Position numbers and translations under genes: made by a program | Notes under the pieces: model-generated | Databases searched by the model: none | What the model was told of the DNA's origin: nothing | What the model saw: only the letters and a program-made list of their open reading frames with translations | In this document: piece by piece, positions 1 through 64,000 of the stretch | How the letters are laid out: the number at the start of each line of letters is the position of its first letter | Numbering within the stretch: the stretch's first letter is position 1 | Assembly (NCBI RefSeq): GCF_947496075.1 | Contig: NZ_CANMBJ010000002.1 | Span: 496,001-560,000, forward strand | DNA length: 64,000 nucleotides | From: an uncultured Tateyamaria sp. | GTDB taxonomy: Bacteria > Pseudomonadota > Alphaproteobacteria > Rhodobacterales > Rhodobacteraceae | Direction: 5' to 3'

Positions 1-444
1 CTCGCGATTGCGCGCCACTTCAACGCGCAGATGGTCGGACAGGGCGTTGACGACGGAGGACCCGACCCCATGCAGACCACCCGATGTCTCGTAACTGTCG
101 CCCGAGAATTTGCCGCCCGCGTTTAGCGTGCAAAAAATGATTTCCAACGCGCTTTTGGACGGGTCCTTGGGATGCGGATCGGTTGGAATGCCGCGGCCGT
201 TGTCACGCACGGACACATGGCCGTTTTCGTGCAGCTCCACCTCGATCCACGTGGCGTGTCCGGCGACCGCCTCGTCCATCGAGTTGTCGATGATCTCGGC
301 CACCATGTGGTGCAGTGCGCGGTCGTCCTTGCCCCCGATATACATGCCTGGGCGCAGGCGCACGTGCTCCATATCCTCCAGCACCTGAATGGAGGAGGCA
401 TCGTAGTCAGAAGGCCCACTGGCCCCGGCAAGAAGATCGGACAT
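1..444 (-). CDS. parE: DNA topoisomerase IV subunit B, N-terminal part (runs off the window)
   Basis: This is the ATPase subunit of topoisomerase IV, which with ParC decatenates daughter chromosomes. The visible 148 residues are the start of the GHKL ATPase domain: RPGMYIGG, the Asn-containing helix EIIDNSMDEAVAGH, the DNGRGIP loop and the GGLHGVG ATP lid. The combination GGKDDRALHHMVAE is ParE-like; GyrB has a different block here. The start ATG is at 444-442. The gene continues beyond base 1 on the minus strand, so the C-terminal TOPRIM part is not seen. Confidence 0.93.
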   Translation of the reverse strand, partial: MSDLLAGASGPSDYDASSIQVLEDMEHVRLRPGMYIGGKDDRALHHMVAEIIDNSMDEAVAGHATWIEVELHENGHVSVRDNGRGIPTDPHPKDPSKSALEIIFCTLNAGGKFSGDSYETSGGLHGVGSSVVNALSDHLRVEVARNRE

Positions 445-508
445 GGCTGCTGCTCTTTGTTGGTTGCAGCGCACTATGCCAGAGCCGGTCAGACGGGGGA
501 AGAGCGTA

Positions 509-1168
509 TCAACCCGGCCAGTGTGCCCGTAGATGCCCCGACGTCTGCTGTTCGTCGATAACCTTACGGTAGTGCTTCATACTGTGATCCGGGCCAAAGA
601 CGGACCGGCGTGCGCGGGCCTTATGCACGTGCCCCATATGGTGAAACGACCCCGGCAGATCGCACACGGCGTCATCGTCGCGGTTGATGCACAGGCACAG
701 GTTCGAATGCTTGATGGCACCGGGGCTGCGGCGCGGGCGTGGGGCGGCGAACCCGATACCGGGCACACCATAGGTGCGCACAAGGATTTGTGTCGCAGCC
801 GCCCCAAGCGAATGACCGATGATGTATTTCGGGCGGTGGTTCTTCTTTTGCAGCCAGTCAAAGATCCCCTTGGCATGGGCCAGAAATCCCTGATGCCACA
901 CGGTGCCGGACGCGCCCTTTTCCGTGTCATCATCCGCCAGCCGGTATCGCTTGCCGCCGATGTTCAGAACGCGCAGGTTGTACTTGAGGTAATCCATCAC
1001 AGAATTCGATCCGGGGATCAGCAGAATGTCTCCTTTGAGGAAGATCGCCTGAACGTCATTTTCGTCCAGACCGTCCCGCCACGCGTTGGCCAATGAGGCA
1101 TTGCTTCTGCCCGCGTAAGAGGCTTCGGCCATCTGCGCGGCCAGCTTGATATCGTATCTATGGCTCAT
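509..1168 (-). CDS. Lipase class 3 family alpha/beta hydrolase
   Basis: A 219-residue protein with the nucleophile elbow GHSLGAAA near residue 118 and a following FAAPRPRR segment, as in the class 3 (fungal-type) lipase family. It presumably hydrolyses an ester; the substrate is unknown. No signal peptide is visible, so it is probably cytoplasmic. A basic HKARARR stretch and late His residues lie near the C-terminus. It sits between parE and two further alpha/beta hydrolases on the same strand, but the spacing to the upstream hydrolase (about 63 bases) does not prove an operon. Confidence 0.75.
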   Translation of the reverse strand: MSHRYDIKLAAQMAEASYAGRSNASLANAWRDGLDENDVQAIFLKGDILLIPGSNSVMDYLKYNLRVLNIGGKRYRLADDDTEKGASGTVWHQGFLAHAKGIFDWLQKKNHRPKYIIGHSLGAAATQILVRTYGVPGIGFAAPRPRRSPGAIKHSNLCLCINRDDDAVCDLPGSFHHMGHVHKARARRSVFGPDHSMKHYRKVIDEQQTSGHLRAHWPG

Positions 1169-1231
1169 GAAAATATCTCCGTGCTTTGAAATGCGACAAC
1201 TATGACGCGCTCAAAGCCACTTGGGAAGACA

Positions 1232-2095
1232 TCAGCCAAGCCAGTTGTTCATGATCTCCACAATGGCATCGGGCTGCTGGTGCAGCAACCAGTGGTCGGC
1301 ATCCGAAACATGCGCACGGGTCAGTGACGGCGCAAAATCCTCCAAGCCTTCCGTCGAAACAGGTAACAACGCCGTGTCGCCATCGGCCCAGATCAGCAAA
1401 TGCGGACAGCCCACCTGCAACCGATCCAAGGGAAGGTCGGGCATTTCTACGGGCACGCCGGGGTCAGCCACGATCAGAGGCGAGGCGCGGTACCAGTTGA
1501 TCATGCCGCGCAGCCCCGATTGTCGCCACACGGCCTTGTAAGCGTTCAGCCGGTCGCCTGCGAGCCAGCTCATGTCCATCTTGGCCGAGAACAGCTTGAG
1601 AAGCTTCCCGAAATCATCTGCGGCAAGCGTATCCTCGGACCCCTCGCTGCGCAGGAAGTTGATGTACTGGGATGCCTCGGATTGTGCTCCACCCGCCGCC
1701 ATCTCGCGCTGAAAGGGGACCGGGTGCACACCGTTGGCAATGATCAGGTGCGACACCAGTTCGGGTCGGAACATGGCCAGGCCATAGGCGACAGAGGCGC
1801 CCCAGTCATGGCCCATGACAATCACGGGACCGCGATCGGCGATAAGGTGCACCATGTCACCAACCAGTTTCGACGTCGCATATTCGCCGACATCGTCGGG
1901 CGCATAGCTCGCACCGTACCCACGCTGGTCGGGGGCGACGCAATAATAGCGGTCAGACAGACGTGTCGCGATCTCATCCCACGCGCCGCCATATTCGGGA
2001 AACCCATGCAGCATCAAAATCATCGGATGCGCCGAGTCCCCCCATGTCCTCACCGTGAACGTGTGCCCGCCAAGTTCGCGTGTGGTGACGTCCAT
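1232..2095 (-). CDS. Alpha/beta hydrolase, epoxide-hydrolase-like
   Basis: A 287-residue alpha/beta hydrolase. It shows the oxyanion motif HGFPEYGGAWDE, the YDQRGYG-type strand (PDQRGYGASYAP) and the nucleophile elbow GHDWGASVAYG, in which Asp is the nucleophile as in epoxide hydrolases and haloalkane dehalogenases rather than Ser. A late HWLLHQ supplies the likely catalytic His. I chose the ATG at 2095 over an upstream in-frame ATG at 2161 because it overlaps the stop of the preceding gene as TGATG, implying translational coupling, and because homologous proteins begin near the HTF strand. Epoxide hydrolase versus dehalogenase is not resolved. Confidence 0.82.
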   Translation of the reverse strand: MDVTTRELGGHTFTVRTWGDSAHPMILMLHGFPEYGGAWDEIATRLSDRYYCVAPDQRGYGASYAPDDVGEYATSKLVGDMVHLIADRGPVIVMGHDWGASVAYGLAMFRPELVSHLIIANGVHPVPFQREMAAGGAQSEASQYINFLRSEGSEDTLAADDFGKLLKLFSAKMDMSWLAGDRLNAYKAVWRQSGLRGMINWYRASPLIVADPGVPVEMPDLPLDRLQVGCPHLLIWADGDTALLPVSTEGLEDFAPSLTRAHVSDADHWLLHQQPDAIVEIMNNWLG

Positions 2096-3384
2096 CACTG
2101 ACCCTTTGGCAGCGTTTCGAACCGCAGACCCTTGGCCGTGCGCGGCGCAAATCCCTGCCAATAGGTGTGATCCTCGGTCGGGTTGCCCGCATCATCAAGG
2201 TCAACCAGCCCGTTGCGGGAATCGGGCACCAGCTCAAGATACTCGGCCTTGGCCGCATCACCCTTGAGGTGCAGATCGAAGAACACCGTGGCGAAGTGCT
2301 GGGCGATGTTATTCATTCGCGTCGTATCCCACACCGCATCGGCATAGTGCTCGAAGGGAAGGAAATCGAGACCCTCAACAGGCTCCCAGCTTTCTATGGG
2401 GGCCGGGATCGGGGCCGCGGCGTTGTGATTGGCATAGTCAAACGTCAACAGATGACGATCCGCGCCCACCGCGCCGGTAAACAGCTCACGCATGGCGTCA
2501 TAGACGGAAACATCGTCATCCCCGCCTGCCATGAACATCGTGGGCACGCGCAGGCCAGCCGTCCCGCTTGTATCCCAGAACCCCGCGTTGTTGCCCCAAG
2601 GCCCAATGGCGATGATCGCTTTGACGCGGTCATCCATCAGGGCCTCGTGACTGTCGGACATGGCCAGATGCGCCTCCAGCAGATCATTCGGCGCCCCCCA
2701 GCTGAACTCGGTCGAGGCTTGGGTGACACCCGCACCCCCAAAGATCAACGCACCATAGCCACCCATGGAATAGCCCACGACGCCTGTATGATCGGCATCA
2801 ATGATGTCGCCCAACGGCCCCTGCAATTCAGCCATGTGATCCAGCACAAAGGCTTGGTCCAACGGGCGGTTGTACAGGGTCGATCCAAAGGCGGCTTGGT
2901 CGGAATAGGTGCTGTCCGTGTGATCAATCGACACAGTGACATACCCCTTGGATGCAAGGTTTTCGCCCAAATGGCTCATCAGGAAACGGTTCCCGGGATA
3001 CCCATGGCTGATGATCACCAGGGGAAAACGGGCGCCGCTTGCAGGTTGTGCATCTCGCGCGGCGCGACCGTTCAACGTGACCTCGGTTGCTCCGTCACGC
3101 AGGATGGCGGTGTATGTGCCGCCTTGCTCTGTCCCCTCCGCTGCCGGATACCAGACTTCCAGTGTCAGGGGGCGATCATAGGTGGGCATGGTCTTGCCCT
3201 TAACATTCACGACATCGATGCTGTCGGGAATTGTCACGTCAAGGGTTTGCACACCGATTGGGAAGGCACCGTACTGCGCCAATGCAGGTGCGTCCGGGCG
3301 AATTTGATCAATCGAGTTCGCCCAAGCGCCAGCCGTGGTCAGGGTTGCGGCCAGCGCCGGACCTATTGCGCGTGAGAGAGTCAT
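2095..3384 (-). CDS. Secreted alpha/beta hydrolase (dienelactone hydrolase / PAF-acetylhydrolase-like)
   Basis: A 429-residue protein starting with a Sec-type signal peptide (hydrophobic stretch ending near AWANS), so periplasmic or exported. The core is alpha/beta hydrolase: an HGYPGNR oxyanion region, nucleophile elbow GYSMGGYGAL with a Ser nucleophile, and a GGDDDVSVY segment that may carry the acid residue. The fold resembles dienelactone hydrolase or platelet-activating-factor acetylhydrolase-like esterases. Its stop overlaps the start of the next hydrolase by one base (TGATG), so the two are probably co-transcribed. The substrate is unknown. Confidence 0.78.
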   Translation of the reverse strand: MTLSRAIGPALAATLTTAGAWANSIDQIRPDAPALAQYGAFPIGVQTLDVTIPDSIDVVNVKGKTMPTYDRPLTLEVWYPAAEGTEQGGTYTAILRDGATEVTLNGRAARDAQPASGARFPLVIISHGYPGNRFLMSHLGENLASKGYVTVSIDHTDSTYSDQAAFGSTLYNRPLDQAFVLDHMAELQGPLGDIIDADHTGVVGYSMGGYGALIFGGAGVTQASTEFSWGAPNDLLEAHLAMSDSHEALMDDRVKAIIAIGPWGNNAGFWDTSGTAGLRVPTMFMAGGDDDVSVYDAMRELFTGAVGADRHLLTFDYANHNAAAPIPAPIESWEPVEGLDFLPFEHYADAVWDTTRMNNIAQHFATVFFDLHLKGDAAKAEYLELVPDSRNGLVDLDDAGNPTEDHTYWQGFAPRTAKGLRFETLPKGQ

Positions 3385-3555
3385 GGAGGCATCCTTTGGA
3401 TAGATTCAACCTATGGTAATGCTTTTCCTACTGTGACAGAGCCACTCGCAGGTGCAAGTGGTGATCTGTGTCGCAATGCCTCTTCTCCGGGCGGGCTGTC
3501 GCGCAATATGCAAATCGGGGTTGAGGCGGCGCACCGCCTTGCCTAAATCTGGGCA

Positions 3556-4191
3556 ATGTCATTTCGTCGATCTCTTGCCGTTGCCGCGGCTTTGGTCTTG
3601 TCCGCCAATGCGGCGTCGACCCATCCGCACGTGTTCGTCGATACCAAACTGAAAGTTGTGGTCAGTGCCGATGGCACTTTGGAAGGCGTCGAGGTGCATT
3701 GGACCTATGACGAGTTCTATTCTCTGCTTCTGATGGCAGATCTTGGACTGGATCCAGATGGTGATGCCGAACTCACGGATGCAGAGCTGGCCCGATTGAA
3801 TGGTTTCGACCTGCAATGGATCGAAGGATTTGAAGGGGACAGCTACGCGACGCGCAACGGAACCTCCGTGGCGCTTGGAAAGCCGTCCGGACGGGGCGTC
3901 TCGGTCAGCGATGGGCGGATCACGTCCGCGCATTTTCGACCCGCCCGAGGTCCGGCCGAGGGGGTCATCCTCAAGGCATATGATCCGACATTCTACACGG
4001 CGTATCACTTGATCGGTCCGGTCGCCATGGATGGCCCGTGTACCGCAACAATCCAGCCCGCTGACCTTGATGCGGCGTATACGCTGGTGGAAGAGCTGTT
4101 GTACGCCACGCCAACGGCTCAGGCCGAAGAGTCTTATCCGGAAGTCGGTGAGTCCTTTGCTGACACGGTCACGCTGTCATGCGCGGGCTAA
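3556..4191 (+). CDS. DUF1007 family periplasmic protein
   Basis: A 211-residue protein with an N-terminal signal peptide ending near the early His residues ([11 protein letters not shown]). HPHVFVD is characteristic of DUF1007, a family almost always encoded next to NicO/RcnA-type nickel/cobalt transporters. The next gene overlaps it by 13 bases and is exactly such a transporter, so the two should act together, with DUF1007 perhaps a periplasmic metal-handling partner. The mature N-terminal His pair could bind metal; this is inference. No strong ribosome binding site is visible before the ATG. Confidence 0.86.
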
Positions 4192-5063
4192 GGATCGGCG
4201 TTCTTCTGGCCTGTGCCGCAGCGCTTCTCTGGCTCTTTGGCTTTGGCGGCATGGCAGATATCGGTCAATGGGCCGCCGCCCAGCAGCGTGAAACGCAAAC
4301 GGCGCTTGCGGGTGGTCTGCGCGCCGTCCGGGCAGGGGAGCCGGGCGCATGGTTTGCCCTGATGGGCGTTTGCGCAGCCTACGGTTTCTTTCATGCGGCC
4401 GGGCCGGGACATGGCAAGCTGGTAATCGGGGGCTACGGCGCTGCCGAGCAGGTGACCGCGTGGCGCTTGTCATGGCTGGCGGTGGCATCTTCCCTGGCGC
4501 AGGCGCTGATGGCGGTGCTGCTGGTGGCGCTCGGGGCATGGGTTCTGGGATGGGGCCGCAGCGAATTGACGGACGCGGCCGAAAAAGTGCTGGCCCCCGC
4601 CAGTTACATGGCGATTGCGCTCGTCGGGCTCTGGCTGATGGTGCGCGGCATGCGCCGTGCGCGCAGTGTCGTTGTGCATTCCATTGACGAGAATGGGCAT
4701 TGCAGCAGTTGCGGTCACGCACATGGACCCAGCGTCGATCAGGCGGCTTCGGTGTCTTCATGGCGGGATGCGATTGCCATCATCGGCTCTATCGCCATAC
4801 GGCCCTGCACCGGGGCCGTGTTCCTGTTGATCCTATGCTTTGGTCTCGGCATCCCGTGGGCAGGGGTCGCGGGGGCTTTGGTCATGGGGTTGGGGACGGC
4901 CAGCGTCACGGTCCTTGTGGCACTTGTCGCGGTCAGCGCACGGGAATCGGCGTTTTCGGGCTGGTCGGGTGCAGGCAGCATCCGCGCCATGGGTGTGATC
5001 GAGATCATGGCCGGCGCATTGATCGCACTCGTTGCGACAACGCTCGTTTGGCCGTTGCTCTAA
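4179..5063 (+). CDS. NicO/RcnA-family nickel/cobalt transporter
   Basis: A 294-residue integral membrane protein with several hydrophobic segments. The NicO/RcnA signature [11 protein letters not shown] lies near residues 70-80, and a His/Cys-rich cytoplasmic or periplasmic loop ([10 protein letters not shown]) lies near residue 172. RcnA relatives export Ni/Co, while other NicO proteins import; the direction cannot be read from sequence. It overlaps the DUF1007 gene by 13 bases, which suggests tight coupling. Nickel supply would matter to the urease and cobalt to the cobalamin pathway in this window, although both lie about 45 kb or more away. Confidence 0.87.
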
Positions 5064-5139
5064 GGGGGAAGGGCGGCATCCCGTCACCCGTGTGACGCTG
5101 GGGCTTTTCTTGCACAAAAAGCAGGCGTAAGGGTGGGAC

Positions 5140-6528
5140 ATGTCCACCCAAAAGATGTCATATGGCGCGCACGCGCGTGCAATCCTTGCCCTTGGCCTGC
5201 CGTTGATCGGTGGGCACCTCGGACAGATTGCAATCGGCGTGACCGACACGGTCATGTTGGGCTGGTACGGGGTCGAGGAACTCGCGGCCCAGGGCGTTGC
5301 AGGCAGCCTGTTTTTTGTTTTGTTCCTCATGGGCTCAGGCTTTGCCTGGGCCGTGATGCCCATGGTCGCATCGTTCCATGCCGAGCGGGACGAAACCAAC
5401 TTGCGCCGTGCCACGCGCATGGGGCTGTGGTTGAGCTTGGGCTTTGCGGTGCTGGCCTTGCCGGTCATGGTCATGGCCGAAAGCGTGTTGCTGGCGCTGG
5501 GACAAACCGAACAGGTGGCGGCCCTCGGGGCCGAATACCTGAGCATCGCGGGCTGGGGGATCATTCCGGCCCTGCTCGTCATGACGTTCAAAAGCTATCT
5601 GGCCGCGCTCGAACGGACCCAGATTGTCCTTTGGATCACCCTGGCGGCTGCGCTGACCAACGCGTTGGCAAATTATGCGTTCATCTTCGGAAACTGGGGT
5701 GCCCCGGCATGGGGGATCGCAGGAGCGGCGGTGGCATCGCTGGTGACGCAATTCGTCATGGTGATCGGTGTTATCGGCTATGCGCTGATCGTGCTTCCCG
5801 AACACCAACTGCTCAAACGGCTCTGGCGTCCAGATTGGGAGATGTTGGGCAAAGTGTTTCGCCTTGGGCTGCCCATCGGTCTCACCAACCTCAGCGAGGT
5901 CGGGCTGTTCGCCGCCTCTGCTTTCATGATGGGTTGGCTCGGAACCATTCCGCTCGCCGCGCACAACATCGCCCTGCAGCTGGCATCCATCACCTTCATG
6001 GTGCATCTCGGGCTCAGCAATGTTGCAACGATCCGGGCGGGCAACGCCTATGGCCGCGGCGATCTGGACCACATGCTGCGCGGCGCCCGCACCGTCATCG
6101 TGATGAGCCTTGGAATGGCCGTTGCCACGATCGTCCTGTTCATCGCGCTGCCTGAACCGCTGATCTCACTGTTCATGAACCGTGATGAACCCGCGCGGAA
6201 CCAGATTCTCGAAATCGGAGTGCTGCTGCTGGCCCTTGCTGCACTGTTCCAGCTGGTGGATGGGGCGCAGGTGATCGCGCTGGGCCTGTTGCGCGGAGTG
6301 CAGGATACAACGGTGCCCATGGTGCTTGCCGGGGTGTCTTATTGGCTGGTTGGGATGCCTGCCTCGTACATTCTTGGGTTCGTACTGGATTGGGGTGGTC
6401 CGGGCATCTGGCTGGGCCTTGTGCTTGGGCTGGCCTGCGCCGGCGTGGCGCTCATGCTGCGGTTCTGGACGGTGTCCGTGCCGCGACTGGGACGCATTAC
6501 CGGACAGAGATCTGTCTCAGCCCAATGA
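5140..6528 (+). CDS. MATE family multidrug exporter (NorM-like)
   Basis: A 462-residue polytopic membrane protein of about 12 segments in two homologous halves, as expected for MATE cation/drug antiporters. Seen are LGLPLIGGHLGQI at the start of the first bundle and LGLPIGLTNLSEVG at the start of the second, the internal duplication typical of MatE domains. Length matches NorM. It would export organic cations or metabolites with Na+ or H+. The short upstream gap holds a small hairpin (5085-5100) that may end the NicO transcript. The start ATG follows GGGTGGGAC. Confidence 0.9.
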   Translation: MSTQKMSYGAHARAILALGLPLIGGHLGQIAIGVTDTVMLGWYGVEELAAQGVAGSLFFVLFLMGSGFAWAVMPMVASFHAERDETNLRRATRMGLWLSLGFAVLALPVMVMAESVLLALGQTEQVAALGAEYLSIAGWGIIPALLVMTFKSYLAALERTQIVLWITLAAALTNALANYAFIFGNWGAPAWGIAGAAVASLVTQFVMVIGVIGYALIVLPEHQLLKRLWRPDWEMLGKVFRLGLPIGLTNLSEVGLFAASAFMMGWLGTIPLAAHNIALQLASITFMVHLGLSNVATIRAGNAYGRGDLDHMLRGARTVIVMSLGMAVATIVLFIALPEPLISLFMNRDEPARNQILEIGVLLLALAALFQLVDGAQVIALGLLRGVQDTTVPMVLAGVSYWLVGMPASYILGFVLDWGGPGIWLGLVLGLACAGVALMLRFWTVSVPRLGRITGQRSVSAQ

Positions 6529-6579
6529 AAAAGGACAGGGCGGTGAGCAAGCCCCGTTCCTCTCTCAATTCCACTGTGT

Positions 6580-8292
6580 CTAAAGAATGAAATCCGCCGC
6601 TTCGACCGCATTGACCCAGACCAATTCGATCATCTCGTCGACTGCGCCATCACCATCACTGTCGATCTGCACAAAATCGCCGTCAAACAGCACCTCGGCC
6701 CGTGTGCCCGAGAACGTGTTACCCTCAACGAATGTCAGACCCCCAAAGGCGGTCAGGTCGATCTTGTCGATGATGGAGGTAAAACCCCTGATCTCATCCA
6801 TCGTGCCATCTGTCGTGCCGCTGTCGCCCGGGTTGAAGACAAATACATCGCGTGCCTCGACGTCTTCGTAGTCAAGGATCAGGTCAGCCCCGGCGCCTCC
6901 CGCGACGCGATCTGCTCCATCGCCGCCAGATACGGTGTCGTTGCCTGTGCCACCCGACAAAACATCGATCCCATCGCCGCCGTGCATGTCATCGTTGCCG
7001 CCGGACCCGATCAACCGGTCGTTCCCGTCGTTGCCGCGGATGCTGTCATCGCCGCCCTGACCGTAAATTGTGTCGTTACCTTCTCCGCCGTGCAGCGTGT
7101 CCTGCCCGGCTTCTCCTCTCAGCAGGTCATTGCCTTCATCGCCGCTGATAGAGTCATTGCCACCATTGCCGTTGATGTCGTCGTCGCCTTCGCCTCCGCG
7201 CAAGGTGTCGAAACCGCCTGCACCCCGCAACGCGTCATTTCCATCACCGCCAGTGACACTATCGTTCCCCGCGCCAGCCAGAACAGTGTCGTTGCCGCTG
7301 CCACCATGGGCATTGTCCGCGCCGCGGCCAGCGAACAGCACATCGTTGCCTTCATCGCCCCATAGGGTGTCGTTGCCGCCATCCGCACGCAGACTGTCAT
7401 TGCCTATGTCGCCAGACAGCACGTCATTGCCTATGCCGGCCCAGATCGTGTCGTCACCTTCGTTGCCATACAAGCGATCATTACCCGCACCGCCGTTGAC
7501 GAAATCATCGCCTTCACCGCCGCCAAGCCTGTCTTCGCCGTTTTGACCAAGCAGGGTGTCGTTGCCACCTTCACCCCACATCTCATCAAATCCGACCTGA
7601 CCATTAAGATAGTCGTCGCCGTCACCACCGGCCGAGGTGTCGTTGCCACCGCCGCCAAACACCGTGTCATCGCCAGCCCCTGCCCAAATCTGGTCGTTTC
7701 CAGCGCCCGCGGTAAAAATTTCATGTGCCGCATCTGCCAAGGCAAAGCTGTAGTCGCCGGATCGCAGGGTTTCGGCGGCGTCCGTGCCGTACACCCGGCT
7801 TTCGCCGTTGACGAAATAATTCATCCACCCCGCAACATCGGTGACGCGCTCGTTCTCATTGCCGTCTTCATTTTCGAACCGGCCATCAACGATGTCGAAA
7901 CCGAGGTGGTAGATCGCGTCAGCCACTGTATCGATGAAGTCGCGCCCCCGGAACTCCAAGGCACCGCCATCACCTTGAACAAGGTGAAACCCGGTTTCCT
8001 CGTTGCCCTCGTCGTCGCCGTGCCCCTCAATGAACGCCGCATAAAGGGCAGCGTTGTTCTGAATGTATGCGGACAGGATGTACAAATCTTCAGGTGTCAA
8101 AATGCCATCGGTATTGACGTCGGTGGCGGTCATCGCCGTTTCGAACACTTCGTTCATTTGACGCGCGGCGTCTGCGCCGCCTTGGATGTCCTCGGGATAA
8201 ATGTTTACGATCAGGCCCGGTTCTGTCTCAACAAGCTCTGCAATGGTCTCCAGACCGTTGGGTGTGATCGGCGCGATGGGTGGCTGGGGCAT
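6580..8292 (-). CDS. RTX-repeat calcium-binding protein with EF-hand
   Basis: A secreted-type protein of 570 residues. An EF-hand-like loop (DVNTDGILTPED) lies at residues 58-69. Glycine/aspartate-rich nonapeptide repeats of the GGxGxDxUx class run from about residue 195 to 505, and these fold as a calcium-binding beta-roll. The non-repeat C-terminal about 65 residues would carry the uncleaved type I secretion signal. I prefer the ATG at 8292 because AGGAG lies 8 bases upstream; the ATG at 8298 is too close to it and the one at 8337 has no such site. No ABC/HlyD transporter is encoded nearby. No enzymatic domain was recognised. Confidence 0.85.
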   Translation of the reverse strand: MPQPPIAPITPNGLETIAELVETEPGLIVNIYPEDIQGGADAARQMNEVFETAMTATDVNTDGILTPEDLYILSAYIQNNAALYAAFIEGHGDDEGNEETGFHLVQGDGGALEFRGRDFIDTVADAIYHLGFDIVDGRFENEDGNENERVTDVAGWMNYFVNGESRVYGTDAAETLRSGDYSFALADAAHEIFTAGAGNDQIWAGAGDDTVFGGGGNDTSAGGDGDDYLNGQVGFDEMWGEGGNDTLLGQNGEDRLGGGEGDDFVNGGAGNDRLYGNEGDDTIWAGIGNDVLSGDIGNDSLRADGGNDTLWGDEGNDVLFAGRGADNAHGGSGNDTVLAGAGNDSVTGGDGNDALRGAGGFDTLRGGEGDDDINGNGGNDSISGDEGNDLLRGEAGQDTLHGGEGNDTIYGQGGDDSIRGNDGNDRLIGSGGNDDMHGGDGIDVLSGGTGNDTVSGGDGADRVAGGAGADLILDYEDVEARDVFVFNPGDSGTTDGTMDEIRGFTSIIDKIDLTAFGGLTFVEGNTFSGTRAEVLFDGDFVQIDSDGDGAVDEMIELVWVNAVEAADFIL

Positions 8293-8458
8293 TTGCATGT
8301 CTCCTGGCTGATTGATCGATCCAGCCAGTGCCGCCAAGCCGTTCCATTGCCTAGCATCACCTACACCGCCGCATATCGTCGGCGGAAAGTGATCAAATTT
8401 ATCCTAAAAAATTACATAATTTCAGTGCCTATCCGCCGAGCGGATGCGACGGACTGTG

Positions 8459-8869
8459 TCAGCCTTTCGTCCCTTTCATCAGGCGGTCTGCCTTCTTGCG
8501 CACCAGTACGGATCTCAGATCGTGCATCGCCAGCAGCAGGGCGTCAGTCACGTCTTCCAACTGATCCTCTGTCGCGCGGCTTTGCGCCCAATGGGTGGTC
8601 AGGTTCAGGTAATCAATCGCGCGGTGAATGTCGTCAATGTCGCGATGGGCCAGCACCTGGGCCCGGTTTTTCATCCATGCCTCGATCCGCGCCAGGTCGT
8701 CGGACGACAGGGTGCGATCGCCATGGGGCTTGATCTCGCCATTGCGGATGTTGACCACCGCGATCTGGTCCATCTCAATCCGGCGTTGCCGGTTCTCGGT
8801 ATCCACCCGAAACACCGCCGCTCCGTTCTCGCGTACACGGAAGTAATAGTCAGGAAGCTCCGCGCCCAT
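8459..8869 (-). CDS. Conserved hypothetical protein downstream of aspC
   Basis: A 136-residue soluble protein of unknown function. The N-terminal half looks like beta strands (YYFRVRENGAAVFRVD) and the C-terminal half is helical and charged. No signal peptide or membrane segment is visible. It starts 13 bases after the stop of aspC on the same strand and so is probably co-transcribed with it. Codon use matches its neighbours. I do not recognise a catalytic motif. Confidence 0.65.
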   Translation of the reverse strand: MGAELPDYYFRVRENGAAVFRVDTENRQRRIEMDQIAVVNIRNGEIKPHGDRTLSSDDLARIEAWMKNRAQVLAHRDIDDIHRAIDYLNLTTHWAQSRATEDQLEDVTDALLLAMHDLRSVLVRKKADRLMKGTKG

Positions 8870-8882
8870 ATGCCAACCCTCG

Positions 8883-10100
<1,218 letters not shown>

Positions 10101-10177
10101 TTAGGAGGTTATCGAGACCCTCATAGGCGGCGTACCCCGCGCGATCAAGCGCCAGCGCCGAGAAGGAGAGCAATCCC

Positions 10178-10576
10178 ATGGACGATCAGCAGGACTGGTA
10201 CAGCGCCGAAGCGGCAACATTCGGTGACCGAGTGGCCGGCGCACGCGAGCAGGCCGGCATGACCCAAAAGCAGCTTGCCAAGCGTCTTGGCGTGCGGCTG
10301 GCGACACTGCGTGCTTGGGAAGACGATCTGAGTGAGCCGCGCGCCAACCGTCTGTCGATGATGGCGGGCTTGCTGAATGTTTCGATGATGTGGCTGATCA
10401 ATGGCGAAGGCGAAGGCCTCGATGCGCCCGTGGTCGAAGAGCCGCTGACCGCCGATATGCGTGATCTTCTGACCGAGGTGCGCGACATGCGTTCGGACAT
10501 GCTGGCGCGCGCCGAACAACTGGGTCGGCTTGAGAAAAAGCTGCGCGTCGCGATGCAGACCCCAACCGATGTCTGA
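10178..10576 (+). CDS. XRE-family helix-turn-helix regulator
   Basis: A 132-residue DNA-binding protein. The helix-turn-helix spans about residues 15-70: FGDRVAGAREQAGMTQKQLA, then the recognition helix RLATLRAWEDDLSEPRANRL. The C-terminal half is a charged helix that could dimerise (EVRDMRSDMLARAEQL). It overlaps the following sdhE by 8 bases, an arrangement that suggests joint expression. An AAGGAGAG site precedes the ATG. Targets are unknown; its divergence from aspC makes the intergenic region a candidate. Confidence 0.85.
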   Translation: MDDQQDWYSAEAATFGDRVAGAREQAGMTQKQLAKRLGVRLATLRAWEDDLSEPRANRLSMMAGLLNVSMMWLINGEGEGLDAPVVEEPLTADMRDLLTEVRDMRSDMLARAEQLGRLEKKLRVAMQTPTDV

Positions 10577-10835
10577 CGAGCCGCGTGAACATCGCTTGAA
10601 GCGGCTGCACATGCGATCGATGCGCCGCGGGATCAAGGAAATGGACCTGATCCTGTCAACCTATGCCGGGCGCCATCTGGCGGGTATGACGGATGCCGAA
10701 CTGGACGTGTATGACACCCTGCTGAACGAGAACGATCAGGATCTGTATCGGTGGGTGACCGGGCAAGAGGCTGCGCCAACACATCTCGCTGATCTGGTCG
10801 GTGCGGTGTCACGCACGTTTCAGCCCGAAAAATAA
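10569..10835 (+). CDS. sdhE: FAD assembly factor SdhE
   Basis: An 88-residue protein of the SdhE/YgfY (CptB-like) family that promotes covalent flavinylation of succinate dehydrogenase SdhA. The diagnostic RGIKEMDLIL motif (RGxxExD) is present, followed by a helical bundle with DLYRWVTGQE. I placed the start at the ATG at 10569, inside the end of the XRE gene; an upstream in-frame ATG at 10530 would add 13 residues that lie wholly within the XRE reading frame. Length agrees with the family (about 80-95). Confidence 0.87.
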   Translation: MSDEPREHRLKRLHMRSMRRGIKEMDLILSTYAGRHLAGMTDAELDVYDTLLNENDQDLYRWVTGQEAAPTHLADLVGAVSRTFQPEK

Positions 10836-10914
10836 GGGCCCCGGCGCATTTAACTGAATATTTCCGAATCAACCGCATCTTCTGGCCAGAGCAGATGATG
10901 TCGGAGAAAAACGG

Positions 10915-11436
10915 ATGAGCATTCAGGACCCTATCGGCCAGGTCCCAGGCATGGCCGACAAAACGGCTTCCAACGCAGGCTTCATGGTGGGTTACCTTGA
11001 GGCGCTATCGCTGGTCGAACGGCTGCACCGTTTGCTGCTTGATGTGATCAAGGACGAATTCGAACGGGTCGGTGTGCTCGAAATCAACGCGGTCCAAGCG
11101 CTGCTGCTGTTCAATATCGGCGACAACGAGGTGACAGCAGGCGAATTGAAAAGCCGCGGTTATTACCAGGGCTCGAATGTCAGCTACAACCTCAAGAAGC
11201 TGGTCGAAATGGGCTACATGCACCACCAGCGGTGCGAGATTGACCGCCGGTCTGTCCGGGTGCGCCTGACAGAAAAGGGGCGCAAGATCCGGGACGTGGT
11301 GAACGAACTGTTCCTGCGCCATGCAGATGGCCTGCAATCCAAGGGCGTGCTTGGCCCCGAAGGGATTATTGATATCACCGCGTCGCTCAAGCGCATGGAA
11401 CGGTATTGGACAGACCAGATCCGCTATATCTATTGA
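10915..11436 (+). CDS. MarR-family winged-helix regulator, LdtR-like
   Basis: A 173-residue MarR protein. The central segment with INAVQALLL, TAGELKSRGYYQGSNVSYNL (recognition helix) and DRRSVRVRLTEKG (wing) closely matches my memory of LdtR, a regulator of L,D-transpeptidase and envelope/osmotic-stress genes in Liberibacter and Sinorhizobium. The N-terminal dimer helix is LVERLHRLLLDVIKDEF. Its stop overlaps the convergent DUF1194 gene by 7 bases. Regulation of cell-wall genes here is inferred from the family only. Confidence 0.82.
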   Translation: MSIQDPIGQVPGMADKTASNAGFMVGYLEALSLVERLHRLLLDVIKDEFERVGVLEINAVQALLLFNIGDNEVTAGELKSRGYYQGSNVSYNLKKLVEMGYMHHQRCEIDRRSVRVRLTEKGRKIRDVVNELFLRHADGLQSKGVLGPEGIIDITASLKRMERYWTDQIRYIY

Positions 11437-12185
11437 TCGTCTTGGCCCGGAATACCGGGCCCTGACGGTGGGGACGCTGCCCCAAGGATCAGCGTTTCCA
11501 GTTCCCGTTCCAGCTTGCGGGCCATGGCAGCGGCGTAATCCTCGAAACCCAGCGCGGTTTCGACGAAGCTGTCCGATCCGACAATCACATTGTTCTGGAA
11601 GTAGGTGGAAAGCGCTGAGATTTCGCCTTGCTGCACATCGCCCATGCCCGGCGCATCCACCCCGATCACCAGGGCATTGATGGTAATGCCTGTATCTTCC
11701 AATTCAGGTTTCACATCCACGGGGCGGATACCAAGGTTCGACTTGCCATCCCCCGACAAGTCCAACGTACGCTTCCAGCAGTCCGGACGTTCCGCCAGAT
11801 GCGCCGCGCCCTCGCGCATGGCCAGACCAAGCGCCGTGCCGGGGCTGGCCTGTCGCCGCTCGGTCGCCCGCAACTGACCGATCACAGCATTCAGAACTGC
11901 CGTATTGTCAATCGCTGTCCAGGGCAGGATCACTTCCGGGTCTTCCGGCCCACTCCATTCATAGACCAGCAGATGCACAGGCGCGGACGGCACCTGCAAC
12001 AGGGCCTGGCGCACCTTGCTGCTGTCCAGAGCAGCCGCCAACCCATCCATCTGCAAACGATACTCCAGGGCATCGACCGATCCCGACACATCCAGCCCCA
12101 ACGCCAGTGCCTGACGACAGGCCGTCTCGGCCCCGGCACTTGTTGCGGCCATGCACGCGGCCCAGATAAGTGCCGCGCGGATCAT
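11430..12185 (-). CDS. DUF1194 family secreted VWA-like protein (copy 2)
   Basis: A 251-residue protein with a short signal peptide and an immediately following metal-ion-dependent adhesion site signature DVSGSVD near residue 30, as in von Willebrand factor type A domains. Further family landmarks are AVYEW/LVYEWSG near residue 73 and LDLSGDGKSN near residue 145. DUF1194 proteins are of unknown function and presumably bind a periplasmic partner through a divalent metal. It overlaps the upstream paralogue by 4 bases (ATGA), making a tandem duplicate pair in one operon. Confidence 0.82.
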   Translation of the reverse strand: MIRAALIWAACMAATSAGAETACRQALALGLDVSGSVDALEYRLQMDGLAAALDSSKVRQALLQVPSAPVHLLVYEWSGPEDPEVILPWTAIDNTAVLNAVIGQLRATERRQASPGTALGLAMREGAAHLAERPDCWKRTLDLSGDGKSNLGIRPVDVKPELEDTGITINALVIGVDAPGMGDVQQGEISALSTYFQNNVIVGSDSFVETALGFEDYAAAMARKLERELETLILGAASPPSGPGIPGQDDQ

Positions 12186-12910
12186 CCGTCGCTGCGGTGC
12201 AGGTCAAGCACACCGATCACGGGCGGCGTCAGCTCGCGCTCAAGTTTCCGGCGCATCGCACGCTCGTAGTCCTCAAAGCCCTGCGCCACCTCCAGAAAGG
12301 CACCGGGGCCACGCAACACCTCACGCTTGTAGAACTCGATCAACATGGTCTCCGATGTAAATTCGGCTGCATTCACAACCAAACCATTCACCGTCACTTC
12401 GTCAAAGGCAAACTCGCGATAGGCAAGTTGGGGGCCAAAGCCTTCGTTGTTCTGCCCGTCTCCGGCCATATCAATGGTGCGGTACAGGCAGGACGGCGCA
12501 CGCCCCAGCATCTCGGCCCCGAAACCAAGAGCATAGCCCATCGCCGTAGGGAACTCGTTGTGGGACCGCTTGCTCGCGGCGACGGTTTCGGCAGCGCTCA
12601 GCAGCGCCGAGGGACTGTCGATCAGGGTCCAGTCCAGCACAACCTCCTGATTGTACCGCCCCGACCATTCGTACACGGCCAGTGCCACGGGCGCATCAAC
12701 GGCAAAGAAAGCTGCGCGCACCTCGGGGGCCGTCAGGGCAGCCACCAGGCCACCCCGCTGCAACTGGTCCTCGGTCGCGTCGACGGATGATGACACATCA
12801 AGGGCCAACAGCAACGCCAGCCGACACGCCGCCGCGGGGGATGCGGCGACGCAGATGGCCAAAACGGCCGAAATTCTTACCAATGGCCTGTGTTTTCCAT
12901 GCTGGCCCAT
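12182..12910 (-). CDS. DUF1194 family secreted VWA-like protein (copy 1)
   Basis: A 242-residue paralogue of the next gene on this strand. A signal peptide (hydrophobic ISAVLAICVAASPAAA) precedes the MIDAS-like DVSSSVDAT, then AVYEWSGRYNQ and TIDMAGDGQNN. Both copies end with an ERE-type tail (KLERELTPP here, KLERELETL in the other). The 4-base ATGA overlap with copy 2 shows coupling. Its start overlaps the end of the glyoxalase-like gene by 34 bases in another frame. Function is unknown. Confidence 0.82.
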   Translation of the reverse strand: MGQHGKHRPLVRISAVLAICVAASPAAACRLALLLALDVSSSVDATEDQLQRGGLVAALTAPEVRAAFFAVDAPVALAVYEWSGRYNQEVVLDWTLIDSPSALLSAAETVAASKRSHNEFPTAMGYALGFGAEMLGRAPSCLYRTIDMAGDGQNNEGFGPQLAYREFAFDEVTVNGLVVNAAEFTSETMLIEFYKREVLRGPGAFLEVAQGFEDYERAMRRKLERELTPPVIGVLDLHRSDG

Positions 12911-13305
12911 GGCTCGGCCGGGGGTAGGGGATCGCCGGCCTGCAACAGCTCGACCGACACGTTGTCAGGCGACCGGACAAAGGCCATGTGCCCATCGCGC
13001 GGCGGCCGGTTGATGGTCACACCATTGTCCATCAGGTGCTGGCACGTCTCGTAGATATTATCGACGCGGTAGGCGAGGTGTCCGAAATGACGACTGTCAT
13101 CGGGCAAGCCTTTATCGCCATCCCAGTTGTGGGTCAACTCGACAGGGCATTCCGGCTGTTCGGGTGGGGCCATGAAGATCAGCGAAAACCGACCGCCTTT
13201 GCTGTCATGGCGCCGCGTCTCCTCAAGGCCCAACAGTTTGTAAAATGCCATCGAGGCGTCCAGGTCTTTCACCCGGACCATTGTATGCAGATAGGTCAGT
13301 GCCAT
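12877..13305 (-). CDS. VOC family protein, lactoylglutathione lyase (glyoxalase I)-like
   Basis: A 142-residue vicinal-oxygen-chelate protein with two beta-alpha-beta-beta-beta modules. Candidate metal ligands are the His in YLHTMVRVKD (residue about 7), the Glu in CPVELTHNW, the His in FGHLAYRVD and the Glu in VSVELLQAG, the H/E/H/E pattern of glyoxalase I, which detoxifies methylglyoxal with glutathione. Length fits GloA (about 130-145). The substrate call is by family resemblance. Its tail overlaps the DUF1194 gene downstream. Confidence 0.8.
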   Translation of the reverse strand: MALTYLHTMVRVKDLDASMAFYKLLGLEETRRHDSKGGRFSLIFMAPPEQPECPVELTHNWDGDKGLPDDSRHFGHLAYRVDNIYETCQHLMDNGVTINRPPRDGHMAFVRSPDNVSVELLQAGDPLPPAEPWASMENTGHW

Positions 13306-13375
13306 GTGCGGGGTCTCCGTCAGGGGTTGGTGTCGCGCCTAACCTAGCATACGGCCCAAAAGGGGCCAGAGCCTC

Positions 13376-14782
13376 TCAGAACTTTGATTGGATACCCAGG
13401 GTGATTGTGGTTTCGTCGGTCTCGAACCGGTTCACATTGGACGCCTTGCGGCCCGTACGAATGCGCAGATTGGGGGCAAAGCCCGCGAAGTCGTAATCGG
13501 CAAAGAAAAAGGAAACGTCGCCGTAAAGGCTTTCGTCTTGGCGCCCCGGTATCAAACCATTTGAAACGAAGAACTCATCATAGTCTGTATAGCCAAGGGT
13601 CAGACCGGTCGAAATCTGAACCGGACCAAGTTGTTTGCCAAAGACGTAATTGGCGCGAAGACTCGCAGTCGTGGAGTTACCGTTTACGAAGTCCGAGCTT
13701 TGCTCCTGGGCCCTCAGGCCTACACTCAGTTTGTCACCGCCTCGTAGATTGTGGCTGATCGTGCCGCCAATGGACAGGATATTGGCGTCTCTGGCGTCAC
13801 TGATGACCCCAAACCGTCTTTCGAACCCACTGTGTAGCCGCAAGTGAGTTGCCTCGGACAGCTTCAGACCCCGGGAAACCGTAAGCTTCGTCGAATCGTA
13901 AATCCGCGTGTCGTTCGCCCACTTTGCCCCAAGTGTCGCACCCACGCTCACCGAGTTGCCGGGCGCGCCTAGAGCAAACGTATGTTCTAGACCGACGTCT
14001 GCATAGGTCTCGTCGAAGTTTGAATTTGTCAGCGGTGTGTCCCGGCGACTTGCCGCGTCCTCCTGCAATTCCCGTTCTGATTCTGCAGACAGTTTGACCC
14101 GTCTGACATACAGGCGTCCTGACGCTGTCGTTCTGCTTTTCTGGCTCTGGGCCAGGCGATAACGCAATTGGACGTCAAGTGTTCCAACAGTGCCATCAAG
14201 GGCACGTGAACCCGCTTGAATGCCCGAGCCTGTCGGAATGCCATTGTTGACTTCCAGCACATTGTCGGTTCCGCCGTTCACATTGTTCGACGGGGCCACC
14301 GACAGATTGATGTTGAACCGCAGCGGATTGGCCCCGCGCACTCTGGAATAGTCGCGCGAAAGCACCTCGTCCTGTCTGGGCGTTTCGGCATGCGTCGCGG
14401 CCAGTCGCAACCAGATCTGCGATGCCGTTGGACGTTCCTGCTGAAAGGCGATACTCGCAGCCGTGCGGGCCGCGCCAAATTTTTGCGCGGACGTTTCACT
14501 GTGTTTGTAGGACAGGCGGGCCGCTGAACGAGCCTCCTTGGGGTCATTCAGTCGCGAATGCGCAGCGGCCAACACGCCATAGGCGTAGGCATCCTCGGGA
14601 TCCGCACGCACAAGCACTGCGGCTACATCTCGCGCCAGATCGAAGCGGCCCGCGTAAAGCGCTTGGCGCGCAAGAACGCGCGCCTGTTCCATGGTAAGCG
14701 TCTGACTGTCTTGGGTTTCGGGGGCCGTCAGCCCCACCGACGCCCACAGCGACAGCGCAGTTGCAAAAAGCGCTCGTTTCAT
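13376..14782 (-). CDS. Slam-like outer-membrane protein (surface lipoprotein assembly modifier / T11SS translocon)
   Basis: A 468-residue protein with a signal peptide (ending near GLTAPE) and an N-terminal helical TPR-like region at about residues 28-150 (ARQALYAGRFDLARDVAAVL and similar helices). A long run of alternating amphipathic strands from about 165 ends in a terminal phenylalanine (IQSKF), the outer-membrane beta-barrel signature. TPR plus 14-strand barrel is the Slam (DUF560) architecture, which exports lipoproteins to the cell surface. It starts 5 bases after a lipoprotein gene that looks TbpB-like, the classic Slam-substrate arrangement. Assignment is from architecture and context; another TPR-barrel family remains possible. 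Confidence 0.68.
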   Translation of the reverse strand: MKRALFATALSLWASVGLTAPETQDSQTLTMEQARVLARQALYAGRFDLARDVAAVLVRADPEDAYAYGVLAAAHSRLNDPKEARSAARLSYKHSETSAQKFGAARTAASIAFQQERPTASQIWLRLAATHAETPRQDEVLSRDYSRVRGANPLRFNINLSVAPSNNVNGGTDNVLEVNNGIPTGSGIQAGSRALDGTVGTLDVQLRYRLAQSQKSRTTASGRLYVRRVKLSAESERELQEDAASRRDTPLTNSNFDETYADVGLEHTFALGAPGNSVSVGATLGAKWANDTRIYDSTKLTVSRGLKLSEATHLRLHSGFERRFGVISDARDANILSIGGTISHNLRGGDKLSVGLRAQEQSSDFVNGNSTTASLRANYVFGKQLGPVQISTGLTLGYTDYDEFFVSNGLIPGRQDESLYGDVSFFFADYDFAGFAPNLRIRTGRKASNVNRFETDETTITLGIQSKF

Positions 14783-14787
14783 TGGCC

Positions 14788-15741
14788 TTATGGCTGCAGA
14801 GCGTTTACACAGATCGGATCAGTGTTCCCCGCGACACACAAGTCGAGGACAAAAACGCCGTGCTCGATTTCACCCTCAAAGCTGTCGGTGAAGTCGGTGA
14901 CGCGAGTGCCGCCGGCGACAAATTCACCCGATGGCCCACCAATTACACCGGCAAAATCACCGATGTCGCTTGCGTCGCTGATCGGGAAATCCGGGTCGCT
15001 TTCATCTTGCTCAATGTTGCCGCTGAACGTGCCATCGTCGGTCAAAGTGCCATCGACTAAGACGAGGTCCGGTAGATCAATGTCGCCGCCAGCGGTGGTT
15101 GCAAGCCGATTGTAAATCTCCCCCTCAACCGACAGGTCGTTCAGGTCAACGTTCACAAACATCAACCCGCGGATATACGCAGTCTGGCTGGGTGTATCCA
15201 CGCTCGGGTCCACACCGGGCGTCGGGAGTAGGTCAGTAACAGGACCCGCCCCATTCAGACCAGCGGCGTAGTTGCCATAATAGGTAACGTCAAAGCGGCT
15301 TTCCGGTGCCGTAGGGGCCACGTATGCGCCGGTACGTTCAAAGAACGAACCGCCAAAGAAGGTGTTGAACTGCGGCCCGGTCATAACCACGCCTGCCTGA
15401 ACACCATCCCGGCTGGCGACAAAAGCCGTTGCGTGGCGGCCCAGCGGGTCATTCTGACCTGTAAAGGTCTCATATCCATCCACAAAGCTCGTCGCGACGC
15501 GTGTGTATTCGTTCACCACGGGCGTACCGTCTTGGGACAGACCGGTGACGGTCAGCGTATTTGTCGCTGCGTTGAAATTAATAGAGCCCAGATCGCCAGC
15601 GATGGCGTCAGGAACGCCAGTGTCGGTTGGCGGATCGGTTGGCGTGCCGCCACCTCCGTCCGTATCACTCTCTTCTCGAGGGCCATTGCCACATGCCGCC
15701 ACCAGAGCGGTCAGTGCGCACACTGCTACTATCCGTTTCAT
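14788..15741 (-). CDS. TbpB-like surface lipoprotein, probable Slam substrate
   Basis: A 317-residue lipoprotein. The signal peptide ends in the lipobox LVAAC with the acylated Cys at residue 17, followed by a Gly/Asp/Thr/Pro-rich linker (about 18-45) and a beta-rich domain. The C-terminal half holds alternating strands with GGSFFERTGAY, GEIYNRLA, DGTFSGNIEQD and a late GVIGGPSGEFVAGG, the pattern of the TbpB beta-barrel (handle/barrel) domain. Two Cys near the end (DLCVAGNTDPICV) may form a disulfide. The reading frame stays open far upstream over thyX, but the true start is the ATG at 15741. It is directly upstream of the Slam-like gene. Confidence 0.75.
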   Translation of the reverse strand: MKRIVAVCALTALVAACGNGPREESDTDGGGGTPTDPPTDTGVPDAIAGDLGSINFNAATNTLTVTGLSQDGTPVVNEYTRVATSFVDGYETFTGQNDPLGRHATAFVASRDGVQAGVVMTGPQFNTFFGGSFFERTGAYVAPTAPESRFDVTYYGNYAAGLNGAGPVTDLLPTPGVDPSVDTPSQTAYIRGLMFVNVDLNDLSVEGEIYNRLATTAGGDIDLPDLVLVDGTLTDDGTFSGNIEQDESDPDFPISDASDIGDFAGVIGGPSGEFVAGGTRVTDFTDSFEGEIEHGVFVLDLCVAGNTDPICVNALQP

Positions 15742-15948
15742 GCCTGAAAACCTTTGCGGTCTATGTCCTGCCTCTTTTGTGGCAAGAAAGCGCCGTAACC
15801 CCCCAGAAGTCAACGGTTTCGTGGTCGTACTGATTCGCACCGCCCGTGAACCGTTGCCAAAAAACGACCCCGATCTAGCGGTTCTCATCAGCCAATCCAC
15901 AATATAAGGTGTAGGCCTGATAGATTCTGTGGATAAAGGACGCGCCCC

Positions 15949-16854
15949 ATGCCGCTCAGCCCCGAACAGCTTGCCGAAATCGAAGAGCTGCGCAGCCACA
16001 CGCAGCCCACGCTCCGTGCCACCGTCCCGGGGATGGAGGCGCATCTCTACAAAGCCCAGCCTGTGCTCGACCACGGCTTTGTCCGCGTCATCGACTACAT
16101 GGGCGACGACAGCGCCATCTGCCAGGCCGCACGCGTCAGCTATGGCAAGGGCACCAAATCCGTCCAGAATGACGAAGGGCTGATCCGCTACCTCATGCGC
16201 CACTGGCACTCGACGCCCTTCGAGATGTGCGAGATCAAGCTGCACGTCAAACTGCCCGTCTTCGTCGCCCGCCAGTGGATCCGCCACCGCACGGCCAACG
16301 TGAACGAATACTCGGCCCGCTACTCGATCCTCGACCGCGAATTCTACATCCCCGAACCCGACGCGCTTGCCGCCCAATCGGTCGTCAACAACCAGGGCAG
16401 GGGCGAGATGCTGCAGGGCCAAGAAGCCGCCCGCGTCCTCGAAATCCTCAAGGCCGACAGCACCCGCGCCTATGACAATTACGAGGCGATGATCAGTCAG
16501 GAGGGGCAGTCCGGCCTCGCCCGCGAACTCGCCCGCATGAACCTGCCCGCGAACATCTATACCCAATGGTATTGGAAAGTGGACCTGCACAACCTGTTCC
16601 ATTTCCTGCGGCTGCGGGCGGATGCGCACGCGCAATACGAAATCCGCGTTTATGCGGATGCGATCTGCGAGATGGTCAAGGATTGGGTGCCTGCGGCGTA
16701 TAAAGCTTTCGAGGACTATCGCATGGGTGGTGCAACATTAAGCGCTACAGCTCTTGCGTGTATTCAGAGAATGTTGAAAGGTGAAGAGGTAACGCAGGAG
16801 AATTCCGGCATGTCCAAGGGGGAATGGCGGGAGTTTTGTTCTGTAATTGATTAG
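15949..16854 (+). CDS. thyX: FAD-dependent thymidylate synthase
   Basis: A 301-residue ThyX, which makes dTMP from dUMP using methylenetetrahydrofolate and reduced FAD. The diagnostic [15 protein letters not shown] motif lies at about residue 110, preceded by [31 protein letters not shown] near residue 205 is also typical. Base composition drops toward A+T from about 16735 to the stop, so the last about 40 codons resemble the AT-rich gene that follows. That suggests a recombination junction inside the 3' end. AAGGA precedes the ATG. Confidence 0.95.
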
Positions 16855-16870
16855 TAGTAAAGGTTGAGTA

Positions 16871-17932
16871 ATGAGTAGATTGTTGACTTTTGAGGAAGCG
16901 CTCGATGCGAGCGAAGGCCATCCACGCCACTTACTTCTGGGAAATGGTTTTAGTATCGCGTGCAAACCGAAGATTTTCACCTATGGTTCACTGTACAGCA
17001 AAGCGGACTTTAGCCAAAACCCAAAGCTGCCAGAAGTATTTAAGAAACTTGAAACACAGGACTTCGAGCTTGTAATCAATGCTCTTGAGCGCTCCAGTCG
17101 TCTAATACCCATTTACGACGAAGACTCCATCACCGCGTCACAAGAAATGCAGGCAGACGCCAAAGCTCTCAAGAAAATTCTCATTTCTACCGTTACAAAA
17201 AATCATCCAGATGGTCCTTTTGACATTAGCGAAGAGGAATACTTTGCTTGTCGTCAATTTTTAGCGAACTTCATTGGTACAGATAAAGGAAAGGTTTTTA
17301 CGCTTAACTATGATCTTCTGTTGTATTGGACAGTAATGCATACTGAGTTCTCAGATGGCGACTATGTTGAACTCATTGCGCGTGATGGATTTGGTGATGA
17401 CGACCCAGATGTCAAAGAAGACTATGTGGTTTGGCAAAGTGAGGCAGGATCGCGTGCTCGGGCGTCGATTTATTACTTGCACGGCGCCCTCCATCTATTT
17501 GACGATGGTTCTCAATTAAAAAAGTTTACATGGGTGCGTACAGACAAGAGATTGAAAGACCAATCCTGGCAGGCAATAGAGCAGGGCGCTTTACCATTAT
17601 TTGTTGCTGAAGGCACTTCAGAATCAAAGAAAAATAAGATTATGCATAGTGGTTATCTGCATCAAGCATATCGAGCCTTCAAAAGTGCCGTAACGCAAAC
17701 TCGCGCTTCGTTTTTTGTTCACGGGCATTCGTTGGCGGAAAGCGATGATCACTTCTTGAGGCTTCTGGGAGCGGGAAAGTATCCAAGACTCTTTGTCGGA
17801 CTACACGGGGATCCCAGCTCGAGTTCCAATCAAGCAATCGTCAAAAAAGCCCGGGCGATCGCGGATATGAGAAATCGACCTCCTCTGGAGGTGGCGTTTT
17901 ATGATACTGGTACGGCTGCCGTTTGGGGTTAG
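16871..17932 (+). CDS. DUF4917 family SIR2-like protein, candidate defence gene
   Basis: A 353-residue protein. The nucleotide-binding signature LLLGNGFSIA lies near residue 22, the VFTLNYDLLLYW strand near residue 146 and YYLHGALHLF near residue 200. Together these are the landmarks of SIR2-like (Rossmann, NAD-binding) domains in the DUF4917 family. A late FFVHGHSLAESDDHFL fits the same fold. The gene is much more AT-rich than its surroundings (35% G+C in bases 17161-17220 by count) with AAA/AAT/ATT-rich codons, indicating horizontal acquisition. It starts 16 bases after thyX with AAAGG upstream. Many SIR2-like proteins deplete NAD during phage infection; that role here is inference. Confidence 0.72.
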   Translation: MSRLLTFEEALDASEGHPRHLLLGNGFSIACKPKIFTYGSLYSKADFSQNPKLPEVFKKLETQDFELVINALERSSRLIPIYDEDSITASQEMQADAKALKKILISTVTKNHPDGPFDISEEEYFACRQFLANFIGTDKGKVFTLNYDLLLYWTVMHTEFSDGDYVELIARDGFGDDDPDVKEDYVVWQSEAGSRARASIYYLHGALHLFDDGSQLKKFTWVRTDKRLKDQSWQAIEQGALPLFVAEGTSESKKNKIMHSGYLHQAYRAFKSAVTQTRASFFVHGHSLAESDDHFLRLLGAGKYPRLFVGLHGDPSSSSNQAIVKKARAIADMRNRPPLEVAFYDTGTAAVWG

Positions 17933-17956
17933 ACGAACAGGCTTTTTTCTCGGCGG

Positions 17957-17977
17957 TGAACCGAATTCTTCGGTTCA
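17957..17977 (+). terminator. Hairpin 3' of the DUF4917 gene
   Basis: The arms TGAACCGAA (17957-17965) and TTCGGTTCA (17969-17977) pair perfectly with a 3-base loop, 25 bases after the DUF4917 stop. No U-run follows, so it is either a factor-assisted end or an RNA-stabilising hairpin rather than a textbook intrinsic terminator. Confidence 0.45.
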
Positions 17978-18032
17978 GGATGAACATGTAACAGCGCGGA
18001 ATCAACGCCAAAGGCCGCCGTGCCAGCGCCGA

Positions 18033-18081
18033 CCCCGGGGCTCCGCCCGTGATGGCCTCAAACGATCCCCCGGATCGTTTG
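18033..18081. repeat. 49-bp palindrome-containing repeat, copy 1
   Basis: It begins with CCCCGGGGCTCCGCCCGT, then a 10-base variable stretch, then inverted arms AAACGATCC and GGATCGTTT separated by CCC and a final G. Copy 2 at 18249-18297 matches it at every position except within the variable stretch. The structure resembles a dispersed intergenic palindromic repeat. Confidence 0.75.
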
Positions 18082-18248
18082 TCACTGCGTGAATCGGCAA
18101 TCACCCCACTCGGGCCGGCGCTACATGACCACCAACGCACCGCCCCACCAAACTTACTCACACCACAACCATAAACCGCGCCGTATCACCGGTGCTGCGC
18201 CAACCCGCGGTCCGGCGCTGCCGCGGCTCAGCGCCTAATTGAAACGCG

Positions 18249-18297
18249 CCCCGGGGCTCCGCCCGTTCGCAACTCAAACGATCCCCCGGATCGTTTG
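18249..18297. repeat. 49-bp palindrome-containing repeat, copy 2
   Basis: The same layout as copy 1, 216 bases downstream in direct orientation: CCCCGGGGCTCCGCCCGT, a 10-base variable stretch, then AAACGATCC/GGATCGTTT arms around CCC. It ends about 115 bases before the DksA-type gene. Confidence 0.75.
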
Positions 18298-18411
18298 CCG
18301 GGCATTGCCCGGACCGGTGCTCACCCCGCCGAAACCTCGACCAATTGCGCCGCGCATCGCCTCACCGGGGACGGCCTTGCGCCATGGACCCTCCAAAGCC
18401 TACGCTCCCCC

Positions 18412-18732
18412 ATGGACCCGCGCACCCAACTCCACGCCCGCCTCGGAACCCTCGATGCCGAGGATGCAGCAGGCGCACACGCCCAGGCCACCGTGGAACT
18501 TGATCAGCAAGCCGTGGGCCGTCTCTCCCGCATGGACGCCCTCCAGAACCAGGCCATGGCGCAGGCCCAGGCCCGGATGCGCAATGCCGAACGCCAGCGC
18601 ATCCACGCTGCCCTCAAGCGGCTCGATGACGATGAATATGGCTATTGCACTGATTGTGGTGAGCCCGTCGAAGCTAAACGCCTGATGGCGGACCCGACCA
18701 TTCCCCGCTGTCTCGATTGCACGCGCGGTTAG
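18412..18732 (+). CDS. TraR/DksA-type C4 zinc-finger protein
   Basis: A 106-residue protein with a coiled-coil-like helical N-terminal region and a C-terminal four-cysteine zinc finger (CTDCGEP ... PRCLDC, residues about 79-103), the TraR/DksA signature. DksA proteins insert their coiled coil into the RNA polymerase secondary channel and tune initiation with ppGpp. Short versions like this are common in Rhodobacteraceae. I chose the ATG at 18412 (PMDPRTQLH); the upstream extension to 18295 runs into the repeat region and is not protein-like. Confidence 0.82.
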   Translation: MDPRTQLHARLGTLDAEDAAGAHAQATVELDQQAVGRLSRMDALQNQAMAQAQARMRNAERQRIHAALKRLDDDEYGYCTDCGEPVEAKRLMADPTIPRCLDCTRG

Positions 18733-18796
18733 AAGCGGTTTATCCACAGCGCGTCATAAAACTGTCACATGGCCTGAAAGCTGCTATCTTTGGGAT

Positions 18797-19072
18797 ATGT
18801 GGAAATTCATCCCTTTTCTCCTGCTCGGTACACCCCTCGCGGCCAACCCGATAGCCGAGGTGATCTGCGCCCCCACCAACCAGATGCAAGCCAGGCTGAA
18901 ACAGCAATTCGGCACTACGCGCACCGCAACCGGCATGCGCAGTCCCGAAGAGATGATGGAGGTGTGGACGGACAGCCGTGGCGACTGGACCATGGTGGTG
19001 CGGTATGCCAGCGGCACGTCCTGCATCGTGGCCATGGGCGAACACTGGTCCGAGGTGAAAAACCCGGCCTAG
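18797..19072 (+). CDS. Small secreted protein of unknown function
   Basis: A 91-residue protein with an N-terminal signal peptide (FIPFLLLGTPLAANP). The mature part of about 70 residues holds two cysteines (VICAP near residue 24 and SCIVAMG near residue 76) that could form one disulfide, plus a final GEHWSEV. I do not recognise the family. Its TAG stop shares the CTAG with the stop of the convergent gene at 19069. Confidence 0.62.
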   Translation: MWKFIPFLLLGTPLAANPIAEVICAPTNQMQARLKQQFGTTRTATGMRSPEEMMEVWTDSRGDWTMVVRYASGTSCIVAMGEHWSEVKNPA

Positions 19073-19377
19073 GGTGCAGCACGATCCCTCAATTGGGCCA
19101 CCAGCGCGCCGTTGTCCTCTTCCCACATTTTCCATGCCCGATACCCTTCGATCTGCGCCCGGGGTCCGGTGAGGTCACCTGCAAAATGCGCCTTAACCGC
19201 ATGGTAATGGCTCATGCAGCGTGCCCATTCGGTGGGCGACGGGAATTGCGTCTCGGCCGACACTTGGCACGCGTAGTAGAGGGACAGCAGCCGCATCAAT
19301 TCGGTCATCGGGATACCCGCAGGTTGTAGTGACTGTTGCCAGCCTAGCCACAAACCGGCAAATTCCGAGTAAATCAT
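19069..19377 (-). CDS. Hypothetical protein
   Basis: A 102-residue Trp- and Tyr-rich soluble protein if started at the ATG at 19377 (MIYSEFAGLWLG); a shorter start at MTELMRLL is possible. The frame remains open to 19722, but that part is antisense to the secreted-protein gene at 19477 and is not credible. It is convergent with the previous gene, with overlapping stops. Function is unknown and the start is uncertain. Confidence 0.5.
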   Translation of the reverse strand: MIYSEFAGLWLGWQQSLQPAGIPMTELMRLLSLYYACQVSAETQFPSPTEWARCMSHYHAVKAHFAGDLTGPRAQIEGYRAWKMWEEDNGALVAQLRDRAAP

Positions 19378-19476
19378 GCGTGCGGTGGTGTGATCCGCAA
19401 AAAAACTGGACTTGTGATCAGCCAAACGGCATCGTTTGCATAGATTTCGTGGTGTGTTGAAGGAACGAGGGAAGAT

Positions 19477-19764
19477 ATGCCATTCACCAAAGTGATGACA
19501 GCCGCTGCGGCCTTTGTGCTTCTCGGGGCAGGGGCGGCTCTGGCGCAGGATCAAGCCGGCCCCAAGATTTACGCCTTTCACAGCCAGCACAATTACTGCC
19601 CAACCGGTCTGCAACCCGTGACAATCGATGGCACCATCTGCTGTGGCCGTCCAAATCAGGACATCAGCTACCAACAGGCACTGGCCCACGCAGCGGCCAA
19701 GAAACGGCATCGCGTCCGTCAAAGCAGCTGCCCGGTTGGCACCAAGGGCTGCACGTTCAACTGA
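19477..19764 (+). CDS. Small secreted Cys-containing protein
   Basis: A 95-residue protein with a clear signal peptide (VMTAAAAFVLLGAGAALAQ). The mature peptide has five cysteines (YCPTG, ICCGR, SSCPVG, KGCTF) and a basic KKRHR patch. The Cys spacing suggests a disulfide-stabilised or metal-binding fold. It is followed by a strong terminator shared with cspA. The family is not recognised. Confidence 0.65.
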   Translation: MPFTKVMTAAAAFVLLGAGAALAQDQAGPKIYAFHSQHNYCPTGLQPVTIDGTICCGRPNQDISYQQALAHAAAKKRHRVRQSSCPVGTKGCTFN

Positions 19765-19784
19765 TCACCGCGTACATCAATGCA

Positions 19785-19813
19785 AGCGGCGCAGGATAGG
19801 CTCGTGCGCCGCT
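19785..19813. terminator. Bidirectional terminator between the secreted-protein gene and cspA
   Basis: A perfect 9-bp stem, AGCGGCGCA (19785-19793) with TGCGCCGCT (19805-19813) and an 11-base loop, lies between two convergent genes. A short T-rich tail follows on the plus strand. Confidence 0.65.
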
Positions 19814-19833
19814 TTGTCGTGTGTATCAGGGGG

Positions 19834-20040
19834 TCAGAGCAGTTTCAGCTCGCCAGCCATCTGGCGCCCATCCCTGCCTTCCAGCAGTTCGAAACTGACT
19901 TTTTGGTTGTCGGCCAGCCCGGTAAGCCCGGACCGTTCGACGGCTGAAATATGTACAAAAACGTCTTTGCCGCCCTCATCCGGAGCAATAAATCCGTAGC
20001 CTTTCGTGGTGTTGAACCACTTCACGGTGCCAGTTGGCAT
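19834..20040 (-). CDS. cspA: Cold-shock protein CspA family
   Basis: A 68-residue single cold-shock domain, an OB-fold RNA chaperone. Both RNA-binding motifs are visible: RNP1 as KGYGFIAPD and RNP2 as DVFVHISAVE, after GTVKWFN. A strong AGGAGG-type site (AGGAGGCACGGGAAC) precedes the ATG. It is usually induced by cold or stationary phase; no regulatory element was resolved in the leader. Confidence 0.93.
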   Translation of the reverse strand: MPTGTVKWFNTTKGYGFIAPDEGGKDVFVHISAVERSGLTGLADNQKVSFELLEGRDGRQMAGELKLL

Positions 20041-20230
20041 GTTCCCGTGCCTCCTTTACCTTGCAGTCTCCCCCAAACGCGGAACATCGTGCCAGGGGCC
20101 GTCATCGCGCCAGCAATATCCAGACGCTGCCGCCACTTAATGAGATTGCACTTATGGCGCGAAATTCAAGGTTGAGGGGTGTAATCCGCGCGGGTTGCCG
20201 CTTAATTCAACGCAAAGGGCAGAGGTGGAT

Positions 20231-20548
20231 ATGGAAATATACGGATTGAAAACATGCGACACCTGTCGCAAGGTGATCAAGGCGCTTCCAGAGGCGCGTT
20301 TTGTGGACGTGCGGGCCGATGGCGTACCGACCGATGTGATGGCTGCGGCCTTCGCCACGTTTGGCGACAAGTTGGTGAATACGCGGTCCACCACATGGCG
20401 CGGTCTGTCGGATGCTGAACGCCAGGGTACGCCGCAAGACTTGCTTGGAGCACACCCTACATTGATGAAACGGCCGTTGGTCGCTGATGGCGACACTCTG
20501 CACCTTGGATGGACCAAAGATGTGCAGGCGGCGCTCGGCGTGGCCTAG
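20231..20548 (+). CDS. ArsC/Spx-family (YffB-like) thioredoxin-fold protein
   Basis: A 105-residue protein of the arsenate-reductase-like Spx/YffB group. It starts MEIYGLKTCDTCRKV, with the family CxxC at residues 9-12, and has a conserved basic RPLV segment (MKRPLVADGD) near residue 80. YffB-type proteins are glutathione-dependent reductases of uncertain substrate; true arsenate reduction is not implied. I chose the ATG at 20231 because AGAGGTGG lies just upstream; the longer frame from 20195 adds an unconvincing N-terminus. It is convergent with the DoxX gene, overlapping by 4 bases. Confidence 0.82.
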   Translation: MEIYGLKTCDTCRKVIKALPEARFVDVRADGVPTDVMAAAFATFGDKLVNTRSTTWRGLSDAERQGTPQDLLGAHPTLMKRPLVADGDTLHLGWTKDVQAALGVA

Positions 20549-21108
20549 GCTTCGGCAAGCGCAGGTTTCGGGGCAAGGGCGCGGTCAAAGGACAGCGGCC
20601 CGGCCCCCTTGACCACCAGCACCAGCAGCAGGAACACCCACAATGAACGCTGGTCCATGATCAGGCTGTTTGATGGCGCATCGAACCACGCCCCCAAAAC
20701 CAGCCCGTCGCCCCATTTGTCATGGCCATTCAGGTCGGTCAGCGATTGCACCACGATGAAGCCAATCATCCCAAGCGACGCGAGGCGCGTCAGCAAACCC
20801 GCGATGATCAGCAAGGGCAATACGAATTCTGCAACCGTGCCTGCCGTGACCACAGCCCAGTGATACAGGCTCAGCTGGGTCACGTCGTAGCCCACATTCT
20901 CCATTACCTTGGGAAAGATCTGTGCATAGGCGCCCAGCGAAGGCTGGAAGATGCCAAAGATCCCGTCGCCCAGTTTTGTCATCCCGGAGACCCAGAAATA
21001 CACAGCAAGCACTGCGGCAAACAGGAAACGGGCCAACGTCGGCAGCAACCAGTCAGCGCGTTCAAGCGGGCCAAAGATCGCAGTATGTAGACGGGAAAGG
21101 GCGGTCAT
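20545..21108 (-). CDS. DoxX-family membrane protein of the bufferin operon
   Basis: A 187-residue membrane protein with four hydrophobic segments (for example FLFAAVLAVYFWVSG and FVLPLLIIAGLLT), matching the DoxX family. It is the last gene of a four-gene operon, 4 bases after bufC. Operons of DUF2282, DUF692, DUF2063 and DoxX genes are known as bufferin or gold-induced (gig) operons, where the DoxX protein is the membrane component of unclear role, perhaps redox or transport. Confidence 0.85.
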   Translation of the reverse strand: MTALSRLHTAIFGPLERADWLLPTLARFLFAAVLAVYFWVSGMTKLGDGIFGIFQPSLGAYAQIFPKVMENVGYDVTQLSLYHWAVVTAGTVAEFVLPLLIIAGLLTRLASLGMIGFIVVQSLTDLNGHDKWGDGLVLGAWFDAPSNSLIMDQRSLWVFLLLVLVVKGAGPLSFDRALAPKPALAEA

Positions 21109-21112
21109 TGGG

Positions 21113-21871
21113 TCATTCCTTTGGGGTGATCATGTCAGTAAGGGCGTTGTGCTGGATCAGAAGGGTCAGCAGCGGGCCAAGGTCGAATTCGGGGTCCATT
21201 TCCGTGGCCGCATCTACGGCCTCTTCCAATGTGGTATTTGCACGGATGGCACTCAGCCATGCGAATTGCGCGTCCGAGATAGCATGGCGTTCCGGGTCGA
21301 ATTCCGTGCGGGTCACCAATACAGACTGGGCAATCCCGCGCGGCTTCTGTGCGCCGTCTTCCATATTGTAGCGCCAGATATCAAGGATCGGCCAGCGGGA
21401 CGACAACACCTGCACGGCTGGGGCCAGCCTAAGGCGGGTGCGCATCAAGACATCGGGGGCGATTGCCCCCAGTCGGGCCGCGTCCAGCGGTGTACTGTCC
21501 GCCGCGTGATAGGATTGGCGCACCGCCAACTCCAATCTTGCGACATCCGAAAGATACCCGATATGGGCCAGCGGCTCGAACCTGTCGAGAAACGCAGGCA
21601 ACACATCTCCATAGTACATCATCAGCGGGGACGCAGGCGGATGTGCACGCGCAAACAGACGGGCCAGCTGGTCAAAATTCTGATCGCCCACCAGCTTCAC
21701 CAGAACCGGAAAACCAGTGCGCATTGCATCGATCAGGGCGACCGTCACGTTGTTGCGATACACCGAAAAGCGGCGGGTCGTTGGGCGCCCATCTCCGTCA
21801 GTCAGGCCATCTGGCACCGGACGGTCCGGATCAAGGATGGCCGCGCGAAAGTCGGTTTGCGAGGATGCCAT
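21113..21871 (-). CDS. bufC: BufC-like (DUF2063) partner of the DUF692 enzyme
   Basis: A 252-residue protein whose N-terminal half carries the DUF2063/HvfC-BufC landmarks: RFSVYRNNV near residue 33, FPVLVKLVGD near residue 50, LARLFARAHPP, and DVARLELAVRQSYHAAD. It is thought to recruit the precursor peptide to the DUF692 enzyme. The ATG at 21871 (MASSQTDF) sits 4 bases after the bufB stop; the longer frame to 22045 runs back into bufB and is spurious. Confidence 0.87.
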   Translation of the reverse strand: MASSQTDFRAAILDPDRPVPDGLTDGDGRPTTRRFSVYRNNVTVALIDAMRTGFPVLVKLVGDQNFDQLARLFARAHPPASPLMMYYGDVLPAFLDRFEPLAHIGYLSDVARLELAVRQSYHAADSTPLDAARLGAIAPDVLMRTRLRLAPAVQVLSSRWPILDIWRYNMEDGAQKPRGIAQSVLVTRTEFDPERHAISDAQFAWLSAIRANTTLEEAVDAATEMDPEFDLGPLLTLLIQHNALTDMITPKE

Positions 21872-21875
21872 GGCG

Positions 21876-22736
21876 CTACCCGGCGTTGATCGTGGCCAGC
21901 GCGGCCGCGGCACGGTCGGCTTCGGCGCGCAGGATGGGCCATTCTGGCACGTCATTGTCCCATTCAACAAGAACAGGGGCAGGACCCGTGCCTGACAGTG
22001 CATGATCCAGCAGGGCCCAAACAGGCTCTGCGGCCTCGCGCCCATGACTGTCGATCAACAGTGGCGCGCCATGATCATCCTCGTCTTCGTCATGGCCGCC
22101 AATATGGATTTCGCCGGCAGCTGACAGGGGATAGGCATCCAGATATGACTGCGGCGTGTAACCCAGATTGGTGGCCGAGATGAACACGTTGTTCACATCC
22201 AGCAGCAGGCCACAGCCTGTGCGGCGCACCAGTTCAGCAAGGAAATCCGTCTCGGACCACGTGCTTTCGGCAAAGGCAAGATAGCTCGACGGATTCTCAA
22301 GCAGCATCCGGCGGCCCAGTGCCTCTTGCACCTCGTCGATGTGATCCGCAACGCGGGTCAGGGTCGCGTCGGTATAGGGCAGGGGCAGCAGGTCATCCAG
22401 AAACTCGGCACCATGGGTGGACCACGCCAGATGCTCGGAAAAGCTGGCGGGTTCCAGCCAGCCGACAAGATGTTTCAAACGGGCAAGGTGATCCGGATCA
22501 AGGCGGCCTTCGCCACCGATCGACAGACCCACGCCATGCACAGAGATAGCAAAGTCATCACGTAGTGCGCGCAATTGAGCATGTGGGCGTCCACCGTCGC
22601 CCATGTAGTTTTCTGCGTGCACTTCGAGCCACTTGACGGGGCCGGGGGCGGTGCGCAGTTCGGTGAAATGCTGGGCTTTGTAGCCAACGCCGGGGGCGGA
22701 TGGCAGGCGAGGCGGTGTCAATGTCGCATCCAGCAT
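21876..22736 (-). CDS. bufB: BufB-like multinuclear iron-dependent oxidative enzyme (DUF692, MNIO)
   Basis: A 286-residue TIM-barrel enzyme of the DUF692/MNIO family, which uses two or three iron ions to modify Cys residues in precursor peptides. Seen are GVGYKAQHF at the start, [14 protein letters not shown], the metal-ligand segments [51 protein letters not shown] and [16 protein letters not shown] lies 7 bases before the ATG at 22736. It is separated from bufA by 76 bases containing a strong hairpin and is tightly followed by bufC. Confidence 0.9.
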
Positions 22737-22770
22737 GTCTGAGCCTCCAGAACGTCGTTGGAAACAGATG

Positions 22771-22794
22771 CGCCGGACCTGTTTAGGTCCGGCG
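22771..22794 (-). promoter_or_regulatory. Intercistronic hairpin between bufA and bufB
   Basis: A perfect 10-bp stem, CGCCGGACCT (22771-22780) with AGGTCCGGCG (22785-22794) and a 4-base loop, lies in the bufA-bufB gap with no U-run. It probably acts as a partial terminator or 3'-end stabiliser that lets the small precursor be made in excess over its modifying enzymes. Confidence 0.6.
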
Positions 22795-22812
22795 AAGGCG
22801 TGTGACGTCGCC

Positions 22813-23118
22813 TTATGCGGGCAGGTCGCGGCTGAGTTCTTCCAGCGAACCTTGACGCGGTGTGCCGTCGGCCAGTGCGGGCAGCTCGATTTCGGCACAT
22901 GTGCCTGCGTCAACAAGTGTCCAGGCGTTGCCCTGGTAATCTACAGTCGACGTGCCGGCGCAGGTGGTTCCAGCGCCTGCGGCACAGTCATTTTCGCCAG
23001 CCAGCGAAATGCCATAGCATTTCTCTTTGCCTGCAGCGGATGCAGTGGTTGTGGAATGTGCGGTCATTGCGGCAGCAACTGCGCCAACAATCGCAACGGA
23101 TTTCATCGTCTTCGACAT
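22813..23118 (-). CDS. bufA1: BufA1-like bufferin precursor (DUF2282)
   Basis: A 101-residue exported precursor. The signal peptide runs to about residue 29 ([14 protein letters not shown] ... ASAAG). The mature peptide has four cysteines at residues 34, 45, 53 and 74, in the DUF2282 contexts [18 protein letters not shown] and GTC. In characterised bufferins the MNIO enzyme converts Cys residues to thiooxazole rings that chelate copper. The ATG at 23118 has AAGGGA upstream; the frame could extend to a TTG at 23124. It is first gene of the operon, so the promoter lies in 23119-23235. Confidence 0.87.
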
Positions 23119-23235
23119 CTTCAACGTCCCTTTCGGATATCGGTTACAGTACGGTCGTGAGCCTTACATAGGTCGGCTTGGATGGAAGTTACCACTCACG
23201 AGCCGGTGTGTCACAGAGCCGTTATCACTTGTTAG

Positions 23236-23268
23236 AAAAAGGGCCGAAATCCACGCAGATTTCGGCCC
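23236..23268 (-). terminator. Intrinsic terminator of thrS
   Basis: An 11-bp perfect stem, GGGCCGAAATC (23241-23251) with GATTTCGGCCC (23258-23268), is followed on the minus strand by five T residues (complement of 23236-23240). It lies 41 bases after the thrS stop and isolates thrS from the bufferin operon. Confidence 0.85.
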
Positions 23269-23309
23269 AATTGTTGCAATGCGGTGTGCAGATGTTGCAG
23301 ACGCAGGTG

Positions 23310-25268
23310 TCAGCGCATGTCCGGTGGCGTGGCATCGACGCCAAGTTGCGCCGCAACCTCTGCCAAAGGATGCACACTTGTCCGCTTCTCGCCTAGGCGT
23401 CTGACGGACACGGTCTTTTCCTCGACCTCGCGCGCACCGACAGCAAGAATGACCGGCACCTTGCCGACAGAGTGTTCGCGGACCTTGTAGTTGATCTTTT
23501 CGTTGCGAATATCGGCTTCGGCCCGCACGCCCGCCGCGCGCAAGGTCTCGACAACCTCTGCCACGTAATCGTCCGCCTCAGACGTGATCGACGCAACGAC
23601 GACTTGGCGCGGGGCCAGCCAGAAGGGCAGCTTGCCCGCGTGTTCCTCAATCATGATGCCCACGAACCGTTCGAAGGATCCAAGGCAGGCGCGGTGCAGC
23701 ATATAGGGGCGCTGCTTGCTGCCATCGGCGGCGATATAGGTGGCTCCTAGTCGCTCGGGCAAGTTCGGGTCGACCTGGAACGTGCCGCACTGCCAGACCC
23801 GTCCGATGGCGTCAGTAAGGTAGAAATCCAGCTTGGGGCCATAAAAAGCCCCGTCACCCGGCTCCGGCGTAAACTCGCGACCGGTCGCCTTGATCGCACC
23901 TTCAAGCGCGCCTTCGACGTGATCCCAGCTTTCATCGCTGCCAACGCGCTTTTCGGGGCGTGTGGCGAATTTGATCTCGAACTTCTCGAAACCCAGATCG
24001 GCATAGACCTCGGCGAGGTAATTGATGAACTTGGCGCATTCATCTTCGATCTGATCTTCGGTGCAGAAGATGTGGCCATCATCCTGCGTGAAACCGCGCA
24101 CGCGCATGATGCCATGCAGCGCACCCGAAGGTTCATAGCGTGAACATGATCCGAATTCGGCCAACCGCAGCGGCAGGTCGCGATAGGATTTGAGACCTTG
24201 ATTAAACACCTGCACATGGCAGGGGCAGTTCATCGGCTTGAGCGCGTTGACCGCCTTTTCCTTGGCATGTTCCTCTTCGACCTCGACGATAAACATGTGC
24301 TCTTGGTACTTGTCCCAGTGCCCCGAAGCTTCCCAGAGCTTGCGGTCAACGACTTGGGGCGTGTTGATCTCTCTATAGCCACCTGCGCGTTGTTTGCGGC
24401 GCATGTAGTCCTGCAACTCGGTATAGATCGTCCAGCCGTTTGGGTGCCAGAAAACCTGGCCGGGGGCTTCTTCCTGCATGTGGAACAGGTCCATCTCGCG
24501 GCCCAGCTTGCGGTGATCGCGCTTGGCGGCTTCCTCCAGCATGTTCAGATGGGCACGCAGCTTTTCCTTGCCGGTAAAGGCCACGCCATAGATGCGCTGC
24601 AACATCGCACGGTCGGAATCCCCGCGCCAATAGGCACCTGCGATGGACATCAGCTTGAATGCATCACCCGGCACCTGACCGGTGTGCTGCAAGTGCGGCC
24701 CGCGACACAGGTCCTGCCAGTCGCCATGCCAGTACATGCGCAGCGGTTCATCACCCGGAATGCTCTCGATCAGCTCGACCTTGTAGGGCTCGCCCCGGTC
24801 CTCGTAATACTTGATCGCCACATCGCGGTCCCAAACCTCGGTGGTGACGAGATCGCGCTTGTTGATGATCTCCTTCATCTTCTTCTCGATGAGGCCGAGG
24901 TCATCCGGGGTAAACGGCTCTTCCCGGTCAAAATCGTAGTACCAGCCGTTCTCGATCACTGGCCCGATGGTGACCTTGGTGTCGGGCCAGATTTCCTGCA
25001 CGGCACGTGCCATGATGTGCGCCAGATCGTGGCGGACCAGCTCATTGGCCTGCGCTTCATCCTGCATGGTGTGGATGGCGACCTGTGCATCGGCATCAAT
25101 GGGCCATTGCAAGTCCCAGTGCTGACCATCGACGGTCGCACTGATGGCTTTCTTGGACAGGCTCTTGGAAATACTCTCGGCCACGGCGGCAGGGGTTACG
25201 CCCGCGTCATAGGCGCGCGCATTGCCATCGGGAAAGGTAAGGGAAATCTGGTGCTGATCTTTGGCCAT
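23310..25268 (-). CDS. thrS: Threonine--tRNA ligase
   Basis: A 652-residue class II aminoacyl-tRNA synthetase. Domains in order: TGS (about 1-65), the editing/SAD region with [16 protein letters not shown] (about 80-190), the catalytic core with zinc-site elements [11 protein letters not shown] and [21 protein letters not shown] (motif 2), and motif 3 in [14 protein letters not shown]. The C-terminal anticodon-binding domain starts near [11 protein letters not shown]. Length is normal. It is followed by a strong intrinsic terminator. Confidence 0.97.
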
Positions 25269-25538
25269 ATCGGCATCCTCGTCAGTTTGGCGCCCACGGA
25301 ACGCCCGGTTGCTAGGTTATGTCATAAGGCGATGTGACAGGGTGGGCCGATGTCGTCAAGGTTCATGGCGCAAGCGCCGCCACATTTTGAGGCGCCATTT
25401 GTCCGGCATACAAAGGCATGCCGAGAAAACGACAAAAAACTGTCGATTTGCGACGGTTTGCACTGGACGCGCGGACGCGAATCCTTAATTACAAGGGTGT
25501 TCACTATCGGAAACTTCTGATCGCGAGAGGAACGCGCA

Positions 25539-25751
25539 GTGCCCAAGTACAACAAGACGTTTGAGTTGTCCGTTGAAGACCTGGACCTGATCGAGGATGC
25601 GTTGCGCGCGTCCAAAAACGCTTCTATCAATGACGACCTTGCCGAAAAGGCCGCCAATGACAACGTCCGCCAGATCCATGATCTGTTGGGGCGGTTGCAC
25701 AATCAAAAGACATTCTACCGCCCCGCCAAAGGGCCTTATGTCGGCGGCTGA
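25539..25751 (+). CDS. Small conserved hypothetical protein
   Basis: A 70-residue soluble, mostly helical, charged protein (LSVEDLDLIEDALRAS near the start) ending in a Gly/Pro tail. GAGAGGAACGCGCAG precedes the ATG. I recall such short proteins as conserved in Rhodobacteraceae but of unknown function. Its 3' end overlaps the convergent GNAT gene by 16 bases. Confidence 0.65.
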   Translation: MPKYNKTFELSVEDLDLIEDALRASKNASINDDLAEKAANDNVRQIHDLLGRLHNQKTFYRPAKGPYVGG

Positions 25752-26200
25752 TCCAGCCGCAGGCTGAAACGTGGGCCTGTGCCACTGCGGCGCAGGAACC
25801 CCTCGCGTTCATAGAAGCGTCCGGCCTTGCGATTGTCGGGATGCGTGCCCACGGTCATGAAACTGCAATCTTGCTCTCGCGCTTCTGCCTGACAGGCGCG
25901 CACAAGCGCTGCGCCGACACCGTTGCCCCGTGCATCTCGGCAAACAAACAGGTGGTGCATGTCCATTCCGCGCACGCCGAATTGCAATTGCGCCATGGGC
26001 AAAAGAGCGGCATAACCCAATAATTGCGATCCGCCATCGGCCACCAGAACTGTGGCCCATGGGTGTGGTCCCAGCGCATCGCGGGCCAAGCGTTCCGCGT
26101 CAATATCCGGCACATCGTCGTGGCACGTGGCCAAGCCGTTGATCATGGTCACGACCTCCGGCACGTCGTCCTCGGTCATCTTTCGTATGGTGATGGGCAT
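25736..26200 (-). CDS. GNAT family N-acetyltransferase
   Basis: A 154-residue GNAT acyltransferase. The acetyl-CoA-binding motif A is seen as DARGNGVGAALV (R/Q-x-x-G-x-G/A type) near residue 92, after the MDMHHLFV strand. A late RKAGRFYEREGF supplies the conserved Tyr that protonates the CoA thiolate. The substrate is unknown. I chose the ATG at 26200 because AGGAGG lies 6 bases upstream; the frame remains open to 26335 without support. Confidence 0.85.
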   Translation of the reverse strand: MPITIRKMTEDDVPEVVTMINGLATCHDDVPDIDAERLARDALGPHPWATVLVADGGSQLLGYAALLPMAQLQFGVRGMDMHHLFVCRDARGNGVGAALVRACQAEAREQDCSFMTVGTHPDNRKAGRFYEREGFLRRSGTGPRFSLRLDQPPT

Positions 26201-26248
26201 CTCTGCCTCCTTCCTTTCAAACGCGCCGCGTTCGGGAAGGCAGGGGAA

Positions 26249-26268
26249 AAGCCGCTCGAACGCGGCTT
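26249..26268. terminator. Hairpin upstream of the GNAT gene / downstream of MAPEG
   Basis: The arms AAGCCGC (26249-26255) and GCGGCTT (26262-26268) form a 7-bp stem with T-runs on both sides (four Ts on the minus strand). It probably ends the minus-strand ArsR-MAPEG transcript before the GNAT gene. Confidence 0.55.
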
Positions 26269-26398
26269 TGGGTGGGCTAAGCAGGCACACCAAAAGCACG
26301 CAGGGAATGCGTGCCATAGTAATACTGATGTGCAATGCGGTTGATCATGGGGGCACTGAAACCGGCAAATCCGCGCCCGTCAAGGGCGCGGACCGGCA

Positions 26399-26815
26399 TT
26401 AAGCGGCAAAAAATGCCCAGGCCATCACTAGGCAACACAGCCAGCCGCCGGTAAAGATCAGCGGTCGGGCCGGGAAACCGGCCGTTCCGGTGATGTATCC
26501 CACCGCATGGGCCACGCGCAGCAGCAGGAATGCCACGCTTGTCCACACTGTCAGGGCGGTGAAGCCGTCAACCCGATCTAGCAGAAGCACCAGGATGGCA
26601 AAGGGAACCGATTGCTCAAGCAGGTTCAGATGAGCTCGGTACGCACGGCGGACCCAGGGGCGGTGTACATTCGGATCCGGTGGGATGATGAAGCCATCGG
26701 GCGCATCTGCCGGGATTGACCCTTCGGGCGCTGTATTGACCCCGATGATGTACGGAATCCACAGGGACGCTGCCATCACGGCCAGCACGCCCAGGATGAT
26801 AAGCTCGGTTGCCAT
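26399..26815 (-). CDS. MAPEG family membrane protein
   Basis: A 138-residue protein with about four transmembrane helices. The family landmarks are the loop RPWVRRAYRAHLNLLE and QSVPFAIL, followed by RVAHAVGYITG and a final hydrophobic helix. MAPEG proteins include microsomal-type glutathione transferases; bacterial members are mostly uncharacterised. It starts 3 bases after the stop of the ArsR-SRPBCC fusion, so the two are co-transcribed. Confidence 0.82.
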   Translation of the reverse strand: MATELIILGVLAVMAASLWIPYIIGVNTAPEGSIPADAPDGFIIPPDPNVHRPWVRRAYRAHLNLLEQSVPFAILVLLLDRVDGFTALTVWTSVAFLLLRVAHAVGYITGTAGFPARPLIFTGGWLCCLVMAWAFFAA

Positions 26816-26818
26816 CTC

Positions 26819-27592
26819 CTACGCCTCCGCCGCGTCCATGGGGCCGATATGGGCATCCTCGCCTGTCTCAAGCCAGGTTTTCAGGCCAGCCGCCCAGCGC
26901 ACCCATCCATCCGCGACACCCTCGCCGGGCACGGCAGGTACACCCAGATCATAATGCTCGATGGTCAGACGGATGAACTCCCCTTCGTTCCGCAGCAGAT
27001 AGATGACGCGGCTGGCGGGAATGTCTGCGGTGGGGTCCCAATGCGGCTCGAATGTCCATTCCTGGCGGCTTTTCGGGTCGGATGACAGCAGCCGGTTGGT
27101 CAGCATGGGCGATCCATCGGGAAGGTGCATGGTGATCGCATCACCGTTGCGTGTCGCCTTGCTGCAGATGAAGTGGTAATGCGGGATCGCATCTTCATCC
27201 AGCAGCACATCCCACAAACGGTCCTGCGTGGTCTTGATATACGTCTCCATCACGAAATCGGGTTTCGACATCTCGGGGTCTCCTTCGTCTTCAAGCTGAT
27301 ATTTGAGGTCGAGTACCGCTCGGGCCGCAGGTTTGACCCGATAGGGGTCGATCCAGCGGTCAATCGCTTCCTGCAGGGGCAGGGCGTTGAGGTAGTGGTG
27401 CTTGAAGCGCCCCACCTTTTTCGTGGTGATCAGTCCAGCCTCTTCCAGAACACCCAGATGCTTCATGACACCGAACCGGGTCATGTCGAGCAGCCCCTGC
27501 AAATCCTGCAGGGTCTGACCGTCGCGGTCGCGCAGGCTGTCCAGCAGCGTGCGGCGGGCGGGGTCTGACAAGGCTTTGAACAGATCATCCAT
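26819..27592 (-). CDS. ArsR-type winged helix fused to an SRPBCC (AHSA1-like) domain
   Basis: A 257-residue fusion. Residues 1-95 are an ArsR winged helix (FKALSDPARRTLLDSL, TRFGVMKHLGVLEEAGLI). Residues about 110-245 are an SRPBCC/AHSA1 ligand pocket (YIKTTQDRLWDVLLDEDAIPHYHF, later RLTIEHYDL and WAAGLKTWLETGE). Such fusions probably sense a hydrophobic small molecule in the SRPBCC cavity and derepress neighbours. It is divergent from the hydrolase operon at 27715, with overlapping palindromes in between, and is followed by MAPEG. Confidence 0.87.
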   Translation of the reverse strand: MDDLFKALSDPARRTLLDSLRDRDGQTLQDLQGLLDMTRFGVMKHLGVLEEAGLITTKKVGRFKHHYLNALPLQEAIDRWIDPYRVKPAARAVLDLKYQLEDEGDPEMSKPDFVMETYIKTTQDRLWDVLLDEDAIPHYHFICSKATRNGDAITMHLPDGSPMLTNRLLSSDPKSRQEWTFEPHWDPTADIPASRVIYLLRNEGEFIRLTIEHYDLGVPAVPGEGVADGWVRWAAGLKTWLETGEDAHIGPMDAAEA

Positions 27593-27605
27593 GGGAGTCC
27601 TATAT

Positions 27606-27639
27606 GTGATTATTTAGTCACGTGACAAGATGGTCACGT
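27606..27639. promoter_or_regulatory. Candidate operator of the ArsR-SRPBCC regulator
   Basis: Overlapping dyads occupy the divergent intergenic region. GTGA-N8-TCAC is at 27606-27621, GTCACGTGAC is a perfect palindrome at 27617-27626, and ACGTGAC-N6-GTCACGT is a perfect inverted repeat at 27620-27639. The position, 14 bases from the regulator start and about 75 from the hydrolase start, fits control of both. Confidence 0.6.
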
Positions 27640-27714
27640 ATAAAAATCCCCCAGCGTCAGGATGGACAGATGCGGCGTGCTTGCAGATGATCCGCCAAAC
27701 GAAGAGGAGGGGAC

Positions 27715-28464
27715 ATGAGCGGACCAGACTATCTCGACACGCCACAAGGGCGGCGGCTCGCCTATCATCGGAGCGAAGGAACGGGGCCATGGGTCGTGTT
27801 CCTTGGCGGACTGAAATCCGACATGGAAGGGACCAAGGCCATCCACCTCGAAGCCTGGTGCCGTGCCCAGGGCCGCGCGTTCCTGCGGTTCGACTATTCC
27901 GGTCACGGGATCAGCTCCGGCACCTTCGAAGAGGGGTGTATTGGCGACTGGGCCGAAGACACTGCTTACGCCATGCACACCCTGACCGACGGCAAGTTGA
28001 TCGTGGTGGGCAGTTCCATGGGCGGCTGGCAATCGTTACTTTTTGCCCGCACGCACCCGGATCGGGTGGCGGGGCTGGTGACCATTGCCGCCGCCCCCGA
28101 CTTCACCGAAGATGGCTATTGGGCCTCCTTCACCGACGCGCAAAAAGCAACGCTGGAAGCCGAAGGCCAGATCGCTATGCCGTCGGATTACATGGAGCCT
28201 TACATCATCACCAAGCGCCTGATCGAAGACGGGCTTAACAACCTCGTTTTGCGCGACCCGCTGCCGCTGCCGTTCCCCGTGCGCTGCCTCCAGGGCACCG
28301 CCGACACCGCCGTCTCCACCGAAACCGCTGTCCGCCTTCTGAACCATGCCGACAGCCCCGACATGCGGCTGAACCTGGTCAAAGGCGCCGATCACCGCTT
28401 TTCCGACGGTCCCTGCCTCGGCCTGATCGAAGACGCCATCACTGACATTCTGGAGAGCGCATGA
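27715..28464 (+). CDS. Alpha/beta hydrolase
   Basis: A 249-residue alpha/beta hydrolase of the palmitoyl-thioesterase-like/BAAT type. It shows FLGGLKSDMEG (oxyanion region), FDYSGHGISSG, the nucleophile elbow GSSMGGWQSLL near residue 105 and a late GADHRFSDG with the catalytic His. AGGAGGGGAC precedes the ATG. It is first of four tightly packed genes, overlapping the next by 4 bases (ATGA). It is probably controlled by the divergent ArsR-SRPBCC protein. Confidence 0.83.
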   Translation: MSGPDYLDTPQGRRLAYHRSEGTGPWVVFLGGLKSDMEGTKAIHLEAWCRAQGRAFLRFDYSGHGISSGTFEEGCIGDWAEDTAYAMHTLTDGKLIVVGSSMGGWQSLLFARTHPDRVAGLVTIAAAPDFTEDGYWASFTDAQKATLEAEGQIAMPSDYMEPYIITKRLIEDGLNNLVLRDPLPLPFPVRCLQGTADTAVSTETAVRLLNHADSPDMRLNLVKGADHRFSDGPCLGLIEDAITDILESA

Positions 28465-29441
28465 AAACCTTCGGCAAGGCGCTCGGCCGCATCCTCCTCA
28501 TCCTCGTCCTGCTGATCGCGGGCCTCTGGCTTTTCGGCCCCTACGAAAAGGCGCCGCTGACCCCCACGATCACCGAGATAGGTGAGGACCTCGACGCACA
28601 TTTCGCAACTGTCGAAAGCCGGTTCGACGATATCACCCCCGGCACGAAAAAGCGGATCGTCTGGGCCGGTGACGCAGGCGCTCAAACCGACTGGTCCATT
28701 CTCTATATCCACGGCTTCTCCGCCACCTCCGAAGAAATCCGCCCCGTCCCCGACCGCATCGCTGAAACTCTTGGCGCAAACCTGATCTACACACGGCTTC
28801 AAGGCCACGGACGCAGCAGCGACGCGCTTGCCGAAGGAACGGTCCAAGGCTGGGTCAACGATCTCGCCGAAGGGCTGACCGCCGCGCGCGCCGCTGGGAC
28901 CAAGGTACTGATCCTCTCCACCTCCACCGGGGCCACACTCGTCACCGCCACGGCCCAAGACGCAGACCTCATGGAAAACGTTGCGGGCATCATCCTCGTT
29001 TCACCCAATTACGGGCTCAGCAACCCGCTCGCCAAACTGCTCAGCTGGCCCGCTGCCCGCTATTGGCTGCCGCCACTGGCCGGAGACCGGCGCAGCTTCA
29101 AACCCCGAAGCGAAGAACATGGGCTATACTGGACAACCGAGTATCCAAGCGTCGCCGTCATGCCGATGGCGGCCCTGATTGACGCGGTCGCTGACATGGA
29201 TCACAGTACCCAAACGATCCCGGCGCTCTTCTGGTACGCGCAAGCCGACGAAGTCGTCCGCCCGGACCTGACAGCCCAAGTCGTACAGGCATGGGGCGCC
29301 CCCACCCACATAGTCAACCCGACCATGGGTGCGCAGGACGACCCGCAATCCCACGTCATCTCGGGCAACATCATGTCTCCCGGCCAGACAGACGCGACAG
29401 TTCAGGGTATGCTCGACTGGATTGCCACGCTGGAGAACTGA
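28461..29441 (+). CDS. Membrane-anchored alpha/beta hydrolase
   Basis: A 326-residue hydrolase with an N-terminal hydrophobic anchor (ILLILVLLIAGLWLFG, residues about 11-26). It has the oxyanion motif YIHGFSATSEE, TRLQGHGRSSD, a nucleophile elbow with unusual sequence STSTGATLV near residue 154 (Ser inside S-x-S-T-G) and a late SHVISG His. It is probably an esterase acting at the cytoplasmic membrane. It overlaps the previous gene by 4 bases and is followed after 1 base by the VOC gene. Confidence 0.8.
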   Translation: MKTFGKALGRILLILVLLIAGLWLFGPYEKAPLTPTITEIGEDLDAHFATVESRFDDITPGTKKRIVWAGDAGAQTDWSILYIHGFSATSEEIRPVPDRIAETLGANLIYTRLQGHGRSSDALAEGTVQGWVNDLAEGLTAARAAGTKVLILSTSTGATLVTATAQDADLMENVAGIILVSPNYGLSNPLAKLLSWPAARYWLPPLAGDRRSFKPRSEEHGLYWTTEYPSVAVMPMAALIDAVADMDHSTQTIPALFWYAQADEVVRPDLTAQVVQAWGAPTHIVNPTMGAQDDPQSHVISGNIMSPGQTDATVQGMLDWIATLEN

Positions 29442-29442
29442 C

Positions 29443-29871
29443 ATGGACCAACGCGTCTCGCTCATCACGCTCGGTGCCCGCGACATGGACAAGCTGGCGG
29501 CGTTCTACGAGGCGCTGGGCTGGCAACGGGTCGACAGCCCCGATGGGGTCATCGCCTTTGACCTGATCGGGCAGACGCTTGGGCTCTACCCGCTTCAGGC
29601 CCTCGCGGACGAGATCGGACTGCCCATCGATCAACTGGGGCGCGGGGCCATAACCCTCGCGCACAATGTCCCGGACAAGTCCGATGTCGCTCCGCTCCTT
29701 GCGCAGGCCGCGGCCGCTGGGGCCAACATCCTGAAACCGGCCCAGGACGTGTTCTGGGGTGGGCATCACGGCTACTTTGCCGACCCCGAAGGAAACATTT
29801 GGGAAGTCGCCCACAACCCGTTCTCCCCGCTTGGGCCAAACGGCGAATTCCAATGGAACGGGGCAGCTTGA
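29443..29871 (+). CDS. VOC (glyoxalase/bleomycin-resistance) family protein
   Basis: A 142-residue VOC protein: LITLGARDMDKLAAFYEALGW at the N-terminus and GYFADPEGNIWEVAHNP at the C-terminus. The latter is the typical last strand with the metal-binding Glu. The first metal ligand position appears to be Thr/Leu rather than His, so metal binding may be lost. The ATG at 29443 lies 1 base after the hydrolase stop. Function is unknown; context suggests small-molecule binding or detoxification. Confidence 0.8.
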   Translation: MDQRVSLITLGARDMDKLAAFYEALGWQRVDSPDGVIAFDLIGQTLGLYPLQALADEIGLPIDQLGRGAITLAHNVPDKSDVAPLLAQAAAAGANILKPAQDVFWGGHHGYFADPEGNIWEVAHNPFSPLGPNGEFQWNGAA

Positions 29872-30504
29872 ATGCGCCGCCCCGGCAGCATGTGGAGCCT
29901 TGAAAACCTTGGCCGCGTGCGACTGTCCAAGCACTTCTACATGCGCGACTTCCTCTATTCGGAAATCGGCAACTACCACGAAATCCAGAACCTTCCGCGC
30001 GACCCGGACCTCGCCATCGCCAATGGAAAGCAGCTCTGCACCCAACTGCTCGACCCGCTCGAAGAAACCTTTGGCAGGCTTGCCATACGCTCCGGCTACC
30101 GCTCGCCTGAACTCAACCGGTACGGCAATGAAAACAGGCTGAACTGCGCCCGTAACGACAATCCCATTGAATGCCACATCTGGGATTGGGGGCAGCGGGA
30201 TGCGGCTATCGCGGGCACATCACTCGCGATCCCATGGTTCACCGACCAATACGAACAGGGGCGTGACTGGCGCGATCTGGCATGGTGGGTTCACGACCAT
30301 TTGCCCTATTCCGGCATGTGGTTCTTTCCAAAACTCTGCGCCTTCAACCTTGATTGGCGCCCAACACCACACCGCATGATTGGCAGCTATATCGCGCCCA
30401 AGGGTCTGCTCCTGCGCCGCGGGGACGACCCCGCCGAGCCGTTGGAGCAAAGACAGCGTCGCTATGCCGATTTCCCACCATTTCGCGGAATCGCCTACCC
30501 TTGA
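29872..30504 (+). CDS. Hypothetical protein with peptidase M15-like features
   Basis: A 210-residue protein beginning directly after the VOC stop (TGAATG). It contains FYMRDFLYSE, LCTQLLDPLEETFG and IRSGYRSPELN near residue 84, the arrangement typical of M15-type (D-Ala-D-Ala carboxypeptidase-like) domains. CHIWDWG near residue 103 stands where the zinc-binding HxxxxxxD occurs, and HDHLPYS near residue 143 may supply another ligand. No signal peptide is seen, so a role outside peptidoglycan is possible. I am unsure it is catalytic. Confidence 0.6.
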   Translation: MRRPGSMWSLENLGRVRLSKHFYMRDFLYSEIGNYHEIQNLPRDPDLAIANGKQLCTQLLDPLEETFGRLAIRSGYRSPELNRYGNENRLNCARNDNPIECHIWDWGQRDAAIAGTSLAIPWFTDQYEQGRDWRDLAWWVHDHLPYSGMWFFPKLCAFNLDWRPTPHRMIGSYIAPKGLLLRRGDDPAEPLEQRQRRYADFPPFRGIAYP

Positions 30505-30626
30505 TGCAGTGGGTGCGATGCAATATGTGTCAACCTGTATACTTTACACCAATATCTGGTTTGTGAGTTGACGTAGCCCAGCAAAATAAGGGATTTTGCG
30601 CCCCAATACACCTGGGGGGACAGGCA

Positions 30627-31697
30627 ATGAAACGATTCTTGGGAGCGGCGGCGCTGGCATTGGCTGCGTCGGCCACGACGGCTGCGGCACAGGCATGCGG
30701 CGGCGTCTACACGGTAGAACGGGGCGACAGCCTGTCCGTGATCGCTGACCAGCAATACAAAAACGCGACCAAGTGGACAGAGGTGCACCGCAATAACCTG
30801 TCTGTCATTGGAGAGAACCCCAATGCCCTACTGGTCGGAATGGAGTTGCGCCTGGGCTGTATCGACGGTCTGCCGGTCGGACTGCCCGGCGCGACGACAA
30901 CCACTGCACCCGTCATACAGACGGCGACGACAGCCCCCACACGGCGCAAACTCGAACAGTCGATCAATATCGTAACGGCAGGTGACTTTGCCCCTTTCAC
31001 CGACCAAGCCCTTGAAAACGAAGGGCTCATTACGGATGTCGTCCACACGGCGATGCGCAGCTCGCAATCGAATGACAACTACCGTGTGCATTGGGTCAAC
31101 GACTGGTCATCGCACCTCGATCCGCTGATGACCAACGCCATGATGGACATGGCTTTTCCCTGGTACAAACCCGATTGCGCAGGCTCCCCGGACAATTACC
31201 GCTGTACGAATTTCCACTTCTCGGACCCGATGTTCGAGATGCTGATCCTGCTCTTTGTGGACAAAACCCGGCCCATCCCCTTTGCGCAGGACAGCGATAT
31301 CGAGGGGCGCACACTTTGCCGTCCGGCAGGGTATTTCACCCATGATCTCGACCGCGCTGACCGGCGTTGGATCACCGATGGCAAAATCACTTTGAAGCAG
31401 CCTCAGACCGTGAAGGGATGCTTTGATATGCTGGTCGCAGGTGAGGTGGACGCCGTTGCGATGAACGAATTCACGGGCCGCGCCGCGATCAAGGATCTGG
31501 GCCTAAAGGATCAGGTCGAAGTGGTGCAGGGCCGCCCGGTGTCTATCGAAGGGTTGCACGTCCTTGTCCACAAGGATCACCCCAATGCAGACGCGCTCTT
31601 GTCGACCATCAACGGTGGGCTGGATGCGATCAAGCTTTCCGGCGAATACCAGCAGGTGATTGACCGGCATATGTCAAAGATCTGGGCTGATTTCTGA
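30627..31697 (+). CDS. LysM domain fused to a family 3 solute-binding protein (copy 1)
   Basis: A 356-residue exported protein. It has a signal peptide (ALALAASATTAAAQA), a LysM domain at about 27-78 (YTVERGDSLSVIADQQY), a Thr/Pro-rich linker, then a bacterial extracellular solute-binding domain family 3 from about residue 112 (INIVTAGDFAPFTD) to the end. LysM binds peptidoglycan, so the solute-binding lobe would be held at the cell wall. No ABC permease or kinase is adjacent. The stop overlaps the next start by one base (TGATG). Confidence 0.85.
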   Translation: MKRFLGAAALALAASATTAAAQACGGVYTVERGDSLSVIADQQYKNATKWTEVHRNNLSVIGENPNALLVGMELRLGCIDGLPVGLPGATTTTAPVIQTATTAPTRRKLEQSINIVTAGDFAPFTDQALENEGLITDVVHTAMRSSQSNDNYRVHWVNDWSSHLDPLMTNAMMDMAFPWYKPDCAGSPDNYRCTNFHFSDPMFEMLILLFVDKTRPIPFAQDSDIEGRTLCRPAGYFTHDLDRADRRWITDGKITLKQPQTVKGCFDMLVAGEVDAVAMNEFTGRAAIKDLGLKDQVEVVQGRPVSIEGLHVLVHKDHPNADALLSTINGGLDAIKLSGEYQQVIDRHMSKIWADF

Positions 31698-32746
31698 TGT
31701 TGCGTCGTCTCGTTCTCTCGACGGCTGCGTGCCTCGGGTTTGGCTCGGCGGCCATGGCATGCCAGCCTTCTCTGGTCGTGGCGCCGGGTGATACGCTGTT
31801 TTCGATTGCCGAAGAGCAGCTTGGCGATCTGTCACGCTGGTCGCTGATCTTCTACAACAACCCGGACATTCAGGGGGGCAGCCTGCTGGACCTGCCTGCG
31901 GGCACCGTGTTGTCCATTCCGTGCCCGGATGTGGTTGCACAACCCCAAGCACCAACACCGACAGTGCAGGCGGACCCCAAACCCTTGCAGCAAGAGGTCG
32001 AAGCCGAGATCAAGCTGGTTACCGCCTCGAACTATGCGCCATTCACCGATCTGGATTGGCCGGGGCAGGGGATGCTGACCGAATTGGTCAACGCTGCGTT
32101 TGAAACCACGCCGAACCCGCTGACTTATTCCATCGAATGGGAAAATGACTGGTCCAAGCATCTCTTTCCAATGCTCGACAGCAAGGAGTTTGACATGGGG
32201 TTCCCGTGGTTCAAACCGGACTGCGCGGGCAATCCGTCAAACGAACGCTGCGCCAATTTCCATTTCTCCGAACCGCTTGTCGATCTGGTCATCCTGCTGT
32301 TTGCTCGAGCCGAGGACCGGTTCACGTTTGCGCAGGACACGGACTTGCACGGGAAAACCCTGTGTCGGCCTGCCGGGTATTTTACCCATGATCTGGATCG
32401 CGCCGACCGGCGTTGGCTGAGCGATGGGTTGGTCACGCTGGCGCAACCCGCCACACCTGACGATTGCTTCAAGATGCTTGTGGCGGGTGACGTGGACGCC
32501 GTGGCCTTGAATGAATTTCTTGGCGTGCAAAAGATGTTCGAGATGGGGCTGACGGACAAGGTGGCACCTTTGTCCCGGCCCGTGTCGATCGAGGGGTTGC
32601 ATGTGTTGATTTCCAAGAAGCACTGGCGGGGAACAGCGCATCTTTATCGCTTCAACGCAGGGCTGGCGAAACTCAAGCAAAGCGACCGCTACAACGAGAT
32701 TGTCAGCCGACACCTTGCGCTCTTTTGGGATCAGATCAAGAGTTGA
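31697..32746 (+). CDS. LysM domain fused to a family 3 solute-binding protein (copy 2)
   Basis: A 349-residue paralogue of the previous gene with the same order: signal peptide, LysM (VVAPGDTLFSIAEEQLGD), a linker, then the solute-binding domain (IKLVTASNYAPFTDLDW). Shared landmarks are PWFKPDCAGNP/PWYKPDCAGSP, CRPAGYFTHDLDRADRRW and VSIEGLHVL. The duplication is tandem and translationally coupled. Conserved Cys residues (PDCAG, RCANF, LCRPAG, DCF) suggest disulfides. The ligand is unknown. Confidence 0.85.
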   Translation: MLRRLVLSTAACLGFGSAAMACQPSLVVAPGDTLFSIAEEQLGDLSRWSLIFYNNPDIQGGSLLDLPAGTVLSIPCPDVVAQPQAPTPTVQADPKPLQQEVEAEIKLVTASNYAPFTDLDWPGQGMLTELVNAAFETTPNPLTYSIEWENDWSKHLFPMLDSKEFDMGFPWFKPDCAGNPSNERCANFHFSEPLVDLVILLFARAEDRFTFAQDTDLHGKTLCRPAGYFTHDLDRADRRWLSDGLVTLAQPATPDDCFKMLVAGDVDAVALNEFLGVQKMFEMGLTDKVAPLSRPVSIEGLHVLISKKHWRGTAHLYRFNAGLAKLKQSDRYNEIVSRHLALFWDQIKS

Positions 32747-32842
32747 TCGACCGGCAGGGCTTGCCGCCGCCCGCGCGGCAGGCCATGGTAAACAAAACGT
32801 TAATCAGCAGGCAGCAGATGGCGCGAATGGCAGGGCAGGGGC

Positions 32843-33553
32843 ATGGCTGAGCCCCTTGTTTTTCTTCCCGGAATGATGTGCGACGCGCGGCTCTTTGGTC
32901 CGCAGATTGCTGAATTGTCTTCCGAATTTTCGGTGATGGTGTCGCCTGTAACCCGCGGGGAACGGATCGAGGAGATCGCAAGCGGCCTGCTCGACGAACT
33001 TCCCCAACGTTTCGCGCTGGCAGGTCTATCCATGGGCGGGATCGTCGCAATGGAAATCCTGCGCCGCGCTCCGGATCGCGTCACCCGACTGGCGCTGATG
33101 GACACCAACCCGCTGGCTGAAACGCCGCAGGTCGCGGCGGCCCGCGAGCCTCAGATCGTGAAGGTCCGGACGGGGCGGATGCAAGAGGTGATGCGGGATG
33201 AGATGAAGCCCAACTACCTCGCGCCCGGACCTTATGTGAACGAGATCCTCGATCTCGTGATGGACATGGCGTCTGCCCTTGGGCCGGAGGTTTTCATGCG
33301 CCAATCCCGCGCCTTGCAACGCCGCCGGGACCAGCAGGGCACGCTGCGGAAATGTAAGGTCCCGACCTTGGTTCTGTGTGGTGCGCATGATGAATTGTGC
33401 CCGGTCAAACGGCATACGTTCATGGCAGAGCTGATCCCGGGAGCCGAGCTGAAAGTGTTGGACGACGCGGGGCATTTGCCGACGCTGGAGATGCCAGCGG
33501 AGACGACACAAGCGCTGCGAGACTGGTTGAAACAGCCGCTGATCTTGCGGTGA
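32843..33553 (+). CDS. Alpha/beta hydrolase
   Basis: A 236-residue alpha/beta hydrolase with FLPGMMCDARLFG (oxyanion region), the nucleophile elbow GLSMGGIVAMEI near residue 62, LCGAHDELCPV with the acid Asp near residue 178, and DAGHLPTLEMP with the catalytic His near residue 214. The layout is that of MenH- or carboxylesterase-type enzymes. It stands alone, about 96 bases after the LysM proteins. The substrate is unknown. Confidence 0.82.
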   Translation: MAEPLVFLPGMMCDARLFGPQIAELSSEFSVMVSPVTRGERIEEIASGLLDELPQRFALAGLSMGGIVAMEILRRAPDRVTRLALMDTNPLAETPQVAAAREPQIVKVRTGRMQEVMRDEMKPNYLAPGPYVNEILDLVMDMASALGPEVFMRQSRALQRRRDQQGTLRKCKVPTLVLCGAHDELCPVKRHTFMAELIPGAELKVLDDAGHLPTLEMPAETTQALRDWLKQPLILR

Positions 33554-33561
33554 GAACGGGT

Positions 33562-33579
33562 TTGTCCCCGCGGGGACAA
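33562..33579. repeat. 18-bp perfect palindrome
   Basis: TTGTCCCCGCGGGGACAA lies 9 bases after the hydrolase stop and may be a transcript end. The 16-base core TGTCCCCGCGGGGACA recurs inside cobL at 61677-61692, so it may also be a dispersed short palindromic element. Confidence 0.5.
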
Positions 33580-33916
33580 GCTGTTCGGTTCAGAGACGAA
33601 TTCTCAATGACTTCGGGATTGTCGTGGAGAAAGAGAGGGTTGGCCCTGCGCACGGTGTGATATGTGCATGTTAACCGGTGGCGAGGCAGACTGACCCTCG
33701 GAGGGGGGGCGGCATTGTGACGGCTGGAATTAAGTCTGTCGCAAAGACCCCACATTGGACTGTTAAGTTGGTATGCCCAGACGCGGGTTTTGTGCAATCC
33801 GGCTGAGTGTCTCTCCGAGCCCATCTGAATCATTGCGGCTTTGCATTGCGTGCCCTCGCAGCGCAAATGACTGCTGCAGGTGCGGGTGATCGCACATCAA
33901 ATGCCAATGCGCAGAA

Positions 33917-33956
33917 GCGATGCCTCTTCTGCTCAAATCCGTCGAAGAGGCATCGC
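33917..33956. terminator. Long hairpin downstream of the nuclease gene
   Basis: A perfect 13-bp stem, GCGATGCCTCTTC (33917-33929) with GAAGAGGCATCGC (33944-33956) and a 14-base loop. An alternative, mutually exclusive stem GCAGAAG/CTTCTGC (33911-33917 with 33926-33932) overlaps its left arm. No long U-run follows on either strand. Confidence 0.5.
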
Positions 33957-33998
33957 ACTTTACTTTAAGACCGTTGCCAAACTTCGTGGTCTAGCAAG

Positions 33999-34028
33999 CG
34001 CGTGCGCCAAGACTGCAAGGCGCACGCG
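33999..34028 (-). terminator. Hairpin immediately after the nuclease stop
   Basis: A perfect 10-bp stem, CGCGTGCGCC (33999-34008) with GGCGCACGCG (34019-34028), 13 bases past the stop of the minus-strand nuclease gene. It is GC-rich but without a U-run, so it is probably a mRNA 3' end or a factor-assisted terminator. Confidence 0.5.
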
Positions 34029-34041
34029 TCAAAGTGTTGGC

Positions 34042-37000
34042 TCACCCAACCAGAATGTCATCCGGATTGGTGTTGATACCAATAATCAGCGGATCGTGAT
34101 CGGACGACGCAAACAGGCTGTCTTCGAAGAAGTTCGCGTTGTTGAATGCCGAGTTGTAGTTCAAGAGGTCTGGTTCGTCGGCGTTGATGTGCCACTCGGC
34201 TGCACCGGTGATCCATCCGGCCATGTCATCCGAGGCGATGGCATGATCAAGAGAACCCCGCTGACCGTCAAAGACAAAACTGTATGCCTCGTCTTGGCCG
34301 ATGAACTGATCAATCAGGTCCACCAGACCGGGATCATCGGCAAGCGATTGCACCGGATCTTCCTGTGCATAGGCGTTGAGATCGCCCATGATGATGAAGT
34401 TGGACACACCACCGCCCATGTAGTCATTTTCGATCCAGGTCTGGACCTCGGCCGCGGCGTCGGCGCGAACCTGGTTCCAGAACGCCTGACCGTCCCCCTG
34501 GTCGTAATTGGGGTCGTTGATCAGCGCATCGATATCGGCCTGCGTGATGTCCGTGCCACCGCCGTCCAGATAGTCTTGCGCGGCTTCGACCAGATCGTCC
34601 AACCCGCTTGGGCCTTTCGATTTGAAGTGGTTTGAAACGATGGTGAACGTCTCGCCAGTCTCATTGTCTTCGAACGTGGCCGCGACCGCAGGGCGGTTCC
34701 GTTGGAAATCACCAACTTGAGCATCTGACGGCACCACAGCGTTCAGAACCTCTGCCAGGGCAAAGGTTGTCGCGGCTGAACTTTCGTCGAACGCGAGGAA
34801 TTCGGAATGCACAACCGACACAGCGTTGGCGTCATAGACGATGCCGGTTGTAATAGCATCGGTTCCGATAAAGCCTGCGTCGGTTGTTGGATCGACAAAG
34901 GCGTAGTTGGCGCCTGATCCGGTGTCCGTCGCTTCCACGTTCAGCGCATCGACCAGGGTCGCGATGGCCGAGTCCGCTCCGAAACCGCCGTTCTCGATCT
35001 CTTGCAGGGCGAAAACCTCTGCCCCGGTCCCTGTGATGGCGTCCACCAGCTTGTCGGTCTGCCGTTCAAGATCGGCCTCGGTTGAGGCCCCGCGCGGGTC
35101 CAGACCATTCGGGCCAGAGCCGCCTTCGCCACGCAAGGTAGAGAAGTAGTTCAGCACGTTGACCGATGCGACCTGGATGTTTCCGCCAACGTCCGGTGCT
35201 GTTTCTTCACGCGCGCCGGAATTGGTGCTTTCGTCGATATCCAGCGTCCCTTCGACCAGCATGCGGTATTCGCCAAAGCCAAAACTCATGACGCCGGTGG
35301 TCGGCCCGTCAAGCTCTGCGCCAAGGCGCAAAGTCGGTCCATCCTCGGTAAAGGTGTCGCCTGAATCAAGGAAACCATTGCCATTGTCGCCATCTGTCGT
35401 GTTGGCAATGTACTGGAACTCGTCCGGGTTCTGCTCTGACACACCGTCGTCGATCAGCAGCCGGTTATTAGCATTCTCTTCAGCCAGGGCCGCAACGTCT
35501 GCCGCTTCGGTTTGCGCATCGAAAATCTGGGTTGGTTGGGTCTGTATGCCCGCCGAGACGGTGATTTCACCAAAGCGGTCAAGGTTGAAGTTCTCGATCA
35601 CCGTGATGTTTTCGCCTTCGACACCGCTGTCGAGTGTAAAGCGCATGCCTTCGATGGCCTCAAAGTTCTGCGCGGCACCGCTGAGCAAGACGGTGGCTGC
35701 GGTTGGAAGCGCATTGCCCGATGACACGACTTGTATCCGATCCTGGGACAGTTGTGTCTGGCCAAAGAATTCGTCAACCACGCCGCGTGTCACGACCAGA
35801 TCGCCAACAGCCGGTTGGTTCTCTCCCCCGGTGAAAACGAATATCCCCTCCGAGGTCAGGGCGTTGCCGTCATCATCAGCGTCCTCTTCCTGCAGGAAGT
35901 ACCCGTTCTCGGTCACGTAGGTGACGATCGCTTCGACCGTGACGACCTGATCCACCAATTCGCTTTCAGCGCCTTCACCCTGAATGTCGGAAATCAGCAC
36001 CCGGTCGTCATCGTCCAACACTTCGACCGACGCCGTTGGGATCACGATGTCACCGCCCACTGGGTTGGTGAGGGTCACGGTGAAGGTTTCATCGTCTTCG
36101 ATCACCGTGTCGCCCGTCACTTCAAATGTGACCGTGGCGCAGGTTTGGCCTTCCGCAAACTCCACGGTGCCGGTCGGGAGGGTGCCGCCAAAATCCTCTG
36201 CATCGACATCGCCGCCGATGGTGAACTCAACGCTGCCTGCCTCGGACACGTCGCCGTCGCGTGTGATTTCAAAGCTGACTTCGGTCACGCCGTCGTCGCC
36301 TTCAAACACGTCGCCGCTCAGCGCGGCAATGGAATAGGTGGGGGCTTCGGGCTCTCCTGTTCCGCCGGTCCCCTCGATGACGAGGTTTTGAAAGGCAAAC
36401 GCCTCGGACCCGCCGTCGGTTTCGGCGGTGAAGGTCAGGTTCAGGGTGGACCCGGTGCCTTCGATCGATCCGGTCAGGGTTTGCAACATGTTGGACAGAA
36501 CCTCGCCCGATCCGGCAAGGGTCAGAGGGTCGCTTAGCGTTTCGACGCTTCCGCCCGCGAGGGTGTAGTCGAGTGACGCTGCTTCGTCGGCGACGAAGTC
36601 GAACAGAGACATCTCGGTGCCGCCGTCGATATTGTAGGTGAAGGTGAAGCTGTCGGAGCTTTCGAAATCGCCCATGGCGCCCGCGTCAATCGACAGCATC
36701 AGGTCGCTGAAGCCGGAAATGTCAAAGGCCCATGTGGCGGACACCGGACCGGATGTGTCGCTGTTGACCGTATCTGTTGCGCCAAAGAACGGGTCGGTGT
36801 TGGTGCTGCTGTCGATGATGCCGAGGCTGTCGCTTGGGAAGCTTCCGGCGCTGTCATCCACAAGGCTGAACGGTATGGACCCGCTTGTGCCCACCTGGAA
36901 GATCCCGAATCCGTCCCCGGCGCTGGAAAAGTCTGGCGCGTTGTTTGTGAAGGAAATCAGGTTCACATCCGCACCACCCGTCAGGGTCGACGCAACCACT

Positions 37001-38985
37001 TGGGGGCCAGCGGGTGTCGCCGCTTCGATCACGAGGTTCTGGATGGCAAACGCTTCTGATCCGCCATCCGTGTTGGCCGTCAGAGTGACGTTGAGAACGG
37101 ACCCTGTGCCGGCCAGATCGGCGCTGAGCGTTTGCAGAACATTGGACAGTACCTCACCCGTTCCGGCCACGGTCAGCGGGTCATCCAGCGTTTCGACGTT
37201 GCCGTTCGCTAGCGTGTAATCCAGCGTAGCATCCTCATCCGCGACGAATTCGAACAGCACGACATCTGCGCCGCCATCGATGTTGTAGCTGATGACAAAG
37301 CTGTCGGAGCTTTCGAAGTCGCCCATGGCGCCCGCGTCGACACTCAGGCTGAGATCGCTTTCGCCGGCGATGTTGAACGACCATGTGGCTGTGACATCCC
37401 CATCATTGTCGTTGTTTTGCGTATCGGTGGCGCCAAAGAAGACATCGGTGTTGCTGTTGCTGTCGATGATGCCGAGGCTGTCGCTTGGGAAGCTGCCGGC
37501 GCTGTCATCAACAAGGCTGAAAGGTACAGAGCCTGACCCTGCTTCAAAGAAGCCAAACCCGTCTCCGGCGCTAGTGAAAGTCGGCGCGGAGCTGACGAAA
37601 TCGAGCAGGCCCAGCGATGCGCTGCCGACCATGTCAAATGCAATCGTGCTGGTTCCACTGCCGCCCGTTTGAGGGGCGGGGATGACTTGCACTGCGACGC
37701 TGCGGGTGGTGGTTTCGGTGCCATCGGACACTGTCAGATCAAGGTCGTAGATGTTGTCCCCGCCTGCGTCGAGCGGATTGTCCACCTCTGGCGGTGCGAC
37801 AAAGCTGATGGCTCCGGTCTCTGCATCGATTGTGAACAACTCGGCATCGTCGCCTGACAGCGAAAAACTCAGCGTGTCGCCGTCGGGATCGTCCGCGCTT
37901 ATGACGGCTTGGAACGTGCTGTTGCCTTCGATCAAGCAGATCTGGTCGACGGCCAGCAGGTTTGGCGCTTCGCCTTCACCTTCGATGGTGACGGTGACTG
38001 TCGCCGTTACTGTGCTGCCGTTGCCATCAGTGACCATGTAGGTGAATGTGTCGGTTGCGGTTTCTCCGGCACCGAGGCTGTCAAACACCGAACCCGGATC
38101 ATACGTCACCTCGCCGTCAACGAGGCTGACCGTGGCGCCGGAGGCGCTGGTTTCCGAAACAGCCGTAATTTCAAGCGCATCACCGTCCGCGTCCGTATCA
38201 TTGGCTAGCAAGGCAGCCGTCGTTATGGTCAGGACGCCGCTTTCGCTGACGGTTGCTGTGTCATCACCTGCGATGACCGGATCATTTTCGCCGGTGATTG
38301 TAACTGTGACGGTGGCCATGTCCGTTCCGCCATTTCCATCATCGACGACATAAGTAAACGTGTCCGTGGCCGTTTCACCTGCGCCCAAATAGTCAAAGAC
38401 TGTGCCCGGATCATAGCTGATTTCGCCATCGTTGAACGTGACCTGCGCACCGGCTGCGCTGACGGCCGAAACGGAGGTGATCTCGATCATATCGCCGTCG
38501 AACTCGCGATCGTTGTCCAAGAGCGCGTTGGCCGTGATGGTCAAGGTCGTGTTTTCCAAAGTCGCAACTTCGTCGTCGCCTGCAAGAACGGCGTTGTTCT
38601 CGCCGTTCAGGAAAAGGGTATAGTCGTCTGCCGCAAAATAGAGGGCCTCGACACTGTAAAGCGTGTCGCGGCCCGCATCCTCAACACTCGGGTTGATGGA
38701 GGTTACGGTGGTTGGGCCCCACCAACTGCGTACGTTGATGGAGTAGTCGTCGATTGATCCGGCATACTGTGCCGTATCAAACCCAAGGCCACCAAAGATC
38801 CGATCGTTTCCGGCGCCGCCGTCAATGACATCATTTCCGAAACCGGCAAAGATCCGGTCGTTTCCAGCGCCCGACGTGATGGTATCGCTTCCGCCAAATG
38901 CGAAGATGTAGTCTCGTCCATCGGTGCCTGTCAGGACATCATCTCTCCAGGATCCGAATTCAAAGTTACGATAGTGGCGGCTCAT
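34042..38985 (-). CDS. Giant secreted ExeM/NucH-like nuclease with RTX, VCBS, cadherin-like and Calx-beta modules
   Basis: A 1647-residue secreted protein. Order of modules: RTX calcium repeats (about 18-73, GGSDTI, GAGNDRIFAG); two VCBS/cadherin-like Ig domains (about 130-335, each with NDxxxDGDxxEI and TDTFTYxVxDGNG); a cadherin-type repeat (about 345-440); two near-identical modules of 217 residues (about 445-890); a Calx-beta domain (about 905-1000); an OB-like region (about 1005-1120, LISDIQGEGAES); and an endonuclease/exonuclease/phosphatase domain (about 1268-1640). Catalytic landmarks are ALQEIENGG, NHFKSKG, GDLNAY (1534-1539) and SSDHDPLI. ExeM-type enzymes degrade extracellular DNA, giving phosphate or loosening biofilm. 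The RTX block is N-terminal. AGGGGA precedes the ATG. No type I transporter is nearby. Confidence 0.88.
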   Translation of the reverse strand: MSRHYRNFEFGSWRDDVLTGTDGRDYIFAFGGSDTITSGAGNDRIFAGFGNDVIDGGAGNDRIFGGLGFDTAQYAGSIDDYSINVRSWWGPTTVTSINPSVEDAGRDTLYSVEALYFAADDYTLFLNGENNAVLAGDDEVATLENTTLTITANALLDNDREFDGDMIEITSVSAVSAAGAQVTFNDGEISYDPGTVFDYLGAGETATDTFTYVVDDGNGGTDMATVTVTITGENDPVIAGDDTATVSESGVLTITTAALLANDTDADGDALEITAVSETSASGATVSLVDGEVTYDPGSVFDSLGAGETATDTFTYMVTDGNGSTVTATVTVTIEGEGEAPNLLAVDQICLIEGNSTFQAVISADDPDGDTLSFSLSGDDAELFTIDAETGAISFVAPPEVDNPLDAGGDNIYDLDLTVSDGTETTTRSVAVQVIPAPQTGGSGTSTIAFDMVGSASLGLLDFVSSAPTFTSAGDGFGFFEAGSGSVPFSLVDDSAGSFPSDSLGIIDSNSNTDVFFGATDTQNNDNDGDVTATWSFNIAGESDLSLSVDAGAMGDFESSDSFVISYNIDGGADVVLFEFVADEDATLDYTLANGNVETLDDPLTVAGTGEVLSNVLQTLSADLAGTGSVLNVTLTANTDGGSEAFAIQNLVIEAATPAGPQVVASTLTGGADVNLISFTNNAPDFSSAGDGFGIFQVGTSGSIPFSLVDDSAGSFPSDSLGIIDSSTNTDPFFGATDTVNSDTSGPVSATWAFDISGFSDLMLSIDAGAMGDFESSDSFTFTYNIDGGTEMSLFDFVADEAASLDYTLAGGSVETLSDPLTLAGSGEVLSNMLQTLTGSIEGTGSTLNLTFTAETDGGSEAFAFQNLVIEGTGGTGEPEAPTYSIAALSGDVFEGDDGVTEVSFEITRDGDVSEAGSVEFTIGGDVDAEDFGGTLPTGTVEFAEGQTCATVTFEVTGDTVIEDDETFTVTLTNPVGGDIVIPTASVEVLDDDDRVLISDIQGEGAESELVDQVVTVEAIVTYVTENGYFLQEEDADDDGNALTSEGIFVFTGGENQPAVGDLVVTRGVVDEFFGQTQLSQDRIQVVSSGNALPTAATVLLSGAAQNFEAIEGMRFTLDSGVEGENITVIENFNLDRFGEITVSAGIQTQPTQIFDAQTEAADVAALAEENANNRLLIDDGVSEQNPDEFQYIANTTDGDNGNGFLDSGDTFTEDGPTLRLGAELDGPTTGVMSFGFGEYRMLVEGTLDIDESTNSGAREETAPDVGGNIQVASVNVLNYFSTLRGEGGSGPNGLDPRGASTEADLERQTDKLVDAITGTGAEVFALQEIENGGFGADSAIATLVDALNVEATDTGSGANYAFVDPTTDAGFIGTDAITTGIVYDANAVSVVHSEFLAFDESSAATTFALAEVLNAVVPSDAQVGDFQRNRPAVAATFEDNETGETFTIVSNHFKSKGPSGLDDLVEAAQDYLDGGGTDITQADIDALINDPNYDQGDGQAFWNQVRADAAAEVQTWIENDYMGGGVSNFIIMGDLNAYAQEDPVQSLADDPGLVDLIDQFIGQDEAYSFVFDGQRGSLDHAIASDDMAGWITGAAEWHINADEPDLLNYNSAFNNANFFEDSLFASSDHDPLIIGINTNPDDILVG
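36310..37655 (-). repeat. Tandem 651-bp internal duplication in the nuclease gene
   Basis: Two copies of a 217-residue module lie head to tail; for example the stretch ending GSLGII-type SDSLGIIDS recurs at 36811 and 37462 (offset 651 bases, in frame). Long stretches are nearly identical at DNA level, pointing to recent duplication or gene conversion. Module boundaries are approximate. Confidence 0.75.
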
Positions 38986-39338
38986 ATCGATTCCCCTTTA
39001 GGAAGACTCTTGGGTGTTGTGTTCGCATCAAACTGTGAAAGTTTTTGAACAATAGAGCGACAGTATCGGAGGCCGATTTTTTCTCCAACTGGTTGTATTC
39101 AAGACGGTGCAGTATCGGCCAAATTCTGCGTGCATTTTGTGCAGAACCTAATTTGTCTGGACGCGTACTGCGTCCGGCACACCTCATATGCTCAATAATC
39201 CGGCGGCCGCGCCAAGCAGGGCGGGGACAGGAGGGGCGGGAGAGCTTGTTCTTGGGCCTTGCGTGCCGCAAGCTGGAAGACCGCGAGCCCGAGAAACTGG
39301 GTTCATACCATTGGCACCTGACTATGGAACGGCTGTAG
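38986..39338. other. Divergent intergenic region between the nuclease gene and phnM
   Basis: These 353 bases must contain the promoters of both divergent genes. I see no credible coding sequence (a frame ending at 39338 lacks start signals) and no strong repeat or riboswitch. The part next to the nuclease gene is comparatively AT-rich. Confidence 0.5.
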
Positions 39339-40559
39339 ATGATCACCTTTGAAGGCGCGCAGGTCTATCTGCCGGATGGTATCGCGGAAACCAGTGTAAC
39401 AATCGACGAAGGGCGGATTGCCGAGATCGGCGGCCCCGCGCAAGGCGCGGTGATTGATGCGCGCAGCCTGATCCTTGCGCCTGCCTTGATCGACGTGCAT
39501 GGCGATGCGTTCGAGCGGCAGTTGATGCCGCGCCCGGGTGTGTACTTTCCGACCGCAACCGCGGTGATTGATACCGACCGGCAGCTGGCCACGAATGGCA
39601 TCGCGACGGCTTACCACGCAATCACCCTTGGGTGGGAACCCGGCCTGCGCGATGTGCATCGTGGACGCGATCTGATGCAAGCCATGCGCGATCTGGCCCC
39701 CCGGCTGACGGTGGAAAACCGGGTGCAGTTGCGGTGGGAAACCTTTGCGTTCGAGGCGCTGGACGTGATCGAATGGGCACTTGCGGGACCGCTGTTGCCA
39801 TCGATCGCCTTCAACGATCACACATCAATGGTGATGCGCGGCTATGATGTCCCGATCCAGGAACGGGCGTTCGAACTGTCCCCCGAATTCTCGGTTGCCG
39901 CGTTGGATGATGACCGCATGAAGGTGCGCACCGTTGCAAAGGCCCGTCGTGCAGGGTTGGGCGAGGACGACTACATCGCGCTTCTGGGCGAGGTTTGGAC
40001 CCGGCGCAGCGCGGTTCCCGATATGATCGCCAAGGTGGCCGAGATGGGCCGCGCGGTGGGCGCACCGATGCTGAGCCATGACGACACGCGCGACGAAACC
40101 CGTGCTTATTTCCGGACACTTGGCGCCGATGTGGCCGAATTTCCGATGGTGTTGGAAGCCGCAGAAGCCGCACGCGCAGGCGGCGACCCGATCATCTTTG
40201 GCGCACCCAACGCGGCGCGGGGCGGCAGCCATATCGGCTCTCTCAGTGCCGGCGATATGGTCGAGGCGGGTCTGTGTGATGCACTGGCCTCGGATTACTT
40301 TTACCCTGCCATGCTGGCCGCCATTGCAAAGCTTGATGAAGAGCGCCGTGCGGATCGCCACGCGCTTTGGTCGTTGATCTCAACCGGTCCGGCACGAGCG
40401 ATGAAGTTGAACGACCGCGGCGAGATCGCAATCGGCAAGCGTGCCGACCTTGTTCTGGTCGACTGGCCGGAAGCGTCTGTTCCGGCCGTGCAGGGGACAT
40501 GGGTGGCCGGCCGCTGCGCCTATCGTGGTGTGCCTTTTGCGTCGAGCAGTCCGGCGTGA
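39339..40559 (+). CDS. phnM: PhnM-type alpha-D-ribose 1-methylphosphonate 5-triphosphate diphosphatase
   Basis: A 406-residue amidohydrolase-fold enzyme. PhnM landmarks are LIDVHGDAFERQLMPRPGV near residue 52 (metal site), FNDHTSMV near residue 157, LSHDDTRDETR near residue 245, GAPNAARGGSH near residue 288 and ASDYFYPAML near residue 312. PhnM hydrolyses the 5-triphosphate of ribosyl-alkylphosphonates in the C-P lyase pathway. None of the other phn genes is here, so this is a solitary copy. It could be a displaced pathway gene or an enzyme repurposed for another triphosphate. Confidence 0.87.
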   Translation: MITFEGAQVYLPDGIAETSVTIDEGRIAEIGGPAQGAVIDARSLILAPALIDVHGDAFERQLMPRPGVYFPTATAVIDTDRQLATNGIATAYHAITLGWEPGLRDVHRGRDLMQAMRDLAPRLTVENRVQLRWETFAFEALDVIEWALAGPLLPSIAFNDHTSMVMRGYDVPIQERAFELSPEFSVAALDDDRMKVRTVAKARRAGLGEDDYIALLGEVWTRRSAVPDMIAKVAEMGRAVGAPMLSHDDTRDETRAYFRTLGADVAEFPMVLEAAEAARAGGDPIIFGAPNAARGGSHIGSLSAGDMVEAGLCDALASDYFYPAMLAAIAKLDEERRADRHALWSLISTGPARAMKLNDRGEIAIGKRADLVLVDWPEASVPAVQGTWVAGRCAYRGVPFASSSPA

Positions 40560-40800
40560 CCCGTTGACCCGTAACACAGCTTAACGTCAGTGGATGTTTG
40601 GCCGCCCCCTTACTCTTCGACAGCAGAAGAGTTTGACGGGCAGTTTGGCGCCTGCTTACCACAATGTGGTTCAGTGATTGAATTGTGGTTTTAGGCTGTT
40701 ATCCGACAAGGGGAGCCGCCGCGGAGGCGACAAGCAGAACCTCAAATTCATGTCTGCGGTGCACCAATCATGGCCACGCATGAGGGGTTTCTAGAAAGAG

Positions 40801-41382
40801 TTAACCCCGGTTGGGATAAAGTCCGGCACGTTCCTTATCCGACACCACGTGGATGTTCCGGACGGGCGTTCCGTCTGCATTAAAAAACGGTGTCTGTTTC
40901 CATAGGCCCGTGATCCGCCGCGATAGCGCACGTTTGGCGAAACCGAACATGAATTTCAGACCACCTTCATTCCCGCGTTTGCCGTTTGGTTTGCGGACAA
41001 ATGCCCGGGCCACGACTGGCCCAAGTGCGCTGTCATCCTCAAGCCGATCTGTGCGGAACGAGGCAAAGGGCATCTTGGGGGTGCGCATCGTTTTGAACAG
41101 GATGGCGCCGCAGCAGCGGGCTTGCCACTGCAGGAGCCCCTTGTCAGAGAGGGAGAAGACGGCGAGCTGGTCTTTGCCCGCGTCGAACCGCACACGGTCC
41201 GGCACGGTTTGATACAGTTGTACACCGCCCGGTGCCGGGTCGGGCTGACCGGCATAAAGTTCGGTCGCACGGCAATCGTGGCAATAGCATTCGACGCGGG
41301 TGCCGTTTGTGGGGGACACGCCCAGAAGAGTGCCCCGCAATGTCCCACAGTCACAGGCGAAGGGAATATCCGCGCCTGCCAT
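40801..41382 (-). CDS. DUF6151 family, GFA-like zinc protein
   Basis: A 193-residue protein with Cys motifs resembling glutathione-dependent formaldehyde-activating (GFA) folds: FACDCGTLRG near residue 9, CYCHDCRA near residue 33 and RCCGAILF near residue 90, giving a likely zinc site. The C-terminal third is basic (KRALSRRITGLWKQ). Function is unknown. It starts 3 bases after the phaZ stop and is probably co-transcribed with it. Confidence 0.75.
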   Translation of the reverse strand: MAGADIPFACDCGTLRGTLLGVSPTNGTRVECYCHDCRATELYAGQPDPAPGGVQLYQTVPDRVRFDAGKDQLAVFSLSDKGLLQWQARCCGAILFKTMRTPKMPFASFRTDRLEDDSALGPVVARAFVRKPNGKRGNEGGLKFMFGFAKRALSRRITGLWKQTPFFNADGTPVRNIHVVSDKERAGLYPNRG

Positions 41383-41385
41383 GGC

Positions 41386-42660
41386 TTACGCTGCTTTGTT
41401 TTTGTTGGCCGCCTTCTTCGGAGGTGTCTTGGGGGAGTTCGCGTCGATGAACTCAAGCACAAGGGGGCGGATGTTGTTGCGCCAGCTTTTACCCGCGAAG
41501 ATGCCGTAGTGGCCTGCGCCGGGTTCCACATGGCTCGCCTTCTTCTCGTCCGGCAGGCCCGTGCAAAGGTCGAGCGCGGCAACGCATTGGCCGGGGGCCG
41601 AGATGTCGTCGTTCGCGCCTTCGACGGTTTTGACCGCGACAGTTGTGATCTTGCCGATGTCGATCTGCTTGCCGTTTACGGAAAAGATGTTCTTGGCAAT
41701 CTCGCAGCGTTTGAAGATGCGGTTGACGGTGGACAGGTAGAACTCGGCCGTCATGTCCATCACGGCAAGGTATTCGTCGTAGAAGCGATTGTGCTTGTCG
41801 TGGTCGCTTGTTTCGCCCCGCGCGGCGCGCCCGATTTGGTCTGTAAAGGCTTTGGAGTGTTTTTCGGCGTTCATCGACATGAACGAGGCCAGCTGTAGAA
41901 GGCCCGGATAGACCATTCGTCCGACGCCCGGGTATTTGAAGCCCACGCGCTGGATCATCGTTTCCTCAAGCTGGCCCATGGTGACGCGGCGGCCAAAGTC
42001 GGTCACCTCCGTCGGCGTGGCGTCGGGGTCGATGGGACCGCCGATTAGGGTCAGGGAACGCGGTTGCGCCTTTGGGTCTTCCTCGGCCAGGTAAGCGGTG
42101 GCGGCGAGCGTCAGCGGTGCGGGCTGGCAGACGGCGATCACGTGCGTGTCGGGGCCAAGTTCGCGCATGAAGTCGACAAGGTAGAGCGTATAATCCTCGA
42201 CATCGAACTTGCCGGCGCTGACCGGGATGTCGCGGGCGTTGTGCCAGTCGGTGATATACACCTCGCAATTGACCAGCAGCGATTTGACGGTCGAGCGCAG
42301 CAGCGTGGCGTAGTGGCCTGACATGGGGGCCACGAGCAGGATCTTCCGCGGCTGGGTCTCGCGACCGGACACGTTGAAGTGGATCAGATCGCCAAAGGGC
42401 TTTTCAACCACCTTGTCGATACTCACAAGGTGATCGCGGCCATCTTCGCATGTGAAGGTGCGAATGCCCCAGTCGGGTTTGGCGACCATTCGTTCAAAAG
42501 TACGTTCCGTCACCTCACCCCAGGCAGACATCATTTGCAGCGCCGGGTTGGGCAGGGCGGCAAAGGCGGGGTAGGCACCAATTGCACGGGCCGTGGCGCC
42601 CAGCCACTGGTTCGTGTTCCGCATGGTTTCCATGAAGTCGTAGCTGATCATGTAGCGCAT
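41386..42660 (-). CDS. phaZ: Intracellular polyhydroxyalkanoate depolymerase
   Basis: A 424-residue PhaZ that mobilises stored PHB granules. The catalytic Cys motif VCQPAPLTLA replaces the usual lipase Ser box near residue 178, and AAPMSGHYATLLRSTV near residue 108 and SHVEPGAGHYGIFAGK near residue 388 (catalytic His) are typical. The ATG at 42660 has AAGGAAAG upstream and gives MRYMISYDFMET; the frame is open to 42735 without support. It is divergent from phaC across 149 bases. Confidence 0.93.
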   Translation of the reverse strand: MRYMISYDFMETMRNTNQWLGATARAIGAYPAFAALPNPALQMMSAWGEVTERTFERMVAKPDWGIRTFTCEDGRDHLVSIDKVVEKPFGDLIHFNVSGRETQPRKILLVAPMSGHYATLLRSTVKSLLVNCEVYITDWHNARDIPVSAGKFDVEDYTLYLVDFMRELGPDTHVIAVCQPAPLTLAATAYLAEEDPKAQPRSLTLIGGPIDPDATPTEVTDFGRRVTMGQLEETMIQRVGFKYPGVGRMVYPGLLQLASFMSMNAEKHSKAFTDQIGRAARGETSDHDKHNRFYDEYLAVMDMTAEFYLSTVNRIFKRCEIAKNIFSVNGKQIDIGKITTVAVKTVEGANDDISAPGQCVAALDLCTGLPDEKKASHVEPGAGHYGIFAGKSWRNNIRPLVLEFIDANSPKTPPKKAANKNKAA

Positions 42661-42809
42661 GGCGCTTTCCTTCACTTTGGGGCGGGTACGCACGATCCCG
42701 CGTCGGACGGTTTGTCGCTTTGCCCCCTGAAACATGCGACCATAGATAAGCGGCGACTGCCGCGTGCAAACATTGCTGCACGTGCGAACACTACGGGGAA
42801 GACCTTAAC

Positions 42810-44615
42810 ATGACAACCAACGACACAACCGGTGGTGCTGTCTCGGGGGAAAACCTCGATAAATTGAATAGTAATCTCCGTAAGGTTGAGGAGTTGACGC
42901 AACGACTCACCCAGGTTTTGACGCACCGCAGCACGCATAATGCTGCACTCGACGGGCCGAATCAGGAGCTGTTCACAAAGGCGGCCACCGCGTACTGGCA
43001 CGAAGCCTTCCGCGATCCAGCCAAGGTGCTGGAGCACCAGTTGCAGTTCTGGTCGAAATCCGTGACCCATTTTGTCGAGGCGCAGCAAGCGCTGGCATCG
43101 GGCAAGTTGCAAGCCCCGGTCGATCCCGGCCCCAAGGATCGCCGCTTTGCCAATCCGCTGTGGGACACGCATCCCTACTTCAACTACGTCAAGCAGCAAT
43201 ACCTGATCAACGCAGACGCCGTTACCCAAGCGGTCGAGGGCGTGTCGGACCTCGATCCGAAGGAGAAGCAGCGCCTCGCCTATTTCTCGCGTCAGATCGT
43301 TGACATGATGGCGCCCACGAATTTTCTGGCGACCAACCCGGATGCGCTGGAAAAGGCAGTGGCCACCGAGGGTCAAAGCCTGATCGACGGGCTTGAGAAC
43401 CTGATTTCCGATCTGGAGGCCAATAACGGCGAACTGATCGTGAAATTGGCTGACGACAAGGCGTTCGAGCTGGGCGGCAACATCGCCACCACGCCCGGCA
43501 AGGTCATCTACCGCAACCGGATGATGGAGCTGATCCAGTACACGCCCACCACCGAGAAGGTGCACAAGACACCGGTGGTGCTGTTCCCGCCATGGATCAA
43601 CAAGTTCTACATCCTGGACCTCAAACAGCAGAATTCGCTGGTGAAGTGGATTGTCGAACAGGGGCACACGCTGTTTGTCGTGTCCTGGGTGAACCCCGAC
43701 GCGACCTATGCCGGGGTCGGGATGGAAGACTACATCGAGGACGGATATCTGGCCGCGATCCGCGAGGCCAAGGGCATCACCGGCCAGAAGCAGGTCAATG
43801 CCATTGGCTATTGCATCGCTGGCACCACACTGTCCCTGACCCTCAGCCTGCTGAAACAGCGCAAGGACAAGTCGATCAAGTCCGCCACGTTCTTTACTGC
43901 GCTGACTGATTTCGGTGATCAGGGAGAGTTCACGCCGTTCCTGACCGATGACTTTATTGACGGGATCGAAGCGGAGACAAAGGACAAGGGTATTTTGCCC
44001 TCGGTCATCATGGCGCGAACATTCACTTTCCTGCGGTCCACCGACCTCGTCTATACGCCCGCGATCAAGAGCTACATGATGGGCCAAACGCCACCTGCAT
44101 TTGATCTGCTCTATTGGAACGGGGACGGGGCCAACCTGCCAGCCAAGATGGCCATGCAGTATTTGCGCGGTCTATGTCAGCGCAATGAGCTGGCTGAGGG
44201 CGGGTTCGACCTGATGGGGCATCACCTTGAACTGGGCGATGTTGATGTGCCGCTTTGCGCCATCGCGTGCGAGACGGATCACATCGCACCCTGGAAAGAC
44301 AGCTATCGCGGCGTGCAGCAGATGGGGTCCAAGGACAAGACGTTCATAATGACCCAATCGGGTCACATCGCGGGGATCGTGAACCCGCCCAGCAAGAACA
44401 AGTACGGGCACTACACCAATGAAGATATGAGCCTGGATCACGAGGCGTGGTTGAAGGCTGCGGATTTCCACGAAGGGTCGTGGTGGCCGCGTTGGGGCGC
44501 CTGGCTGAAAAAGCGGGGTGGGGCGATGGTGAATGCACGTAAGCCGGGTGATTCTGCCCATCCCGTGCTGGAAGATGCCCCCGGATCCTATGTGACTGTC
44601 AAAGCAAGACCCTGA
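42810..44615 (+). CDS. phaC: Class I poly(3-hydroxyalkanoate) synthase
   Basis: A 601-residue PHA synthase that polymerises 3-hydroxyacyl-CoA at the granule surface. The PhaC N-terminal domain (about 80-270, FNYVKQQYLIN) precedes the alpha/beta hydrolase core: PWINKFYILDL, the lipase-like box GYCIAGTTLS with catalytic Cys near residue 335, YWNGDGANLPAKM with the catalytic Asp nearby, and QSGHIAGIVNPP with the His near residue 515. Length fits class I. A terminator follows, then phaP. Confidence 0.95.
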   Translation: MTTNDTTGGAVSGENLDKLNSNLRKVEELTQRLTQVLTHRSTHNAALDGPNQELFTKAATAYWHEAFRDPAKVLEHQLQFWSKSVTHFVEAQQALASGKLQAPVDPGPKDRRFANPLWDTHPYFNYVKQQYLINADAVTQAVEGVSDLDPKEKQRLAYFSRQIVDMMAPTNFLATNPDALEKAVATEGQSLIDGLENLISDLEANNGELIVKLADDKAFELGGNIATTPGKVIYRNRMMELIQYTPTTEKVHKTPVVLFPPWINKFYILDLKQQNSLVKWIVEQGHTLFVVSWVNPDATYAGVGMEDYIEDGYLAAIREAKGITGQKQVNAIGYCIAGTTLSLTLSLLKQRKDKSIKSATFFTALTDFGDQGEFTPFLTDDFIDGIEAETKDKGILPSVIMARTFTFLRSTDLVYTPAIKSYMMGQTPPAFDLLYWNGDGANLPAKMAMQYLRGLCQRNELAEGGFDLMGHHLELGDVDVPLCAIACETDHIAPWKDSYRGVQQMGSKDKTFIMTQSGHIAGIVNPPSKNKYGHYTNEDMSLDHEAWLKAADFHEGSWWPRWGAWLKKRGGAMVNARKPGDSAHPVLEDAPGSYVTVKARP

Positions 44616-44626
44616 TTTCCCACGTC

Positions 44627-44651
44627 CTTTCCGCAACGGAAAGCTATTTTT
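44627..44651 (+). terminator. Intrinsic terminator of phaC
   Basis: CTTTCCG (44627-44633) pairs with CGGAAAG (44637-44643) around a 3-base loop and is followed by CTATTTTT. It lies 11 bases after the phaC stop, directly before the phaP promoter. Confidence 0.7.
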
Positions 44652-44700
44652 GCTGCAGTGCAGCAAAAGGGTTGATTTGCTGCACTGCAGCATGTATATC
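44651..44700 (+). promoter_or_regulatory. phaP promoter with two PhaR-type operators
   Basis: Two perfect 15-bp palindromes, TGCTGCAGTGCAGCA (44651-44665) and TGCTGCACTGCAGCA (44678-44692), each contain CTGC-N3-GCAG, the PhaR recognition sequence as I recall it from Paracoccus/Rhodobacter. A sigma-70-like promoter overlaps: TTGATT (44672-44677), a 17-base spacer, then TATATC (44695-44700). The second operator fills the spacer and the first abuts the -35, so PhaR binding would block RNA polymerase. Operator centres are 27 bases apart. Confidence 0.85.
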
Positions 44701-44757
44701 TTGTGCAGACGCAGAAACGTGGGGATGGGCCCGCAGCGCTCACAAGGATTGAAGACA

Positions 44758-45207
44758 ATGGCCAAGCAAGCACAAGACATGACCGCGATGTTCAAAGACA
44801 TGATGGGTGCATTCCCCGTCGACACAGCGGCAATGGAAGACGCATTCAAAACAGCGACCACGCTGAACGAAAAACTGAGCCACGTCGCCATCGACGCGGC
44901 CGAAAAATCCACCGAAATATCCTCGAAGTGGACCAAAGAAACTCTGGCGAAACTGGGCGACATGTCCAAAGCCAAAGCAGAGCCTGCCGACTACGCCAAA
45001 GCGATGACCGACTTCGCGTCGTCCTACGCTGAAGTGACAGCCGAGCACATGGCCGCTTTCGCTGAGGTTGCCAAGAAAGTCCAAATGGACACGGTTGAAC
45101 TGATGATGGCCGCAGGCAAAGACATCAGCGAAGACGCGCAAGCCGTAGTGAAAAAAGCGACCGGTGACATGACCGCCGCTGCCAAGAAAGCTGCTGCTGC
45201 GAAGTAA
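44758..45207 (+). CDS. phaP: Phasin (PHA granule-associated protein)
   Basis: A 149-residue phasin, an amphipathic helical protein that coats PHB granules. The sequence is Ala/Lys/Met-rich with no Cys, and a central AAEKSTEISSKWTKETLAKL fits the phasin family; the C-terminus is a Lys/Ala-rich tail. Position directly after phaC and beneath two PhaR-type operators supports the call. The ATG at 44758 (CAAGGATTGAAGACA upstream) is used; the longer frame from 44650 would translate the operators. A strong terminator follows. Confidence 0.9.
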   Translation: MAKQAQDMTAMFKDMMGAFPVDTAAMEDAFKTATTLNEKLSHVAIDAAEKSTEISSKWTKETLAKLGDMSKAKAEPADYAKAMTDFASSYAEVTAEHMAAFAEVAKKVQMDTVELMMAAGKDISEDAQAVVKKATGDMTAAAKKAAAAK

Positions 45208-45260
45208 GTCGCACACGATATATCGCGCCAACTTTCCTCCCTGAAAGGCGCGGTGACTAT

Positions 45261-45287
45261 GGCGGGCCCCAAGTGGCCCGCCTTTTT
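45261..45287 (+). terminator. Intrinsic terminator of phaP
   Basis: A perfect 8-bp stem, GGCGGGCC (45261-45268) with GGCCCGCC (45275-45282) and a 6-base loop, is followed by TTTTT (45283-45287). It lies 54 bases past the phaP stop. Confidence 0.9.
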
Positions 45288-45317
45288 CTTTGCCCTGGCC
45301 CGTGCCATGCTGCTGCG

Positions 45318-45764
45318 ATGACCGTCCCCTGCACAGTTGAAAAATCGGTTGTTGCGATTGTGCGCGAATTTACCGTGCTTGCATTTCGCCATCCGCAGGC
45401 GGGGGTACAATTGCCCAAGGGCACGCGTGAGCTTGGCGAGTCTCCGGAGGAGACGGCGCGGCGTGAGGTGTTCGAAGAGGTGGGGGTGGTGCTGTCGGAG
45501 CCCTTGCTTGCGCTGGGTCAATGGATCTGTCCCGACCCTACCTCGATCTGGCATGTCTTTGTTGCCGATGCGCCGCCCGGGTTGCCCCCTACGTGGAGGC
45601 ACGCGCCCACGGGCAGTGACGAGGAACGCCGCCATGTCTTTGACGTGATCTGGGTGCGGATGGGCGATGCGCTGGACGTGTTCCATCCGCTCTTTCACCC
45701 CGTCCTGAACGTGGTGTGCGCCCATCTGGATCAGGTGGGCAATACGCGCGCCAGCCAATCATAG
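45318..45764 (+). CDS. NUDIX hydrolase
   Basis: A 148-residue NUDIX pyrophosphohydrolase. The box G-x5-E-x7-REV-x-EE-x-GV is complete: from GTRELGE to REVFEEVGV, residues about 39-61. It is preceded by VQLPKGT. The substrate (a nucleoside diphosphate derivative) cannot be read. The start is the ATG at 45318; the upstream in-frame ATG at 45273 lies inside the phaP terminator. The 3' end overlaps the convergent LysR gene by 34 bases. Confidence 0.88.
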   Translation: MTVPCTVEKSVVAIVREFTVLAFRHPQAGVQLPKGTRELGESPEETARREVFEEVGVVLSEPLLALGQWICPDPTSIWHVFVADAPPGLPPTWRHAPTGSDEERRHVFDVIWVRMGDALDVFHPLFHPVLNVVCAHLDQVGNTRASQS

Positions 45765-46606
45765 ACCCGCCGCACACGCGGGATGCGCCGCAGGTCCGGG
45801 TGGGCTGTGAGCCAGAGCGGCATGCTGCCCACATCCATATCCTTTGATACTCGAACCACGCGTGGATCCGCGTCGCCCACGCGGCGTTGACCAAACCCAA
45901 TGCCGTATCCGGCCACCACCATGTGCCAGCACAGGACCTGGTCATCGCTGCGGAAGGCAAAGAAGTCGCGGCCTACCTTGAACCCACGCTGGGCAAAGCC
46001 ATCGATGATCAGGGAGCTGCGGTCATAGCCGATCATGCTGTGGTGCATCAGGTCGTCGAGCGTGTCTGGCGCGCCGTGTCTTTCGATGTAGCTGGGGGCG
46101 GCATATGCGCCAAGCGGCAGGTCCGCGATGTGTTTGGCGATCACGTCGGGCTGGGTGGGGCGGTACATGCGCAATGCGATATCCGCCTCGCGTCGCAGCA
46201 GGTTCTCGGTTGTATCGGACGCAATCACCTCGATCTCGATCCCAGGATAGGTGGCGTGCAATTCGCACAGGATCGGGGGAAGGATGAAGTTGGCGACAAC
46301 ATGGCTGGCCGTCAGTCGGACGGTGCCTGCAATCTCTTTTCCATGTCCATCGCGATCCGTCCCAAAGCGGGCGGCGGCATCGGCCATCGTTGTGGCATGT
46401 GCCAGCAGGTCGGTGCCCTCATCCGTCAGGACCATACCGCCGCTTGAGCGATCGAAAAGGCGGGTGCCCAAGGTCGCTTCGAGCTGGGCGATGTGGCGGC
46501 TGAGCGTGGGTTGGCTGCTGTTCTGTGCCCTTGCTGCGGCGGAGAGTGAGCCATGTTCAGCGACCGCGGCGAAGGATTGGATCTGGGACCAGTCTGGTTG
46601 GGTCAT
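45731..46606 (-). CDS. LysR-family transcriptional regulator
   Basis: A 291-residue LysR protein: an N-terminal winged helix with FAAVAEHGSLSAAARAQNSSQPTLSR at about residues 12-38 and the linker helix to about 85. A periplasmic-binding-like effector domain follows (GTVRLTASHVVANFILPPIL from residue about 92). It is divergent from the NAD-dependent epimerase gene at 46706, the usual position of a LysR target. The 99-base intergenic region is AT-rich and presumably carries both promoters. The effector is unknown. Confidence 0.9.
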   Translation of the reverse strand: MTQPDWSQIQSFAAVAEHGSLSAAARAQNSSQPTLSRHIAQLEATLGTRLFDRSSGGMVLTDEGTDLLAHATTMADAAARFGTDRDGHGKEIAGTVRLTASHVVANFILPPILCELHATYPGIEIEVIASDTTENLLRREADIALRMYRPTQPDVIAKHIADLPLGAYAAPSYIERHGAPDTLDDLMHHSMIGYDRSSLIIDGFAQRGFKVGRDFFAFRSDDQVLCWHMVVAGYGIGFGQRRVGDADPRVVRVSKDMDVGSMPLWLTAHPDLRRIPRVRRVYDWLARVLPT

Positions 46607-46705
46607 CTATTCATTTATGGATGGTTTGTTTTGAATTGACGTGGATCATATTCGAATTTCGTTCCTCTAGATAGGGTCCAGTTCAGAAATCGAGAGGACG
46701 AACAC

Positions 46706-47617
46706 ATGGCATCAGTCATTATTTTGGGTGCAAAGGGTCGGTTCGGGCGCGCGGCTGCGCAGGCCTTTGCAGAGGCGGGGTGGACAGTAACACGGGCCGG
46801 TCGCGGTCTCAGCGGCGCGGATTGTGTTGAGGTGGACGCGACGGACGCACAGGCACTGCAGGAGGCCTGCGTGGGGCAGGATGTGATCGTGAACGCGGTG
46901 AACCCGCCCTATGATCAATGGATGCGGACCATTCCTAAGCTGACCGATGCGGTGATTGCGGCGGCCCGTGCTGTTGGGGCGACCGTGATGATCCCGGGCA
47001 ACATTTATAACTACGGACGTCTCTTGCCGCCTGTGCTGCGGGAGGACACGCCGTGGATCGCAAATACGCGAAAGGGCGGGATTCGCATTCGTATGGAGCA
47101 GACCTATCGTGACAGTGGGGTCCGGACCATCGTGCTGCGCGGCGGCGATTTCATCGATACCCAGCAGTCGGGGAATTGGTTCGAAAGCTACATTGCGCCC
47201 AAGGCGTCGCAGGGCAAGCTGACCTATCCCGGCCCGCGGGACTGCGTACATGCCTGGGCGTTTTTGCCGGACATGGCGCGGGCCATGGTGGGCCTTGCGG
47301 AGAAACGGGATCAGTTCAGCCCGTTCGAGGAATTCTCCTTTGAAGGATACGCGCTGACGGGCGATGCGCTGATCGCGCATGTTGAAAGAATTATGTGCAA
47401 ACCGATGCGCGTGTCTCGATTGCCGTGGATCGGGGTTTGGGTGATGGGCCTCTGGTCTCCGTTGATGCGGGAAGTGTTCGAAATGAGATACCTGTGGCGC
47501 AGGCCGCATGCGATCGATGGGTCCAAGCTGCATGCTGCGTTGCCGGAGTTTCAGGCGACCCCGGTTGAGAAGGCCCTTGCTGTGTATCTGACTGAAAGTA
47601 CGGATCCGTATGTTTAG
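46706..47617 (+). CDS. NAD(P)-dependent epimerase/dehydratase-like protein (extended SDR)
   Basis: A 303-residue Rossmann protein. The nucleotide-binding motif is variant, LGAKGRFGRAAAQAF (G-x-x-G-x-x-G) near residue 7, and VDATDAQAL and NAVNPPYDQW follow. A PGNIYNYG segment stands where extended SDRs have the catalytic Tyr (Y-x-x-x-K is not evident). It could be a binding or redox-sensing SDR rather than a true epimerase. It is probably under the divergent LysR protein. Confidence 0.82.
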   Translation: MASVIILGAKGRFGRAAAQAFAEAGWTVTRAGRGLSGADCVEVDATDAQALQEACVGQDVIVNAVNPPYDQWMRTIPKLTDAVIAAARAVGATVMIPGNIYNYGRLLPPVLREDTPWIANTRKGGIRIRMEQTYRDSGVRTIVLRGGDFIDTQQSGNWFESYIAPKASQGKLTYPGPRDCVHAWAFLPDMARAMVGLAEKRDQFSPFEEFSFEGYALTGDALIAHVERIMCKPMRVSRLPWIGVWVMGLWSPLMREVFEMRYLWRRPHAIDGSKLHAALPEFQATPVEKALAVYLTESTDPYV

Positions 47618-47683
47618 GGGCTTTTCACTGCCTGAATTGCCGCAGGTGCACACACCCTTTCTTTTTTCCGATGCCGCGCCTAA

Positions 47684-47696
47684 GCTGCGTTGCAGC
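47684..47696 (+). promoter_or_regulatory. PhaR-type operator upstream of phaR
   Basis: GCTGCGTTGCAGC contains an exact CTGC-N3-GCAG (47685-47695). It lies 26 bases before the GTG start of phaR, between an upstream in-frame ATG (47671) and that GTG, so it implies autoregulation and argues that translation starts at the GTG. Confidence 0.8.
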
Positions 47697-47721
47697 ACGC
47701 GGCACCGGGGAGAACAGGCAC

Positions 47722-48279
47722 GTGACAGACAAACCAGCACCACTGTTGATCAAGCGCTATGCCAGTCGGCGGCTCTACAACACTGAAACAAGCGACTACG
47801 TGACGCTCGAGGATATCTCGGGATTCATCCGCGACGGACGCGAGGTGCAGATTGTGGACCTCAAGACCGGGGATGACCTGACCCGCCAATACTTGCTGCA
47901 GATCATCGCCGAACACGAGAGCCGGGGCGAGAGCGTTCTGCCGGTGGATGTGTTGAACGACCTGGTGCGCAGCTACATGGGCGGTGGGGCGTCCGTGGTG
48001 CCGCAGTTCCTGCAAGCCTCGTTTGAAATGCTGCGCGATGGGCAAAGCAAGGTCATGGAAAACATGAATGCCATGAACCCCATGGCCAAGATGCCTGGCT
48101 TCGATTTGATGCAGGCGCAGCAGGAGGCATTCATGAAGGCCATGACAGGTGGGTTGGGCACTGGCTGGGGCGCGTCCGGACCTGCACCTGAAGCCGAGGA
48201 CAAGGATGGTGGCGAAGACCTTGACGCCATCAAGAAACAACTGGCCGAGTTGCAGGACAAACTGTCGAAGCTGTCCTGA
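47722..48279 (+). CDS. phaR: PHA synthesis repressor PhaR
   Basis: A 185-residue regulator that binds PHA and DNA. The N-terminal PHB/PHA-accumulation DNA-binding domain is clear: LLIKRYASRRLYNTETSDYV (residues about 8-27) and LEDISGFIRDGREVQIVD. A PHB-binding helical region lies in the middle (SYMGGGASVVPQFLQ) and a coiled coil closes the protein. I use the GTG at 47722 with GGGGAGA upstream rather than the ATG at 47671, because the operator lies between. It is predicted to repress phaP and itself until granule surface titrates it. Confidence 0.92.
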   Translation: MTDKPAPLLIKRYASRRLYNTETSDYVTLEDISGFIRDGREVQIVDLKTGDDLTRQYLLQIIAEHESRGESVLPVDVLNDLVRSYMGGGASVVPQFLQASFEMLRDGQSKVMENMNAMNPMAKMPGFDLMQAQQEAFMKAMTGGLGTGWGASGPAPEAEDKDGGEDLDAIKKQLAELQDKLSKLS

Positions 48280-48284
48280 CACCC

Positions 48285-48319
48285 GAAGGCACTGATCGCC
48301 TCGAAGCGTCAGTGCCTTC
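48285..48319. terminator. Bidirectional terminator between phaR and ureG
   Basis: An 11-bp perfect stem, GAAGGCACTGA (48285-48295) with TCAGTGCCTTC (48309-48319) and a 13-base loop, lies between two convergent genes, 5 bases after the phaR stop. There is no long U-run. Confidence 0.65.
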
Positions 48320-48381
48320 TACGGCTCACTCAGGTGAGCGGTTGGGCATTGTCAGCATGTCCCGCGCCGAAACAGTGCACG

Positions 48382-49008
48382 TTACGCTGGCGTCAGCCCC
48401 AAGCCTGACAGGGCGCGAATATGCGTGATGATATCCTCCACCCCCTTGCCATGGCGTAGGGCGGCAAAGACGAAAGGCCGCGTGCCCCGCATCCGCTTTG
48501 CGTCCCGTTCCATAACCTCAAGCGAGGCCCCCACATGGGGTGCAAGATCCGTCTTGTTGATGATCAACAGGTCGGATTTGGTGATCGCAGGCCCGCCTTT
48601 GCGTGGGATTTCCTCGCCCGCTGCAGTGTCGATGACATAGAGCGTGATGTCGGCCAGCTCTGGCGAGAAGGTGGCCGAGAGGTTGTCGCCACCGCTTTCG
48701 ATCAGGATCGCTTCGACGTCCGAGTGCCGGTCCCGCATCTCCGCCACGGCGGCAAGGTTGATCGATGCATCCTCGCGGATGGCCGTGTGCGGACAGCCTC
48801 CGGTCTCAACGCCGATGATCCGGTCTTGTGGCAGGATTTGGCGACGCATCAGTTCCTCGGCATCTTCCTGTGTGTAGATGTCATTGGTGATCACACCAAT
48901 GGAATGCTGGTCCTTGAGGGCGGCGGCAAGGGCGGCGGTCAGCGTTGTCTTGCCCGCGCCCACGGGACCGCCGATGCCAATGCGAAGGGGGCCGTTGAGT
49001 TGTGTCAT
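48382..49008 (-). CDS. ureG: Urease accessory GTPase UreG
   Basis: A 208-residue SIMIBI-class GTPase that drives nickel insertion into urease. The P-loop [13 protein letters not shown] is at about residues 11-23, [15 protein letters not shown] at about 106, and [12 protein letters not shown] near residue 150 gives guanine specificity. The nickel-binding Cys-Pro-His motif is seen as [13 protein letters not shown] near residue 70. It overlaps ureF by 4 bases and is the last gene of the urease operon. Confidence 0.96.
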
Positions 49009-49634
49009 GTGCGAAAGATCCGAGGCTGGAGGGTTTCGTGGCGCATGGCCGCGATGTCGGCGGCGAAGCTGGTGGAGGAGATCGCGTCAAGCGGCGTCAC
49101 TTGCGCGTCTCTTGCGGTGGCAGCGATGGTGGGGGCAAGGGCTGCCAGCACCCGCTGGCCGTCAGTTTGGCCGAGGGGCAGGGCGCGTTGGGTGACCGAA
49201 ACGAGGTTCGATGCGAAGGCGTGCAGATAAAGCGGCAGGGCATCGGCCAGCGGGATGTCCATGGCGTGGGCGGCAGTGCCGACGGCAACGGGATAAGTGA
49301 GGCCCGTGATCTTGATCCCCCAGACGGTGCGGGCGGTGTCACAGAAAGCCGCGCCCTGCAGGTCGGTTTCCTTGAGCCGTTCTGCACTGGCGGCAAAAGC
49401 GCGGGCCGTTGCATCGACATGTGCCGGTGTGTCCGCGTCATAAGCTGCGGACAGCAGGATCGCATCCGCACGGCCAGAGCCATGGGTGAGCAGCGCCTCC
49501 AGCCAGTCTTGCAGTGTTTCGGCGTCCGTGACCGTCTCATCCGCGATGACCTGTTCCAACCCATGCGAATAAGCAAATGCGCCCACCGGGAAGGCGGGCG
49601 ACAGCCATTGCATGAGTGTCAGCGCGTGGCTCAT
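49005..49634 (-). CDS. ureF: Urease accessory protein UreF
   Basis: A 209-residue helical urease chaperone that bridges UreD and UreG. Landmarks are [21 protein letters not shown] at the N-terminus and a final LQPRIFRT; the C-terminal Arg is typical. The ATG at 49634 overlaps the ureE stop (ATGA); an upstream extension to 49829 lies in ureE and is spurious. Length is normal. Confidence 0.93.
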
Positions 49635-50086
49635 GTATGGCTGTGTGAATGATCGTGCCCGTGGGTGCGCCCGTGGCCATAGGCACCGCCCTCGGGGGTG
49701 AACGGTTCCACCACTTCGCGTGTGGTTGCCCCGATCTTGGCCAACATGTCGGCCATGACGTGATCGCGCCGGATCAGCAGGCGATCCGCTTCGATCTGGC
49801 AAGGGGTGTGGCGATTGCCGATGTGCCACGCGATACGGTGCAGGCTTTCGCCGGTGACTTCCAGAAGAGGCTCAGGGGCGGCCTCGATCATGATCTCGGA
49901 TTTGTCCGTGGCGATGAGCGCACCGCCATGGTCGAGCGATGTGGTCTGGGGCAGGTCAACCAAGAGCTGAGCACCGGAGGCAAGTGTCAGGACTTTGCGC
50001 CGCAGAAAGCGGTCTTCGTAGGTGAGCGACACGTGGTCGCTCACCTGACCGTGAGTGTGACTGTGGTAGTGTTGGGCTGTCAGCAT
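49631..50086 (-). CDS. ureE: Urease accessory nickel metallochaperone UreE
   Basis: A 151-residue UreE that delivers nickel. The N-terminal peptide-binding domain is followed by the metal-binding domain with AWHIGNRHTPCQIE near residue 88 (conserved GNRH) and DHVMADMLAKIG. The C-terminus is His-rich ([15 protein letters not shown]), able to hold several Ni ions. It overlaps ureF by 4 bases and follows the small DUF1127 gene by 16. Confidence 0.94.
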   Translation of the reverse strand: MLTAQHYHSHTHGQVSDHVSLTYEDRFLRRKVLTLASGAQLLVDLPQTTSLDHGGALIATDKSEIMIEAAPEPLLEVTGESLHRIAWHIGNRHTPCQIEADRLLIRRDHVMADMLAKIGATTREVVEPFTPEGGAYGHGRTHGHDHSHSHT

Positions 50087-50102
50087 GGGGTGGCCCCCGT
50101 GC

Positions 50103-50273
50103 TTACGACCAATCCCCGTTGATCATGATCTGATGCGCCGCATCGCGTCGCTTTATTCCACGGGCTTTCAGTTCCGCATCCGTCAGGGCGTAGACCGCCT
50201 GTGTTTGCGCCAGCGCGCCGTGCGGCAGGCTGATGGAACTTAGGAATGCGGCGAGTCGCTGAAAGAGGGTCAT
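50103..50273 (-). CDS. Small DUF1127-like protein inside the urease operon
   Basis: A 56-residue protein beginning MTLFQRLAAFLSSISLP and containing ALTDAELKARGIKRRDAAH. The pattern 'L(T/S)DxELxxRGIxR' is the core of DUF1127 (YjiS-like), Arg-rich small proteins common in alphaproteobacteria and in some cases RNA-binding. AGGTG lies just before the ATG at 50273. It sits between ureC and ureE on the same strand. Its role in urease expression is unknown. Confidence 0.72.
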   Translation of the reverse strand: MTLFQRLAAFLSSISLPHGALAQTQAVYALTDAELKARGIKRRDAAHQIMINGDWS

Positions 50274-50426
50274 GGGGCACCTGTTTTGTTTCTCCTTCTG
50301 GCATGTAGGCGATGTTTTGCTGCGCGGTCAGATGCGCGCACGCATAGCCGCATTTCGTGAGGCGCATGATTTCAGATTTCTTCAGCGTGGCGAGGGTAGC
50401 CCCCGGCCGCGGGTAGCAGAGTAGCT

Positions 50427-50467
50427 CCCGCCCATGGGGGCGGTCGGGGGCTGCCCCCATGGGCGGG
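50427..50467 (-). promoter_or_regulatory. 15-bp-stem hairpin between ureC and the DUF1127 gene
   Basis: The arms CCCGCCCATGGGGGC (50427-50441) and GCCCCCATGGGCGGG (50453-50467) pair perfectly around 11 bases, 25 bases after the ureC stop. With no U-run it could stabilise the ureC mRNA end or partly stop transcription before the accessory genes. Confidence 0.65.
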
Positions 50468-50492
50468 CGTGACGGATAAGGGCTGGTTCGCC

Positions 50493-52253
50493 TCAAAACA
50501 AGAAATACCGCTGCGCCATCGGCAAAACTTCTGCCGGTTGACAGGTTAGCAATTCGCCATCCGCCCGCACCTCGTAAGTCTCAGGATGTACCTCGACATG
50601 CGGTGTCGCATCGTTCAGCTTGAGGTCCTTCTTACCGATGTTCCGGGTGTTCTGGACCGCAACCGTGTCCTTCGCCAAACCCAGCGAAGCGCCAATCCCT
50701 TCGGCTTGCGCGGCGGCGGACACGAACGTAACGGCGGAGCGTTCGACCGACCGGCCATAGGCCCCGAACATGGGACGGGTATAGACCGGCTGCGGCGTCG
50801 GGATGGATGCGTTCGGATCCCCCATCTGGGCGCATGCGATGGTGCCGCCCAGCAGCACCATCTCGGGCTTCACCCCGAAGAACGCGGTGTTCCACAGGCA
50901 CAGGTCCGCGCGTTTGCCGACTTCGATCGACCCGATCTCGTGGCTGATCCCGTGCGCAATCGCCGGGTTGATCGTGTATTTGGCGATGTAGCGGCGCACG
51001 CGCATATTGTCGTTGTCGCCGGTTTCTTCGGGCAGCGGCCCGCGCTGTTTCTTCATCTTGTCAGCCGTTTGCCAGGTGCGGATCAGCACCTCGCCCACGC
51101 GGCCCATGGCTTGACTGTCGGATGCGATGATCGAGAACGCGCCCATGTCGTGCAGAATGTCTTCGGCGGCGATGGTCTCGCGCCGGATGCGGCTTTCGGC
51201 AAAGGCTACATCCTCTGGGATGGATTTGTCGAGGTGATGGCAGACCATGAGCATGTCTAGATGCTCTTCGAGCGTGTTCACGGTGAATGGGCGCGTTGGG
51301 TTGGTGGAGGAGGGGAGGACGTGTTCCTCCCCGCAGATTTTGATAATGTCCGGCGCGTGCCCGCCACCTGCGCCCTCGGTGTGGAAGGCGTGGATGGTGC
51401 GGCCTTTCATGGCGGCGACGGTGTTTTCGACAAAGCCGCTTTCGTTCAATGTATCGGTATGGATCATCACCTGTACGTCCATGTCGTCTGCGACTGACAG
51501 GCAGCAGTCGATGGCGCCAGGGGTGGTGCCCCAATCCTCGTGTAGTTTCATCGCACAGGCGCCTGCCTTGACCTGTTCTTCCAAGGCGGCGGGGAGGGAG
51601 GCGTTGCCTTTGCCCGCAAATGCGAGGTTCATGGGGAAGGCATCAGCGGCCTGCAACATACGGCCCAAGTGCCAAGGCCCGGGGGTCACTGTCGTCGCGA
51701 GTGTACCGTGCGCTGGGCCGGTGCCGCCGCCTAGCATGGTGGTGAGGCCGGAATGCAGCGCATCCTCGATCTGCTGCGGGCAAATGAAGTGGATGTGGCT
51801 GTCAAAGCCCCCGGCCGTCAGGATCTTGCCCTCGCCCGCGATGGCTTCGGTTCCCGGCCCGATAATGATGTTGACGCCCGGCTGCGTGTCGGGATTGCCC
51901 GCCTTGCCCACGGCAGCGATGCGCCCGTCTTTCAAGCCCACATCCGCTTTGTAGATACCCGTCCAGTCCACGATCAGCGCGTTGGTGATGACGGTATCGA
52001 CAGCGCCGTCCGCCCGTGTGACTTGAGACTGCCCCATCCCGTCACGGATGACCTTGCCACCGCCGAACTTGACCTCTTCGCCATAGAGCATGGCGTTGTC
52101 ACCGCTGCCGCCGGTGGAGGCTTGGCCCGCTGCCTCGGCGGTCAGGTCACGCTCAACCTCAATGATCAGGTCCGTGTCGGCAAGCCGCACCTTGTCGCCC
52201 GTGGTGGGGCCGAACATGGCGGCGTAGTCGCGGCGGGAGATGGATGTGGGCAT
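50493..52253 (-). CDS. ureC: Urease alpha subunit (catalytic)
   Basis: A 586-residue catalytic subunit that hydrolyses urea at a di-nickel site. Seen are [12 protein letters not shown] (Ni-binding His pair), the carbamylated Lys in [11 protein letters not shown] (Lys236), [25 protein letters not shown] and the flap [20 protein letters not shown]. All active-site residues are present. It is longer than Klebsiella UreC (567) because about 18 Ala/Gly-rich residues are inserted at about 39-56, before [10 protein letters not shown]. The ATG at 52253 is 1 base from the stop of the upstream lipoprotein gene. Confidence 0.96.
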
Positions 52254-52254
52254 G

Positions 52255-52725
52255 TCAGGTCTCCGAGCTTGGGACATGTTTTGCGATGATCGCGTCTATG
52301 TCGACTGGCTCGCTCGCAAAAAGGGATGTGTCAGGTGTTAGCGTTCCGATAGAGACGCCGTCTCGTTTGACGTCTTCAACAAGCAGTGTGGCTGTTGGCT
52401 TGCCCGGACAATAGATATCGGCCAACAATGAGCGCCCATACTCCATTGCAATTGTATAACCGCCGCACTTTGTGCCGTCGGGCAGTTGCGCGCGTACATT
52501 GCATCCAACAAAGCAAGTGCCGCGCCGCACTTCGAGCAAGGCCATGCCTGACGGGCCTTGAACAGTTGTGCTTGGAGTGCATGCAGCGATCAAAGGAATG
52601 GCAAGCAATGCAGACGCCCGGGCCGCGCAGCGGACCGGATCACGCCCGACCCGCCCCCCAGGGCGGGCGTGATACGCCCACCCTCGGGCCGGGCGTGATC
52701 CTCTGTTCGGTGTGTGACAGATCAT
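52255..52725 (-). CDS. Lipoprotein of unknown function, coupled to ureC, with a repeat in its signal region
   Basis: A 156-residue lipoprotein. The hydrophobic stretch [11 protein letters not shown] ends in a lipobox with Cys at residue 49, and the mature part has cysteines in [15 protein letters not shown] and DIYCPG. The start ATG at 52725 overlaps the stop of the AhpD-like gene (ATGA), and no other in-frame ATG precedes the lipobox. The unusually long 37-residue n-region is Arg/Gly-rich and largely encoded by a palindromic repeat (52637-52701). Its stop is 1 base from the ureC start. The function is unknown. Confidence 0.62.
52637..52701. repeat. 65-bp palindromic element within the lipoprotein coding region
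   Basis: Perfect 12-bp outer arms GGATCACGCCCG (52637-52648) and CGGGCGTGATCC (52690-52701) enclose a second GC-rich dyad (CCCGCCC/GGGCGGG). It lies between the start codon and lipobox of the lipoprotein gene. A GGGCGGGCGTGA segment in it recurs in the hairpin after ureC. Confidence 0.7.
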
Positions 52726-53117
52726 ACTTGGAAAACCTCATCCACCGGCACCTGCATCGCTGTCACCAGCCCGTTGGTCTGCATCGCCATGCCGATCACG
52801 CTCAGCAACTCGCCGTGCTGCGCCAGCGTCATCCCCTTTCCATTGGCCGCAGCCGTGTGGGAGTGGATGCAATATTCACACCCGTTCGCCACGGACACGG
52901 CGATATACAGCATCTCCTTGACCAGCGGATCCAGCTCGCCCGGACCCATCACCTCTTTCAACCGCGCCCAAGTGGACGCCAGCAGCGCCGGATCATTGGC
53001 CAACGCCCGCCAGAAGTTATTGATGTAATCCGTGCCACGGGTTGCACGAATGTCGTCGAAAACGGCCAGCACCTCGGCGCTGGCCTCCTCGTCCGATATG
53101 AGTGGCAGGGTTGCCAT
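52722..53117 (-). CDS. AhpD-like carboxymuconolactone-decarboxylase family protein
   Basis: A 131-residue AhpD-fold protein. The redox motif is CEYCIHSH (C-x-x-C-x3-H) near residue 77 within MLYIAVSVANGCEYC, typical of peroxidase-related AhpD-like proteins that reduce peroxides or relay thiols. The ATG at 53117 shares TGATG with the cyclase stop, and its own stop overlaps the lipoprotein start. The longer frame to 53258 is antisense-like and not used. It is embedded in the urease operon. Confidence 0.85.
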   Translation of the reverse strand: MATLPLISDEEASAEVLAVFDDIRATRGTDYINNFWRALANDPALLASTWARLKEVMGPGELDPLVKEMLYIAVSVANGCEYCIHSHTAAANGKGMTLAQHGELLSVIGMAMQTNGLVTAMQVPVDEVFQV

Positions 53118-53938
53118 CAGACCATCGCAAAGATGCGGGCGGGACCACCTGTGCCACCCACGTGATTGGGCGCACCCACCACAAGCGTCGCTCCGGCAGC
53201 GGGCACGTTGTCCAGACCGGCCAGGTTCTCGATCCCGTAACGGCCTGACGGCAACCACGCATAATGGGTGGCAAAATCAGGAGACGGCCCATGGTCAAGC
53301 GAAAGGGTGTCCACAGCCATGGCCACAGCCGTGGTCTCCTCAAGCAGCATTTGCGTGGCCTCGATATGGAAGCCGGGGAAATGTTTGACGTCATCGGCGT
53401 CGTTTCCGACATAGGCCGTGGCATCACCGGATTTGGCCGCCCAGCCTGAATGCATGGCGATGCATGCCTTGTCCGGGATGTCGCCATTGGCCGCTATCCA
53501 TGCCTTCAGATCATCGGGTGTCACCTGGGCATCGGCATCCTCTGCCGCTTTGGCCGCGATATCCACGACACAGAGTGGGATGACCAGATCGCTCACCGGT
53601 ATCTCGTCCACCGATGTGCCATCTGCGGAAAAGTGCAGCGGCGCGTCTATATGGGTCGCCGTGTGTTCGTTGATGGCCAGGTTCATCAGGTTGAAGCCGT
53701 GTTCTGCAAAGTTGAATTGCTGCTCCATCGAAATGCCGGGCACGCCGAAGAAGGTGGGAAAGTCCGGGCTTAGCTTGTGGGACATATCGACCACACCGCC
53801 ATGGCCCGCAGCCATGGCCGCTGGTGCGGCGGTCATGCCCACTGTCGCTGCCGCGCCCACTGCGGCGCTGGTCTTGAAAAAGTCCCGGCGCGAGAGCATC
53901 CGCTCTTTCACCGCTTTCATCACACATACATCACACAT
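53117..53938 (-). CDS. Tat-exported cyclase-family (kynurenine formamidase/isatin hydrolase-like) metal hydrolase
   Basis: A 273-residue exported hydrolase. The twin-arginine motif SRRDFFK starts near residue 16, followed by a hydrophobic Ala/Gly stretch, so it goes folded to the periplasm; a CDVC motif stands at the very N-terminus. The mature enzyme shows DMSHKLSPDFPTF and the family metal motif HTATHIDAPLHF, and AMAVDTLSLDHGPS near residue 205. Such enzymes hydrolyse N-formyl, lactam or cyclic amides with Mn/Zn. GGGAGG precedes the ATG. It lies 30 bases after ureB. Confidence 0.86.
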   Translation of the reverse strand: MCDVCVMKAVKERMLSRRDFFKTSAAVGAAATVGMTAAPAAMAAGHGGVVDMSHKLSPDFPTFFGVPGISMEQQFNFAEHGFNLMNLAINEHTATHIDAPLHFSADGTSVDEIPVSDLVIPLCVVDIAAKAAEDADAQVTPDDLKAWIAANGDIPDKACIAMHSGWAAKSGDATAYVGNDADDVKHFPGFHIEATQMLLEETTAVAMAVDTLSLDHGPSPDFATHYAWLPSGRYGIENLAGLDNVPAAGATLVVGAPNHVGGTGGPARIFAMV

Positions 53939-53968
53939 CGTCTTTTCCTCCCTAAGGGTTTGCCCTGC

Positions 53969-54274
53969 TCAAAGGTCGCCCATCACCTGCTGGTTAAACC
54001 CGTATACCTTGCGCGCACCGCCGATCGGGATCAACTGTACGTCACGGGCCTGTCCCGGCTCGAACCGCACTGCGGTGCCCGCCGCGATATCCAGGCGCAT
54101 ACCGCGTGCGGCCTCGCGGTCAAACTCCAGCGCGCTGTTGGCCTCGCCAAAATGGTAGTGGCTGCCGACCTGCACGGGACGGTCGCCGGTGTTGGCCACA
54201 TGCAGCGTGATGGCCTGTGCACCGGTGTTCAGTTCGATATTCCCGTCTGCCGTGATGATTTCGCCGGGGATCAT
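53969..54274 (-). CDS. ureB: Urease beta subunit
   Basis: A 101-residue structural subunit: [16 protein letters not shown] at the start, [18 protein letters not shown] in the middle and [14 protein letters not shown] with [10 protein letters not shown] at the end, all typical of UreB. GGAGG lies 5 bases before the ATG, which overlaps the stop of the 54-residue His-rich peptide gene (ATGA). Unlike usual ureABC loci, ureC does not follow directly. Confidence 0.95.
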
Positions 54275-54435
54275 TTGCGCCTCCATGCCGCCAATGCCGC
54301 CCCGACGATCAGCGCGAGGCCCATGGCAACGATCCAGGGCTCCGATCCATGCGGGTGCGCGTGAGCGCCTGAGTGCGCCAAGGCCGGTGTGGCCATGGGC
54401 AGCAGGGCGGCGAGGGGGGCAAGCGGAGTCTTCAT
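54271..54435 (-). CDS. 54-residue His-rich membrane peptide between ureA and ureB
   Basis: A short gene with a signal-peptide-like start ([16 protein letters not shown]), a His-rich segment [10 protein letters not shown] at residues 21-30 and a C-terminal hydrophobic helix ([17 protein letters not shown]) capped by RRK. It would be a single-span or cleaved periplasmic peptide able to bind nickel. HupE/UreJ transporters start with similar His motifs, but the rest of such a transporter is missing. Its stop overlaps ureB by 4 bases, so it is translated with urease. Confidence 0.75.
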
Positions 54436-54455
54436 GGATTTTCCTTTGGGGATTG

Positions 54456-54758
54456 TCAGCGGATGGGATTATGGACGGTGACCAGCTTGGTGCCATCGGG
54501 AAAGGTGGCTTCGACCTGCACGTCGTGGATCATCTCTGGCACGCCGTCCATGCACTGGTCGCGGGTGATGACCTGTGCACCGGCTTCCATCATGTCGGCC
54601 ACACTGCGCCCGTCGCGTGCACCTTCCACTACCGCATCGGTGATCAACGCGATGGCCTCCGGGTGGTTCAGCTTGACGCCGCGCGCCAGCCGCTTGCGCG
54701 CCACTTCGGCAGCCATGGAAATCAGCAGCTTGTCCTTTTCACGGGGGGTGAGTTGCAT
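54456..54758 (-). CDS. ureA: Urease gamma subunit
   Basis: A 100-residue subunit with [13 protein letters not shown] at the start, [26 protein letters not shown] in the middle and [20 protein letters not shown] at the end, all diagnostic. The ATG at 54758 lies 4 bases after the ureD stop. Confidence 0.96.
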
Positions 54759-54762
54759 TGGA

Positions 54763-55596
54763 TTACAGTCTCCAGCAGATGGGCAGGTGACCACCGGTGA
54801 GGTGGTCCAGAATGGGCAGAAGCGCCTTGCGCAGGTGATAACCCGAGAGGGCGAGGGCGCGCAGAACAAGCGTGTCGTCGGTCAGCAGGCTGGCCCCACC
54901 GGTGTCGGGCAAATGGGCTCGAATAGTGGCCAGGTGCGCCTCGGCATCCGGCGCGATGTAGGTCAGGCTGACCATCGCCGTAGCGTTACCGCCGATGGCG
55001 GACCGGGACATCTGCGCGGTCATATCCCCGGATAGGGTCCACGCATCCAGCACCAGAGGCGTGCCATCGCGGGTGATCGAGATGCGGTCCGCGAAATGGC
55101 CTTGCACTGCGTCTTCGCCCATGGCGATACGGCCCAGGCACATCGGTTCCACGATCAGCGCGCGGGCGGTTGGGGCAAGGTCGCAGGACAGCCGCCGGGT
55201 AATCGCGCAGCCGTCGAACACAAGCGTTTCCTGCGGCAACCACCAAAGCGTTGCGTCGTCTTCGGCGGTAAGGCGGGTCTCGACCCGCCCGACCTCGCCC
55301 GGTTGCGCGCGGTAGGCGCGTTCGCAGGCCTGCGTGGTCATCGTAAGATGCGTGCCCGCCCCGGCAGTGGCTGCGTAGTCAAACCTGTCCCCGCCCGTCA
55401 CACCACCGGAGGTGTTCAACAGCACCGCCGTCAAACCGCGGGTGGCGCGCGGAAAGACCACCTTGGCCGCGCCTTTCTGGTACAGTCCGTCAATGACCGT
55501 TTGCCCTCCCACCGGCTTGGTCGATAGGCGCACTGACCCGATGGCGCGTGGTTGCGCGCAGGTTGTGGCAGCAGTCAGGGGCAGGTGGGCAGTCAT
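54763..55596 (-). CDS. ureD: Urease accessory protein UreD
   Basis: A 277-residue UreD (UreH) scaffold that binds apo-urease for activation. Seen are [16 protein letters not shown] near residue 60, [11 protein letters not shown] near residue 86 and [15 protein letters not shown] near residue 120. It is the first gene of the operon. The 98 bases upstream separate it from cobF, on the same strand, and should contain the urease promoter; I saw no clear NtrC or sigma-54 site there. Confidence 0.93.
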
Positions 55597-55694
55597 TCGG
55601 TTTCGTGGTCGTTCATACCCTTCGATATGACCATTGCGAAACGTGTTCGGCCAGCCTCTGACCCCGACCTGCGTTCTATTCCTGTGCGGATCGC

Positions 55695-56438
55695 CTATTT
55701 TTCGGGCAGTTTTCGCAGCAGATAGGTATCCATGATCCAGCCGTGGGCCGCGCGGGCCGTGGCGCGGCGCTCCACAATGCGATCCGAGGCATCGGCCAAT
55801 CGCCCATGATCAAGGATCTGTTCCGGCATGCCCAGGTAGGCCCCCCACCAGATATCATAGGCGTCGCCGTCGAGGGTCTGGAAGGTGCAATCGCCATCCA
55901 GCATCACCACCAGCGTTTCGCACCCGTCAGGCCAGCCATGGTCGCGCAGACGCCGCCCGGTCGAGATCGTGACAGGCGCGTTCAGGGTATTAAGCGGAAT
56001 GGCATGAGCCGCTGTCAGGGCCTGTATCGATGTGATCCCGGCCACCACACGGACCTCCGGCATTGGGTCCAATCGGGCAGCGATGCGCAGGGTGCTGTCA
56101 TAAAGCGAAGGGTCACCCCAGACCAGCAGCGCGACCTTCCGGGCGGCGGGATATTGCGCCATAGTGGCGGTCCAAAGCGCTGCAATCTCATCATGCCAAG
56201 CGTCGACGCGGGCGATGTAGGGTAGGCTGTCATCCCGAACAGGCATGTCAAAGAGAGCGATAGGCGCGTCATCGCGCAGATCGGCAATGATCTGTGTCCG
56301 CAGATCGGCCAGATCGGATTTGCCGTCCCCCTTGTGCGGAATTAAAAACAGATCGGCCTCAGCCATCACGCGCCGGGCCTCTCCCGTCAGGTGATCGGGA
56401 TTGCCGGTGCCGATGCCAATCAAGAAAAGCTGGGTCAT
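55695..56438 (-). CDS. cobF: Precorrin-6A synthase (deacetylating)
   Basis: A 247-residue SAM-dependent tetrapyrrole methylase that methylates C-1 of precorrin-5 with loss of acetate, a step specific to the aerobic B12 pathway. Motifs: LIGIGTGNPDHLT at the N-terminus, LVWGDPSLYDSTLRI near residue 104, VVAGITSIQALTAAHAIPLN near residue 130. Length fits CobF. It lies 54 bases after the CbiM-like gene and is probably on the same riboswitch-controlled transcript. Confidence 0.92.
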   Translation of the reverse strand: MTQLFLIGIGTGNPDHLTGEARRVMAEADLFLIPHKGDGKSDLADLRTQIIADLRDDAPIALFDMPVRDDSLPYIARVDAWHDEIAALWTATMAQYPAARKVALLVWGDPSLYDSTLRIAARLDPMPEVRVVAGITSIQALTAAHAIPLNTLNAPVTISTGRRLRDHGWPDGCETLVVMLDGDCTFQTLDGDAYDIWWGAYLGMPEQILDHGRLADASDRIVERRATARAAHGWIMDTYLLRKLPEK

Positions 56439-56492
56439 GGTGTAAAAAGGGCCGCGCGGTGGCGGCCCCTTCCTTATTCCTATGTTGCGGGA

Positions 56493-57170
56493 TCAAGCCG
56501 CGTCATGCAGTCGGTTGGTGAAGATGCCACTGCCTTGCGTGCCGCGCAGCGCCTTGGCGCCCGCCAGAACGGCCAGATCGGCGATGGGCTCGATCAGGAT
56601 GACCAGCAGATAGGCACCACCGAAGGCCAGTACAGATTGGATGTTCTCGGCACCGACGCCTTGGCCGTAGATCGCCCAGAACGCGACCCAGGCCACAACA
56701 CCGCCTTGGTACACGGCGGACATCTTCAGCACTTGGGCATAGTCGAGATCCACATAGGCCGTGGCGTTCGGTACAATGCGCTTGGCCAGCGCGTGTACAG
56801 CGAACAGCGGGAACAGCAGGGTGGTCATGTTGACAAAGAACATGGGCATGTCGGACGGGGCAAAGAACGTGCCCTGCATCAGCAGGCCGAACACAAGGCC
56901 GAAGGCAGCGGCGGCAGGGCCGAGCAGCAGGAACAGGGTTGTGCCAAGGATGAAGTGCACCTCAGAGACGCCAACAGCGAAATGCGGCAGCACTTCGAAG
57001 AACACGAACGTGCCCACGGTCGCCATTACGGCGCGCAAAATGAAGGACGGCACGCTGTGCTGTTTCAGGTCCTCGGCGGCCAGTTTGAAGGAATAGCCCG
57101 CGGCAGCTGCGGCAGTGCCGTAGGCCAGTGCCATTTTCGCGCCATCCACGACGCCCGGTTCGATATGCAT
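56493..57170 (-). CDS. Solo CbiM-like cobalt permease
   Basis: A 225-residue polytopic protein resembling the CbiM substrate-binding component of energy-coupling factor cobalt transporters. The N-terminus is MHIEPGVVDG, matching the essential Met-His that binds cobalt after initiator processing, and EVHFILGTTLFLLLGPAAAAFG near residue 69 is typical of CbiM. No CbiN, CbiQ or CbiO gene is adjacent. The upstream cobalamin riboswitch supports cobalt uptake for B12. GAGGAGACAGAG precedes the ATG. Confidence 0.82.
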   Translation of the reverse strand: MHIEPGVVDGAKMALAYGTAAAAAGYSFKLAAEDLKQHSVPSFILRAVMATVGTFVFFEVLPHFAVGVSEVHFILGTTLFLLLGPAAAAFGLVFGLLMQGTFFAPSDMPMFFVNMTTLLFPLFAVHALAKRIVPNATAYVDLDYAQVLKMSAVYQGGVVAWVAFWAIYGQGVGAENIQSVLAFGGAYLLVILIEPIADLAVLAGAKALRGTQGSGIFTNRLHDAA

Positions 57171-57235
57171 CTCTCTGTCTCCTCGCCACCAACCCCGGCG
57201 GCATTATGGCCGGTGACCCGGCAAGTTTCATTTGT

Positions 57236-57398
57236 CGATGGCAGGTCTCCTGACTGCCGGGTCGCTGCGGGGCCGGACCTTCCCAACCCCATCTTGGGGC
57301 CAGTGGTTCATGCCGGGCCGCTCGCCGGTCACAGTTGCGGGGGCAGTCCGGGACTTTCACCCGGTTCCCTTTTCAGACCCCTTTCGGGGCCACCATCG
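57236..57398 (-). ncRNA. Cobalamin (B12) riboswitch
   Basis: The minus strand reads through the conserved cobalamin-riboswitch elements in order: GAAAAGGGAACC, then GGTGAAAGTCCCGGACTG, CCCCCGCAACTGTGA, then GCCACTGG-like CCACTGGCC, GGGAAGGTCC, and CGACCCGGCAGTCAGGAGAC. Closing P1 arms are CGATGG (57398-57393) and CCATCG (57241-57236). A GCCGG/CCGGC hairpin lies between it and the start of the CbiM-like gene and may be the expression platform. High adenosylcobalamin should lower expression. Confidence 0.93.
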
Positions 57399-57472
57399 TC
57401 AATCCACGTTTACAATGATTCCCCAGCGGGACAAGTCCGGAAGCGGCATTTGACGACGCGGAAAGGGCGCGC

Positions 57473-58192
57473 TCAGCTTTCCGCAAGCGCGCCGTACAGG
57501 ATCAGGGCAGGGGCATCACTAACACCCCGGCCCAGTTCCTCGGCCAGTTCCGAAACCGTTGTGCGGTGCAGCTTCTGCGCGTCGGTGGACACACCCTCGG
57601 CCAGAAGCGCGGGTGTATCAGCGGGCAGCCCAGCCTGCATCAACATTTCCGCAAAATTGGGAAAGGTGCGCTGACCCATGAACACAACCGTTGTGGCCTG
57701 CGCGTCGGCAAGGGCCGCCATGTTCAGGTCCTCGGGCAAGGCGCCGCGCACATCGTGGCCGGTGACAAATTGAACTCTACGCGCTGTCAGCCGCCGGGTC
57801 AGCGGAATGCCTGCTGCCGCCGCAGCCGCACAGGCTGACGGCACACCGGGAATGATCTCGAATGGGATGCCTGCGGCCTTCAGAGCCTCTGTTTCTTCTT
57901 CCAACCGCCCGAACGTGCCGCCATCGCCGGATTTCAGCCGGACGATGCGCTGACCCTCGGTTGCGTAGTCAACGAGCAACTGGCTGACATGGTGCTGCTT
58001 GGGCGATGGGCGTCCGGCCCGTTTGCCCACACCCACAAGGTCTGCACCGCTGCGCGCATGGCCGAGGATGGGACCCGCACTCAGGTCATCGAACAGCACA
58101 GCATCCGCGCGCTTCAGCCGATCCACGGCCTTGAGCGTCAAAAGCTCGGGGTCGCCGGGACCGGATCCCACAAAGCTGACAAACCCGGTCAT
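57473..58192 (-). CDS. cobA: Uroporphyrinogen-III C-methyltransferase
   Basis: A 239-residue SUMT that makes precorrin-2 from uroporphyrinogen III with two SAM. Motifs: FVGSGPGDPELLTLKAVD at the N-terminus, VGVGKRAGRPSPKQ near residue 54, and VTSGVPSA-equivalent IIPGVPSACAAAAAAGIPLTRR near residue 116. The usual RLKGGDPFxFGRG is RLKSGDGGTFGR here, a variant loop. It is the last gene of the cobL-E-M-B-A run and overlaps cobB by 4 bases. Confidence 0.93.
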   Translation of the reverse strand: MTGFVSFVGSGPGDPELLTLKAVDRLKRADAVLFDDLSAGPILGHARSGADLVGVGKRAGRPSPKQHHVSQLLVDYATEGQRIVRLKSGDGGTFGRLEEETEALKAAGIPFEIIPGVPSACAAAAAAGIPLTRRLTARRVQFVTGHDVRGALPEDLNMAALADAQATTVVFMGQRTFPNFAEMLMQAGLPADTPALLAEGVSTDAQKLHRTTVSELAEELGRGVSDAPALILYGALAES

Positions 58193-59496
58193 GCCGTTTC
58201 CCCGGTGATCAGGTGAAAGAACGTGCCGGTGACATGGCCACGCCGCGACCCGGTCTCAGGCACCGGGTTGCCGTCCGCATCAGACACCTGCGCCAATGGC
58301 TCATCGGGTTCGTCAAGGATCGTGGTGTAGTGAAACTCGTGCCCGCGCAGCGCTGCACCGGCGGCAAAGCCAGGCATGGGCGCGTCCAGCACCGCGCGGC
58401 GGTAGCCCAAGTGGAACTTCCGCTTTGCAAAGCTGGTTTCAAGGCCAAACAGACCTGCCATCTCGTGCCGCGTGCCGTCCTTGTCGGTCAGACCGGCCCC
58501 CAGAACCATATAACCACCACACTCACCGTGAACCGGCTTGGTCTTGGCGTGCTTGCGCAATCCTGAAAGGAACGTGTGTGCCGTCGCCAGTGTGCCACCA
58601 TGCAATTCGGGGTAGCCGCCGGGCAGCCAGACCAGATCGGCGTCTGGCGCAGGCGCTTCATCGGCTAGCGGAGAGAAGGGCAGCACTTCGGCCCCCGCTG
58701 CGCGCCACCCTTCCAGCAGATGCGGGTAGGTAAAGGAAAACGCGGCATCGCGGGCCAATGCGATCCGTTGCGCGGGTGGTGTTGGCAGCGGATGCGTATC
58801 AAGGGCTGGACCGGCTTGCGCCACGGCCTTGATCGCATCAAGGTCCACGTTTTCGCGCAGGAAGTCGGCGTATCCCGCGATCGCTGCTTCAAGATCGGGA
58901 TGCTCAACCGCTTGAATAAGTCCAAGGTGGCGCTCGGGCAGCTTCAGATCGCCGCGCCGGGGCAGACAGCCCAGCACCTTCACCCCTGCGCGTTCCATTC
59001 CCAACCGGGTCAGCCGTTCGTGCCGGGGACTGGCGACCCGGTTCAGGATCACACCGGCAAAAGGCAGGTCTGGGTTGTAGCTTTTGAACCCCAGCGCTGT
59101 GGCCGCCGCCGATTGTGCCTGTCCGCCCACGTCGATGACCAGAATGACGGGCCAGCCCATGGCAAGTGCGGTTTCCGCGCTGGACCCAAAGCCCGACTGA
59201 CCGCGTGTGGCTACACCGTCGAACAGGCCCATGGATCCTTCGGCCACGCAGATATCGGCCCCCTGCGATTGCGCCGCGACGCCGCCCAGCAGGTTGCCGT
59301 CCATCGCCCATGTATCGAAGTTGAACGAGGCACGCCCGGCGGCTGCAAGATGGAATGCCGGGTCGATGTAGTCTGGCCCGCTCTTGTAGGGCTGCACGAC
59401 CATGCCATCATCCCGCAGGGCCCGCAGCAGGCCCAGCATCACAGTCGTCTTGCCCGTGCCTGAGGCCGGGGCTGATATCATGAGCCCCTTAGTCAT
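58189..59496 (-). CDS. cobB: Hydrogenobyrinic/cobyrinic acid a,c-diamide synthase
   Basis: A 435-residue ATP- and glutamine-dependent amidase acting on the a and c carboxylates. The N-terminal P-loop-like ATP site is [12 protein letters not shown] (residues 8-19) and the C-terminal glutaminase carries the catalytic Cys in [12 protein letters not shown] near residue 326. A late GHEFHYT is also typical. The ATG at 59496 overlaps the end of cobM by 8 bases; the frame upstream to 59607 is not used. Confidence 0.94.
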
Positions 59497-60283
59497 CGCC
59501 GTGACTCCAGCTGGCCCATGGACTGTCCGCGCTTTGTGGGCGGTAGCGGCGGTCGTAGTCCGTTGAATACAAACAGCTTTCGTCAAACCACTCAGCCCCG
59601 ATGGCATGGCCTACAAGGATCAGGGCAGTGCGGCTGATGCCGTCGTTCATGGCGTCTTTCAAGGTGGACAGCGTGGCATGGATGATCTGCTCGTCCGGCC
59701 AGCTTGCGCGGTAAACCACCGCGACAGGACAGTCTGCGCCATACGCTGGCGTCAGGTCGGTGATGACCTGATCCAGATTGCCAATGCTTAGGTGGATGGC
59801 CAGTGTTGCACCGGTGGCGGCGAAGTTTGTCAGCGTCTCTCCGTCTGGCATGGATGTCGCCCGCCCCGGTGTTCGGGTCAGCACAACGGATTGGGCGACG
59901 CCAGGCAGTGTCAGTTCCGCGCCCAATGCTGCCGCCGCCGCAGAGAAAGAGGGCACGCCTGGCGTCACCGTGAACGGGATGCCCGCCGCCTTGATCCGCC
60001 GCAGCTGTTCCCCCATGGCAGACCAGACCGACAGGTCACCCGAATGCAGCCGCGCGATGTCCTGCCCTGCCGCATGTGCGGCTTCGATTTCGGCCATGAT
60101 GGCATCAAGGTCCATGGAGGCCGTGTTCACGATCTTTGCGCCCTCGGGACAGTGACCGAGGATCGCCTCCGGCACCAGCGACCCGGCATAGAGGCACACC
60201 GGGCAGGACGCGATCAGGTCGCGTCCCCGCAGGGTCAGAAGGTCGGGGGCACCAGGGCCTGCGCCAATAAAATGTACGGTCAT
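59489..60283 (-). CDS. cobM: Precorrin-4 C11-methyltransferase
   Basis: A 264-residue SAM-dependent methylase: [22 protein letters not shown] at the N-terminus, [10 protein letters not shown] near residue 30, [17 protein letters not shown] near residue 77 and [16 protein letters not shown] near residue 104. The LHSGD loop is specific for CobM/CbiF. Its ATG overlaps the cobE stop by 4 bases. The frame remains open far upstream over cobE, but those residues are not protein-like. Confidence 0.94.
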
Positions 60284-60636
60284 GTGTCTGGTCCTTCGGC
60301 TATGGCACAGGTGGCCATGCGATCTTGGGATATGGAGCGGGTGCTGATCAACCGCGCGCCGGGGCCTGCGGCGGCAAGGGCGGTGGCCTCGGCCACGCTG
60401 GGCGTACCTTTCTCGGCGCTGCTGCGAACCGACTGGGTGCGCGTTGTCTGGCCTGCGGCCTGGTGTTGGGTGACTGCGATGACGGTCAGGTTCATAGATT
60501 TCGCAAATGCGGTCAGGCTGTCCGCCTTTTCTGCCAGAGTCGCCAGCGCATCGGGGGCATCCGCGTGTTGTGCCAACGCGTCGGCAAAGCTGTCTGTGGT
60601 CGCCTGTGTGCTGAACCCGAACCCTGCAACAATCAT
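60280..60636 (-). CDS. cobE: Cobalamin biosynthesis protein CobE
   Basis: A 118-residue protein of the CobE / CbiG C-terminal family, proposed to help handle precorrin intermediates. It starts [13 protein letters not shown], with VAGFGF typical of the family, and has [14 protein letters not shown] near residue 82. The ATG at 60636 overlaps the cobL stop (ATGA) and its own stop overlaps the cobM start, so the three genes are strictly coupled. Confidence 0.87.
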
Positions 60637-61844
60637 CGGTCGAGGCTCCATTGCACAACGGGGTAGGCGGACGCCCAACCCCGTTTCGGGCCCAAAGGTG
60701 CGGCGTGGCCGAGCGCGATGCGCATCAGGTCGCCGCCGTGGATAGCCTGCGCCGCGCTCAGCAGGGCCTCGCCCTCGAGTGTCACAGCGTTGACGACTAT
60801 GCGGGCCGGGGTGGCAACGGCGGCATCGAGCACGGGTTTGGACAGACCCCCACCAATGAAGATTGCGTGTGCTTCCTTCAGACCCGGGAGCGCGTCGGGT
60901 GCGGCGCCCTCAATCACCGTCAGCCGGTGATCGAGACCAAGGTCCAGTGCGTTCTGTGCAATCCGCGCGGCGCGATCGGCGCGGGGTTCTACAGTGGTCG
61001 CGGTGGTTGTTGGGTGCGCGAGCAGCCACTCCAGCGCGATGGACCCCGAGCCGCCGCCGATGTCCCACAGATGTTCGCCGGGTTTCGGGGCCAGTGTGGA
61101 CAGGGTAATGGCGCGCACCGGGCGCTTGGTGATTTGCCCGTCGCTTTGGAACGTATCGTCGGGTTGGCCGGATGCGGCTGTAAGAGCAGGGCCATCGCCC
61201 GCCACTTCGACAGCAGCGCAGAGCGGGTGTTCGAATGTGCCGGTGATCGTGTCGGCGCGGTGTTGCGTAAGGCGGTCCTGTGGCCCGCCCAAATGCTCCA
61301 TCACATGCAGAATACTGTCGCCAAAGCCTTGCGTGTCCAGGTAGTTGCCAAGCGCTGGCACGGCATCCCCATCGCGCAGCGTCACGATCAGGCGTGCGCG
61401 CCGGGCGAGATGTGGTCGCATCCGGGCCATCGGCGCGGCATGCAGGCCGAGACACGCGGTGTTCTCCAACGGCCAGCCGAGCCGTGCAGCAGCGAGGGAA
61501 AAGCAGGAGGGGCCGGGCAGGGCGATCCATTCGTCAGGGCCGAAGCTGCGTGCGATGACGGAGCCTGCGCCGAACCAGAATGGATCACCCGAGGCCAGCA
61601 CGACCACTTGTTTTCCAAGCAGGGATGCAAGGATGGCTATGCCATCCGCGAAAGGAACGGGCCATGGGATGAGATCTGTCCCCGCGGGGACACTTGTGCT
61701 TAAGGGGTTGTTAACCACAAGATCGAGGTGTCGTTGAGGTCCCATGATAACCTCCGCCTCAGTCAGTGCGGCTTGACTTGCGGAACTCAGACCGGCAACC
61801 CCATCCTCGCCTATTCCTATGATCGTCAACCAAGGGTCAGACAT
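60633..61844 (-). CDS. cobL: Precorrin-6Y C5,15-methyltransferase (decarboxylating)
   Basis: A 403-residue two-domain enzyme. The N-terminal CbiE-like methylase (about 1-200) has [25 protein letters not shown] and [19 protein letters not shown]. The C-terminal CbiT-like decarboxylating methylase has [16 protein letters not shown] near residue 260 and [13 protein letters not shown] near residue 340. The ATG at 61844 has AGGAGG 9 bases upstream. Its start codon overlaps that of the divergent cobK within CATG. The palindrome TGTCCCCGCGGGGACA occurs in its coding sequence. Confidence 0.94.
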
Positions 61845-62598
61845 GCGCGCCAACCTCCTGATCCTTGCCGGTACGACCGAAGCCACCGCCTTTGCCAACG
61901 CTGCCGCAAAAGCGGGGCTGGCCGGTATGGTCAGCTTTGCGGGCCGTGTCGAGAGGCCCAAGCGCCAACCTTTGCCCCAGCGTATCGGCGGATTTGGCGG
62001 GGTCGACGGATTGGTTGCGCACATGCGCGATGAACAGATCACCCATGTGATTGATGCGACCCACCCCTTTGCCGCGCAGATGAGTCGGAATGCGGTGGAG
62101 GCTTGCGCTAAGGCTGACGTTCCGCTGATCGCACTGACCCGCAAGCCGTGGAGTGCGCAGGCCGGAGATGCCTGGACCCGTGTGCCTGACATTCCGGGTG
62201 CTGTGGCCGCCCTGGACCAACCCGCCGTCCGCGTCATGCTGGCCGTCGGTCGGATGCATCTGGCGGAGTTCGCGCCGAATCCGCAGCATTTCTATCTTCT
62301 GCGTCTGGTCGATCCGCCCAAAGACCTGCCGCCCTTTCCCGATCACCGCGTGCTGGTGTCGCGTGGACCGTTCACCGAAGCTGACGACCGAGCACTGATG
62401 CAGGAGCATCGCATTGATCTGGTTGTGTCCAAGAACGCAGGCGGGACAGGCGCTTACGCCAAGATCGCTGCCGCGCGCGCCTTGGGCCTGCCGGTCATCA
62501 TGATCGACCGACCGGCTGTGCCGGACCGACAAGAGGCGCATTCCGTGGCGCAGGTGATGGATTGGCTGCGTCATTCGGGCGTCGACCTGGGCGTGTAG
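61843..62598 (+). CDS. cobK: Precorrin-6A reductase
   Basis: A 251-residue NADPH-dependent reductase of the macrocycle. Seen are LLILAGTTEATAFANAA at the N-terminus, FAGRVERPK near residue 34, VIDATHPFAAQMSRNAVEAC near residue 68, LVSRGPFTEADDRALM near residue 170 and VVSKNAGGTGAYAKIAAAR near residue 195. The ATG at 61843 with AAGGG 7 bases upstream is used; an ATG at 61819 is an alternative. It is alone on the plus strand, and its 3' end overlaps cobJ by 28 bases. Confidence 0.93.
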   Translation: MRANLLILAGTTEATAFANAAAKAGLAGMVSFAGRVERPKRQPLPQRIGGFGGVDGLVAHMRDEQITHVIDATHPFAAQMSRNAVEACAKADVPLIALTRKPWSAQAGDAWTRVPDIPGAVAALDQPAVRVMLAVGRMHLAEFAPNPQHFYLLRLVDPPKDLPPFPDHRVLVSRGPFTEADDRALMQEHRIDLVVSKNAGGTGAYAKIAAARALGLPVIMIDRPAVPDRQEAHSVAQVMDWLRHSGVDLGV

Positions 62599-63323
62599 AC
62601 GATAGGTGCCCCATCGCGCGGGATGATCCGGGTGCGGGAAGAGCCCACAATGACCATGGTCCGCATGTCCGCCATATCGGGCGTGGTTAGGGACAGAGGC
62701 ACGATTTTGATCTCTTCATCGGGGCGCGTTACGTTGCGGGCGAAGATCACCGGACGGTCATCGCCACATGCCTCTTTTAAAACGTCGAGCGTGCGTACGA
62801 ACCCTTCCGGTCGGGATTTGGACCGGGGATTGTAGAAGGCCATGGCAAAGTCACCTTCGGCAGCGAGGCGCAGGCGCTTTTCGATCAAGCTCCATGGTTT
62901 GAGGTTGTCGGACAGGTTGATCGCGCAGAAGTCGTGGCCCAGCGGCGCGCCGCAGCGGGCGGAGGCCGCGAGCATGGCGGTGATGCCAGGGAGCACCGAG
63001 ATGTCGAGATTGCGCCAGTGTTCGGGCCCGTCCTCGACCGCCTCAAAAACGGCGGCGGCCATGGCGAAAACGCCGGGATCACCTGAAGAGACGACAACGA
63101 CGTTCTTGCCTTCGCTCGCCATTTCAAGCGCGTGGCGAGAGCGGTCGATTTCGACGCGGTTGTCAGTGGCATGTAGGGTGAGGCCGGGCCGTTCCGCGAC
63201 ACGCGCAACATACGGGATGTAGCCCACCACATCTGTAGCCTTGGCCAGCACATCCGTGACTTCGGGCGTGATCAGGGCGTCATCCCCCGGCCCAAGGCCC
63301 GCGATGCGCACCCAGCCTGTCAT
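62571..63323 (-). CDS. cobJ: Precorrin-3B C17-methyltransferase
   Basis: A 250-residue methylase that also drives ring contraction. Motifs: VRIAGLGPGDDALITPEV at the N-terminus, VGYIPYVARV near residue 36, VVVVSSGDPGVFAMAAAVFE near residue 78, LPGITAMLAASARCGAPLGHDFCAINLSD near residue 112 (cited in part) and AFYNPRSKSRPE near residue 168. The ATG at 63323 overlaps the cobI stop by 4 bases. Confidence 0.94.
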   Translation of the reverse strand: MTGWVRIAGLGPGDDALITPEVTDVLAKATDVVGYIPYVARVAERPGLTLHATDNRVEIDRSRHALEMASEGKNVVVVSSGDPGVFAMAAAVFEAVEDGPEHWRNLDISVLPGITAMLAASARCGAPLGHDFCAINLSDNLKPWSLIEKRLRLAAEGDFAMAFYNPRSKSRPEGFVRTLDVLKEACGDDRPVIFARNVTRPDEEIKIVPLSLTTPDMADMRTMVIVGSSRTRIIPRDGAPIVYTPRSTPE

Positions 63324-64000
63324 GGCCGGCGGCCCTGTCCATGCACAACGATGATCGAGAAATAAGGGGTCACTTTCCCCTCGGCCTCGCACAGTTTTTG
63401 AACGTTTTGCTCGGGCATGGCGGCGTACTCGACGAGGTAGGCATCTTCGTATTTGCCAGCACGGCGCAGAGCGGTACAGACCTTGTCGATATTGCGCCCG
63501 ATCTTCATCACCACCAGGGCATCAGCCTGTTCCATGCCAGATACAAGAGTGTCTTCGTCCAGCGTACCCATCAGCACCGTGAGGATGTCGTCGCCCCATG
63601 TGATCGGCGCACCGGTGGCTGTCCAAGCGCCAGACATGCCGGTGATGGCGGGCACGACCTGCACTGGCACATGTGGTTCGAGCCGCGTGTAGAGGTGCAT
63701 GAAGGAGCCGTAGAAGAACGGGTCGCCCTCGCACAGCACGACCACATCCTCGCCTTGTTCGGCGAGTTGGCGCAGGTGGGCGGTACAGTCTGCGTAGAAT
63801 GCGCTGAGGATTTCGTTGTAGCGTGGGTCGTTCAGCGGGATTTCGGTGGTGACCGGGTACTCCATGGGGAACTCGACGGCATGGTTGGCGAGCATGCCGT
63901 TGACAATGGTGCGTGCCTGACCCGGACGGCCTGCCTTGCGGAAGAATGCCACGTGTTGGGCGTTTCGCACCAGCCGGTCCGCGCGGACGCTGAGCAGGTC
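63320..64000 (-). CDS. cobI: Precorrin-2 C20-methyltransferase, lacking its N-terminus at the window edge
   Basis: The visible 226 residues (frame open to base 64000) are CobI: DLLSVRADRLV at the edge follows the usual GPGDP start, FFRKAGRPGQARTI near it, then VVLCEGDPFFYGSFMHLY (the CobI/CbiL signature), VVPAITGMSGAWTATGAPI and VVMKIGRNIDKV. The start codon lies beyond the window; a GTG at 63970 is internal. It overlaps cobJ by 4 bases. Confidence 0.92.
   Translation of the reverse strand, partial: DLLSVRADRLVRNAQHVAFFRKAGRPGQARTIVNGMLANHAVEFPMEYPVTTEIPLNDPRYNEILSAFYADCTAHLRQLAEQGEDVVVLCEGDPFFYGSFMHLYTRLEPHVPVQVVPAITGMSGAWTATGAPITWGDDILTVLMGTLDEDTLVSGMEQADALVVMKIGRNIDKVCTALRRAGKYEDAYLVEYAAMPEQNVQKLCEAEGKVTPYFSIIVVHGQGRRP

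Follow-up and report, generated by a model that had tools for sequence, protein, structure and literature searches.

A predicted SIR2-fold protein of the DUF4917 family is encoded in a small slot behind thyX that Rhodobacteraceae appear to fill with changing, often defence-like genes

A single AT-rich gene that lies directly behind thyX in an uncultured Tateyamaria sp. appears to occupy a small slot in which related bacteria carry other genes. The window, that is, the whole 64-kb stretch of DNA that was analysed, holds at this place a gene of the DUF4917 family, and the joint reading that we consider likely combines a NADase-type effector with a SIR2 fold, a defence slot for one gene, and the refreshing of that slot through homologous flanks. 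The DUF4917 protein would then act as an effector, probably halting the spread of phages through the destruction of NAD+ in the cells that they infect, and the slot would be the site of one gene, bounded on the left by the stop codon of thyX and on the right by a flank rich in hairpins, beyond which follow cspA, arsC and doxX. Rhodobacteraceae would refill this site repeatedly with differing AT-rich genes of small size, of which a considerable share resembles defence genes, and in many species the cargo would be read out with thyX. Its exchange would most likely take place by homologous recombination in the flanks, with packets of about 4 kb, such as those of gene transfer agents, as a plausible vehicle.

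The gene in the slot (16871..17932, plus strand) encodes a protein of 353 aa that is assigned to DUF4917 by Pfam (E 3.7e-65, the domain spanning residues 21-352) and to the PADLOC candidate defence family PDC-S21 (E 6e-115, residues 1-352 aligned with positions 1-334 of the 336 of the profile), and no further domain was found above its cut-off in the Pfam scan of this protein. The G+C content of the gene is 45.5%, against 60.2% over the 64-kb window, and among 630 1-kb windows of this DNA the G+C minimum is found in the one starting at 16701. A preliminary description of the region, made from the DNA letters, gave 35% G+C for 17161-17220, a value obtained again on recount, and the landmarks that it listed (LLLGNGFS, FTLNYD and LHGALHLF) are all found in the protein and are largely kept across homologues.

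The left flank of the slot is thyX itself (15949..16854, plus strand), which encodes a flavin-dependent thymidylate synthase (Pfam Thy1, E 7.2e-58) and has a match in 76 of the 101 genomes searched. The thyX protein is 99% identical to that of Tateyamaria omphalii KCTC 12333, the nearest named relative among the best 80 of 588 matches. The composition shift had been placed within the 3' end of thyX, and it is indeed seen there, between about 16600 and 16800; the accompanying proposal that the insertion had replaced the C-terminus of the gene fails, there being no block replacement and only the last five codons and the stop codon being without homology to the sibling genome. The AT-shifted thyX tail (16735..16836, plus strand) is native DNA, homologous to relatives up to 16836: its identity to two related genomes with other cargo is 98% (98 nt) and 100% (102 nt), and a tail peptide of ten residues is found in 20 of 20 genus members. 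Homology to the sibling (G012) breaks at 16836, five codons before the thyX stop, and resumes at 17993, leaving a variable segment of about 1.16 kb (16837..17992) as the cargo.

On the right, the cargo is abutted by a conserved hairpin-forming sequence (17993..18031, plus strand) that is homologous with relatives. Allowing three mismatches, this hairpin is present in 14 of the 20 genus genomes, and it stands beside the slot in eleven other genus genomes, the sequence on its left varying, by eye, from genome to genome. A role of the hairpin as a dedicated attachment site was considered and rejected, copies at L072, L076, L077 and L057 being without an AT-rich neighbour. Next to it lie two copies (88%) of a 49-nt repeat (18033..18081 and 18249..18297, both plus strand), the first with a 23-nt palindrome. 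The insert had been thought to end on the right at these paired palindromic repeats, but its edge is at about 17993 and the repeats are outside it; they are part of the flank, as shown by their presence in three genus members (G002, G003 and G010) that hold other cargo. A DksA/TraR-type zinc-finger gene follows (18441..18732, plus strand; zf-dskA_traR, E 8.1e-9; its ORF is listed as 18295-18732 and its start is provisional), which forms the right flank in some genus members and is also found in G012, G010 and G013. Farther on are a cspA-like gene (19834..20040, minus strand), an arsC-like gene (20195-20548) and a doxX-like gene (20545-21108), all named by eye; the slot often leads on to these three genes, which recur as its right anchor across genera. 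No Rfam element was found in 15000-20500 at the gathering threshold.

The preliminary description had proposed to compare the thyX-dksA interval across related genomes, and other species do hold other inserts there. Within the genus, an AT-rich occupant ORF follows thyX in 17 of 20 genomes, whereas G008 and G017 look empty and G019 has no such ORF; the sibling, with a thyX identity of 99%, holds an unrelated ORF in reverse orientation. DUF4917 is encoded in two of the 20 genus genomes, the present one counted, and stands at thyX in the present one only, so that the gene is not fixed at this locus in the relatives; fixation there, with a matching phylogeny and no defence association, would have spoken against the proposed stand-alone defence gene.

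At the level of the family, 53 of 94 Rhodobacteraceae loci show a G+C drop of at least 0.08 in the 600 bp after thyX, a drop that is seen at 28 of 577 control positions, the ends of long ORFs in other parts of these loci (Fisher 2.6e-32, a nominal value because the loci are related), and a looser island measure gives 54 of 94 thyX loci and 71 of 577 controls. The 94 loci are 101 minus two known duplicates and minus five with less than 900 bp after thyX; for the 80 named loci, the top 80 of 588 matches ranked by thyX similarity were taken, so that the family is sampled unevenly. Occupied genera include Sulfitobacter, Yoonia, Roseovarius, Octadecabacter and Pelagimonas, as well as Rhodovulum, Silicimonas, Pseudorhodobacter, Maritimibacter and Sinisalibacter, and the islands of the 53 occupied loci are 250-2100 bp long in the 3 kb ahead that was examined. 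Outside the family, the drop is seen at none of 20 loci of other alphaproteobacterial families, a set taken from the 23 class genomes that have thyX, in which 10 of the 20 have a thyX G+C below 50%, making a drop of 0.08 harder to reach. A defence hotspot is recognised by constant flanks and a defence content that differs among relatives, and both are found at this slot, with the content assigned by sequence match only.

The slot usually holds a single gene, sometimes two to four, and clustering at E 1e-3 divides 57 cargo proteins into 45 clusters. Genus occupants include DUF4062, a PDC-M53A/B pair, a TIR-effector-like protein, a Hypoth_Ymh pair, an FRG protein, a SLATT-like protein and an AAA ATPase. 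The Pfam tally of 38 cargo ORFs of other genera holds two reverse transcriptases, two CAP12/PCTIR TIR proteins and two AAA_15 proteins, together with one BglII endonuclease, one MT-A70 and one each of AIPR, SieB, Abi_C, HSDR_N and HEPN, and the PADLOC tally of the same ORFs includes AbiP2 and GajA models. Counted at E 0.001, PADLOC matches were found at 8 of 17 genus occupant loci (that of G013, to a methyltransferase model, is weak; two loci contributed two ORFs each) and at 5 of 20 non-genus occupant loci (L097 weak), so that 13 of 37 loci have a match; counted by ORF, the figure is 15 of 39. In the control, at most 6 of 100 ORFs matched (Fisher p 5e-5 against 13 of 37 loci); these were drawn at random from 182 ORFs of the same loci that are 150 aa or longer, while cargo ORFs were admitted down to 90 aa. 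Genus scans were run at E 0.01 with a counting threshold of 0.001, and 20 of the 38 non-genus ORFs, the first in locus order, were scanned singly, the other 18 being covered by the tallies only.

Since PADLOC finds nothing at 24 of the 37 occupant loci scanned, the slot may not serve defence alone. The cargo could instead be a general pool of accessory genes favoured by their expression with thyX, with defence as one of several roles, and we hold this to be less likely than not. The 24 loci without a match point in its direction, and among them are a recurrent small membrane-like family (L087, L088, L099 and L101) and members of a four-member family (G005 and G010). However, the annotated part of the cargo is strongly defence-like, with BglII, MT-A70, reverse transcriptases with AbiP2, and CAP12/PCTIR TIR proteins, and with AIPR, SieB, Abi_C and HSDR_N as further annotations of this kind, and PADLOC cannot contain families that are yet to be described.

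The assignment of the DUF4917 protein to a SIR2 fold draws on an AlphaFold2 model, the input of which was the window protein and 25 homologues from viral contigs (26 sequences). The model has a pLDDT of 87.1 and a pTM of 0.86, and a Foldseek search against the PDB returned 41 matches at E <= 0.001, with defence SIR2 proteins on top. The first of these are the SIR2 subunits of SIR2-HerA/Nezha (E 2.6e-11), with TM-scores by model length of mostly 0.54-0.57 and identities of 13-17%, followed by PsSIR2, ThsA (3.4e-4), DSR2 and sirtuins; the predicted fold thereby agrees with the SIR2-like character that had been proposed from the landmarks. In the alignment of the 26 sequences, N146 is conserved in at least 90%, and Y147, D148 and H204 are invariant. 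The catalytic residues are N133, Y134, D135 and H171 in DSR2 and N112, Y113, D114 and H152 in ThsA, according to the portion of PMC11263360 drawn on here, and the four DUF4917 residues were mapped onto them by motif context and by a profile alignment to the solved SIR2 protein 8j4u that is weak (best E 0.07). By this mapping, N146-Y147-D148 and H204 are likely the catalytic residues of the DUF4917 protein. The protein probably destroys NAD and probably protects against phage; a counter-point to protection is that it has here neither a separate sensor domain nor an adjacent partner. In the literature searched, the name DUF4917 occurs in one paper, but no phage or NAD assay was found, nor was a functional test of PDC-S21. 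As modelled, the protein is a SIR2 effector of a known type from a candidate family, and its function is itself a prediction.

Several known systems offer a comparison. The DUF4917 protein is like SIR2-HerA (Nezha), DSR2 and ThsA in its modelled SIR2 fold and in the N-Y-D and H residues, whereas its sequence similarity to solved SIR2 proteins is marginal (best E 0.07). It differs from SIR2-HerA in that no HerA gene lies beside it, its neighbours being thyX and the DksA/TraR-type gene, and from Thoeris in that both the ThsA-type SLOG domain and the TIR partner are absent from the locus. The large C-terminal sensor of DSR2 is likewise absent from this single protein of 353 aa. There is no difference at the family level from PDC-S21 or Pfam DUF4917, to which the match is near full-length, and the family is a computational candidate.

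Homologues of DUF4917 are rare in related genomes, being found by protein search in 3 of 295 family genomes, and also in 7 of 385 class genomes, the present genome counted in each case and two of the seven being weak partial matches only. They also occur on 34 plasmid records and, by profile search, in 31 viral contigs; a single-sequence search of the viral data gave no match, unlike the profile search, and none was found in the phage records searched. Defence genes adjoin or surround the homologue at 4 of 7 chromosomal loci, in the contexts hsdS/hsdR, hsdS/hsdM, hsdS followed by GmrSD, and TIR with an HTH-peptidase gene; two of the other loci had one neighbour scanned (a sigma factor and a protein with no Pfam match), and the third was without a neighbour scan. 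Two of the four plasmid regions opened are type I restriction loci. A defence association, which the preliminary description had left to be checked, is thus good, judged by the four of seven chromosomal loci and by the PADLOC listing as PDC-S21.

The same neighbourhoods bear on another role, which we regard as unlikely: DUF4917 might guard type I restriction and trigger NAD loss when phages inhibit restriction, the copy in the slot having been separated from its operon. Homologues do lie within hsd operons, and contig C1 of the present genome carries, at other places, genes of the hsdR and hsdM types, but in this genome DUF4917 has no linkage to restriction genes. Moreover, one homologue is located beside a TIR gene, others have no restriction gene among the neighbours scanned, and type I systems are common, being found in 9 of 14 control genomes in each search (hsdR-type and hsdM-type).

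The position of cargo starts relative to thyX is informative about expression. In 18 of 46 cargo ORFs that come first on the plus strand, the start codon and the thyX stop share 4 nt, and in 30 of the 46 a start lies between -33 and +20 of that stop; cargo in reverse orientation is found in G003, G009 and G012. Such overlapping and adjoining starts, seen in many species, suggest that cargo is expressed together with thyX, while tight coupling cannot be claimed for the present genome, because its DUF4917 start codon lies 17 nt beyond the thyX stop. The end of thyX also differs between occupied and unoccupied sites: GGG accounts for 60% of 155 Gly codons in the tail of occupied sites and for 36% of 87 in unoccupied ones (21% in the gene body), and a G4-like motif is present at 20 of 53 occupied and 2 of 41 unoccupied thyX ends. 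In occupied pairs with less than 90% protein identity, synonymous identity is 0.34-0.38 over codons 255-284 and 0.52-0.60 over the last 20 codons, where unoccupied pairs have 0.35; it is somewhat higher in occupied pairs over much of the thyX body too. At occupied sites, the G-rich end of thyX may serve in ribosome binding for the coupled start, as a signal for recombination, or in both ways.

With regard to how the cargo is exchanged, the comparison of G000 with G002 gives identities of 97% in the 5' half of thyX, 82% in its middle and 102 of 102 bases in its tail, and, to the right of the cargo, 91% at the right edge and 77% beyond it. In no other of the 171 pairs of 19 genus genomes does tail identity exceed middle identity by so much, but the mosaicism of this pair is modest evidence, because its high identity extends to the 5' half of thyX and because all non-sibling pairs shown in the genus are hypervariable in the middle of the gene. 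Mainly from this one genome pair, we infer that swapping most likely proceeds by homologous recombination in the flanks. For hotspots without mobile elements, the sections of Oliveira 2017 (PMC5635113) considered here report recombination at flanking core genes. The gene transfer agent of R. capsulatus packs about 4.4 kb, as stated in an excerpt of PMC6209664, a size into which cargo and two arms would fit. The GTA_TIM marker gene is present in 18 of 20 genus genomes, including the present one, and in 47 of 48 other genomes, with and without inserts, and is absent from occupied G009; nearly universal whether a site is occupied or not, this marker does not discriminate. Its presence is consistent with gene transfer agents as a plausible, putative vehicle of slot exchange.

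A site-specific mobile element, with an integrase or Tn7-like, could also target the 3' end of thyX and leave the cargo as its decayed remains. Junctions that are sharp both at the thyX end and at the hairpin, the G-rich motif shared by occupied thyX ends and the raised synonymous identity of the last 20 codons (0.52-0.60 vs 0.35) would suit such an element, which we nevertheless consider improbable: Pfam detects no recombinase family in 20 further genus cargo ORFs and 38 cargo ORFs of other genera, the hairpin occurs elsewhere without AT-rich neighbours, no AT-rich island exceeds 2.1 kb in the 3 kb examined, and no terminal or flanking direct repeat of at least 14 bp was found around 16837-17992. 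The earlier suggestion that the 3' end of thyX is a landing site is accordingly unsupported as far as a dedicated mechanism is concerned, and the evidence leans to flank exchange. The AT-rich stretch could also be ancient DNA of biased composition, passed on vertically and not foreign. The frequency of AT-rich DNA at the thyX end across the family speaks for this, but we hold it to be very improbable, as DUF4917 stands here in 1 of 20 genus genomes and the sibling has its unrelated ORF.

In Pseudomonas aeruginosa and E. coli, core defence hotspots form islands of many kilobases that contain multi-gene systems. The thyX slot differs from them in holding one gene, sometimes two to four. It resembles them in combining a fixed place with a changing defence content, as these hotspots are portrayed in the excerpted text of PMC10250203 and PMC10121019. 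The hotspots of Oliveira 2017 (PMC5635113), in the part of that article used for comparison, likewise show rapid turnover at one place where no mobile-element genes are seen; the thyX slot is distinguished from them by its span over many genera of one family, by its cargo of 1-2 kb, and by the orientation of this cargo, which is mostly thyX-directed and often overlaps the thyX stop. No description of a slot at the thyX end or of a function of DUF4917 was found in titles and abstract openings of the papers listed, mostly of non-subscription journals. The slot is apparently a miniature defence hotspot at the thyX end, free of mobile elements and recurring across the family, and a new variant of known hotspots.

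A more far-reaching picture, which we put forward tentatively and as rather less than probable, is that of a standing one-gene immune slot whose defence genes would be swapped between species in gene-transfer-agent packets of about 4.4 kb and read with the thymidylate synthesis that phages need. The thyX end would provide an easily read address across many genera at which new small anti-phage genes may be found, and most of the scanned slot occupants are without known function. The slot would also be a testable case of immune genes that move without integrases, and DUF4917 would be a candidate stand-alone SIR2 effector family with clear putative catalytic residues for mutation.

The end of thyX is rich in G and poor in C at occupied sites, that is, at those family loci that carry an AT-shifted insert directly after the gene, and this applies both to window positions 16735-16854 and to the equivalent place in relatives. 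A G4-like motif is found at the thyX end in 20 of the 53 occupied sites, as against 2 of the 41 unoccupied ones. Within the body of the gene (window 15949-16854), interspecies identity falls to about 62-68% at its lowest point, in nt 430-600, while much of the first 400 nt is far less divergent, with identity of up to 97%, both among the non-sibling pairs shown.

The right-edge hairpin of the window (17993-18031) belongs to a small genus family of dispersed palindromic elements, with similar elements at G012:C3:174594 (in the sibling genome), G005:C1:959356 and G006:C1:863534. Further along the window, the cluster at 21113-23124 (-) presumably resembles a DUF692/DUF2063 peptide-modification operon, and we take 22813-23124 (-) to be its putative small Cys-containing precursor, both judged by eye.

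The slot directly 3' of thyX holds two ORFs side by side in Sinisalibacter aestuarii (L135, 6966-8379), and a complete restriction-modification pair may fit there within 1.5 kb, because the Pfam tally of the set containing these ORFs has one MT-A70 and one BglII match, which were assigned to the two ORFs by eye. In four named genera, the slot ORFs (L087, L088, L099 and L101) form one small, apparently membrane-bound protein family, which is without a match to PADLOC defence models and is a candidate undescribed defence protein.
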